A stretch of DNA of 40,012 nt from Flavobacteriales bacterium (GTDB taxonomy: Bacteria > Bacteroidota > Bacteroidia > NS11-12g > UBA955), in contig CANKVN010000010.1 in the NCBI GenBank assembly GCA_947487055.1, positions 1-40,012 on the forward strand, given 5' to 3'. Below the pieces are notes generated by a model, which worked only from the letters and a program-made list of their open reading frames with translations, had not been told where the DNA came from and did not search any database. Shown here piece by piece: positions 1-40,012 of this stretch. The position numbers and the translations under genes were made by a program. Every line of letters starts with the position of its first letter. Within the stretch, counting starts at the first letter, position 1.

Positions 1-1646
1 CCTTGGCCCTTGATGTCGTGGGGATAGCCCACCACAGCGCTTTCTACAACACCTGCATGCATGTTGATGGCATTTTCAACTTCGGCGGTCCCAATGCGGT
101 GTCCTGAAACATTGAGTACATCGTCTACCCGCCCGGTAATCCGGTAGTGGCCATCTTCGTCGCGCAGGCAGCCATCGCCGGTGAAGTAGCGGTTGTGGTA
201 AACCGAGAAATAGGTTTTAATACAACGGTCATGGTCGCCCCAGGTGCTGCGTATCATGCCTGGCCAGGGGTTTTGGATGCATAAATTGCCGCTAACCCCG
301 TTTCCGGTTATTTCGTTGCCATGCTCGTCTACCAAAATGGGTAGAATACCCGGCAACGGGAGCGTTGCAAAGGTTGGTTTTGCCGGGGTGATGCCGGCCA
401 GGTTGCTGATCATGATACCGCCGGTTTCGGTTTGCCACCAGGTATCCACGATGGGCGCCTGTTCGTTGCCGATGTTGCGGTTATACCAATGCCAGGCTTC
501 GGCATTGATGGGCTCTCCCACGGTGCCGAGCACTTTAAGGGAATCCAGGTTTTTGCCCTCAAGTGGTTCTGTACCAAAGGCCATGAGGCTGCGAATGGCG
601 GTGGGTGCGGTGTACAGGATATCGACCTTGTGTTTCTCCACGATATCCCAAAACCGACCGGCATCTGGCCAGGTGGGAATGCCTTCGAACATGAGGGTGG
701 TGGCGCCGGCACTGAGCGGCCCGTATAGCAAATAACTGTGGCCTGTGATCCAGCCAATATCGGCGGTGCAAAAATGGATTTGGCCCGGCTGGTATTGAAA
801 CACATTGACAAACGTATAATTTGCCCAGACCATATAACCGGCTGTGCTGTGCACCACACCTTTGGGTTTGCCCGTGGAGCCTGATGTATAAAGGATGAAT
901 AAGGGGTCTTCGGCATCCATGCTTTCTGCGGGGCAATGGGTTTGGCCACTGTTGTGCATGGCTTCCATTTCGGTTTCCCATGCATAATCCCTGCCTTTAA
1001 GCATGCTGATGGGGGTATGGGTGCGGTTAAACACCAATACGGTTTTTACGGTATCGCAGGTTTGCAGGGCATCGTCTACCACAGATTTCAATGGGATGGT
1101 TTTGTTGCCGCGGTAGGCAGCGTCGCAAGTAACAACAGCACAGGCTCCGGCATCCTTAATGCGGTCTGCTATGCTGCTGGCGCTGAATCCACCGAAGATT
1201 ACCGAATGAAGGGCACCGATACGGGCGCAAGCCATTACGGCAATGGACAGCTCGGGCACCATGCCCATGTAAATGCAAACCCTGTCGCCTTTGCCGATTC
1301 CGTGTTTTTTCAATACGTTGGCAAAGAGCATTACCTCTTGCAGCAATTGCGCATAGGTGAGGGTGCGCGGGGTTTCGCTGGGGTCGTTGGGTTCCCAGAT
1401 GATGGCAGGTGTATTGGCGTGGTGGTCTAAATGGCGGTCGAGGCAGTTTTCGGTGATGTTGAGTTTGGCTCCTTCAAACCAAGTGTTTTCTGCGGTTGGG
1501 AAGCTGGAGCGCAGCACCGAATGCCATGGCTTGTGCCAGGTGAAGTGGGATGCAATGTCGGCCCAAAATGCTTCGGGATCTTGCAGGCTTTGCTTATAGG
1601 CTTCTTCGTACTGGGAAAGTGAGCGTATTTGGTAGGGGAAAGACAT
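1..1646 (-). CDS. acs: acetyl-CoA synthetase, 3' end outside window
   Basis: This AMP-forming enzyme activates acetate with ATP and CoA to acetyl-CoA in the cytoplasm. The frame is open for about 548 codons from the ATG at 1646 to the left edge. The rest of the usual ~630-650 residues, including the conserved acetylatable lysine, lies outside. The N-terminus (MSFPYQIRSLSQYEEAY) matches the usual family start. I see the P-loop YTSGSTGKPKG near residue 250, WWQTETGG near 405, and the hinge region VDDVLNVSGHRIGTAEVE near 510. No promoter of its own is visible. The start codon lies inside the upstream hepT frame, so it is probably transcribed with the mntA/hepT pair or from a promoter hidden in hepT. 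Family assignment is secure. Confidence 0.96.
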   Translation of the reverse strand, partial: MSFPYQIRSLSQYEEAYKQSLQDPEAFWADIASHFTWHKPWHSVLRSSFPTAENTWFEGAKLNITENCLDRHLDHHANTPAIIWEPNDPSETPRTLTYAQLLQEVMLFANVLKKHGIGKGDRVCIYMGMVPELSIAVMACARIGALHSVIFGGFSASSIADRIKDAGACAVVTCDAAYRGNKTIPLKSVVDDALQTCDTVKTVLVFNRTHTPISMLKGRDYAWETEMEAMHNSGQTHCPAESMDAEDPLFILYTSGSTGKPKGVVHSTAGYMVWANYTFVNVFQYQPGQIHFCTADIGWITGHSYLLYGPLSAGATTLMFEGIPTWPDAGRFWDIVEKHKVDILYTAPTAIRSLMAFGTEPLEGKNLDSLKVLGTVGEPINAEAWHWYNRNIGNEQAPIVDTWWQTETGGIMISNLAGITPAKPTFATLPLPGILPILVDEHGNEITGNGVSGNLCIQNPWPGMIRSTWGDHDRCIKTYFSVYHNRYFTGDGCLRDEDGHYRITGRVDDVLNVSGHRIGTAEVENAINMHAGVVESAVVGYPHDIKGQ

Positions 1647-1884
1647 GGGTAATGCGGTTTCTTGTATCTACTATTTTTCTGGATGCAGTAATGTTTATTG
1701 TTGAATTTACGGCTAGAATTCGGTTAGTGGCTTCACCTATAATTTCTAAATTCCTTTCAACAGCCCTTTTTGTTTTCAGGTCTTTTTTAAATTCTTCAAA
1801 TATTTTTTTCTCCGGCAGGAAGCTCTCTATTTCCTTGATTGCCTGTAAAATATCATTAAGCCAAACGTTAATGTCAAGCTCCAT
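1594..1884 (-). CDS. hepT: HepT-like (DUF86) toxin, C-terminally truncated
   Basis: HepT toxins are small HEPN-fold RNases. The sequence from MELDINVWLNDILQAIKEIE through RAVERNLEIIGEA to IVDTRNRITH is clearly of this family and keeps the R-x4-H active-site motif. Family members normally continue about 30 residues with a tyrosine two places after the His, which is the residue AMPylated by MntA. Here Phe stands there, and the last 14 codons are acs sequence read in another frame. The acs ATG overlaps the catalytic His codon. This looks like a deletion fusion, so the product may be inactive or altered. I chose the ATG at 1884 because it overlaps the mntA stop by 11 bases; an earlier ATG at 1908 is in frame. 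Confidence 0.72.
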   Translation of the reverse strand: MELDINVWLNDILQAIKEIESFLPEKKIFEEFKKDLKTKRAVERNLEIIGEATNRILAVNSTINITASRKIVDTRNRITHVFPLPNTLTFPVRRSL

Positions 1885-2179
1885 AAAGCAAAACCTTTGT
1901 TTTTTCAATATGCCCTTTTAAGTAAGGGTTTTTTAAAGAATTGATTTCCAGTAAATCAACCGGTCTTAAGAATAATTGTTCTAATTTATTTTTTAAACCA
2001 AAGTAATATTCTGTGTACCGAAATGGATCCTTCTCTGCAATGTCAACCAAGAAATCAATATCACTCTCTGCCGTTAATTCGTCCCTTACTGCCGAGCCAA
2101 AGGCGAAAAGAGATTTTACCCGAAAAGTTTTACAAATATCCTCAATTCGCTGGTGGTATGGATTGAAAAAGTGGGCCAT
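1874..2179 (-). CDS. mntA: MntA-like nucleotidyltransferase antitoxin
   Basis: This 101-residue minimal nucleotidyltransferase carries the family signature G-S-x10-D-x-D as GSAVRDELTAESDIDFLVD (residues ~28-46). In characterised MntA/HepT systems the antitoxin AMPylates the HepT tyrosine and so neutralises the RNase. The gene sits directly upstream of hepT with an 11-base overlap, the usual order. A perfect -7 box (TAACTTTG) ends only five bases before the ATG, so the transcript is probably leaderless. The partner toxin is truncated and lacks the modified tyrosine, so this protein may be an orphan antitoxin still transcribed because acs lies downstream. Confidence 0.85.
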   Translation of the reverse strand: MAHFFNPYHQRIEDICKTFRVKSLFAFGSAVRDELTAESDIDFLVDIAEKDPFRYTEYYFGLKNKLEQLFLRPVDLLEINSLKNPYLKGHIEKTKVLLYGA

Positions 2180-2184
2180 TAATA

Positions 2185-2192
2185 CAAAGTTA
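2185..2192 (-). promoter_or_regulatory. -7 promoter element of mntA-hepT-acs
   Basis: The minus strand reads TAACTTTG, a perfect match to the Bacteroidota -7 consensus TAnnTTTG, five bases upstream of the mntA start codon. I do not see a clear -33 TTG. Transcription would start at or next to the ATG. Confidence 0.5.
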
Positions 2193-2342
2193 CAACTTTA
2201 TGGATTGTTTTATTTCCTGCTTTAACTTGAAAATGATTTAACATCATAATGGATGGCTATTCGGTTATAATATTTTTCGTTTTGGTATGGCGTGATGGGA
2301 ATGCAACTGCTGATCGCTCCTCGGGCGCAGCGTTTGCGCGTA

Positions 2343-3647
2343 TTACAACCGCATCAAAGCCACACGCTGCCTTTTGCCGTTCGGGTACAGCAGTTCTGCG
2401 ACATAGCTGCCCACAGGGAGGTTTGCCGCATCTATTTGCAGCCCCGATCCGGTTGTGCTTATTTCGGCACCAATGGTTTTGCCATCCATCCCCAACAGGC
2501 GCACTGCGCTTGTTTTTGGCGTTATGATTTGCCAAACGGTACTGCTGGGATTGGGGAAGGCCTGAATTACAGCATGGTTTATTTTGCTTGTGGCATTGAT
2601 TTCCATGCCTTTTTCCAGAACTTGCTCATAAGCCTCAAAACAGCTGCCAAAATCCCACATTTCCTGGGTGCTGGTGCCCGCCAGTATGGTTTGTTCAAAG
2701 GCCGTCTGGCAATTTGATTGTGCGTCGCTGCAGTAGCTAAAGCGCGCTTTCCCTTGGTTGAGGCCCTTTCTGCCAACAATGAGCATGAATCCGGGTATGC
2801 TGTTGTTGGCGGTGCTGTTCCATCCCAGTTTTTTGAGGGTTTGTGCGCAGGAATCAAACCAGTAAAGGGGTGTGGGGTCTGCATTGCCCATCATGCAATA
2901 GTCGCCGTCATTCATGGCATTGACCACTGAATCCATCGCTATTCGGCCGGCTGTGGTGGTGATGTCAAAAGAATAGTAGAGCAAAGAATCTGCGGGAAAA
3001 CCATAGGTGCTCCATTTGCGGCCATTGGGGCAACGCGGGGTGATCCCAACGCCCTTCTGCTGCAGGGTTTGGCCATCATAAATCACCATGTTTAGTTTTT
3101 TCTCACAACTGCCGGCAACCTTATTGCTTGCGGCAAAGCTGCCTTCTTTTAGTCCGGAAGCGGCAAGGCCTGCGCTCAAAAACAGGTGCTTGCCGGGGCA
3201 GGGGGCAATGCCGCCCGGGTAGGCTTCCACAACGGTGTCTTTGCCATTTACCTTGCAGTAAACGGTGATGCCGGCTGCCAGGATGCTGTCCGGGGTGGTG
3301 GTATTGTAGTTTTCAACAGCAATCAGGCCAATTTGTGCACTGGGCGCAATCAGGCTGTCTTGCGAAAATCCGCAGATGGTTTTGTAGCGGTATGTTTTGC
3401 TTTTTCCCTGAAACCGGCCATCATACTGGTTTTTATTAAACATTTGGATATTGCCAAGGGGCAGGAAATCGATGTTTGGGCGGTGGTGAAAAAAGCGCAT
3501 GGTTACGGCAACCAGTTTCACATCGCTGTTGCCGGCATTGCGCAGGCTCCAGTTGGCGGTAGGGCCACCGGAAACCGTAAATACCTGTAAATTTACCTGG
3601 GCATGGATGGCGCTGAGGTTCCAGAGGGCAGCAGCCAGAATTAACAT
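2343..3647 (-). CDS. secreted protein with ILEI-like region and type IX sorting domain
   Basis: An N-terminal signal peptide (MLILAAALWNLSAIHA, then Gln) precedes about 350 residues of extracellular sequence rich in paired cysteines. The last ~75 residues form a type IX secretion C-terminal domain: AFPNPSSTVWQI, then VRLLGMDGKTIG, ending LPVGSYVAELLYPNGKRQRVAL. The protein should therefore be exported through the outer membrane and cleaved or anchored at the surface. A central stretch (MDSVVNAMNDGDYCMMG through LKKLGWNS to FMLIVGRKGL) resembles the interleukin-like EMT inducer (ILEI/FAM3) domain found in other T9SS cargo; I am less sure of that. The first in-frame ATG is at 3647; TTG 3674 and GTG 3653 are in-frame alternatives. 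Substrate and role are unknown. Confidence 0.8.
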   Translation of the reverse strand: MLILAAALWNLSAIHAQVNLQVFTVSGGPTANWSLRNAGNSDVKLVAVTMRFFHHRPNIDFLPLGNIQMFNKNQYDGRFQGKSKTYRYKTICGFSQDSLIAPSAQIGLIAVENYNTTTPDSILAAGITVYCKVNGKDTVVEAYPGGIAPCPGKHLFLSAGLAASGLKEGSFAASNKVAGSCEKKLNMVIYDGQTLQQKGVGITPRCPNGRKWSTYGFPADSLLYYSFDITTTAGRIAMDSVVNAMNDGDYCMMGNADPTPLYWFDSCAQTLKKLGWNSTANNSIPGFMLIVGRKGLNQGKARFSYCSDAQSNCQTAFEQTILAGTSTQEMWDFGSCFEAYEQVLEKGMEINATSKINHAVIQAFPNPSSTVWQIITPKTSAVRLLGMDGKTIGAEISTTGSGLQIDAANLPVGSYVAELLYPNGKRQRVALMRL

Positions 3648-3737
3648 CTTTCTCACGGTGCAAAGTTCGCACAAGGAAGGGAAAGGATTTCCACAGGATA
3701 TGGATGAGTCCTGTCAGGTTGACGCAGGAAGCCTTTT

Positions 3738-4085
3738 TTACGCGCTTTGCTGCAGGGCATCCCAGAATTCAACAGCGCGGCGGGTGTGTGGGATCACGAT
3801 GGTTCCGCCAACGATGTTGGCCACGGCAAGGATTTCAAACATTTGGGGCGAGGTTACACCCAGTTCATGGCATTTCTGGAGGTGGTATTTCACGCAATCG
3901 TCGCAGCGCAGGACCAGGCTGGCCACAAGGCCCAGCATTTCTTTGGTGTGGGTGCTGAGGGCGCCTTCGCTGTAGGTTTGGGTATCGAGGTTAAAGAGGC
4001 GTTTCAGCACCAGGTTATCGGCCTCCATGATCTTCTCATTCATGCGGGCACGGTAGTCATTGAATTCTTGAACGGCATTATTCAT
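3738..4085 (-). CDS. carboxymuconolactone decarboxylase / AhpD-like protein
   Basis: This 115-residue all-alpha protein belongs to the CMD family. The AhpD-type redox motif is present as C61-D-D-C64 followed by H68 (CDDCVKYHLQKC), so peroxidase or disulfide-reductase chemistry is more likely than decarboxylation. Family members usually act as small oligomers in the cytoplasm in peroxide defence. The start at 4085 faces the tRNA-Phe gene across an 85-base gap, so the two genes are divergent. No alkyl hydroperoxide reductase gene is nearby to confirm a partner. Confidence 0.85.
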   Translation of the reverse strand: MNNAVQEFNDYRARMNEKIMEADNLVLKRLFNLDTQTYSEGALSTHTKEMLGLVASLVLRCDDCVKYHLQKCHELGVTSPQMFEILAVANIVGGTIVIPHTRRAVEFWDALQQSA

Positions 4086-4105
4086 GGTGAAATTTCAAAT
4101 TGCTT

Positions 4106-4136
4106 TTGCAAGGTTAAGGCAAAAGCACTATTTTTG
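4106..4136 (+). promoter_or_regulatory. promoter of tRNA-Phe
   Basis: TTG at 4106-4108, a 20-base spacer, and TATTTTTG at 4129-4136 match the Bacteroidota -33/-7 consensus. The mature tRNA begins 34 bases after the box. Confidence 0.75.
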
Positions 4137-4170
4137 CACCCTCATAGAAGTAAATAAGCTTCAAATGAAT

Positions 4171-4243
4171 GGTATCGTAGCTCAGCTGGTAGAGCAAAGG
4201 ACTGAAAATCCTTGTGTCGGCGGTTCGAAACCGTCCGATACCA
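4171..4243 (+). tRNA. tRNA-Phe (anticodon GAA)
   Basis: A full cloverleaf can be drawn. The acceptor stem GGTATCG pairs with CGATACC (4236-4242) with discriminator A 4243. The D stem is GCTC/GAGC. The anticodon stem AAGGA/TCCTT closes the loop CTGAAAA with anticodon GAA. The T stem is GGCGG/CCGTC with one G-U pair around TTCGAAA. The CCA end is not fully encoded (the sequence continues CACAG). A promoter lies upstream and an intrinsic terminator directly downstream, so this is a single-gene transcript. Confidence 0.97.
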
Positions 4244-4246
4244 CAG

Positions 4247-4275
4247 AAAAAACCTGCTTATGGCAGGTTTTTTTT
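4247..4275 (+). terminator. intrinsic terminator of tRNA-Phe
   Basis: AAAAAACCTGC (4247-4257) pairs with GCAGGTTTTTT (4263-4273) around the loop TTATG and runs into a T tract. It starts four bases after the tRNA. Confidence 0.9.
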
Positions 4276-4280
4276 ATGGC

Positions 4281-4421
4281 AATCGTAGCTCGGCCCCAAC
4301 AATCTTGCTCCCGCAATGTGGGATTAGATTGTCGAGCGTCCATGTGTGACTAAGCGGTGAACCGCGTAAGTCACAAGGGCCTGGTAGCGCAAAGGGCGGA
4401 AATTCTTGTGTCCCGGATTTG
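4281..4421 (+). other. degenerate tRNA-Phe-like copy split by a foldable insertion
   Basis: ATCGTAGCTC at 4282-4291 repeats ten bases of tRNA-Phe (4174-4183). After about 90 bases, 4381-4421 resembles tRNA positions 4186-4227: CTGGTAG, GCAAAGG and TTGTGTC are shared in order. The acceptor and T stems no longer pair, so this is not a working tRNA. The insertion can fold into a three-way junction. An outer stem GGCCC (4292-4296)/GGGCC (4377-4381) encloses two hairpins. One is ACAATCT (4299-4305)/AGATTGT (4326-4332) with an inner TCCC/GGGA. The other is TGTGACT (4345-4351)/AGTCACA (4369-4375) with an inner GCGG/CCGC closed by TGAA. A tRNA duplicate interrupted by a structured element, or the scar of an integration at the tRNA, are both possible. 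Confidence 0.5.
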
Positions 4422-4634
4422 GCGCATGCAAAACAGTTGTTTGAAGCAAGTCTGGGAAAAATACGCAGCAACTGCATGCTCCGGACGGTGCGCCACTGCC
4501 ACCTGCCGGCCAAAGCCAAACTATTGCTATTCAAAAAGCACTACCATCCCGCCAACGATTTTCAGGCGGTCACCATCGGCAAAACGCTGGGGCATGAGGG
4601 CATGCTGAGGTGGCTGTTGGAGTATGCTTCGTGA
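4419..4634 (+). pseudogene. possible gene remnant, 71-codon frame
   Basis: A short frame begins ATGGCGCATGCA (residues MAHAKQLFEASLGKIRSN), continues AKLLLFKKHYHPANDFQ, and ends TIGKTLGHEGMLRWLLEYAS. It overlaps the tail of the tRNA-like copy by three bases and has no promoter. I do not recognise the family. The ending loosely recalls the LGH...Y end of tyrosine recombinases, but the spacing is one residue off and the upstream Arg box is absent, so I do not assign it. It could be the 3' remnant of a gene that once adjoined the tRNA copy. Confidence 0.25.
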
Positions 4635-4958
4635 GATAAATATTAACTGGTGTGAGGGAAGCGCTTGTCGTTTTTGGGGGCTTAGCTTTAGATAAGCATT
4701 TCCGTGTTTTTGTGATAGAAGAAATTATTTGTTTATTGAGGAACATTGATTGGAGAATTATTCTCACAAAAAATAATAGTTTATATCATGGCAATTGATA
4801 GTATTGCATTTGAGCTGCTATTAAATTTCTATTTTAAACCAATCTCTCCACGGTTTAAAAAGATGTACCAAGCAGTAGGGCGATTTTGAAGCTTTTTGTA
4901 ACGGGAATTTATCAGCTTACAACAATGAATAATGAATGGCGAATAATTTAAGTGCTTA
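4635..4958. other. AT-rich stretch without a convincing gene
   Basis: No complete gene is visible. A 48-codon plus-strand frame from GTG 4652 to TGA 4796-4798 (VREALVVFGGLALDKHF onwards) reads like protein but has no recognisable family and no start signal, so it may be another remnant. The right end is the 3' flank of the convergent 612-residue gene. Confidence 0.3.
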
Positions 4959-6797
4959 TTATAAATTAATATGCAACCCAAAATAATAACCAATCTGGTA
5001 TTTCTGAACATTTAGTGAGCCCTGTCCAAGGGTATTGAAAAATTCAGTTTGCAAGTAAGTTCTTGATTCACTAATATCTGAGTTTAGGCTATTCACGGGC
5101 GTATAAGCCATGCCCCCTGTTAAAGAAAAGAGTGGGAACTTTTTGGGGCGCAATGAAAATCCGAGTAAATAATTCAGGTTGCGTCCTGATGACAAATCAA
5201 CAGCAACCCCCAGATTGATGCCGGGAACCAATACCTTGCCCGACAAAAAGTCAATACTCATTACCGAGGCAAGGCACACATTCAAAGGGGTTCCGGCTTT
5301 TTTTACAATGGCCAGGGAATCCTGGTCCACACCCACAGACTTAGTCGTGTAGGTGTTTCTGCCTTTGAATGATCCTACTCCGACCAAACCTGTCGTCCAA
5401 TTGACTGAAAAAGTACCGGCCACCGGCAATCTAATGTTCTTTTTTGTGGTAATGCTGCTTTCGGGCAGGTTTTCATTGCTAAAAGTGGTCATTCCGTTTT
5501 CTCCTGGAGCATTACCATTTAGCACGAGTACTGTGGGCGGATACTTGATGGTTTTGATATTGCCATAGTCATCATAAATAATCCACTTTCCAATACATTC
5601 CTTTATTAGCTCTCCTTCTTTGTTAAACAAGCTTGAATAACTTTCGGGAAGCTCATCACCTTCAATCACGCCCTCTGCTTTAATCATGGGCCTGCAAGCG
5701 GAACAGGGTGTTTGGGTGGGCTTATTGTCTGGGGTCCAGTAGTGTCCGGGGTTTGGGTATTTTACATACCGGCTAAGATTCTGATCTTTTTTGGCGGATT
5801 CCAATACTTTATCTACGTCAAATACATCGATGGTAAAGTCCATATCTGTAACCACACCCTCAGTGCCGCCCCCTTGGCCGGTGATAGAAAATGATGTTGA
5901 GCCGGTGTGAATCCTATACACCTGCTCTGTTTCAAACTTGAGGTTTTCAAACTTATAAATGAGCGCATCAATTTTTTCAGTGGTTATCTGTGAATTAGGA
6001 ATCGCACTTAATTCATTTATCCTATTCCAGGAATTGACGAGTTCATTATAACTGTTTAGTATTTCCATGTGGGCTTCGACTAATCCTTTGTCATTTCCCC
6101 CGTTGGTGAAATCGCTGTATTTAAACTTGGCTAAAGTAAATTGTTTTTGTGCCTCCTGATAGTTGCTTACAACGGTCTGATAGCTGAATGAAGATAAATT
6201 ATCCCTTATCTCCCGCAATTGGGTTTGAATGTCCGTAAACGCTGCTTTGGTGTATGTTTTTTCATCTTTAGCCTCATTTAACACAGCATTGAATTTACTA
6301 ACCACCTGATTAAGGCTTGATAAATCCTCAACAGCCTTTTTTCTGTAGATATTATAATTATCAAAATTTATGGCATTTTCGAATAACTGGCTTTTGTATT
6401 CTGCACTACGGGCATTGGGGGTCACTGCCTGGTCACTGCCCCCTAGAAAAGGCAATTCCACATCTTTGAGAAAAGAAAAAATGCTTTGCGATTTACCCAA
6501 AAAATTCTTTGCCTCGTCCAAAAATTTGGGGTCCGCTTTTGGATTGGTTTTTACCTCATTTTGTTTAATTACCACGAAGTATTTCAAAGGATTGTATCCG
6601 CTCACCTTTACCCTTACCACATCTCCATCGTGAAAGCGTACCCGCTTAACTGGCTCTGGCTCGTTAGATCCATTTTCGCGGAATATTTCGTGTTTTTCCA
6701 ATATCACGTTGTATTGTATGCGGTAATTATGTTGCGCCATAGCTGTAGTGGCTGCGGCACATGAAATCAATAGCGAAAATGACTTAATTATATTCAT
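4959..6797 (-). CDS. secreted or outer-membrane protein of unknown function, downstream of the caspase
   Basis: The 612-residue product has a signal peptide (MNIIKSFSLLISCAAATTAMA, then Gln). Residues ~30-80 look like a small beta domain (VRFHDGDVVRVKVSGYNPLK). Residues ~130-290 are helical and charged, probably coiled coil. A Cys-x-x-Cys pair (PCSACRP) lies near residue 370. The last ~170 residues alternate like transmembrane beta strands and end IGYYFGLHINL, compatible with a small barrel. The start is 24 bases after the caspase stop with no terminator between, so the two genes are almost certainly cotranscribed. It could be a membrane partner or substrate of the caspase. I recognise no named family. 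Confidence 0.75.
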   Translation of the reverse strand: MNIIKSFSLLISCAAATTAMAQHNYRIQYNVILEKHEIFRENGSNEPEPVKRVRFHDGDVVRVKVSGYNPLKYFVVIKQNEVKTNPKADPKFLDEAKNFLGKSQSIFSFLKDVELPFLGGSDQAVTPNARSAEYKSQLFENAINFDNYNIYRKKAVEDLSSLNQVVSKFNAVLNEAKDEKTYTKAAFTDIQTQLREIRDNLSSFSYQTVVSNYQEAQKQFTLAKFKYSDFTNGGNDKGLVEAHMEILNSYNELVNSWNRINELSAIPNSQITTEKIDALIYKFENLKFETEQVYRIHTGSTSFSITGQGGGTEGVVTDMDFTIDVFDVDKVLESAKKDQNLSRYVKYPNPGHYWTPDNKPTQTPCSACRPMIKAEGVIEGDELPESYSSLFNKEGELIKECIGKWIIYDDYGNIKTIKYPPTVLVLNGNAPGENGMTTFSNENLPESSITTKKNIRLPVAGTFSVNWTTGLVGVGSFKGRNTYTTKSVGVDQDSLAIVKKAGTPLNVCLASVMSIDFLSGKVLVPGINLGVAVDLSSGRNLNYLLGFSLRPKKFPLFSLTGGMAYTPVNSLNSDISESRTYLQTEFFNTLGQGSLNVQKYQIGYYFGLHINL

Positions 6798-6821
6798 ATA
6801 AGAAATGCAATTTTAAACAAT

Positions 6822-8822
6822 TTATTTATCAATTAGTACATCAATACCTAAAGTTTTCACAGTAACTCCCTGCTTATTTGCTCCACGAGTTCTTTCACCT
6901 GCTGAGCCGGCTTTTAAAAATTCGGTGAATGGATTGTTATCACCACGGGTTTTAATTTCCTTACCCATTTCCAGTATGGGCTCAAGTTTTAACGGTTTGA
7001 TTGAAGCAATAAATAAGTATTGGTCAAAACCCTCGTCAGCAAATTGAATACCGAGTAGTTGTGAACTGCCATTACCGCGCAATTCAATGGGTTTTAGCTC
7101 CTGTATATTAGAATCCCAGGTAATAGGTTTGATAATCTGGTTTTTAAGAATGTTCAACACATAAATATTTAAATTCTGCTTGCAGGTATTTTTGATTTCT
7201 ATTTTATATACGCTTCTGAATGGAACCGACAGTAAATGGGAACTTGTTTCACCAATGGGTTTTTTGTTTGTAGTATCTAATTGGGTATAAGTGACGGCAA
7301 ATGAAACGTTGGGATCTACGACATTGAGTTTTCTGAAAAAGTCAATTTTATTGGCATTGATGAGTTCTTTCACAAAAAACTGATAATCTTCGTGTTTTGT
7401 AAGGGAAATAGAAGGCATGGATTTATAGCGATGATTCAGGTCATTGCCGATATAAATGGTGTATTTCCCGTTGTCTTTTCCAGCGGTTTCCTCTCTCAGC
7501 AAGTAGTGAAAACCAGTATCCGTAATGCTGATATTATTTATCCCTTCAATGCGTTTTAAAAACTCTTTTTTTTGCTTTTTACCCATTTCTAGTTTTAACT
7601 TCAAAGGTGCTACAGGCTTGCTTCCGTTGAGGCGAAATAACCTGTATTTCGCACCTTCAAGGGCCAAACCTGGATTTTTTTCAGTCAGTATGGCTTCCGA
7701 TTCCAATGGCCCGGCTACGTTCATGATACATGCTTTTGCAAGGAGCTTTTCCTGTGAAGGGGATGCTGCAGTCACATCGTATAATCCCAGTGTGTCGCCA
7801 ACATAAATGCCATTTATGCTGCCGGCCTCAATGGTCAGTGTAGGCGATTTAGCGGCCCAGTAAGCAATATTCCCCTTTATGGTGAAAAATTCCTTTTGTT
7901 CTATAAACTGGCCCGGTGCGCCAAAAATCAATTGCCGTGGATTGTCGGCCTCCAATTCTGGGTGTTGTTTGTCTTGAAACTCCACCACAATGGATTGGTT
8001 GATGATCGAGAACAAGTTAATAAAGGAAGCTTCCCCTTTTAATGTTTGCATGGCCTGAACCAAAAAATAGGAAAGAGATCCATATTGGGTTGCGTTTTTG
8101 TTGTTCACTTCCCTAAATTCCCTATTCACCTCGTTGGCCCTGCAACCCGAAAAAGCGAACAAACTGGCCATGTTTTTTGCACTTAAATCTGCATCCAAGC
8201 CAAAGGCTCCCTTTTTTGGATAAGAGGTGCCTTCGTATTTATCCTGTGCGCAGGGAATGTTGTTTCCCCTGATTAGCAACTCGTTGGCACTGCGGGTGGT
8301 AGTGCCTGAATGACAAGCATCGATAACCATAATAACCTGTCCGCTAGAACCCAATTTAGTGCGAATGGCATCCAGCTTTGTTTTCAGTAAATCGTCGGTA
8401 TAGTGTTTCTCGAATTTGTAACCAGTGTAGAATACCATGGGCGCATCATGCATCACCAGTGCTTCATCGAACCCATCGGCCTCATCACCATCTAAATCCT
8501 GCACCTGCTGGCCGTGGCCTGAAAAATGAAAATAAAATATATCACCTTCCTTCATTTGGGTCAAAAGCCTGTTAAATGCTGAATTCACTGTGTCTGTTTT
8601 TACTGCCGCATCACGCAACAATTGAATGTTTTCAGTCAGAAACCCTTGTTTTTCGAGCATCCCATGAATGATGCGGGCATCGTTTGCTGAACTTAAATCA
8701 TTCCAGGCATTTTCAACTGGACTGGGATAATCACCCACAGCCAGAATAAGAGCATGTTTGGATTGGGGGTAGAGGTTTAATGAATTCAGTAAACAAAACC
8801 AAACAAAAACTTGTTTTTTCAT
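6822..8822 (-). CDS. caspase-family (C14) cysteine protease with C-terminal sensor-like region
   Basis: The N-terminus (KKQVFVWFCLLNSLNLYPQ) is a likely signal peptide, so the enzyme probably acts in the envelope. The caspase-like domain spans ~22-310: strand HALILAVGDY, catalytic His103 in FHFSGHGQQ, the acidic loop DLDGDEADGFDEAL, and catalytic Cys170 in VIDACHSG. This is the prokaryotic metacaspase/orthocaspase layout, where cleavage after Arg/Lys is usual. The remaining ~350 residues include a beta-rich region (INGIYVGDTLGLYDV) and a DUF4384-like end (SSQLLGIQFADEGFDQYLFIAS, split here from a longer match) often paired with bacterial caspases. A perfect promoter lies upstream. The gene faces the CHAT gene and leads a two-gene operon. 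Confidence 0.9.
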   Translation of the reverse strand: MKKQVFVWFCLLNSLNLYPQSKHALILAVGDYPSPVENAWNDLSSANDARIIHGMLEKQGFLTENIQLLRDAAVKTDTVNSAFNRLLTQMKEGDIFYFHFSGHGQQVQDLDGDEADGFDEALVMHDAPMVFYTGYKFEKHYTDDLLKTKLDAIRTKLGSSGQVIMVIDACHSGTTTRSANELLIRGNNIPCAQDKYEGTSYPKKGAFGLDADLSAKNMASLFAFSGCRANEVNREFREVNNKNATQYGSLSYFLVQAMQTLKGEASFINLFSIINQSIVVEFQDKQHPELEADNPRQLIFGAPGQFIEQKEFFTIKGNIAYWAAKSPTLTIEAGSINGIYVGDTLGLYDVTAASPSQEKLLAKACIMNVAGPLESEAILTEKNPGLALEGAKYRLFRLNGSKPVAPLKLKLEMGKKQKKEFLKRIEGINNISITDTGFHYLLREETAGKDNGKYTIYIGNDLNHRYKSMPSISLTKHEDYQFFVKELINANKIDFFRKLNVVDPNVSFAVTYTQLDTTNKKPIGETSSHLLSVPFRSVYKIEIKNTCKQNLNIYVLNILKNQIIKPITWDSNIQELKPIELRGNGSSQLLGIQFADEGFDQYLFIASIKPLKLEPILEMGKEIKTRGDNNPFTEFLKAGSAGERTRGANKQGVTVKTLGIDVLIDK

Positions 8823-8839
8823 TTTGATATTTTCTAATT

Positions 8840-8869
8840 CAAAAATAGGGGGTTATCTAAACAATACAA
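8840..8869 (-). promoter_or_regulatory. promoter of the caspase operon
   Basis: On the minus strand TTG (8867-8869), a 19-base spacer and TATTTTTG (8840-8847) match the Bacteroidota -33/-7 consensus. The box ends 17 bases before the caspase ATG. Confidence 0.75.
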
Positions 8870-9067
8870 TAACTTAACTAAGAACCTTAATGCATTTACC
8901 CTTTTGAAAAGTTCTAGTAAAAATATATAAAAAATACCCCTTAGAGTCAGATAAATGGTGGAATCATAAATGCGTGATGTGGAGGAAATATTTTAAATCA
9001 TTTTGAAATGTTTTTATATCGCTTATTTATACGAGGGTCTTTCGTTCATATTCTTTAATTTAGCAAC

Positions 9068-12000
9068 ATGAAAAATCTGTTATTGTTTTTATTGATAATT
9101 TATCTCGGGAAAGCCCAGGCCCAGGTGAATTATTACAAGATTCAGGAGGAAAAGTATCAGATGATGTGTGAAAATGGAAGTTATGATAGCCTTTTAATAA
9201 TCAGCACCCGGATGAATGATTGGGCTTTAAAAAACAAAAAAGTATACCATCTGGAATACAATAAAAGTCTTTTTTATATTGGGAAATCTTACGAAAAAAA
9301 TAATAATATTGAACAATCACAATATTATTATAAGCAGTTTTTACAGAATTATTATCAAAAAAAATACAGAAATATTGAATATATTGATTTTCTGACACAC
9401 ATTTCTGAAATGAATTTAAATTATGATTTTGTTGAGAATGCCGAATTAAATATACGCTATGCAATAAAAATAGCCAATGATAGTATTGGTGGATTAACTG
9501 CGAAATACGCATACTGTTCAAATTTACTCGGTATTGTCAGTCAAAATAATGATACTGCAATAAAGTACTTAACTATAGCACTGAAAAACTACATGGATTT
9601 AGGTCATGATTATAGTTATGAAAGGTCGATAGTGCTGTATAATATTGGGTCAAGAATTCTTGATATTGGCAATTATTATACAGCTAATCAATATTTTGAC
9701 AGCAGTATAAAAGTACTAAATAATCAAACCTATATAGATACTTTAAAATTAAAACAAATTCACTATGATATAGCTATTCAGTACTATAATAAAGAAAATT
9801 ATAAAAAAGCTATTTATCACTTCAGTGAGGTTCTTTCTTTATACAAAAAGGTCCTATCTGCAGATGATTCCTTTGTGGTAGACATTAGGAATTATCTTTC
9901 TTTTTGCTTTGCATATACTAATGATTATGTTAACAGCATCAAACAGCTAAAATATATACATAATTATCTGTTGGCATCAAACATGTTTAGTGGAAATTTG
10001 TATTTTGAAAATTTAAATAATATGTGTGGCGCATACTATTATGCCCAAAAAACTGACTCTTGCATTTCTTGTATGCATTTTTTGATTGATCAAATTACTA
10101 GAGAAAAAGGATTTAATACCAACATTAATTACGATAAAATATTGATATTGTCTGAATGGTATAGCAAAATAGGTGATTTTAATACTGCAATTATTATGTT
10201 AAATAATTTAAAGGATTCTGTTTTGAAAAACATGCCTTCAAATCATGATCTTTTGTTTGATATAGACCATAACTTAGGTTTGGATTATTTCGAACTTGGG
10301 CAATACGATATCGCAGAAACTATATTTATTTCTCTTTTGAAATCTTCAACTATTGATGTGAAGGAAAATAATAAAATAGCCAAACTGTATAATCGAATAG
10401 GTCTTGTTTATATGGAAATGAATAATGATGATAAGTCTTATTACTATTTAAATAAGGCGCATAATCTATATTTTACTAGTCAATCTATTATTGATAGCAG
10501 TGAGTATATTCTTAATATGATTAGTTTAGGTGTTGTGTGTTTTAATTCTAAAAAATATCATTTATCTAAAGGGTATTATTTAAAGTGTCTCAATATAATT
10601 AAACAAAGGGAAGACAACGAGGTAAATAACAAGAAATCAGTTGTATTTCATAATTTGGCTCTATTGTATGATGCCTTAGATTCATTTGAGCGTGCTGAAT
10701 ATTATTTTATTAAATGCATACAAATTGAGAGCCAAACTTCAAGTAATCATCCGAGTTATGCGGAAAGTCTTTTGGCTTTTGGTGAATTTTACTTTGACAA
10801 AAAACAGTACAAAGAAGCTAATAAATATTGTGATTCTGCATTATGTATTATACAAAAAACTCTTGGCAAGTTGCATCCAACCTATTTAAGAGCTTTGTGG
10901 TTAAAGGCGGAATACTATGCTGTATTTAACAACAAAGAAAGAGCATTGGAGTTATTCGAGGATTTTTTAATTGCCAATTCAGAACTTATTCAAAAAGATT
11001 TTACTTGGTTAAGTATGGATGAAAAAAGTAATTATTGGACTGGGAAAAAGTATTTATTTAAGAAATTAGACTATTATTTGTCAGATTTATCTGATTCTTT
11101 TAATAAAGCTAGCAGCTTAGGTTATAACTCTTCTTTACTGACCAAATCAATGTTACTGGAATCTTCTAACCATATGAACGCTCTTTTACTTGCTCAAAAA
11201 AATCCGGTTATTGGTGAAATGTATAAAGATATGAAGTTACTGCGTAGGCAATACAATAAATCAATTTCTGAAAATATAAATACACAGGTTTCAAATAATT
11301 ATTCTCAAAAGGCAGATTCAATTGATAAGATTCTTACTAAGTTATTATATGGTTACGATAATTTTAAATCTAAATATAATGTTACCTGGTTGGATGTACA
11401 GAAACAACTTAATAATAATGAAGCCGCTATTGAGTTTTCTTTGATTTATAAGAATTCACCTGATGAAACAACATATGCTGCATATGTTAACAGGACTGAA
11501 TTTGAATGCCCCAAAAGAGTTTTACTAGGTAGGCAAAAAGAAATAGTATTGGCTATAGAGCAAAAAAACTTCAAAGAGTTATATGATTTAATATGGTTAA
11601 AATTAGATTCCTTATTATTTGGGATTAAAACAATTTATTATAGTCCTGTAGGTGAATTAAATAATGTTGCATTTTCAGCACTTTGTTCAGATGGATCTAA
11701 TGATCGTATAACGAATCAAACCTACAATAATAGGGGTAATCCAATTTCTATATTACCACAGACATATACCAGAAAGTGTGACAATTATTTAATAGATAAA
11801 TATGAACTGCATCAACTTACCTCAACGCGGTATATTGCCGATAAAAATTTCAAAAATAATAATCCTTGGCAGACTCGAATTAGTTTGGTTGGTGGAATAA
11901 ATTACAATGTTATTCCTAAAAGGATACCAGTAAATAAAAAAAAATATAGTGACTTTAATAATACATTAGCAGTAAATATAGACCGAGAATTGCAGCGCCT

Positions 12001-12715
12001 AAATCAATACAAAGATAAATCTTCGCGAATGGGTTCTGAGTTGGTTTATTTGCCGGGAACAAAAGAAGAAGTTAGACATATTGATAGCATGCTTACCAGT
12101 CATAGTTGGATTACAAAAACGAGAACCGCTATGGATGCATCTGAACAGCAATTAAAATCAGACTGGGAATTAGAAGCTTGTGGTATCATTCACATAGCAA
12201 CGCACGGATTTTCTTTCCCTGAAGCAAACGGTGATAATTCCGACTTGAATTTTAATAAGCCTAAAGGGTTAACCAATTCTTTTTCACAAAATCCTATGGT
12301 TAGGAGTGGCTTAATGTTGAGCGGATCCAATATTTCATGGACCGGATCATCACAAAAAATGATTGAACAAACTGGAGAAGATGGCATACTCACTGCAGCA
12401 GAAGTTGCAAATATGGATTTATCTAAAACCAAACTCGTCGTTCTCTCAGCCTGCGAAACCGGTCTTGGAAAAATTGAAGGCAGCGAAGGTACTTTTGGCC
12501 TGAAGCGCGGCTTTAAATTAGCCGGGGTAGAGCAAATCATAGTATCGCTTTGGTCTGTCCCCGATAAAGAGACTATGGAGCTGATGACCTTGTTTTACGC
12601 AGATTTAACCAGGACCCAAAACCCTGTCGTGTCTTTCGAAAAAGCCCAGAAAGAAATGCGAAATAAATATCCAACGGAACCCGAAAAATGGGCTGGATTT
12701 GTGTTGGTGAGATAA
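9068..12715 (+). CDS. TPR-repeat protein with C-terminal CHAT protease domain
   Basis: The 1215-residue product has a signal peptide (MKNLLLFLLIIYLGKAQA). About 600 residues of tetratricopeptide-type helical pairs follow (for example IYHFSEVLSLYKKVL, AEYYFIKCIQIESQ, ANKYCDSALCIIQKTLG), then a linker. A CHAT domain begins near 855 (IYYSPVGELNNVAFSAL). Catalytic His1046 (HIATHGF) and Cys1129 (LSACETGLG) are intact, and the end SLWSVPDKETMELMTLFY...WAGFVLVR is typical. CHAT proteins are clan CD cysteine proteases related to caspases; the TPRs probably sense or hold a partner. The gene diverges from the caspase. An imperfect -7 box (TAATTTAG, 9056-9063) ends four bases before the ATG. The first ~970 codons are far more AT-rich than the last ~240. 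Confidence 0.92.
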   Translation: MKNLLLFLLIIYLGKAQAQVNYYKIQEEKYQMMCENGSYDSLLIISTRMNDWALKNKKVYHLEYNKSLFYIGKSYEKNNNIEQSQYYYKQFLQNYYQKKYRNIEYIDFLTHISEMNLNYDFVENAELNIRYAIKIANDSIGGLTAKYAYCSNLLGIVSQNNDTAIKYLTIALKNYMDLGHDYSYERSIVLYNIGSRILDIGNYYTANQYFDSSIKVLNNQTYIDTLKLKQIHYDIAIQYYNKENYKKAIYHFSEVLSLYKKVLSADDSFVVDIRNYLSFCFAYTNDYVNSIKQLKYIHNYLLASNMFSGNLYFENLNNMCGAYYYAQKTDSCISCMHFLIDQITREKGFNTNINYDKILILSEWYSKIGDFNTAIIMLNNLKDSVLKNMPSNHDLLFDIDHNLGLDYFELGQYDIAETIFISLLKSSTIDVKENNKIAKLYNRIGLVYMEMNNDDKSYYYLNKAHNLYFTSQSIIDSSEYILNMISLGVVCFNSKKYHLSKGYYLKCLNIIKQREDNEVNNKKSVVFHNLALLYDALDSFERAEYYFIKCIQIESQTSSNHPSYAESLLAFGEFYFDKKQYKEANKYCDSALCIIQKTLGKLHPTYLRALWLKAEYYAVFNNKERALELFEDFLIANSELIQKDFTWLSMDEKSNYWTGKKYLFKKLDYYLSDLSDSFNKASSLGYNSSLLTKSMLLESSNHMNALLLAQKNPVIGEMYKDMKLLRRQYNKSISENINTQVSNNYSQKADSIDKILTKLLYGYDNFKSKYNVTWLDVQKQLNNNEAAIEFSLIYKNSPDETTYAAYVNRTEFECPKRVLLGRQKEIVLAIEQKNFKELYDLIWLKLDSLLFGIKTIYYSPVGELNNVAFSALCSDGSNDRITNQTYNNRGNPISILPQTYTRKCDNYLIDKYELHQLTSTRYIADKNFKNNNPWQTRISLVGGINYNVIPKRIPVNKKKYSDFNNTLAVNIDRELQRLNQYKDKSSRMGSELVYLPGTKEEVRHIDSMLTSHSWITKTRTAMDASEQQLKSDWELEACGIIHIATHGFSFPEANGDNSDLNFNKPKGLTNSFSQNPMVRSGLMLSGSNISWTGSSQKMIEQTGEDGILTAAEVANMDLSKTKLVVLSACETGLGKIEGSEGTFGLKRGFKLAGVEQIIVSLWSVPDKETMELMTLFYADLTRTQNPVVSFEKAQKEMRNKYPTEPEKWAGFVLVR

Positions 12716-12960
12716 TAAACTCAATATTGAAGTAACGGGTAATAAACAACCCTTGATATTGGTATTTGACTTTTTATGCAAGGTATTTAAGTACAGGATT
12801 TATATAAATCTAAAATCCTTTCCTGTGAATCATTCAAGCTGTAGAATTGCATGCTATAAATAACAGTTGGTTTTGCCGGTGCAATAATTGTATGTTGGAT
12901 ATTGTATTGTATTATTTTGTGATTGGGGCTAATATTGCATATTATTTATAAAACCATCCG

Positions 12961-14898
12961 ATGAAATTACGCCTTGTCAAAGTCAATGTATTTGTCCTTT
13001 TCGCCCTTTCTATTATCCTTTTTTCTTGCGGTAAAACAGGAAAGAAAGCCACAGTAACCCATATTCCTGTTCAGTTGAAAGCCAATGGTAACTGGTCACT
13101 CCTGAATGTTGAAACTGGTGCTATTGTTTATGAGGGTGAGTTCAAAAAAATGCCTTCTGTTGTGGTTGAAGGGGTGTTTACCACCCGGAAAGAAAATGGT
13201 GAGTTGTTCTACAACAAAATGGAGGATGAGAAAAAATTCAAACAAATAGCAGGACCTTTTAAATCGGGCAGTTTGATGAGCGAAGGAATTGCCATTGTGT
13301 GCAAGGAAGAAAGTCACCCATCGGCAATCAATGCCTCAGGGAATGAGGTGTTTTCGCTGGAACCCCAAAACGGTGTGGTTTTTAGCAGTGTTGGGAGGTG
13401 CATTGAAGGCTTAATCAAATTCCAGGCCGATAATGGCTTTTGGGGTGTTTTGGACAAGGAAGGAAAAATAGTGTGCAAACCACAGTTTGATTTTATAGAT
13501 GATTTTGATAATGGATTTGCCAGGGTTAGCCTACACACAGACAGCAAAAACAAACTTGGTATTATTGATAGAACCGGTAAATTGGTCCTGGATATTGACA
13601 GGGCGTATGTGGGCAAAATGGTCGGTGGCAGAATGGTTTATAGCGATACCAAAGATGAGTTTGGGATATTGGCTGTGAGCCCAACTGAAATGAATAAATT
13701 GATTGGTGCTTCAAGCAAATATGAGGGGATCAGCCTGATAGGGAATGATATCTTTTATAAATCCGACAAGGAATGGGGACTGATGAATGAAAAAGGAGAA
13801 GTGCAGATAAGGGCAAAATACCAATCACTTTCACGCCTGAACGATGATGTTTTGCTGGGAATAAAGGCAGATGGAGACGATGTTGTCTATGAGCTCATGA
13901 ACAACAAAGGCGAAGTGACAAAAAAAGATGACGTGGATGGTGGTGTGGATTATGGTGTATTTAACCTTCGCAATGGAAATTTCATCGTTAAGGATGGAAA
14001 AGACTTCCAGCTGATGAATGCAAAAGGCGAAATGGTAGGCAACAATGCAGTAAAGGACTGGTATGGGGTTAGGGATATTGTCCTCATTCAAAGCAATTTT
14101 TCGGAAATCGTAGAAAGCGATTACTTTGACTGGGGGAAATTGAAAGAATATATAGGTTCTGTTAAAACAGGAAGCATGGGTGGCTTTAACCTTGGGGTTA
14201 ATTGCATACAAGCCAATACTGCACTGCAGAAAATAACCGTTTCTGCTAAGGGTGAAAATACCGAGGAGGACAAAGGAAGGGGTATGGTGTTTGAAGTAGA
14301 AATGATAGGCTGGAAGGAACATAATGGAGTATTTGGCTTTTACATTGGCAATGGCTACGAAACTGAAAACCAAAACAAAGCCGATAATGCCGCCAAAACC
14401 GAAGCTGCACCCTCGGAAGATGATGTAGCATCAGAACGTATTGAAGATTCATCCGAATCCTCTGGCAGCAGCCAAACCGTTGTTGATAATGCTCCTGATT
14501 GGTCAACCAGCCAGACTGGCCTATACAGAAGCATCAACCTGGGCAAAAGCGGTTCTATCGAATTCACATTGGGTTTTGATGAATATTTGAAAAAGGCGAA
14601 AACATCAGAGGTTGCTGTAGATAATGGTTACACTTCCTATACCGAAGAGCGTATTGTTGGCTATGAGCCAAATGCAGAGGCCAAACTGATTTCAATTGTT
14701 ATGGAAATAAACATTCAGGCAGACAAAAAAGAAAAGCTGAAGAAGTTGATAGATGGCGCATTTGCAAAAGGTTTCCAGTTTCAGGGCGAGCTGTATGGTA
14801 CAAAACGGTATACCGATGCCACAGGCAATAAATGGGAAATTAATGATGGCCTCATACGGTTAAACGCGGCTGTTGCTGAGTATGACGCAAACCATTAA
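12961..14898 (+). CDS. WG-repeat lipoprotein
   Basis: A lipoprotein signal ends at Cys23 (ALSIILFSC-GK), so the protein should be membrane-anchored by lipid. Residues ~40-350 contain degenerate WG (Trp-Gly) repeats: NGNWSLLNVETG, NGFWGVLDKEGKIVCKPQFD, NKLGIIDRTGKLVLD and KEWGLMNEKGEVQIRAKYQ. These build a beta-propeller-like binding surface. A low-complexity Ser/Asp/Glu linker lies at ~465-505. A separate C-terminal domain of ~130 residues (SIEFTLGFDEYLKKAK to YGTKRYTDATGNKWEIN) is unfamiliar. The gene lies 245 bases after the CHAT gene, on the same strand, and 37 bases before the next gene, with which it forms an operon. WG proteins commonly occur beside CHAT/caspase genes in this phylum, probably as ligand-binding partners. 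Confidence 0.85.
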   Translation: MKLRLVKVNVFVLFALSIILFSCGKTGKKATVTHIPVQLKANGNWSLLNVETGAIVYEGEFKKMPSVVVEGVFTTRKENGELFYNKMEDEKKFKQIAGPFKSGSLMSEGIAIVCKEESHPSAINASGNEVFSLEPQNGVVFSSVGRCIEGLIKFQADNGFWGVLDKEGKIVCKPQFDFIDDFDNGFARVSLHTDSKNKLGIIDRTGKLVLDIDRAYVGKMVGGRMVYSDTKDEFGILAVSPTEMNKLIGASSKYEGISLIGNDIFYKSDKEWGLMNEKGEVQIRAKYQSLSRLNDDVLLGIKADGDDVVYELMNNKGEVTKKDDVDGGVDYGVFNLRNGNFIVKDGKDFQLMNAKGEMVGNNAVKDWYGVRDIVLIQSNFSEIVESDYFDWGKLKEYIGSVKTGSMGGFNLGVNCIQANTALQKITVSAKGENTEEDKGRGMVFEVEMIGWKEHNGVFGFYIGNGYETENQNKADNAAKTEAAPSEDDVASERIEDSSESSGSSQTVVDNAPDWSTSQTGLYRSINLGKSGSIEFTLGFDEYLKKAKTSEVAVDNGYTSYTEERIVGYEPNAEAKLISIVMEINIQADKKEKLKKLIDGAFAKGFQFQGELYGTKRYTDATGNKWEINDGLIRLNAAVAEYDANH

Positions 14899-14935
14899 CG
14901 TGGCAGGCATCACAGAGATTTTTAATAGATTGCGA

Positions 14936-17158
14936 ATGAACCTTAAGTGGGTGCAGGCGTGTGTATGCCTCCTGATTTTTCTAGCCGGTATTAAGCCACT
15001 CAAGGCCCAGCAGGATATTCCAACAGATATTTCTGCTGAACAACTCATTCAGTTTCAGATAAGGGGTTTTTCGCATACCGAAGTCATAATGAATGCAGCC
15101 AGGGGCTGGTATGTGTCAAACAATAAAACCAGGAGCCAGGTAGATGTGGGTCCATTTCCAAATATTTCTTGTGAAATGGAGGGCTGGGAAACCAAAACCA
15201 GGTTTAAGGATGTAATCTTTTTTCAGAAAATAGACTTGGCGGTTTTAAAAGAAGGCAAGAAATTTTTGGTTTATCAAACCAACAGCAATAGGAAATACCA
15301 ATTGGTTTTGAAAGCGCTGCAGCTGAAATCATCCAGGATTACCGGCGAGCAAAATTTTCTGACAGAGGATAATCATTATCGGCTTAATAACAATAGTGAT
15401 TGGGAGTATTCGGCGGATAATACCGGATATGATGAAAACGATCACCGCTACAAGGTGATTATTTATCCAACGGATTCGTACAGGTTTTATGAGGCCGATG
15501 CCGAATGGGATAAAGTACTAGACAGTGATTACGATGAGGAAATTCTGAACAATTATGTAAACAAGTTTCCATTGGCAACCAACCGTCAGCTGGCGTTGCA
15601 AAAGCTTCAGGAAGTAATGAATTCAAGGTTGATAGATGATGGGAGTGTTGGAGAAATTGAGGCTTTTACCAGGCGGTTCCCCAACTCCGGATACAATGCT
15701 GCACTGAATATCCGAAAAGATGAACTTAAACTTATAGCTGTCTTAAATTCAAATGATGAACAACTGATTTATACCCGATGGTTGAGCGAAAACAATGCAG
15801 ACAGGAAACAAAAGCTGTTTAACGCATACCACCGCAGCAGATACGGTAAATTCCAAGATACGCTGGCGCAATTTACCAAAAGAACCGATAAAATAGCATT
15901 CCTGAAAGGGCATGTAAAGGCTTTTGAAAATACCGACCACCAAATAGAAATCATCAGGCAGATTCATCAACTGGAATTCGAGGAATTGCCGCAGAAGGAT
16001 GGTGAAGGCTGCGATAAACTTGAGCTGTATGTGCTACTTTATCCAAAATCCAGGTATGCAAGCGTGGTTAGCCAAAGGGCAGTCAATTGTGTTGAATTCG
16101 TTAGAAACAGGCGCTTACTGGATTCCAGCCGGCAGGTATATGATCAATTGCTGAAAACCACCAATTATCTGGGTATAATCAATACCGGCGAGTTCATGCT
16201 TAGGCTATCTAAAAATGGCAATCTTGCACTGCAAAAGCAGGTCAGTCAATACAAGGATTTATATGCTTTTCTTTTCGAAAGGCGTTATAAGGTTTATAAC
16301 CTTAAGGACGTTAGCCCCAATCAATACCTGATTCTTGAAAAGGCGTTGACCTCTATGACAAAGAGCCAGTATGCAAGCTTAAGGAATGTTTCTTTTCAGG
16401 TGACGGTTAAATACAACATCGATACCTTTGGCCATGGGAAAACCAATATTCTGGGAACCTTTCCCAAATCATTTAAAACAGATGTGGTTGATTTGGTTAA
16501 AAAAGAGGTTCCGGGAAAATTGTTATACAGAGAAATGCCTGTGATGCTTTCAGCTGGATACAACATCAATTACACCTCAAATTCGCAGACCTATACCTTT
16601 ACCAAAACCAACAGCGGCAGATTTACTGCAACCGGGAACACCGGATCATCAGTACTGATGACGCGTGCACTGGCGCACATGAAGGCAAATAGCGCCGATT
16701 ACAAAACGGGAAGGTACAGGGTTGTGGTTGATGATATTACCTGCAACAATGTCAACCACACCATTATGGGTATCAAAAACTACAAGTCCAACACCGGTGT
16801 CATTGCGGTAATTCCGGCCCTGGTGGTGCCCGGTTTGGGGACACGCCTGGTGCGCGGTGAAACCGGTAACGGATGGATTACCACCCTGACCTACAGCCTT
16901 GCCGGACTTGGTTTTTATTATTTAAACGAATCAAACAAAACCCACACCAAATACCTGGCTGCAACAAATCAGTCGGACAGGGATGCTTTGCTTACCCAAT
17001 ACAACAAAGACCGGGATAATGCCGCTTATTCCCTGGGGGCTGCAGGAGCTATTTATTCCATAAATGTAACCTATGTGCTGTTTAAGGGTTTGGGAAATAA
17101 CGTCCGTACCTTAAAATACAACCGCAAGTACAAGAAAATTAAAAAACAAATTCAATAA
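14936..17158 (+). CDS. envelope protein with C-terminal DUF5683-like membrane region
   Basis: The ATG at 14936 gives a clean signal peptide (MNLKWVQACVCLLIFLAGIKPLKA) and starts 37 bases after the WG gene. The open frame reaches back to 14873 inside that gene but adds only unlikely residues. The mature ~720 residues start with a small beta domain (WYVSNNKTRSQVDVGPFP), then ~200 residues of TPR-like helical repeats (ILNNYVNKFPLATNRQLAL, IEAFTRRFPNSGYNAAL, ELYVLLYPKSRYASVVSQ). A mixed domain follows, and a hydrophobic end with short membrane segments (VIAVIPALVVPGLGTRLVRG, ITTLTYSLAGLGFYYL, AAGAIYSINVTYVLFKG). The end resembles DUF5683. It probably tethers the WG lipoprotein or CHAT protein to the envelope; this is inference. 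Confidence 0.78.
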   Translation: MNLKWVQACVCLLIFLAGIKPLKAQQDIPTDISAEQLIQFQIRGFSHTEVIMNAARGWYVSNNKTRSQVDVGPFPNISCEMEGWETKTRFKDVIFFQKIDLAVLKEGKKFLVYQTNSNRKYQLVLKALQLKSSRITGEQNFLTEDNHYRLNNNSDWEYSADNTGYDENDHRYKVIIYPTDSYRFYEADAEWDKVLDSDYDEEILNNYVNKFPLATNRQLALQKLQEVMNSRLIDDGSVGEIEAFTRRFPNSGYNAALNIRKDELKLIAVLNSNDEQLIYTRWLSENNADRKQKLFNAYHRSRYGKFQDTLAQFTKRTDKIAFLKGHVKAFENTDHQIEIIRQIHQLEFEELPQKDGEGCDKLELYVLLYPKSRYASVVSQRAVNCVEFVRNRRLLDSSRQVYDQLLKTTNYLGIINTGEFMLRLSKNGNLALQKQVSQYKDLYAFLFERRYKVYNLKDVSPNQYLILEKALTSMTKSQYASLRNVSFQVTVKYNIDTFGHGKTNILGTFPKSFKTDVVDLVKKEVPGKLLYREMPVMLSAGYNINYTSNSQTYTFTKTNSGRFTATGNTGSSVLMTRALAHMKANSADYKTGRYRVVVDDITCNNVNHTIMGIKNYKSNTGVIAVIPALVVPGLGTRLVRGETGNGWITTLTYSLAGLGFYYLNESNKTHTKYLAATNQSDRDALLTQYNKDRDNAAYSLGAAGAIYSINVTYVLFKGLGNNVRTLKYNRKYKKIKKQIQ

Positions 17159-17230
17159 ACGACAGCACAACCATTGTTAATCACAAAGGCAATGCTGCAT
17201 TTTCCCTAGCAATGGAGGCAATGCCTGTTA

Positions 17231-17713
17231 TCACACACTTGGGATAGTGGGGTACGGGATGAAGCTGGCAGCAATATTGATGAGCGCGGGTGCAATGATA
17301 AACGCCAAAACAATAATGATGATGGCATGGGTCCAAGCCAGTTCCAAATTATTCTTGGTTAATTCTACATCTTCGTCTTCGTGTGTAAGCCGGCCCACAA
17401 TCAGGTAGCTAAGCCTGAAAAATAGCAACGAGAAAATCCACATACCCGTAAAATATCCGATGGCATAGGTAATGGCATTGGATACTTGGTTGTTGCCCAT
17501 AAAAAAGGTAAATGCCTGGTTTGTTAAATCGGCAATGTGGTATAGGTTTATACCGGCCATTAGCAGCGATGAAACGAACACAATCAGCACCGCCTGGTTT
17601 TTGGTGGGATTGGAAAATTTGGCAAAAAAGCGTTGCTGTAGTTTGGTGAAACCGAACATGTATACGATTCCCAAAATCATCAATACCAGTAGGTTCATTA
17701 ATCCTGTATTCAT
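17231..17713 (-). CDS. four-helix membrane protein, last gene of the envelope operon
   Basis: The 160-residue protein has four hydrophobic helices near residues 4-22, 40-60, 83-107 and 128-151. A charged loop (RLTHEDEDVELTKNNLELAW) lies before the last helix. It resembles small DUF350-type membrane proteins in layout, but I cannot confirm the family. It starts 16 bases after the transglutaminase-like gene and ends facing the 761-aa-frame protein gene, 72 bases away. It is the seventh and last gene of the operon. Confidence 0.72.
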   Translation of the reverse strand: MNTGLMNLLVLMILGIVYMFGFTKLQQRFFAKFSNPTKNQAVLIVFVSSLLMAGINLYHIADLTNQAFTFFMGNNQVSNAITYAIGYFTGMWIFSLLFFRLSYLIVGRLTHEDEDVELTKNNLELAWTHAIIIIVLAFIIAPALINIAASFIPYPTIPSV

Positions 17714-17729
17714 AGTTGTTTTATTATTT

Positions 17730-18662
17730 TTATCTGATAGGTACTACTTCCCAGTTTTTAAACATTTGCCACACTGGTGCACCCAATTCTGATGCGTTAT
17801 TGCGCTGTGTGCATTCCCAGGCATAATAGCGTTTTCCGGAACGCATATCCCTCACGGAAAGATTTCTATGCGGTGGGTTTGGAACACATATGCCCAGCAT
17901 GGCATGGCGCCCTGCTTCTACATCGCCCATTAGCATTTCTGCATCAAAACCCATGTTTAAATATTTTAAAATCGTCATAGCGAAAAGCGATTTGGTGTCA
18001 CAGTCGCCAGCTCCGTTTACGGCGTATTCCAGAGGAGAATATACAGCCCATGGAGCTACATTATCGCAACAGCCATAAGGATATGGTTTGGGTTTGCAGT
18101 CCTCTGTTGGCTTTTGCCCATTGCCATCCCTTATGTTTCTGCAAGGTTCCTGTTGGTTGGTGATGTAAGTATAGTCAAAGTTCTGGGCACTGGAAACCAC
18201 CATCTGCATGGCTGTCCTGTAATCCAGTTTTTGCTCCTGTATGATGTTCCTGTAACCATCTACCATGTCTTTCAATCCGTCTCGGTCGTGCCGGAACATG
18301 TTTATCCAGCAACCCTCATTTTGTGGGGATTTTAAACGCGTTTGTTTGGCAGATTCATAGGCTTTTCTTGAAATGGTAAATGACAGGGTATAGGTCTTGC
18401 CATCAAAGGATTCCCACTTCCAGGTGCGCTTGATAACACTGTTCGGGTCCTGGTTATCTTCCTCCTTTTCTGCCTCTTCTCTTTCCTGCTCTTCCTGCAA
18501 TGCAATGCGGTTCAAGGAGTCGTCGAGCAAATAACGCCTGGATAATTGTTGTTCGTTAAACAAACCAAGGTCTGATTTTACAATGGACAGGATAATCAAC
18601 AATATGATTAAAGCCCAAAAAAGCAATTGGGAAATATTGAAATATTTCTTTTCCTGATTCAT
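17730..18662 (-). CDS. membrane-anchored transglutaminase-like protein
   Basis: One N-terminal membrane helix (FWALIILLIILSIV, ~15-29) is followed by an acidic coiled-coil linker (EEQEREEAEKEEDNQD, ~57-72) and a papain-like transglutaminase fold. The putative triad is Cys221 (AGDCDTKSLFAMTIL), His253 (EAGRHAMLGI) and Glu283 (YYAWECT). Six further cysteines at 118-199 suggest an oxidising compartment, so the domain is probably periplasmic. In this fold class bacterial members act as cysteine proteases or amidases as often as crosslinkers. It is three bases from the upstream gene. A second protein with the same active-site pattern opens the operon. Confidence 0.8.
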   Translation of the reverse strand: MNQEKKYFNISQLLFWALIILLIILSIVKSDLGLFNEQQLSRRYLLDDSLNRIALQEEQEREEAEKEEDNQDPNSVIKRTWKWESFDGKTYTLSFTISRKAYESAKQTRLKSPQNEGCWINMFRHDRDGLKDMVDGYRNIIQEQKLDYRTAMQMVVSSAQNFDYTYITNQQEPCRNIRDGNGQKPTEDCKPKPYPYGCCDNVAPWAVYSPLEYAVNGAGDCDTKSLFAMTILKYLNMGFDAEMLMGDVEAGRHAMLGICVPNPPHRNLSVRDMRSGKRYYAWECTQRNNASELGAPVWQMFKNWEVVPIR

Positions 18663-18665
18663 CCT

Positions 18666-19604
18666 TTATTCTGCCGCTGCCCCTTTGTTTGTCCTGTGGT
18701 CGTATTTCCTGAATTCCAGTTTAAGGCCTTTAATCTGCTCCTGAAAAATATGGCAATATTTCTGGGTGATTAAATAATGATAGGTGGTTTTGCTGATTTC
18801 ATGCAAGGCCAGTTCCTGCACATAAGCGCCATGCCTTATTTCAGTGCTTCTGTAGATCACCAGTAATGGAATCATGTAAATGGCCAGTACCATCACGTCC
18901 AGCAATAGTTTCCACTTACCCAAACCGGCCGCCAAGGTGTCAAAAGTGAGCAGCAGTGAATTGGCGTTAATCAGGATAAAAGGTTCGTTGGCCGTAGGGG
19001 TTAGGATGTGCGTGTATGTCCAGTCATTAGGCTGCTGCTGCAGAATGGGTTTCAATTCTGCCAGGGCCAGGTTTATTTGCTGGCTAAACATCAGTATTTC
19101 TAAGCCATTGGCAAAAATCACCGCCAGCAATGCCATTACAAAAACCCGAACAGCAATGGTGAAAGCATTGCGTGGAGCAGCCGGATTAATGGAGATTTTA
19201 TCCCTTAATTTATCTTTTGCGGCTTGCGCCCAACCTTTTAAAATTTCATCGGGATGTTGGTAGGCGGTTCCTTCCAACTGGTGAAGATTATGCTCTTTGT
19301 AAAGGTTTTCGTGTTTGATGTGGTAATGGGCCAGGGTGCTGCCTTTGAGGTCTAAGCCGGTCATTAAAAATAACCGGTATAAATTAAAAACCACCATACC
19401 AATAAAAATGCCAACCCCAATGGCTATAAACCACTGGTGAAAGAGTATGAGTGAATAAACCGTAGCGGATACAGCACTGATTAATCCAATAACCAGCAAC
19501 ATCAACGAAATGCCATTGAATATGAACAATTGACGTTGCACCACCTCTGCAGGCAGTTTCTGCATGATGTCTTTGTCAATTCCTATTTGTTGGCTTAGCG
19601 GCAT
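18666..19604 (-). CDS. four-helix membrane protein of the envelope operon
   Basis: The 312-residue product has hydrophobic helices near 28-50, 54-76, 150-172 and 231-252. A charged cytoplasmic-looking segment lies between helices 2 and 3 (KHENLYKEHNLHQLEG) and a basic C-terminus (GLKLEFRKYDHRTNKG). The paired-helix arrangement and FNLYRLFLMTGLDL after helix 2 recall the DUF4407 protein three frames upstream (FNLDRFIVSS), so they may be distant relatives. I recognise no named family. It lies 32 bases after the preceding gene and three bases before the next. Confidence 0.72.
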   Translation of the reverse strand: MPLSQQIGIDKDIMQKLPAEVVQRQLFIFNGISLMLLVIGLISAVSATVYSLILFHQWFIAIGVGIFIGMVVFNLYRLFLMTGLDLKGSTLAHYHIKHENLYKEHNLHQLEGTAYQHPDEILKGWAQAAKDKLRDKISINPAAPRNAFTIAVRVFVMALLAVIFANGLEILMFSQQINLALAELKPILQQQPNDWTYTHILTPTANEPFILINANSLLLTFDTLAAGLGKWKLLLDVMVLAIYMIPLLVIYRSTEIRHGAYVQELALHEISKTTYHYLITQKYCHIFQEQIKGLKLEFRKYDHRTNKGAAAE

Positions 19605-19636
19605 TGTTGTAATCTCAATCTATGGTGTTTTTGCGG

Positions 19637-20596
19637 TTATTGGGGGCAGAATAAGGTGTATTTCCATTTGGTATCCGAGCTGCCGCCGGTAACCCGCACC
19701 ATGCAGTGGTCGTCCTTGTTGTATTGAAAATCAAAGCTGAGTGCACCGCAGCATGTGGCCGCATTTTTGCCGCCTACAAATCCCTTCACATTGCCATTGA
19801 TTTCGTTGGTAGATGAAACCAGGTTGCCTTCATAAAATACTTCCATTTTGTCGGGTACCGATTCCATGTCATATTCTATCACCACGCGCCCTGATTTATT
19901 GCCCAGAATGTGTTTCTTCTCGGTAATGCCACGTCCGCCAGATTTGGCTGCCTGGCTGCATCCGATGGTGTTGTCGGAATTCAGGCTGTCAATTTTTTTG
20001 CGCAGCCGTTCCACTTCTTCCTGGCAATCGGAACAATTATTTAATTTGAAATTACAACCACTCGGGTTGCATTTTTTAAGCAACAATAGCAAAAGCAGCA
20101 GCAACAACAACCATTTCAGGATATCCCATATTTTGGACAGACAACCATCTGCCTGAGGGAAAAATGGCGGTTTCACGGGTGGTTCCGGTGGATTGGGCTC
20201 CGGGTTTGGCACTGCGGTGGCCTGCTTGATTTTCCCCATAAAAGTACCCTCCAGAATGCCGTAGGTTTTGCCATCAATTTCCCATGAATCTTTTACTTTG
20301 GCATCTTTAATGACAACCTGCTCAAAATCGTGTACGATTTTATCCTGGATATACTGCCTATTACCAGGATTTAATTGGATATTGGTGACGTTATAAAGGA
20401 AAAGCGCATCGCGGTTCAGGTGCTCTTTCGGATTAAAATCCTGCAAGGGCACTATGTCGTGAAGTTCCCCCCTGTATAGCTTTACATGGTGCTTTTCCGG
20501 GCCGGGCATAGCCTGTCCATCCACCAGGGTGCTGCCTTGGTCCGTGTAATAATTACCGCTGAATTTACCTTGAACAAATAAAAATGGAAGCGCCAT
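19637..20596 (-). CDS. single-pass membrane protein with poly-leucine helix and C-terminal beta domain
   Basis: The N-terminal ~125 residues form a soluble domain that opens MALPFLFVQGKFSGNYY. A Pro-rich linker (NPEPNPPEPPVKPP, ~131-144) leads to a membrane helix with eleven consecutive Leu (163-173) bounded by Lys-Trp and Lys-Lys-Cys. After a Cys-rich turn (CNFKLNNCSDC) and a short coiled coil, residues ~233-319 form a beta-sandwich-like domain (SGRVVIEYDMESVPDKMEVFYEG ending KWKYTLFCP) resembling subtilase-associated or lectin-like domains in large secreted proteins. With no signal peptide, the N-domain is likely cytoplasmic and the beta domain outside. It is 13 bases from its upstream gene. 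Confidence 0.72.
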   Translation of the reverse strand: MALPFLFVQGKFSGNYYTDQGSTLVDGQAMPGPEKHHVKLYRGELHDIVPLQDFNPKEHLNRDALFLYNVTNIQLNPGNRQYIQDKIVHDFEQVVIKDAKVKDSWEIDGKTYGILEGTFMGKIKQATAVPNPEPNPPEPPVKPPFFPQADGCLSKIWDILKWLLLLLLLLLLLKKCNPSGCNFKLNNCSDCQEEVERLRKKIDSLNSDNTIGCSQAAKSGGRGITEKKHILGNKSGRVVIEYDMESVPDKMEVFYEGNLVSSTNEINGNVKGFVGGKNAATCCGALSFDFQYNKDDHCMVRVTGGSSDTKWKYTLFCPQ

Positions 20597-20609
20597 GCAG
20601 CCCGTTTGA

Positions 20610-21785
20610 TTAAGCGTTTTTATCCGTTTTTACGAATGAAGCCGGATCTTTCTGAATGTCTTCCTTTTCCTGTTTGGCAAACAGCGTGATCGCTTCCTTG
20701 GCGTTTTCTTCTTCCTTGGAATTCTGATGCTCCACAATGGCGATAATGCGCTTGGGGTTATAGAAACCTTTCATGGTGTGCAGCTTGCTGTTTTCATCGA
20801 TGATGTGCTCGCGGTTAATGCCTTGTTTGGTTTCCAATATCTGGTTAACGTTTTCGCTCATATAATCATAAGGAGATTTAATGAGCATCAGTTTCAGCAG
20901 CACCGGTGCAATTTCAATAAACACAAACATCAAGCGAATCATCCATGCGGGAATAGAAGAGCCGGGAATGGCATGCAGTGCCAGCAGGCGATCCAGCAGG
21001 CCGTGAGATGAGTTGTTTACGGAACTTAGTTCCTTGATTTTGGCTGTTTTTTCATCATCATACACCTGCAGTTTTTTGTCGAGGGCATTGATTTTGGTTT
21101 TGCGTTCTTCAATCCGGCCCATTACCTCAGTGGCCATTCTCTTGAATTCTTCGCACTTGGGGCCACAGCCGCCAAATTCGGTAGCGTTTTCTTTGGCTGC
21201 GCGTTTTTGATAATCTTCGCGTTCTTTTTCAAGGTTCTTTACTTCATCCTCAATGGTGGCTTTGTCTTTATTGAGCTTGTTGAATTCAGGAGACTTGGTG
21301 TAAATATCTTCAATCTTCTTGATTTCGGCCTTTTGTTCTTCCTGATCCAGTTTGTAAAACTGTTTGTCAATTTCCTTCTGAAAAATATACACTTCCAATG
21401 GTGCTGAAATGGTGAAACCCAGGATCATTGCCATGAGCAGGCGGGGAGAGGCATTGCCCAGTTCTTTTGGGGTAATGGTGTCTGTGCCGTCGCCTTTACC
21501 GGTGCTGGACACAATAAAACGGTCCAGGTTAAAGATAATGGCACCCCAAAGCAGCCCTACCGGAACGGCGATAGCTACATTTTCAAAAATGTAGTTGATG
21601 GCAAAAAACATAGACAGGGAGGCCAGTATACCGGTAGCCAAAACGATACCGCCAATACCTACATACTTAACGTGATCGGCATAACTGGAATATTTTAAAA
21701 TATCCTTGTCTGCACCGGCGCACCACCAAAGAAAGCGGGTTGCTCCCGAGGCAGGTTTAGCCGAATAATCTACATGTTCATTCAT
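20610..21785 (-). CDS. DUF4407 membrane protein
   Basis: The 391-residue product matches the DUF4407 layout. A conserved opening (FLWWCAGADKDILKYSSYADHVKY) precedes helices near 46-68 and 72-92, then FNLDRFIVSS, a third helix (LLMAMILGFTISAPLEVYIF), a long charged coiled coil (~140-250), and a fourth helix (WMIRLMFVFIEIAPVLLKLMLI) before a basic/acidic tail. Function of the family is unknown. It is three bases downstream of the previous gene. As the most recognisable member it is the best search handle for finding other copies of this operon. Confidence 0.88.
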   Translation of the reverse strand: MNEHVDYSAKPASGATRFLWWCAGADKDILKYSSYADHVKYVGIGGIVLATGILASLSMFFAINYIFENVAIAVPVGLLWGAIIFNLDRFIVSSTGKGDGTDTITPKELGNASPRLLMAMILGFTISAPLEVYIFQKEIDKQFYKLDQEEQKAEIKKIEDIYTKSPEFNKLNKDKATIEDEVKNLEKEREDYQKRAAKENATEFGGCGPKCEEFKRMATEVMGRIEERKTKINALDKKLQVYDDEKTAKIKELSSVNNSSHGLLDRLLALHAIPGSSIPAWMIRLMFVFIEIAPVLLKLMLIKSPYDYMSENVNQILETKQGINREHIIDENSKLHTMKGFYNPKRIIAIVEHQNSKEEENAKEAITLFAKQEKEDIQKDPASFVKTDKNA

Positions 21786-21788
21786 GGT

Positions 21789-22589
21789 TTATATTGATTT
21801 ATTTATTGTTTGCTGTTGTGTTGAATAATCCGATTCGTTTTCATTATAAAAGTGCCGGATTTGGTTGTATTTGGTGGTGCTGTAGTTGTATACAGCCAGT
21901 ATTTTACGTTCTCCCAAAGCAGTGTGCAGTGCCCTTCTGCTGTCGTTACGCAAAGCCACCGGCTCTGGATTCAACCGGGTGACACCTGCGTTGATTAAGG
22001 AATTGCGGGCGCCTATCATGGGTTTGTCCAGCGAGAAAGGCCTGTTGGTGGGCCACAACCGGCTAAGGGGCTGGGTTTTCAACGAGCGCTCATTGCCCAT
22101 CAGGCTCAATTCACCAAGTGGCGAAACCGCAAGACGGTACAGCTCGTTTTCCGGGATTCGAATGCTGGCTGTTATCTTTTTGCCGTTGAAGCCAGTAGCA
22201 ATGAGGGTGTATTCCGGACTTTCGGTATCAATAATCACGGTTGCGGAGTTGCCTTGCAGGGATTTTCCTACGGGCAGGATGTCGATGTTGCGCGCGCCGG
22301 TTATCTGCCAGATCAATGTTGCGGCACAGCCGTCAATAAATATGCCGTCGCCATCAATCCTGGCATACAGTTCAGCACCTTCTTTGTCCTTGCCCACATG
22401 CACGTGTGGTGTAGATTGCAGTTCGAAAAATGAAATGTGCAGGGGTTCGGGTTTGAGTAAAAACTTGGTGTACCTTACTATCAAGGAGAAATAAGGAATG
22501 ATAACCATACTGAAAACCACCAGGCCAAAGAGCAGCAGTTGTGTGCTTCTTTCCAGTTCGCTGAGCCATTCGAAAAAACTGTACATCAC
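21789..22589 (-). CDS. single-pass membrane protein of the envelope operon
   Basis: One membrane helix near residues 18-42 (LLLFGLVVFSMVIIPYFSLIV) is followed by a soluble beta-rich region (LHISFFELQSTPHVHVG through ATLIWQITGARNIDI, SATVIIDTESPEYTLIATGFNG). The pattern looks like an immunoglobulin-like fold. The polar C-terminal third (SRLWPTNRPFSLDKP, RALHTALGERKI) has no hydrophobic segment. The start overlaps the upstream transglutaminase-like stop by four bases (ATGA), which implies translational coupling. No known family recognised. Confidence 0.72.
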   Translation of the reverse strand: MMYSFFEWLSELERSTQLLLFGLVVFSMVIIPYFSLIVRYTKFLLKPEPLHISFFELQSTPHVHVGKDKEGAELYARIDGDGIFIDGCAATLIWQITGARNIDILPVGKSLQGNSATVIIDTESPEYTLIATGFNGKKITASIRIPENELYRLAVSPLGELSLMGNERSLKTQPLSRLWPTNRPFSLDKPMIGARNSLINAGVTRLNPEPVALRNDSRRALHTALGERKILAVYNYSTTKYNQIRHFYNENESDYSTQQQTINKSI

Positions 22590-23548
22590 ACCAGGGGATT
22601 AATTTCGGTTATCTCGCATGATATCCAGTTGATACTTCCAATGGCAACAGGTGCGGTGGTTTCGATTAATAAATAAGACTTGCCTTTATGGATGATACTC
22701 TCTCCGGCAATACCCAAATCGGAAATGGCTGCCATGGCATGTGCTCCGCTGGTTCTACTGGAATCCGATTTCACCATACAATGCACAATAACGATGTTTT
22801 CAACCGGTATCAGGTGGGATAAAATGGCGGCGAAGAAGAGGGATTTGCTGTCGCAGTCGGCATATCCCAAAATGAAACTTTCCGGAGGTAAACTCAATTC
22901 ATGGTAGTACCAGTCGGCAGAATCAAAGTTGGGCTGTCCGTAAGGAATAAATTGTATGAAATTGAGTGCAGCTTGTACCCGGTTGAAATAGTTGTCCTCG
23001 CCATGCAGGGCAAGCTGCTGTTTCAGGTCTTCGGCGATTTTGCCAGTCAGGGTGTCGTACTGGTTGAATAACTTGTGGTAGGCTACACCCCATTTGCTGT
23101 TGTTATCGAAAAACCAGCCGTTGCTGTTCAGGTGCAGGTCCATTTCGGCCTGGCTCACGCCCCCTGCTATTGAAAGGCCTTTTTCACCAACCACAACCAA
23201 TCTTTTGGGCAATCCAAAAGTGTCTACCTGTTTGGATGTCTCGGTGGGCTCAAGCAATACATGCGATCGGCCCATGATTTTGTTGATTAACGGATATTCA
23301 TAGGTAAAAGAAGCCTGATGACCTTCCAGTTTTCCCACAATAAACCGCTGATAGGCTCCATATTCCTTTGGAGGGGTTTGGTATTCCTTGGTTTTGGTTT
23401 TGTGCTGGGTTAAAAATTCTATCAGGGAAAGATGCGCTTCCGGATTGTATTGTGTGGCATTGCCTCCGCCCCGGTACTGAAATTCGAAACCCGCTAGGTA
23501 TGCAACCAGTATAACGCATATCAAAGGAATCAGAAAAAGACTATTCAT
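22586..23548 (-). CDS. transglutaminase-like protein, first gene of the envelope operon
   Basis: The N-terminal hydrophobic segment (FLIPLICVILVAYLAGFEF) is an uncleaved anchor or signal. The mature domain ends in a papain-like core: a helix (VQAALNFIQFIPYG), catalytic Cys232 (GYADCDSKSLFFAAIL), His270 (TSGAHAMAAI) and Glu296 (SYLLIETTAP). The spacing and the phrase LLIETTAP recall archaeal-type transglutaminase-like proteins. Compared with the second copy downstream (AGDCDTKSLFAMTIL) the Cys block is strikingly similar although the rest differs. A perfect -7 box (TATTTTTG) lies 25 bases upstream, so this is the operon's first gene. Confidence 0.8.
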   Translation of the reverse strand: MNSLFLIPLICVILVAYLAGFEFQYRGGGNATQYNPEAHLSLIEFLTQHKTKTKEYQTPPKEYGAYQRFIVGKLEGHQASFTYEYPLINKIMGRSHVLLEPTETSKQVDTFGLPKRLVVVGEKGLSIAGGVSQAEMDLHLNSNGWFFDNNSKWGVAYHKLFNQYDTLTGKIAEDLKQQLALHGEDNYFNRVQAALNFIQFIPYGQPNFDSADWYYHELSLPPESFILGYADCDSKSLFFAAILSHLIPVENIVIVHCMVKSDSSRTSGAHAMAAISDLGIAGESIIHKGKSYLLIETTAPVAIGSINWISCEITEINPLV

Positions 23549-23573
23549 GGAGGGGTAGGCCTTGAAGGAAATT

Positions 23574-23581
23574 CAAAAATA
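23574..23581 (-). promoter_or_regulatory. -7 element of the seven-gene envelope operon
   Basis: The minus strand reads TATTTTTG, matching TAnnTTTG, 25 bases before the first ATG. I see no good -33 TTG at the usual distance. Confidence 0.5.
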
Positions 23582-23659
23582 TCAAATAATATCTGTAATG
23601 TGAAATTTACATTTGGGAAAATGCCAATTGATTTTTATTAAACCATATGGCTGTTAAGC

Positions 23660-23758
23660 ATGAAGATTACGCGGTGTATCGTTATGGGTTTAATAGCAGT
23701 CCTTTTCACATGGTTAACCTATAGGGGAATAGGTGGCATATTTTCAGAAAAGCCTTAA
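23660..23758 (+). CDS. possible 32-residue single-helix membrane peptide
   Basis: A short frame (MKITRCIVMGLIAVLFTW to GIFSEKP) lies between the divergent operon start and the thioesterase stop. It has a positively charged N-terminus and one hydrophobic helix, the look of a small membrane peptide. There is no clear promoter, and a competing frame (MAVKHEDYAVYRYGF) covers the same bases. It may be chance. Confidence 0.2.
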   Translation: MKITRCIVMGLIAVLFTWLTYRGIGGIFSEKP

Positions 23759-23781
23759 TTTATATTGGGTATGAGATAGCA

Positions 23782-24333
23782 TTAAGCCTGCTGTATCGTG
23801 CAGTTCTCATGCTCGCACAATGCCATCAATGCGGCTTTATCCAGGTGCTTGAGGTTGCTTTTTAATGTGGCGCGTTTTTGTTTGGAAATGTCGCGGATGG
23901 TTTTGCCTTCGCAAAATCTAATTAGTTCCTTTTCGTTTTGGATAATCAATCCCGGTACCTCTTTTAGCGTGCCATCATCATTTTTTGCAGCCATGGTAAA
24001 ATAACAGGAGTTGGTATGTCTGGAGCTGCCTGTCCTGGGATTAAATGATTCTATCCGCATACCTACAATCATGGTGGTGCGGCCCACATAATTCACCGAC
24101 GCCTTCACGGTGAGCAAATCCCCCACATCGACAGGTGATAAAAATTCAACCCCTTCAACGGCTACGGTTACCACATAGCTTCCGCTGTGCTTGCTGGCGC
24201 AAACGTAGGCCACCTTGTCCATAACGGAAAGCAGCAATCCGCCGTGTACTTTTCCGCCAAAATTGGCATAGGCAGGAATCATCAGTTCCGTGTAGGTTGT
24301 TTCCGAATCGGCAATGGACTTCATGTTGTTCAT
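23782..24333 (-). CDS. acyl-CoA thioesterase, hotdog fold
   Basis: This 183-residue cytoplasmic enzyme should hydrolyse acyl-CoA to free acid and CoA. The single hotdog domain shows the YciA/BACH-type pattern: MIPAYANFGGKVHGGLLLSVMDKVAY (the hydration site lies in this stretch), VEFLSPVDVGDLLTVKASV, and VGRTTMIVGMRIES. The ~50-residue C-terminal tail (GKTIRDISKQKRATLKSNL) is longer than in YciA. The start used is ATG 4333 of the 24 kb block; a second ATG three codons later fits equally. The gene stands alone, facing away from the rhodopsin gene. Confidence 0.88.
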   Translation of the reverse strand: MNNMKSIADSETTYTELMIPAYANFGGKVHGGLLLSVMDKVAYVCASKHSGSYVVTVAVEGVEFLSPVDVGDLLTVKASVNYVGRTTMIVGMRIESFNPRTGSSRHTNSCYFTMAAKNDDGTLKEVPGLIIQNEKELIRFCEGKTIRDISKQKRATLKSNLKHLDKAALMALCEHENCTIQQA

Positions 24334-24826
24334 GTTTGTTTAACGAAATTAAGCAACGGTGGTGGTATGTTATATAGTATTAGGATATGCCTGCAAAGTG
24401 TTGCAAACTTAACCCTGTAGTTAATAAAGTGGATATGGCATTCACCGCCAGGATTGCGCTCATTCAACAAAAATAAGCCTGGTTTTGGATTTGTAAAACA
24501 ACCCGCTGCTTTCATTTAGGTGGGTATCCGTGAAAAGTCAGGCAGTTTTCCAAAGAATTTGCACCAATTCCACCATCGAAGTTATCCACATTTTAAAAAA
24601 ATTTAATTTTTGAGACATTTTTTTTGACGGAGGGTGGTGTATTTTCTGAAATCCAACGTAAATAAGCCTTTTGATGGGTTTGAATTCGAATTTATGCCAA
24701 AAAAACTCGACGATTACAGCCCTTGTAAGTGTTGAAAAGCCCTCGTAATATAAGAAATATTCTGCAAAGTGCAAACTAAAACTTTAGGATTGTGTTCATT
24801 TGCTACAACATATAAAAACCAAAAGT
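24334..24826. other. long intergenic region between thioesterase and rhodopsin
   Basis: No convincing gene is visible in almost 500 bases. The right end should hold the rhodopsin promoter: TTCATTTG (24795-24802) resembles the -7 box, with TTG missing at the expected -33 place. A run of A then T (AAAAAAATTTAATTTTTG, ~24594-24611) could be a protein-binding or bent-DNA site. A 78-codon minus-strand frame here looks non-coding. Confidence 0.45.
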
Positions 24827-25531
24827 ATGGAACATTTAAAAATTGCGACCGACAATTACGTAGCATTTACGTTTTTTATCGGCACCATGGCCATGATGGC
24901 CGCTTCTGTTTTCTTCTTTTTTGAGTTGAACAACACTTCTCAAAAATGGAGGACTTCTGTGTTGGTTTCTGGTATTATCACCTTTATTGCAGCAGTACAC
25001 TACTACTACATGAGGGGTTATAACCTGGAGACTGGCGATTCACCAACCTTCTTCCGTTATGTGGACTGGTTGCTTACTGTTCCTTTGATGTGCGTTGAGT
25101 TTTACCTCATCACCAAAAAGGCAGGCGCAAAACAAGGTCTGATGTGGAAACTAATCCTGGCTTCTGTTATCATGCTGGTAACAGGCTACTGGGGCGAAGC
25201 CGTTGCACCTAAACAGGCTGCATTCTGGGGCTTGCTTTCAGGTTTGGCTTATTTCTGGATCGTATGGATGGTATGGAAAGGCGAAGTTGCTCAGCTTTCA
25301 AAAGCCAGCAGCCCTGCAGTTCAAAAAGCCATCGATGCGCTTTTGAAATTCGTTGTAATCGGTTGGGGTATCTACCCATTGGGCTACCTGGTTGGAACCG
25401 CTGATGGTCAGTGGTATGCCTTCTTTGGTAACCTGAACCTTAACATGGACATCATCTACAACATTGGTGACGCTGTGAACAAAATTGGATTTGGTCTGGT
25501 TGTTTATGCCTTAAGCAGAACCGAAGATTAA
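24827..25531 (+). CDS. proteorhodopsin-type light-driven proton pump
   Basis: The 234-residue seven-helix protein binds retinal and should pump protons out of the cell in light. In helix C, RYVDWLLTVPLMCVEF gives Asp80 (proton acceptor), Thr84 and Glu91 (donor), the DTE motif of proton pumps. His58 (AAVHYYYMR) matches the Asp-partner His. Asp215 and Lys219 (GDAVNKIGFG) match the counter-ion and the retinal Schiff-base Lys. The spectral-tuning position (Leu/Gln105 in proteorhodopsin) is Met88, usually green-absorbing. I start at ATG 24827 because the in-frame TTG at 24800 lies inside the likely -7 box. A terminator-like hairpin separates it from the retinal-forming gene. Confidence 0.97.
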   Translation: MEHLKIATDNYVAFTFFIGTMAMMAASVFFFFELNNTSQKWRTSVLVSGIITFIAAVHYYYMRGYNLETGDSPTFFRYVDWLLTVPLMCVEFYLITKKAGAKQGLMWKLILASVIMLVTGYWGEAVAPKQAAFWGLLSGLAYFWIVWMVWKGEVAQLSKASSPAVQKAIDALLKFVVIGWGIYPLGYLVGTADGQWYAFFGNLNLNMDIIYNIGDAVNKIGFGLVVYALSRTED

Positions 25532-25551
25532 TTCATAAAAATACTCATTCT

Positions 25552-25589
25552 AAAGGGGTTTCTATCATTCGTGAAGAAACCCCTTTTTT
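25552..25589 (+). terminator. intrinsic terminator or attenuator between rhodopsin and crtY-blh
   Basis: AAAGGGGTTTCT (25552-25563) pairs over 12 bases with AGAAACCCCTTT (25575-25586) around an 11-base loop and runs into six T. The next gene's ATG (25590) is the base after the T tract. Read-through would give a bicistronic mRNA, while efficient termination would leave the fusion gene without an obvious promoter. Confidence 0.85.
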
Positions 25590-27611
25590 ATGCTAGACAT
25601 GCCAGCCTTCGCCGAACATACAAAAGCAGATTACCTCTTTGCAGGAGCAGGTGCTTCTACTGCACTTTTGTTGTTGAGCATGGAACGGCGTGGTTTGCTG
25701 AAAGGTAAGTCTGTGGTGGTTTTGGATCCCAATCCCGAGGCACTCAAACACAAAACCTTTTGCTTTTGGGCTTCCGATAGCGATATCCTGGTTGACCGCT
25801 GCAAAAACCTGATTAGCAACGAATGGAACAATTTGCGTATTGACCGCAAACCCGCAGAAGCCCTGGGCGTGCTCAAATACAGGCGTGTGTCCGGACCTGA
25901 TTTGCACAAAGCGCTTCATGCCCTGATTCAACACAATGGAATACGGTTTGAAACCGAAGCGGTAACAGAAATAAGTGCCATAGAAAATGGTGTTTTGCTG
26001 AAAACCGAACAAGCTACCTGGCAAGCTCAACAAGTATTCGACAGCCGCCCGCCGAGATATTTGCCTGCCGGCCAAGCCGATGTGCATTTGCTGCAGTCGT
26101 TTGTGGGCGTGGTTATTGTTCCCAACGCCGGCATCCCAAATCCTGATTGTATAGACCTCATGGATTTTTCTGTGGAACAGGATGGTTATACCCAGTTTAT
26201 GTATGTTTTGCCGCTCCATTCCGGGGAGTTGTTGATTGAACTGACCCGGTTTGGTCATTCTGCCATTTCAGAGGCCGAAGCGGAGCCTGTTTTGCAAGCC
26301 TATATTCATAAACATTTTGGCGAGGCTGAATGGGTTGGTTCAGAAAAGGGCTGCATTCCCATGAGCACAGCCGCAATCGATGTGTCGGACATTCCCGGTG
26401 TTGTTTATACCGGCGGTAGGGCGGGCATGGTGAAACCCGGTACCGGATATGCATTTAAAAACATGTTTTTTCATGCTGAAAGCATAGCCGATGCAATGGT
26501 TTCCGGGAAGGTGCAAAAGTCCCCAAAATCTCCCGGCAGGTTTCGTTTCTACGACCGGCTGCTGTTGCGTATCCTAAGCCTGCAGCCTTCCAAGGGAAAG
26601 CCCATTTTTCAAACCCTGTTTGCCAAAAACGAAACCGCTGCAGTGTTGCAGTTTCTGGATGAAAAAACCCGGCTATCGCAAGACTTGCGTATCCTGCTGC
26701 GGTTGCCATTTGCGCCTTTCTTGAAAGCACTATGGCAGGATGTTGCCGCACGAAACAGGGGATTGACGGCTTCCCTGGCTGTTTTGCTCGCTTCTGTATT
26801 GCTGTGGTTGTTGCTTGTACTGGCCCCTGATGCTTTTGACAAGATACCATATGCTTTGCTTGCTTTGGGTTTGCTTTTCGTGGGACTTCCGCATGGTGCC
26901 ATCGATCATTTGCTGGAAAGCGGCAATTTGAACGGACGTCCCCAACTGGGTTTTGTCATTCGTTACCTGGCTGCAGCCTTTGCCTACCTGGTGTTTTGGT
27001 TGCTTGTACCAGATGCGGCGTTGTTGTTTTTCTTGGTTTATTCTGCCTGGCATTTCGGTGAAACAGATATGCAACAATGGAAACCGGGTAATGCGGGCTA
27101 TGTAAAAAAGTTGCTTTGGGGTTTGCTTTTGCTTGGTATTTTGTTGCTTGGCCATGCCGGGGAAACCAATGCCATTCTGGAAAATATGCATACCCTGCAG
27201 TTGCCTCTTGATGGCGCAGTTGCCCATAAAACAGCCTTAATACTTGCTGCCGTGGCTGCGATTTGGGCTATTTTCAGTCGCTGTGCGGCATGGATGCTAA
27301 GTGCCTGCATGCTGGCAGTAGGAACACAATTGCCCTTGCCTGCGGCTTTTGGTTTGTATTTTTTGGGGCAGCACAGCCTTAATGGCTGGTTTCACTTGCG
27401 CAAAGGCCTTAACGCCGGTAATGCCTCGTTGTTTAAAAAAGCCTTTCCATTTACTGCAGGTGCCTTTCTGCTGTTGGGTGCTTTGCTGTATAGCATGGAA
27501 GGTGGTTTGTTAACCGCATTTCAAGAAAACTGGCTAACCGGATTTTTTATCTTTATTTCCTGCATCAGTTTGCCCCATGTAATCGCCATGCACAGGTTTT
27601 ATGAATATTAA
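25590..27611 (+). CDS. lycopene beta-cyclase / Blh beta-carotene 15,15'-dioxygenase fusion
   Basis: One frame joins two enzymes. Residues ~14-390 are a CrtY-type lycopene cyclase: a dinucleotide-binding start (YLFAGAGASTALLLL), KTFCFW (55-60), LLIELTRF (214-221) and GMVKPGTGYAFKN (279-291). Residues ~393-673 are a membrane Brp/Blh dioxygenase whose four iron-binding His are visible: His435 (GLPHGAIDH), His488 (AWHFGETD), His595 (GQHSLNGW) and His663 (LPHVIAMHRFY). The first domain makes beta-carotene from lycopene and the second cleaves it to two retinals, feeding the adjacent rhodopsin. Both parts look complete with no frameshift at the join. These are normally separate genes. ATG 25599 is an alternative start. 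Phytoene-pathway genes are not in the window. Confidence 0.93.
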   Translation: MLDMPAFAEHTKADYLFAGAGASTALLLLSMERRGLLKGKSVVVLDPNPEALKHKTFCFWASDSDILVDRCKNLISNEWNNLRIDRKPAEALGVLKYRRVSGPDLHKALHALIQHNGIRFETEAVTEISAIENGVLLKTEQATWQAQQVFDSRPPRYLPAGQADVHLLQSFVGVVIVPNAGIPNPDCIDLMDFSVEQDGYTQFMYVLPLHSGELLIELTRFGHSAISEAEAEPVLQAYIHKHFGEAEWVGSEKGCIPMSTAAIDVSDIPGVVYTGGRAGMVKPGTGYAFKNMFFHAESIADAMVSGKVQKSPKSPGRFRFYDRLLLRILSLQPSKGKPIFQTLFAKNETAAVLQFLDEKTRLSQDLRILLRLPFAPFLKALWQDVAARNRGLTASLAVLLASVLLWLLLVLAPDAFDKIPYALLALGLLFVGLPHGAIDHLLESGNLNGRPQLGFVIRYLAAAFAYLVFWLLVPDAALLFFLVYSAWHFGETDMQQWKPGNAGYVKKLLWGLLLLGILLLGHAGETNAILENMHTLQLPLDGAVAHKTALILAAVAAIWAIFSRCAAWMLSACMLAVGTQLPLPAAFGLYFLGQHSLNGWFHLRKGLNAGNASLFKKAFPFTAGAFLLLGALLYSMEGGLLTAFQENWLTGFFIFISCISLPHVIAMHRFYEY

Positions 27612-27826
27612 ATTTCGGTTAATTAATATTGGTGATTGTATTTTGTTGATTTGATGCTGAAAGCCATAATCAGCAAGGTTTATACGCATTTCATGTGTGC
27701 CCTAAAATACTATAACATTAAGACTATTGTAGATTTTATAAGACAAACCTAAAAGGCCTTTTTGTAGCGGTGTTGTAGGTTGCTTGGTTGTGGCTAAATT
27801 CGATAAAAATTCACAAAGTTTATTAC

Positions 27827-28255
27827 ATGAAAATTAGGTTACGTATTTTGTTTTTGTTCATAGCGCTAATGCAATTATCCGGCGTAAGTGCGCAATCTGC
27901 CCGGGGCAAATCCGAATTGGTTTTTATCCGGGCTAACGTTGAGGATTCAAAGCATCAGCTATTCAGCATTTATATCGACGGAGTGCGCTATTGTGGTTTG
28001 CCCAATAACAATTATACCACGGTTTCACTGGATGCCGGAGAACATTCCATTTTTGCGAACAAAACCACCAGGAAAAAAATAAAAAAACAGTGGGTGGGCA
28101 CTGCCTTGTCGATGAACCTTGAAGCCGGTAAAACCTATTACATCAATTTGGTTATTGCTAATGAAATCCACAACGGGGTTTCTTTTGCTCCAATTACGGA
28201 AAGCAGTGCCAAGCAGTTGATGGCCTCTTGCAGCAAACTGGAAGATAAGAAATAA
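27827..28255 (+). CDS. DUF2846-like secreted protein
   Basis: A signal peptide (MKIRLRILFLFIALMQLSGVSA) leads a ~120-residue beta-rich domain: AELVFIRANVED-like strand (SELVFIRAN), FSIYIDGVRYCGLPNNNY, TVSLDAGEHSIFANK and MNLEAGKTYYINLVI. This is the DUF2846 pattern of small periplasmic or lipid-anchored proteins with a PEGA-like fold; there is no lipobox here. The ATG at 27827 gives the clean signal; the frame extends upstream to 27788. The gene stands alone 215 bases after the carotenoid gene. Function unknown. Confidence 0.75.
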   Translation: MKIRLRILFLFIALMQLSGVSAQSARGKSELVFIRANVEDSKHQLFSIYIDGVRYCGLPNNNYTTVSLDAGEHSIFANKTTRKKIKKQWVGTALSMNLEAGKTYYINLVIANEIHNGVSFAPITESSAKQLMASCSKLEDKK

Positions 28256-28291
28256 TTGATGTACGGGGTTGTAATGTCAACCTTGATAAAA

Positions 28292-28324
28292 TTGGGCTGA
28301 GGCTCTGCTTCGCCTGCAACTTTG
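28292..28324 (+). promoter_or_regulatory. promoter of the glutamine amidotransferase gene
   Basis: TTG at 28292-28294, a 22-base spacer, and CAACTTTG at 28317-28324 (one mismatch to TAnnTTTG). The ATG follows 24 bases later. Confidence 0.5.
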
Positions 28325-28348
28325 CACCATATTTAAACCGAAAAAAAT

Positions 28349-29149
28349 ATGTGTGAGTTATTGGCATTGCATTTTAATGAAGAAATCAGGCCCCAGTTTT
28401 CCTTAAAGGGATTTAAACAACGTGCCTCTACGCATCGTCATGGTTGGGGATTGGCATGGTTCCCGGATGGGGAGGCGCAGGTGGTGAAAGAGCCGCGATC
28501 TGCGGCAAACAGCAGCTTGTTCGATGCTTTTTATCAGGGAACATGGCTAAAGGGTAGCACCGTGTTGTCGCACCTGCGCTATGCTACCCACGGAAGTCAG
28601 GTGCAGCAAAATACGCATCCTTTCATGCGTTACTATGGTGGCAAAAGCATTGTGTTTGCCCACAACGGCGTTCTTCGGGATCACCAAGCCCTAAAGTTGG
28701 AGAATTACAGGCCCGTTGGCGACACGGATTCGGAACATGCATTTTGTTTCCTCCTGGGTGCCATGAAAAAGCAGCAACTGTCTTTTTCCAGGGAATCGGA
28801 TTATGCCGCTATCCAGTCGCTGTTGCAGGAAATCAACCGCCAAGGCAAATTCAATTGCTTGTTTAGTGATGGGGTGCGGCTGTTTGCCTACCACACCAAT
28901 ACGTCCGGTGCCTCTTTGTACGCAACCATTCGCCATGCGCCGTTTGGCAGCATATCGCTCGCCGATTTATCGGTTTCGCTGAATCTGGCAGATGAAAAAA
29001 ATACAAATACACGCGGTGTGGTTGTAGCCACCGCGCCCATTACGGATAACGAGAATTGGTCAGCCTTGCCCAAAGGAAAGCTGTTGGTCTTTGAGAAAGG
29101 CCTGTGTATATTTGGCAATCTTGCCAATGAAACCGGAACCAATTTTTAA
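28349..29149 (+). CDS. class II glutamine amidotransferase, YafJ/EgtC-like
   Basis: After removal of Met1 the nucleophile Cys2 becomes N-terminal (MCELLAL), as in Ntn-hydrolase amidotransferases. Also present are HRHGWGLAW (~30-38), SHLRYATHG (~74-82) and the conserved FAHNGVL and DTDSEHAF blocks. The 266-residue length fits stand-alone YafJ/EgtC-type proteins, which hydrolyse gamma-glutamyl amides rather than feed a synthase. Its stop overlaps the start of the next gene by 23 bases, so the two are translationally coupled. Confidence 0.9.
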   Translation: MCELLALHFNEEIRPQFSLKGFKQRASTHRHGWGLAWFPDGEAQVVKEPRSAANSSLFDAFYQGTWLKGSTVLSHLRYATHGSQVQQNTHPFMRYYGGKSIVFAHNGVLRDHQALKLENYRPVGDTDSEHAFCFLLGAMKKQQLSFSRESDYAAIQSLLQEINRQGKFNCLFSDGVRLFAYHTNTSGASLYATIRHAPFGSISLADLSVSLNLADEKNTNTRGVVVATAPITDNENWSALPKGKLLVFEKGLCIFGNLANETGTNF

Positions 29150-30347
29150 TAAAATCTCCAGCCGTTTATCCTTTTTCTTTCCTGAAGGGGCTTTTGTTTA
29201 TATTAACCTAACCGATACGGATTCCGGTTTGTTGCGGTTTCACCACCGCAGCAAGCTGCAGGCCCTGCTGGGTAAAAGCAAAATGTCGCTGGCATTTCCG
29301 CCCGATGTGGAAGGCGATATCCTAAACATGACCCGGTCTGACGAGGCTTACTGGGAATACCATTTTCCGGGATTGCGGCATTTGCACCACAGAAAACAAG
29401 GCATAATTATCCAGGAGCTGCTCCGTGGCGTAGATATTAAGGTTGCCGGACAGTTAATCCTCCGAAAATTGAATTTGCCTGTGCAGCAGCGGCATTACTT
29501 GTTGTTTTTTAGCGAAGGGCAAACATGGTGCTGCGATGCGCCCCAATTGCAGTCGGAAGGAGCCATGGTACAGCTGATGGCGGAAATCGCCGTAACGGGC
29601 TTTAACAGGTGGAAAAACCCATATACCGACCGCCCTGAAGCGGCCTACAGCCTTAGCCCCCAAACCGATTTGCAGAGGGAGCACGGAAGCCTCCCAGATA
29701 TTCTGTTGAAAGCTTTCAGGGACGATTTTTCACGGTTTCAGGATGGGGAAGGAGATGTCGATGTGGATGCTCAGGCCATGCTCAGTGATCCTGAAGTGCT
29801 TCGTGTACTGGAAATGATACGGCAAACCGAGACAGAGCGGGGTTTTTACAAAATCATCCGTGGTTTGCTAACCGAGCTGGTGATGCAGCAATCTCCGGTT
29901 GCCGGACAGCTGGCGCCCGCCATGAGCCGCATGATTGCCTCGGGCATGCACGACCGCATGCACATGGCGGTGAATACGTACGAAAACACACTCCATTTTT
30001 GGGAAGTTGATATCGCTGTTCCGCTGCAGCCGCTGGATTTTGCGGTGTATCGCCTGTTTTTAAACCATCCTGAAGGCATCCTCATGCGCGAACGCCAGTC
30101 CTATCTGGATGAGATGCGTGGTTTATATCGCGCGGTGCGGTCTTTTGAGGATGAGGCGCGCATGGAGGAAATTCTCAGGCCCATGTTTGTGTTGTCGGAA
30201 GATTCCGGCAGCATGATGCAGTGTATTTCCCGCATAAAAGCAAGATTCCGCTCCCGCATGGACGAGGTGCACATGATGCCCTACATTATCCATGGGAAGC
30301 GGAATCAGCATTACCGCATTGAATGCGACAGAAACCTGGTGCGTTAA
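29127..30347 (+). CDS. protein of unknown function with winged-helix-like C-terminus
   Basis: The first ATG (29127) lies inside the end of the amidotransferase gene; TTG 29091 is an unlikely alternative. The ~406-residue protein has no signal or membrane segment. Its N-terminal half is unfamiliar (FFFPEGAFVYINLTDTDSG, HRKQGIIIQELLRGVDIK). The end (DFAVYRLFLNHPEGILM to ISRIKARFRSRMDE and YIIHGKRNQHYRI) follows the OmpR/PhoB winged-helix outline: a hydrophobic helix, then a recognition helix like ISRLRKKL, then a wing ending GxxYRI. This suggests a DNA-binding or signalling protein, without proof. It is coupled to the amidotransferase. Confidence 0.7.
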   Translation: MKPEPIFNKISSRLSFFFPEGAFVYINLTDTDSGLLRFHHRSKLQALLGKSKMSLAFPPDVEGDILNMTRSDEAYWEYHFPGLRHLHHRKQGIIIQELLRGVDIKVAGQLILRKLNLPVQQRHYLLFFSEGQTWCCDAPQLQSEGAMVQLMAEIAVTGFNRWKNPYTDRPEAAYSLSPQTDLQREHGSLPDILLKAFRDDFSRFQDGEGDVDVDAQAMLSDPEVLRVLEMIRQTETERGFYKIIRGLLTELVMQQSPVAGQLAPAMSRMIASGMHDRMHMAVNTYENTLHFWEVDIAVPLQPLDFAVYRLFLNHPEGILMRERQSYLDEMRGLYRAVRSFEDEARMEEILRPMFVLSEDSGSMMQCISRIKARFRSRMDEVHMMPYIIHGKRNQHYRIECDRNLVR

Positions 30348-30350
30348 CGA

Positions 30351-30980
30351 TTACTTGATGCGTCGGATAAACGCAAGTTTTTTATTGTATTCCTCATTCA
30401 CATGCTCCTGGGCCATTTGCTGCATACCCTCCCGGGTTTTGCTGAATGCTTTTGGGTTTTTGATGTTCAGCGCTTCTGCTGCGGCCAGAATATCGTGGTC
30501 TGCGCCGTAGTATGTAAACTCCCAGCCCTTTTCTTCACAGGCTTTGATGCAGTTCCTTATTGCTTCCAGGGACCATTCCCGGCTATTGTTTTCCATGCCA
30601 TCTGTTAAAATAAATACACTTACCCGTGTTTCATTCTGGGGCAGGTTTTTAACAAACAGGCTGTTTTCCAGCGAGCGAATGGCTTTGCCAAGAGCGTCAT
30701 ACAATGGGGTGCCACCCATGGGGCTGTAATCCGGCGGGTTGCCATCCCAGCGCTGCACCTCCTGAAAACGGATGCTTTCATTGAACTGGTGGTTCGAAAA
30801 GGTCCAAAGGTTCACAAATTGCTGCAATTCGGGCAGGTCCTGCTGTTCTTTTTTAATCTTTTCCAGTAAGCCGGTAAAAGTTTCGCGGATGTTTTCGGCC
30901 ATGCCGCCCATGGAGCCGCTTTCGTCAATAATGAAGAGGTTTACGGCATTCGCGTCTTGGGTGTTTTGAGGTTTTGTCAT
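30351..30980 (-). CDS. cytoplasmic vWA-domain protein
   Basis: The 209-residue product is a single von Willebrand factor A domain with an intact metal site: Asp19-x-Ser21-x-Ser23 (IIDESGSM), the Thr in MGGTPLYDAL and Asp in ILTDGMENNSREW. There is no signal peptide or membrane helix. Such stand-alone vWA proteins often act with AAA or kinase partners; the nearest AAA gene here is 3 kb away and on the other strand, so pairing is uncertain. It converges with the preceding gene (three bases apart). A weak -7 box (AATCTTTG, 31024-31031, minus) lies upstream. Confidence 0.85.
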   Translation of the reverse strand: MTKPQNTQDANAVNLFIIDESGSMGGMAENIRETFTGLLEKIKKEQQDLPELQQFVNLWTFSNHQFNESIRFQEVQRWDGNPPDYSPMGGTPLYDALGKAIRSLENSLFVKNLPQNETRVSVFILTDGMENNSREWSLEAIRNCIKACEEKGWEFTYYGADHDILAAAEALNIKNPKAFSKTREGMQQMAQEHVNEEYNKKLAFIRRIK

Positions 30981-31103
30981 GTTCTTTTAAATTAAATGAT
31001 GAATAAAAATGTTGAAGTGAGCACAAAGATTTATGTGATTTTCCCCGAAAGCATGATTGTATCAACGTTGACAAAAACAGCCGGTTTTTTAAAAAGGTCT
31101 TAT

Positions 31104-31140
31104 ATTAAAAGTGCGTGCACACGCGCGCGCTTCCTTTAAT
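31104..31140 (-). terminator. GC-rich intrinsic terminator of the two-component operon
   Basis: ATTAAA (31104-31109) pairs with TTTAAT (31135-31140), and inside it GTGCGTGC (31111-31118) pairs with GCGCGCGC (31123-31130) with two G-U pairs. On the minus strand the stem is followed by TTTTAATAT. It lies 19 bases after the response-regulator stop. Confidence 0.7.
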
Positions 31141-31158
31141 TATTGGGCACAAAGAAAC

Positions 31159-31776
31159 CTATCCTAAGGTGTGCCAAAACAGATACCTGCGCGCAATCTC
31201 TTCCATGGTGCATCCGTTTTTTTCCATCAGACTCATCCGTTGGTTGCGGATCGTATATTTTGATTTTTTCGTTTCAAGGGAAAGCTGCACGGTTGTTTTG
31301 CCATCAATTTGGGCCAGTATCACAAATTCTTCCGCAGGACTGAAAATGACCTTGGGCGTGTCTTCCATTTTCTCGTTTTGGGTATGCGTGAGTTCCCGGC
31401 AAATGGAACAGCGGTAACGATGGTTGTTTATCAAGCATTTCAGACCCTGTTTTACTTCTTTAATGGGAGCGGATTTTGCCACCACCACCCTGGCCCTGTA
31501 ATCTTCGCAATATCCAAGAATGGTGGGGTTGATAAAACTTGAAAATACCATGAAGGGTATTTTATTTTCATGGCACTCCACCATCATATTCAATTGTTTT
31601 TGTTCCCCTATTTGAATATCGGTGATAACACAATCGGGAGTATTTGATTGAATAGATTCAAGCGCCTTTTTCCAATGGGTATGGTGTTCAACTTCAATTG
31701 CTGCAGAAATCTCCTTGATCATCATATCAACAATATGTGAAACGCTGGGATGATCCTCGACTATCAGTATTTTCAT
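31159..31776 (-). CDS. NarL/FixJ-type response regulator
   Basis: Residues 1-~120 are a receiver domain with acidic Glu7-Asp8, phosphoacceptor Asp53 (CVITDIQIG), Ser78/Ser79 and Lys100 (VVAKSAP). A Cys-rich linker (YRCSICREL) is unusual and could bind metal. The C-terminal ~65 residues (FSPAEEFVILAQIDGKTTVQL and TIRNQRMSLMEKNGC) fit a LuxR-type helix-turn-helix, although the recognition helix is divergent. It should regulate transcription when phosphorylated by the kinase gene it overlaps by four bases (ATGA). It is the last gene of the operon. Confidence 0.85.
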   Translation of the reverse strand: MKILIVEDHPSVSHIVDMMIKEISAAIEVEHHTHWKKALESIQSNTPDCVITDIQIGEQKQLNMMVECHENKIPFMVFSSFINPTILGYCEDYRARVVVAKSAPIKEVKQGLKCLINNHRYRCSICRELTHTQNEKMEDTPKVIFSPAEEFVILAQIDGKTTVQLSLETKKSKYTIRNQRMSLMEKNGCTMEEIARRYLFWHTLG

Positions 31777-32546
31777 GATAATGAATGAATGGGAAAAAGA
31801 ATGGTCTCTTTAAAAAAGCCATCCGTGTGCACTGCATGATGCCGGGCCTTCAGCACTTTTAATCGTTCATCGATAATAGGTTTGCCCCTGCCGCCGCGTT
31901 TTCGGTTTGATTGAGAAATGATGGGTTTTCCGGTTTGGCTTGCGTTGTATGAAATAGACAATGAAACCTCTTGGTCTTCTTCGTTTTCAAAAAGGCCGAT
32001 GAAGATTTTGGGAGGTTGCTCATGTACCAGAATATTGGCAATTTTTTCTTGAAGCAACCTGTATAACTGATGTGTTATTGCCTTGGGCAGCTGACACTCC
32101 AGCTCTACATCCATAAGGATGCGTGTGTTGGCGTTGCTCATGTCATCTGCCAGCTGTGTTAAGCTTTGCCTTATGTTGCCGGATAATAGTTCTTTGGGAT
32201 AAATGTACTCAACAAGGTACCGGAGTTCATTGTGAAATTTATTTAAATCGGTAATGCCCTGAGATATATTTTTAAAAACACGCGGATCATCGGAAGTTTC
32301 AAGGCTTTCGTTAAGTTCACTTTTGATCATGATAAGTTTCCCGGCCACAAAATCATGCAGGTCGTTGGCAATGCGTTTTCTTTCATTTTCCACTTCCTCC
32401 AGTTTCTGGATTTTATACCGTCGGATGGTTTTATTGAACCTGCGCAAGTAGAAGTAGGCAATCAAGACCATGGTTGCAAGCAGCATAAACGCCGGCAACA
32501 GCAGGAAAAAAATTTCAGTGATTAAGAGATCTCCAGAATTTGACAT
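31773..32546 (-). CDS. NarX-type sensor histidine kinase with degenerate ATP-binding boxes
   Basis: One membrane helix (LLPAFMLLATMVLIAYFYL, ~16-34) precedes a HisKA_3 domain with phosphoacceptor His64 (ERKRIANDLHDFVAGKL). The ATPase domain has a recognisable N box (LLQEKIANILVHEQPP). The usual D-x-G-x-G is replaced by ISYNASQTGKP, and the second glycine box reads GGRGKPIIDERLKVL. ATP binding may be weak or altered. No sensor domain is present, so sensing may come from the membrane protein gene it overlaps by 32 bases. Confidence 0.82.
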   Translation of the reverse strand: MSNSGDLLITEIFFLLLPAFMLLATMVLIAYFYLRRFNKTIRRYKIQKLEEVENERKRIANDLHDFVAGKLIMIKSELNESLETSDDPRVFKNISQGITDLNKFHNELRYLVEYIYPKELLSGNIRQSLTQLADDMSNANTRILMDVELECQLPKAITHQLYRLLQEKIANILVHEQPPKIFIGLFENEEDQEVSLSISYNASQTGKPIISQSNRKRGGRGKPIIDERLKVLKARHHAVHTDGFFKETILFPIHSLS

Positions 32547-33150
32547 TGATCAAAATAAGGGTTGAAATTAATAAAAACATTTGAATACTATACATGTATT
32601 GATTGATAATGGAATATTTCCAGACTGCAATTTTATACGCTTGCAAGTAATTTATATACATGAAGTAAAGATTCAATGCAAACAGGAAGTCAATGCTGTT
32701 TGCCCATTTAAACGAATGCGTTTTAGATTGCCATATCAATAGTATTAAAATGGCCATAATGCTCATTATATAATTAATAGAAATAAATAAAAAGTCATTG
32801 AGCACAATCCATAATATTGCCATGAAGGATAAAAACACCAAAGTCTTGTAGGCGGGTTTTCTGAAAAAACGGTACATAACAGAAACTACCATGCATATAG
32901 GAAAGATGATATCATAAATATATACTAATTTAATAGTATCTATATTTTCATAAAAACTAAATAATTGATGATTTTTCGTTTCAAACAAAAATTCAAAAAA
33001 TGCACCGATAAATACGTAGGGATACAGGGTGGAAAATGAACGGATAAATCCCCTTTTGGCCAGGGATGCTGTTCCTGCAATAACACATAATCCCAAGGCC
33101 AAATTATATAATAATCTTACCAGGTAATAAAAAAATTTAATATTTTCCAA
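32515..33150 (-). CDS. multi-pass membrane protein, possible sensor of the two-component operon
   Basis: The 211-residue product is hydrophobic throughout, with about six or seven helices (for example LVRLLYNLALGLCVIAG, IIFPICMVVSVMYRFF, INYIMSIMAILILLIW, MYSIQMFLLISTLILI). It lies between a small protein gene (eight bases upstream) and the kinase gene (32-base overlap), so it is probably the sensory partner of a kinase that has no input domain. I recognise no family. Confidence 0.72.
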   Translation of the reverse strand: MENIKFFYYLVRLLYNLALGLCVIAGTASLAKRGFIRSFSTLYPYVFIGAFFEFLFETKNHQLFSFYENIDTIKLVYIYDIIFPICMVVSVMYRFFRKPAYKTLVFLSFMAILWIVLNDFLFISINYIMSIMAILILLIWQSKTHSFKWANSIDFLFALNLYFMYINYLQAYKIAVWKYSIINQYMYSIQMFLLISTLILINVKFWRSLNH

Positions 33151-33158
33151 AATGCCAA

Positions 33159-33464
33159 TTATAACATCAGGGGAGAATTAGGCGCACATTCAATCGGGCA
33201 TAGCTTTGCCCGGTTCATGATTTTGCCGGCAGTCATATCATTGCCATTGGTATCTACGCCAACCATCACGAGGGTTAATGCCCCTGCCGCATTTTTGGCA
33301 AAATATGTCCGCACCTCAACACAGCCAGGTTGATTGATGATTTCGAGGTAAGCAGCATTGGGGATTTTTGCGGAAATGGTTTGGCCGCTGAATAATGAAT
33401 CGTTCTGATAGGCATGGGTCATGGTGATGGCCTCTGCGAGGGTTATCTCATTGGGGTTGGGCAT
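33159..33464 (-). CDS. small conserved-looking protein, first gene of the two-component operon
   Basis: The 101-residue product has no signal or membrane segment. A helix opens it (NEITLAEAITMTHAYQN), then a beta-rich core (ISAKIPNAAYLEIINQPGC, VRTYFAKNAAGALTLVMVGVDTNG), and a Cys-bearing end (RAKLCPIECAPNSPLML). I do not know the family. A perfect -7 box ends seven bases before the ATG, so the mRNA is probably near-leaderless, and no terminator separates it from the next gene eight bases on. Confidence 0.72.
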   Translation of the reverse strand: MPNPNEITLAEAITMTHAYQNDSLFSGQTISAKIPNAAYLEIINQPGCVEVRTYFAKNAAGALTLVMVGVDTNGNDMTAGKIMNRAKLCPIECAPNSPLML

Positions 33465-33471
33465 GGTGCCG

Positions 33472-33479
33472 CAAAATTA
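33472..33479 (-). promoter_or_regulatory. -7 element of the two-component operon
   Basis: The minus strand reads TAATTTTG, a perfect TAnnTTTG, seven bases before the ATG. A TTG lies 24 bases upstream (33504-33506), slightly far for -33, inside the inverted repeat. Confidence 0.6.
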
Positions 33480-33493
33480 TCGCATAAATATGG

Positions 33494-33535
33494 AAAAAAG
33501 CACCAATAGTTAATTGTAACTATTAATGCTTTTTT
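33494..33535. repeat. long inverted repeat between divergent genes
   Basis: AATAGTTA (33505-33512) and TAACTATT (33517-33524) form a perfect eight-base stem around ATTG. After a two-base internal loop, AAAAAAGCA (33494-33502) pairs with TGCTTTTTT (33527-33535). It looks like a two-way terminator, yet no gene ends here: both neighbours start. It overlaps the likely -33 region of the minus-strand operon, so an operator is plausible. The rest of the 325-base gap (33465-33789) shows no other gene. Confidence 0.6.
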
Positions 33536-33789
33536 TCTGCATTATAAATTTGTTTTTGTGACAATAATTATTTCAAAATGGCCTTAATGCTTTTAAATCA
33601 GTTTTCTATGGATGATGAGAAAATAATAAATACGCGCATCATCAGGATCGAAATCTATGTTTAAATAGTTTATAGATATTTAATTGTACATGCTAATCAA
33701 ACTTATTAAAATTTTCCCTAATAGTACTTTCCTACGCGGATAGGCTGCGAATGGGTATACTTCTTTTGAATCAACATTGTGAAAACCTC

Positions 33790-35427
33790 ATGGAAATAAA
33801 AAACGAAAACCTGGCCGATTGCTTTGCGGCTGTATACAGAAAAACCGTTTCAGGCGGCCTTCACAAAGACAGCAAATCTTTGGATGCCGAAATTGAAGCA
33901 TGGGCCCAAAACCTGAACATGTCGCGCGATGAACTGATTGTGTTTGCACTCATTTTTCACCACCAGTTTCGCATTGCCCCTATCAATGAAGACAGGCTCT
34001 ACGAGCTGGCCGAAAGGCAGATGGGTAATCGCGGAGATGCCTATGATATATTAAACAGTTTTCGAAAATTGCGGGTGGTGGGAGAATCCGACAATCCCAT
34101 GGAAAGCAAAATTATTTTGCAACGCTCCGTTTGGGCTGCTGCCAGAAAAGGCGATATTCAGTTTTTAAGGGAAATAAAGCCTATAGGCCTGCAACGGTTT
34201 GCAGAATATTTCCGATACACCCTCCTCGACCACGATTTTTTAACCGACAGGGAACTAACCGAAGAACTGGAGTTTCTGATGGCGGTGAACCCTGAATTAA
34301 CCCTGGTGAAACATATCCGCCGCCTTCCATTGAGCCAGATGTTTTTGATTTGCGCCATTGCGGTTCGCTTTATTACCGAAAACAAGCCTTTTGAAATGCG
34401 CTACATTGAAAGGTTTGTGCGCAGCAGCAGCGGTTTTGCCTTGCTTAAGAAGGTTGTAACCTCCAATCAGTGGGCGCCTATCAAGGCCAAGCTTGTGCAG
34501 CATGCCGGTGGTTCGCTGCTGGGCGATGATATAGAGCTGGAGCTTACCAACAAAGGGGTTGAGGTGTTGTTGCCCGAAATGGCAGATACCCTGCAAGCCA
34601 ACATAAAGGAGAAAATGAAGGAGTTGCCGCCGTATGCCATTTGCCATACCAAAATTAAAGAGGCCAGCCTGCTTTTTGAACCCGGTGTTCAGCAGCAGGT
34701 AAACGACCTGCAAAGGCTCCTTCGCCCTGCCATGTTCAAGCAGTTTAAACGCAAATTGCCACCTCAGGGCCGCATGTCCGGCCTCACCGTGCTGTTCTAT
34801 GGGGCCCCCGGAACCGGCAAAACAGAACTGGCGCTGCAGCTGGCACGCACAACCGGCAGACCGGTTTTCAGGCTGGACGTAACACACATCATGAGCAAGT
34901 GGGTGGGCGAAAGCGAAAAAAACCTTAAATCGTTCTTTTACGATTACCGCAAAGCCGTTGAATACCGCCATCCTGAGCCCATTTTGCTCCTCAATGAGTG
35001 CGATGGCCTCATTACCCGCCGCATGGCCGTTAACTCTTCGGTGGATCAAATGACCAATGCCCTGCAGAATATTTTGCTGGAGGAAATGGAAAACTTCAGC
35101 GGAATCATGATTGCCACCACCAACATGACCCGCAACCTCGACGATGCCTTCGAACGCCGCTTTCTCTTTAAGGTATGTTTTGAATTGCCCGAACAGGATA
35201 TAGCGCTTAAAATTTGGCAACAGGCCATTCCGGACCTAAGCAGGGAGCAGGCAGCAAACATCGCAGCAAGGTATAGGTACAGCGCTGCAGAAATTTACAA
35301 CATCGCCAGGAAACTGGCCGTGCAGGCATTGTTGCGGCAAAAGGTTCCACTGCACGAACTGGTATTGCAGCTGTGCACCGAGGAAAAATGGACCAAACAG
35401 GCCAAGCATAGCATGGGTTTTTCCTAA
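33790..35427 (+). CDS. AAA-family ATPase
   Basis: The 545-residue protein (ATG 33790; the frame opens earlier at 33751 with poor residues) has a ~300-residue helical N-domain of unknown type and one AAA module. Walker A is GAPGTGKT (338-345). The following MSKWVGESEKNL carries the usual pore-loop-like W-V-G-E-S-E. Walker B reads PILLLNECDG, with Asn402 in place of the Asp before catalytic Glu403. Sensor 1 (MIATTNMTRNLDDAFERRF) and arginine-finger residues are present. It probably remodels a protein or complex; the partner is unknown. The N-E variant occurs in this AAA subgroup, so activity may be retained. Confidence 0.88.
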   Translation: MEIKNENLADCFAAVYRKTVSGGLHKDSKSLDAEIEAWAQNLNMSRDELIVFALIFHHQFRIAPINEDRLYELAERQMGNRGDAYDILNSFRKLRVVGESDNPMESKIILQRSVWAAARKGDIQFLREIKPIGLQRFAEYFRYTLLDHDFLTDRELTEELEFLMAVNPELTLVKHIRRLPLSQMFLICAIAVRFITENKPFEMRYIERFVRSSSGFALLKKVVTSNQWAPIKAKLVQHAGGSLLGDDIELELTNKGVEVLLPEMADTLQANIKEKMKELPPYAICHTKIKEASLLFEPGVQQQVNDLQRLLRPAMFKQFKRKLPPQGRMSGLTVLFYGAPGTGKTELALQLARTTGRPVFRLDVTHIMSKWVGESEKNLKSFFYDYRKAVEYRHPEPILLLNECDGLITRRMAVNSSVDQMTNALQNILLEEMENFSGIMIATTNMTRNLDDAFERRFLFKVCFELPEQDIALKIWQQAIPDLSREQAANIAARYRYSAAEIYNIARKLAVQALLRQKVPLHELVLQLCTEEKWTKQAKHSMGFS

Positions 35428-35442
35428 GCGCAAGGTGTTTAT

Positions 35443-35473
35443 TTGGTAATCCATACATTTAGCCCCAATTTTG
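35443..35473 (+). promoter_or_regulatory. promoter of the membrane/lipoprotein/TraB operon
   Basis: TTG at 35443-35445, a 20-base spacer, and CAATTTTG at 35466-35473 (one mismatch to TAnnTTTG). The ATG at 35480 follows six bases later; this is why the in-frame TTG at 35471 is not the start. Confidence 0.5.
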
Positions 35474-35479
35474 TATTGG

Positions 35480-35890
35480 ATGAATATTGTGATTGCCGCC
35501 GGTGTTTTGTTTGCTGTTTTGGTCATTTTGGCCAGGTTTATTTCCGTTAAAGGCCTTTCGGTGCTAACTACCGAAGAAAAAGGCCGCTACCTGGAGGTTG
35601 CCGCATCAATCCAAAAAACGTCGTTGCTGGTTTTGGCGTTGCTTATCTTGCTGTTTGTTTTTCTTGGATACCAGCAATTTATTTCACCCTTATGGCTCAC
35701 CGGCCTTTACCTGGGCAGCTTTTTGGTTTATAACATGGTTTCCTCTTTCGTTATTTACCGCAAAATGCAGGCTGCCGGTTTGCCGGCCGTGTTTTCCGGC
35801 AAATGGTTTCTTTCCACTGCACTCAGAATGCTCGGGCTGCTTATCCTGATGGCAGGAATGTTGTACGCTTTTAGTCTGGGGTTATGGTGA
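35480..35890 (+). CDS. four-helix membrane protein
   Basis: The 136-residue product has hydrophobic helices near residues 2-20, 46-65, 71-92 and 109-131, with polar loops (TTEEKGRYLEVAASIQK, YRKMQAAGLPAVFSGKW). I recognise no family. Its stop overlaps the lipoprotein start by seven bases, and a promoter lies just upstream, so it leads a three-gene operon ending with the TraB-like gene. Confidence 0.7.
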   Translation: MNIVIAAGVLFAVLVILARFISVKGLSVLTTEEKGRYLEVAASIQKTSLLVLALLILLFVFLGYQQFISPLWLTGLYLGSFLVYNMVSSFVIYRKMQAAGLPAVFSGKWFLSTALRMLGLLILMAGMLYAFSLGLW

Positions 35891-36327
35891 AAAAAATAGC
35901 CCGCTTTTATATCCCGCTGCTTCTTATGCTGGCCATGGCTTCCTGCAGGGTTAGCGATCCCACCAAAACAAAAAATTGGTTGATGATTTCCGAAGGCGGA
36001 GGCATTACCGGTGCGTTTATCCAGTATTACATGCTCCCCAATGGCAATATTTACCGAAGGGAACACACCGACACCGTTTACATCAAATTGTATCCCATGC
36101 CCGGCCGCATTGCCAGGGGATATTTTCGGGATTTGCCCGCCGTGTTTTTAAACACCGGCGATAAACCCATGCCCGACAATATCAGCAAATCACTGGTTTG
36201 GCAGAAAAATGGAGAGCAAAAGGGTTTGCTGTGGTACTATCCAAGCGACCGCTCTGATAAAGCGGATGAATTTTACAATTTTCTCCTCCGGGAAATGCAT
36301 GAGTATAACCCCACCGCCAGCCGATGA
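35884..36327 (+). CDS. small lipoprotein
   Basis: The signal peptide ends in a lipobox (LLLMLAMASC, Cys21). The mature ~127 residues (MISEGGGITGAFIQYYMLPNG, ARGYFRDLPAVFLNTGDKP, KADEFYNFLLREMHEY) form a small soluble domain of a type I do not recognise. It overlaps the upstream gene by seven bases and the downstream gene by four (ATGA), so the three are translationally coupled. Confidence 0.78.
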   Translation: MVKKIARFYIPLLLMLAMASCRVSDPTKTKNWLMISEGGGITGAFIQYYMLPNGNIYRREHTDTVYIKLYPMPGRIARGYFRDLPAVFLNTGDKPMPDNISKSLVWQKNGEQKGLLWYYPSDRSDKADEFYNFLLREMHEYNPTASR

Positions 36328-37226
36328 AAAAAATAATATTTGCCTTTGTTGCCCTGTTTGTATGCTTCTCGCTGAACGCGCAACTGCTTTGGCGGGTAAC
36401 GCACCCGGTTACCAAAAAAGTATCCTTTCTGTTTGGAACCATGCACCTGGAGAATTACCGTTATTTCGAGGCGCATCCCGCACCGATGGATAGCCTCAAA
36501 CGCTGTTCCCGCGTCATCACAGAAGTGGATTTAACCGATCGTGGTGCCATGTTTTCCATGTTTCGCTATGCTGCCATGCCCGAGGGGGTGAAACTGTCGG
36601 ATAGCTTATCCAAAAGAGAATGGCAAAACCTGGACAGCATGCTGCAATTGGGCGATCCGCCCTTGAAAGCTTCCATGTATGACGATTACAGGCCTGCCCT
36701 GGTGGAAAGCATCCTTTCGCAACGCATGTTTGTGGATGCATACAAGGATTTGGTTTATGAGCGTATGGTGCCCATGGATCAGGGGATTGCCGATTTTGCC
36801 TACAAAAATGGCTACCAGAGGGATTACCTGGAAACCGCGGAAGATCAGTTCGAGGTGATGTTTATTAAACCTTCACTGGCCCTGCAGTTTAGTTCACTGA
36901 AACGCTTGCTCCACGGGCAGGAGGATAGTGCCGTGAAAGCCTATATCGCCCTTAGCCTTAAATTGCCCCGCTATTACAGCGCCCAGCAGCTGGACAGTAT
37001 TGAGTATGTGTTGGATAAATCCGTTACCGGAGATGCCGCAGAAGCCGCATGGATGAAGCAATTACTCGAGGATCGGAATGCCCTGTGGATGAAGAAACTG
37101 GAAGGTTTGTTTGTCCGCGAACGCTGCTTTGTGGCCGTAGGAGCCGCCCACTTAATTAAAGATGCGGGATTGATTGCTGGCCTCAGGCGGATGGGCTATA
37201 CCGTGGTGCCGGTTAAGTACCGCTAA
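36324..37226 (+). CDS. TraB/GumN family secreted protein
   Basis: A signal peptide (MKKIIFAFVALFVCFSLNA, then Gln) precedes the TraB/GumN (TIKI-like) domain. The family motifs are LLWRV, then FLFGTMHLENYRYF, the acidic VITEVDL, and the end AVGAAHLIKDAGLIAGLRRMGYTVV. Eukaryotic TIKI members are metalloproteases that use the GxxH and GAAH histidines seen here; the bacterial role is unknown. The 300-residue length is normal. Its 3' end overlaps the convergent menE-like gene by 14 bases. Confidence 0.88.
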   Translation: MKKIIFAFVALFVCFSLNAQLLWRVTHPVTKKVSFLFGTMHLENYRYFEAHPAPMDSLKRCSRVITEVDLTDRGAMFSMFRYAAMPEGVKLSDSLSKREWQNLDSMLQLGDPPLKASMYDDYRPALVESILSQRMFVDAYKDLVYERMVPMDQGIADFAYKNGYQRDYLETAEDQFEVMFIKPSLALQFSSLKRLLHGQEDSAVKAYIALSLKLPRYYSAQQLDSIEYVLDKSVTGDAAEAAWMKQLLEDRNALWMKKLEGLFVRERCFVAVGAAHLIKDAGLIAGLRRMGYTVVPVKYR

Positions 37227-38187
37227 GCAACAGGGTTTCCCGGCGTTTTAATTTGTTGGTTCCTGTAAACAGGAATGTTTTTCGGAAAACTATTTCCTTG
37301 GGCCTTAAATATGCGTTTGCAAACGGAATGCCTGCCAAATCAGGCGGGATAGTGCCTTCCGATAACACCAGCACCAGTTTTTCCCCGAGTATCGGATCCG
37401 GAAGGCCTGCGCAAAAGAAGGTGTTTTCCTCCAGCCCGCAATGGTTTGCTATCATGGCTTCCACCGCTTCTGGCTGGATTTTAATTCCCCCGGAATTGAT
37501 GATGTTGTCTGCGCGCCCGGTGATGATGAAACGCCCGTCGGGCAGGATGTCGGCACAGTCATTGGTTTGCAGCCACTGATTTTCCGTCAGTTCATTCCTG
37601 AATTGGAAGCGCCCGGAGGCATCGGTGCCAGTTTCCGTAGGCAGGATAAACCGAAATGCAGTTTCTTTGCCGGCCTGCCGCAGCGCTATGTGGCTGTAGG
37701 TTTCTGTCATGCCATAGGTGTGGTAGAACAGGGGTTTTTCCCATTGCTGCAGTTCCGCTTCCAGTTCGGCAGACAGGCCTGCTCCGCCCAGCAGCACCAA
37801 CCGAAAGCGCGACAAAGCGGTTTTGCTTTCCGGGTTTTGAAGCACCATGCCCAGCTGCATCGGGGTTAGGGAAACAATGCTGCCATTGCCATGGTAATGC
37901 AGCAGTGGGTTGGCCGATGCCGGAACCACATCAACCGGAATATTCCACACTGCAGCCCTGAATAGCTGCATCATGCCGCCAACTTTATCCAGGGGCAAAC
38001 AACAGTAAATGCGGTCTTGTGCGTCAATGCCCAAAGCATTTGCCGTCAGGCGGCAACTGAGCGCAATCAAGTCCCGTTTCAGGATGAAAGGTTTGGGTGC
38101 GCCTGTAGTGCCACTGGAGCTAACCGTAAAGGTATCCCGGCCAAATTGCCACTGTTGCAGCAGGAGAGCGGCTTCGGTTGTCAGCAC
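37213..38187 (-). CDS. menE: MenE-like O-succinylbenzoate-CoA ligase
   Basis: The short ANL-superfamily enzyme (324 residues) begins at GTG 38187, directly after the stop of the upstream gene. The P-loop VSSSGTTGAPKPFIL (~22-36), the TYGMTETYSHIAL block (~178-190), and the hinge ITGRADNIINSGGIKIQPEAVE are clear. The size and the missing N-terminal lobe match Bacteroidota MenE, which acts in menaquinone synthesis. No other men genes are here, so the assignment rests on family resemblance. The catalytic Lys near the end is in TNKLKRRETLL. Confidence 0.82.
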   Translation of the reverse strand: MLTTEAALLLQQWQFGRDTFTVSSSGTTGAPKPFILKRDLIALSCRLTANALGIDAQDRIYCCLPLDKVGGMMQLFRAAVWNIPVDVVPASANPLLHYHGNGSIVSLTPMQLGMVLQNPESKTALSRFRLVLLGGAGLSAELEAELQQWEKPLFYHTYGMTETYSHIALRQAGKETAFRFILPTETGTDASGRFQFRNELTENQWLQTNDCADILPDGRFIITGRADNIINSGGIKIQPEAVEAMIANHCGLEENTFFCAGLPDPILGEKLVLVLSEGTIPPDLAGIPFANAYLRPKEIVFRKTFLFTGTNKLKRRETLLLSGT

Positions 38188-39456
38188 TTATCCTATGGCC
38201 TTTTTAACTTCTGCGACCAGGGTGTCTATTTCTTCGCGGTTGTTGTAGTAGTGGGTGCTCACCCTGATGCAATCCACATTGTTTTCGCCAACATAGCGCA
38301 AGGTTATTTTTTTGCTGTAAAGCGAAGTAACAAACTCCGAGCTGGCTTTTGGGTTCCCATTGTTGATGCGGAATGCCACCTGTGCTCCGCGGCTTTTGGC
38401 TTCCGTGGGGGTGAACATGATTATTTTGTCACCCAGTGCCATCAAGGATTCCTGCAGGTAGGTGGCCAGGCTGCGCACGCGGGTTTCTATGCGTTCAGGG
38501 CCAATTTTCTTGTACAGCTTAAGGGCTTCAAGGCCCGCTTCAAACAAAGGTCCGCAAAAGGTTCCGTAATAAAAGCGGTGAGCATTCTCCACCAGCGTGC
38601 CGCCCGTAGGAGGGGTGTTTGCCATGTTGAATTCATTGCTGGAATAGGCCGCTACATGGGTGCAGCGGGTTTTGTTCAGCATGCTTTTTTTGATATAGAA
38701 ATAGCCAAGCCCCAGCGGAGCCAGTGCCCACTTGTGCAGGCAGCCGCTGTAGTAATCGCAGCCTATTTCATGCACATTGAAACGAATCATGCCCAGTGGG
38801 TGCGCTCCGTCCAGTGCAGTAATGATGTTGCTGCTTTTGGCAAAATCACAAATTTCCTGTACGGGCAAAATTTGACCAATGGTGCATGGAATATGGGGAA
38901 TGGCAATAACCTTTGTTTTTTTGGTTACGGCTTTTTTCAGGTTAGCAAGCGTTTCCTCCGCGGTTTTGCCCAGCGGGAATGTCCTGATAACGATGCCATC
39001 GAGATTGGCCCTGTGAAGCCATGCAATGCAGCCTCCGGCGTGTTCGTGGGTGGTCATCAATACCTCATCGCCTTTGCTGAGCGGAATGCCCCAGCAGGCG
39101 TGGTTAATGCCTTCGCTCACATTTTTGGTTATCGCAATTTCGTCGGCATCGCAGCCAATCAGTTCGGCAATGGCCTTTTGCAGGTCTTCGGTGTGGCCGG
39201 GGTAGGCTCCTTTGCTGGCAGCATGCTCAAAGCCTTTTTGCAGGCTGGCCAGCACCGGATAAGGGGTGATGCCCATGGTGCCGTTGTTCAGGAAAATACG
39301 GCCGTTTTCGATGGGGAACAACGACGCCCGAAGGGCAGACCAGTATTGCTCATCGTCTGCTGCCGCCGGAATTTCTGCAATCCTGTTGCGGATTTCAGCC
39401 CGGCTGCCTGCTACGGCCAGTAGGGCGGCGGTTGTGAGGAATGATTTTCTTTTCAC
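38188..39456 (-). CDS. class V aminotransferase with Tat-like signal
   Basis: This PLP enzyme is of the cysteine desulfurase / isopenicillin N epimerase type. Visible are THEHAGGCIAWL, the PLP-binding Asp in ALDGAHPLG, and the Schiff-base Lys in CLHKWALAPLG. The N-terminus KRKSFLTTAALLAVAGS is a possible Tat-type or ordinary export signal. I take GTG 39456 as the start because the upstream ATG (39477) lies inside the promoter's -7 box. The stop immediately precedes the menE-like GTG. The substrate is unknown; it could be an amino acid racemase/epimerase or lyase. Confidence 0.85.
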   Translation of the reverse strand: MKRKSFLTTAALLAVAGSRAEIRNRIAEIPAAADDEQYWSALRASLFPIENGRIFLNNGTMGITPYPVLASLQKGFEHAASKGAYPGHTEDLQKAIAELIGCDADEIAITKNVSEGINHACWGIPLSKGDEVLMTTHEHAGGCIAWLHRANLDGIVIRTFPLGKTAEETLANLKKAVTKKTKVIAIPHIPCTIGQILPVQEICDFAKSSNIITALDGAHPLGMIRFNVHEIGCDYYSGCLHKWALAPLGLGYFYIKKSMLNKTRCTHVAAYSSNEFNMANTPPTGGTLVENAHRFYYGTFCGPLFEAGLEALKLYKKIGPERIETRVRSLATYLQESLMALGDKIIMFTPTEAKSRGAQVAFRINNGNPKASSEFVTSLYSKKITLRYVGENNVDCIRVSTHYYNNREEIDTLVAEVKKAIG

Positions 39457-39470
39457 CGTTATAAGTAGCA

Positions 39471-39499
39471 CAAACATACAAAAATTTAGGCCCTCGCAA
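39471..39499 (-). promoter_or_regulatory. promoter of the aminotransferase-menE operon
   Basis: On the minus strand TTG (39497-39499), an 18-base spacer and TATGTTTG (39471-39478) match the consensus. The box contains the ATG that would otherwise start the gene, which supports GTG 39456. Confidence 0.7.
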
Positions 39500-39527
39500 A
39501 ACCTGCAGCGGTTTCATCTTTAAAACG

Positions 39528-39535
39528 TATTTTTG
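39528..39535 (+). promoter_or_regulatory. -7 element of anmK
   Basis: TATTTTTG matches TAnnTTTG 18 bases before the anmK ATG. No clear -33 TTG is visible. Confidence 0.55.
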
Positions 39536-39553
39536 CACACCTACATCGGGTCT

Positions 39554-40012
39554 ATGAAAGTGATTGGAATAATGAGCGGAACCAGCATGGACGGTGCTGA
39601 TCTTGCCCTGTGTGACGTGCACCACAACGGTGAAGAATGGGTGGCCAAAATACTGGCTGCAACCACCTATCCTTACGACGAAAAGTGGCGCGTGCGCCTT
39701 TCGCAACTGAGGTATCAAACCCCCGAACTGTATGCCAAAACCGATATTTTCTATGGCAGGTATCTGGGCGACCTGGTGAAGCGCTTTTGCAAAGACCATG
39801 CGCTAACCGCCGATTTGGTTGCCTCACATGGCCACACCATATTTCACCAGCCCGATTCATGGCTTACCGCCCAGGTAGGCGATGGCGCCACCCTCAATGC
39901 CACTTGCGGCATTCCGGTGGTTTCCAATTTCCGCAGGGCCGATGTGGCCCTGGGCGGTCAGGGTGCGCCACTGGCCGGCTTGGGTGATGAAATCCTGTTT
40001 CCCGAATACGAC
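39554..40012 (+). CDS. anmK: anhydro-N-acetylmuramic acid kinase, 3' end outside window
   Basis: The first 153 codons are present (about 40% of the usual ~360). The N-terminus MKVIGIMSGTSMDGADLAL carries the phosphate-binding MSGTSxDG motif, and ASHGHTIFHQP and AQVGDGATLNATCGIPVVSNF follow as in the family. The enzyme phosphorylates anhydroMurNAc from recycled peptidoglycan to MurNAc-6-phosphate. It diverges from the aminotransferase gene across a shared ~100-base promoter region. Confidence 0.95.
   Translation, partial: MKVIGIMSGTSMDGADLALCDVHHNGEEWVAKILAATTYPYDEKWRVRLSQLRYQTPELYAKTDIFYGRYLGDLVKRFCKDHALTADLVASHGHTIFHQPDSWLTAQVGDGATLNATCGIPVVSNFRRADVALGGQGAPLAGLGDEILFPEYD

Follow-up and report, generated by a model that had tools for sequence, protein, structure and literature searches.

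The locus and its genes

The window, by which we mean the whole 40,012-nucleotide stretch that was analysed (contig CANKVN010000010.1 of the Flavobacteriales assembly GCA_947487055.1), carries a proteorhodopsin gene followed by a single open reading frame in which a lycopene cyclase (CrtY) is joined to the carotene-cleaving enzyme Blh. The features of this region are as follows.

24827-25531, plus strand: proteorhodopsin apoprotein (start at 24827 inferred; the open reading frame opens at TTG 24800)
25552-25589, plus strand: terminator-like hairpin, a 35-nt stem-loop at 25552-25586 and then a T-run up to the fusion ATG
25590-27611, plus strand: crtY-blh fusion gene, 673 aa, with ATG start, TAA stop and no internal stops
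25635-26729, plus strand: CrtY half (PF05834 match, residues 16-380; FAD-binding fold, GAGAS motif)
26754-26822, plus strand: residues 389-411, the joint together with the opening membrane helix of the Blh half (AlphaFold2 helices and hydropathy)
26868-27593, plus strand: Blh half (PF15461 match, residues 427-668)
26892-26894, 27051-27053, 27372-27374 and 27576-27578, plus strand: codons of His435, His488, His595 and His663 of the Blh half

Searched against CrtY and Blh profiles, as the first-pass annotation had proposed, the frame gave matches above curated cut-offs for both domains. The Pfam family PF05834 (Lycopene_cycl) was matched over profile positions 3-378 of 380 with 136.9 bits (cut-off 23.4, E 1.2e-39) and, in the same frame, PF15461 (BCD), likewise over almost its whole length, with 113.1 bits (cut-off 28, E 2.3e-32), while the NCBIfam model TIGR03753 (blh) was passed with 130.1 against a cut-off of 95.25 over positions 3-259 of 260. 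The CrtY half did not reach the CrtY equivalog TIGR01789 (56.6 bits against 215.2) and also fell under the cut-off of TIGR01790 (89.1 against 209.5). The earlier reading of two consecutive enzymes in one 673-residue frame is thus borne out. The fusion is single in its genome, with no second copy in the 2.34 Mb source draft of 132 contigs.

The adjacency to a rhodopsin, also part of that reading, stands as well: directly upstream and on the same strand lies a gene whose product matches PF01036 (147 bits, Pfam), whose nearest solved chains are 9jov and 9jou, described as 'Proteorhodopsin' (E 6e-84), and whose end at 25531 leaves a gap of 58 nt before the fusion ATG. The pump motif D97/T101/E108 and the Schiff-base lysine are present, and both are invariant in 32 rhodopsins adjoining fusions. 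The colour-tuning position 105 is Met and the fenestration position is Gly, each likewise invariant in 32 fusion-adjoining rhodopsins, and the same Gly occurs in all Bacteroidota proteorhodopsins of one subtree studied (PMC13043013). Since a fenestration Gly lets carotenoid antennae bind, the source cell may need carotenoids both for retinal and as an antenna of its rhodopsin. On the minus strand, positions 19637-23548 hold genes of unknown role, with a DUF4407 membrane protein at 20610-21785 and no Pfam matches at 19637-20596 and 22586-23548.

Predicted structure and conserved residues

An AlphaFold2 model computed from 47 fusions gave one confident single model for the whole chain (mean pLDDT 93.1, pTM 0.83). 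In this model the CrtY half is predicted to adopt an FAD fold over residues 8-389 that resembles geranylgeranyl reductases and related flavoproteins, and comparison of residues 9-385 with 3oz2 aligned 347 residues (Z 21.6, rmsd 4.6). The Blh half modelled alone is all-helical (pLDDT 93.6) and, taken together with its hydropathy peaks, is predicted to be a multi-helix membrane protein; its best fold match is to rhodopsins, with a Z of 5.2 that lies within the chance range for helical bundles. A sequence search of the PDB returned no relatives of either half. At the joint, helices 374-388 and 390-411 abut at residue 389, and the second of these coincides with the strongest hydropathy peak of the protein (394-412). 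The first helix continues into the second, so that the two enzymes appear to be joined end to start and almost without a linker.

Altogether 60 complete fusions were collected, those aligned being 33-47% identical to the window's protein. The first-pass annotation had placed four histidines in an intact Blh active site and had judged both halves complete; His435, His488, His595 and His663 were found at exactly those positions and, together with Asp439, are invariant in 60 of 60 fusions, remaining so when distant stand-alone Blh proteins of 21-27% identity are added to the alignment. The four histidines are presumed to be metal ligands. H602 is present in 53 of the 60. In the CrtY half the GAGAS motif is conserved, and E217 and T219 (within LIELTRF), Q169, M191, E252, P257 and M258 are invariant across the 60 fused and 29 separate CrtY proteins; E217 is the acidic residue of the L-x-E-x-T motif, which we take to be catalytic in CrtY. 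Conservation confined to the fused group is seen at D151 and Q202, both invariant, and at R153 (58 of 60). The segment spanning the joint, residues 380-428, is 42-49 aa long in all 60 fusions, and its sequence is not conserved.

Distribution and genomic context

The survey of fused against separate genes suggested by the first-pass annotation found the fusion to be common. Among 108 genomes of the window's order, 62 have a Blh domain, and in 41 of these 62 it belongs to a CrtY-Blh fusion of 576-715 aa, measured as the open frame around Blh; in the remaining 21 the frame around Blh measures about 285-375 aa, and one or more of these (G068 at least) may be fusions truncated at the end of a contig. 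A sample of 395 genomes from the class contained 72 with a Blh match and 33 fusions in 11 families, and a sample of the phylum added a twelfth family (f89) belonging to another class, the remaining Blh genes there being separate. No viral copy of the fusion was confirmed. A 958-aa frame in G673 was rejected as a fusion and is a read-through in high-GC sequence. Family f30, genus g52 (for example G135 and G453) carries a divergent group of short Blh-like proteins in frames of about 245-282 aa, mostly scoring 65-73 bits.

Blh and rhodopsin occur together in the order: 57 genomes have both, five have Blh only, nine have rhodopsin only and 37 have neither (Fisher p 4e-15). Rhodopsin was detected in 37 of the 41 fusion genomes of the order and not detected in four. 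Its position relative to the fusion was compared in 38 genomes, including the contig-end copy G022. In 21 of them rhodopsin immediately precedes the fusion with the same orientation, in six the two genes diverge, and in 11 they lie on separate contigs, a separation that may in some cases reflect a break in the assembly. Many further families of the class sample also have rhodopsin adjoining the fusion, sometimes downstream of it.

Some genomes depart from one retinal enzyme per rhodopsin. In G036 the fusion lies on contig C1, and a second, shorter Blh (C2:27958-28587) adjoins a rhodopsin (C2:27001-27672), which puts two retinal enzymes in one cell. Within the order, rhodopsin without a detected Blh was seen in G020, G028, G072, G089, G091, G096 and G107, and G089 is listed as 100% complete; scavenging of retinal or an unknown retinal enzyme is possible in such rhodopsin-only genomes.

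Origin and spread of the fusion

The fusion is real and old, and dozens of related bacteria from at least 12 families have it. In a Blh tree, with SH-aLRT support only, the 60 fusions all fall within a single clade, which also holds three rows that are not fused (G074, G325 and G368). The CrtY tree has a well-supported clade of 58 fusions and three broken or split copies, and the two remaining fusions, from family f52 (G203 and G344), lie in an unresolved fork; a CrtY tree constrained to unite the fusions and broken copies was not rejected (p-AU 0.44). Both half-trees are thus compatible with a single origin, and multiple independent fusions are not needed. Members of families f4, f12, f21 and f89 are scattered across the trees, which suggests horizontal transfer, so that a single fusion event with later horizontal spread between families is the most likely history. 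Distances of the two halves are correlated (r 0.69). In one set of 32 the correlation between CrtY and Blh was r 0.80, whereas that between CrtY and rhodopsin was only 0.27, and rhodopsin and enzyme therefore need not always travel together. A 2010 survey noted that CrtY of Bacteroidetes was probably acquired by transfer from proteorhodopsin producers (PMC2889829), which is consistent with this picture of spread.

Where crtY and blh are separate, overlaps of 4-58 nt, some of them dependent on the choice of start codon, are common among the 26 genomes in which both genes were found, and occur for instance in genus g6 and in the alphaproteobacterial MAG L003. Such overlapping pairs likely represent the state that preceded fusion. 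In the opposite direction, G074 is nested among the fusions and has two intact genes split at the joint (L155:1570-1600), with an ATGA overlap beside an A run, as expected from a single-base shift; if it is not an assembly error, this genome is a ready-made control for what fusion contributes. G325 retains only a Blh, which descends from the fused clade. Other candidates for true non-fused members were rejected: in G022, G368 and G429 the gene runs off the end of a contig, and G390 has a frameshift within the cyclase.

The intergenic hairpin and expression

The RNA spanning 25529-25595 is predicted to fold with -19.9 kcal/mol (z -5.7), and the stem alone with -17.9. Of 27 genomes in which the fusion directly follows a rhodopsin gene of the same orientation, 26 carry a hairpin whose folding dG is below -14 kcal/mol, compared with none of 540 shuffles, and the hairpin sequences differ among genomes. 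A simple consensus terminator scan did not list the hairpin at 25552-25586. We infer that it may act as a partial terminator, giving abundant rhodopsin but scarce enzyme, and the short intergenic gap leaves little room in the window for a further promoter. Hairpins of this type also protect mRNA 3' ends. Alternative readings are a stabiliser of the mRNA 3' end or a promoter overlapping the hairpin. In Dokdonia PRO95, with another gene arrangement, crtY and blh are weakly expressed as well (PMC3587595).

These observations bear on the proposal, made when the locus was first read, that a fused enzyme beside the apoprotein gene would match retinal supply to the pump. The conserved hairpin argues for much pump and little, catalytic, enzyme and not for matched output, and the proposal is weakened again by those compared genomes in which rhodopsin is divergent or on another contig. 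What the hairpin offers in its place is a concrete hypothesis for unequal amounts of pump and enzyme.

A likely retinal branch beside other carotenoid genes

The source genome encodes a second, unrelated cyclase, CrtYcd (L161:4490-5218), and its contig C9 carries CrtB, a CruF-like PF04240 gene next to a desaturase of CrtI/CrtD type and, where the contig begins, a CrtI fragment. No CrtZ-like hydroxylase was recognised among its two PF04116 proteins, because their frames of 304 and 430 aa are unlike the short ones of about 150-185 aa found beside crtB in relatives. CrtYcd is present in 38 of the 41 fusion genomes of the order, and the fusion therefore resembles an additional route from lycopene to retinal, a private one and likely a dedicated branch apart from that of CrtYcd. 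CrtYcd is also found in 27 genomes without rhodopsin. Stand-alone Blh without CrtY occurs in eight genomes, all with CrtYcd, one of which (G068) may hold a contig-end fragment.

When Nonlabens CrtY is expressed in Escherichia coli it yields β-carotene, and with CruF mainly 1'-hydroxy-γ-carotene (PMC11855829); a cyclisation intermediate that is released can therefore be diverted, and a fused Blh could shield it. CruF was considered as the cause of fusing and rejected: the CruF-like PF04240 gene is found in 37 of 41 fusion genomes and in 17 of 21 with separate Blh, and as it is just as common with separate Blh, genomics does not make it the cause.

What the fused protein may do

Rhodopsin function hinges on the supply of retinal, and carotenoid intermediates are too hydrophobic for free diffusion. 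Membership of the two families makes it very likely that the fused protein has both activities: the N-terminal FAD-fold half would convert the ends of lycopene to beta-rings and the C-terminal half would split the resulting carotenoid into retinal, to be used by the proteorhodopsin of the upstream gene. The CrtYcd-type cyclase and the CruF-like hydratase of the same genome would serve other carotenoids, while the fusion would be expressed at a low catalytic level by read-through of the hairpin 3' of the rhodopsin gene, having arisen, most likely once, when overlapping crtY and blh genes became joined end to start. We hold this account with some assurance as a whole, namely a bifunctional, membrane-bound retinal maker on a private branch, with low read-through expression, formed from overlapping genes and then spread between families. 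Hand-over or protection of beta-carotene between the halves is plausible. A stronger version, in which the protein is a retinal synthase proper that takes in lycopene and gives out retinal with beta-carotene never equilibrating, insulated from CrtYcd and CruF and with its dosage set by the terminator, is a tentative proposal that we rate as somewhat doubtful; if it holds, the pigments of CrtYcd and CruF possibly include an antenna for the same rhodopsin.

The serious rival, which concerns only the hand-over and to which we give a little less than an even chance, is that fusion is neutral: loss of a stop would have tethered two complete enzymes, beta-carotene would pass into the membrane and be picked up by the Blh half as by any stand-alone Blh, and the benefit would be at most co-expression. 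The poorly conserved sequence of the joint fits such a history, as do the overlaps already present in unfused relatives, the re-split G074 with its whole halves, the lone Blh of G325 and the eight genomes in which stand-alone Blh coexists with the other cyclase. Against this, the fused state has been kept over large divergence in at least 12 families, with convincing losses within the clade only in G074 and G325; the joint has been held at 42-49 aa; and its helix leads straight on into the first of the membrane helices in a model that is confident overall.

The remaining rivals concern the chemistry or the gene itself. The CrtY half might mainly close one ring, so that Blh would make one retinal and an acyclic aldehyde from gamma-carotene, a reading encouraged by its score below the CrtY equivalog cut-off and by CrtYm, a CrtY-type monocyclase known in a flavobacterium (PMC11855829; PMC2889829). 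We consider it unlikely, as it would halve the yield of retinal, and the Nonlabens spongiae homologue, nearer to CrtYm than to Pantoea CrtY, gave beta-carotene in E. coli (PMC11855829). It is very improbable that one half is inactive and the protein a cyclase only or a dioxygenase only: positive evidence for this is nil, and although a second genomic cyclase might free the CrtY half from its task, a half that is not needed would be expected to degenerate in at least some lineages, and all 60 fusions retain the key residues of both halves unchanged. A sequencing or assembly artefact, by which an overlooked stop or shift of frame would make two genes look like one, is a concern for a draft of 132 contigs and was raised earlier as a possible base error that conceals a stop around codon 390. 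Its probability is negligible; it is already refuted by the fused frames of 60 genomes, which come from many families and are 33-47% identical to the window's protein, the same continuous reading being present in 59 other genomes.

With this fusion channelling becomes testable, as relatives offer fused, separate and naturally re-split versions together with a competing pathway. For annotation, a CrtY match in genomes of the fusion type is to be read as retinal-making and not as general pigment synthesis. The fusion could also serve retinal production in engineered hosts.

Relation to known systems

Domain databases very likely already display the CrtY-Blh architecture. The first-pass annotation knew of no characterised example, and full-text searches of largely open-access literature turned up no account of a CrtY-Blh fusion. 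The protein represents a bacterial fusion with a wide distribution, made of two familiar enzymes of consecutive steps. A 2023 paper names CrtBY and CrtIBY as earlier characterised natural fusions, and CrtY-Blh goes unmentioned in its accessible sections (PMC10284914). The CrtIB of Ca. Pelagisphaera phototrophica, encoded in a proteorhodopsin cluster, is likewise a naturally occurring fusion of enzymes that follow one another in the retinal pathway, and differs in uniting earlier steps, a desaturase and a synthase (PMC10284914).

Stand-alone Blh/Brp proteins (TIGR03753, PF15461) share the four invariant histidines and the aspartate and are multi-helix membrane proteins; unlike them, Blh here is the C-terminal half of a larger enzyme. 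The CrtY and CrtYm proteins of Nonlabens spongiae and Flavobacterium P99-3 belong to the same CrtY family, but are unfused and encoded in a myxol/zeaxanthin cluster with cruF, crtD and crtZ (PMC11855829). Proteorhodopsin photosystem operons of the type rhodopsin-crtE-crtI-crtB-crtY-blh, such as that of the alphaproteobacterial MAG L003, have the same enzymes, the same order of crtY then blh and a rhodopsin partner; there crtY and blh are separate genes, with a 10-nt overlap in L003, whereas here they are fused, and the source genome has its crtB, a desaturase gene and cruF on a different contig. The nearest system is the CrtI-CrtB-CrtYcd-Blh protein of Thecamonas trahens (XP_013761525.1; PMC10016063), which, as here, has a lycopene cyclase and a C-terminal Blh in one polypeptide. 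It differs in coming from a eukaryote, in using the unrelated CrtYcd cyclase and in having two more enzymes fused, whereas the fusion described here is bacterial, has an FAD-type CrtY and stands beside a rhodopsin.
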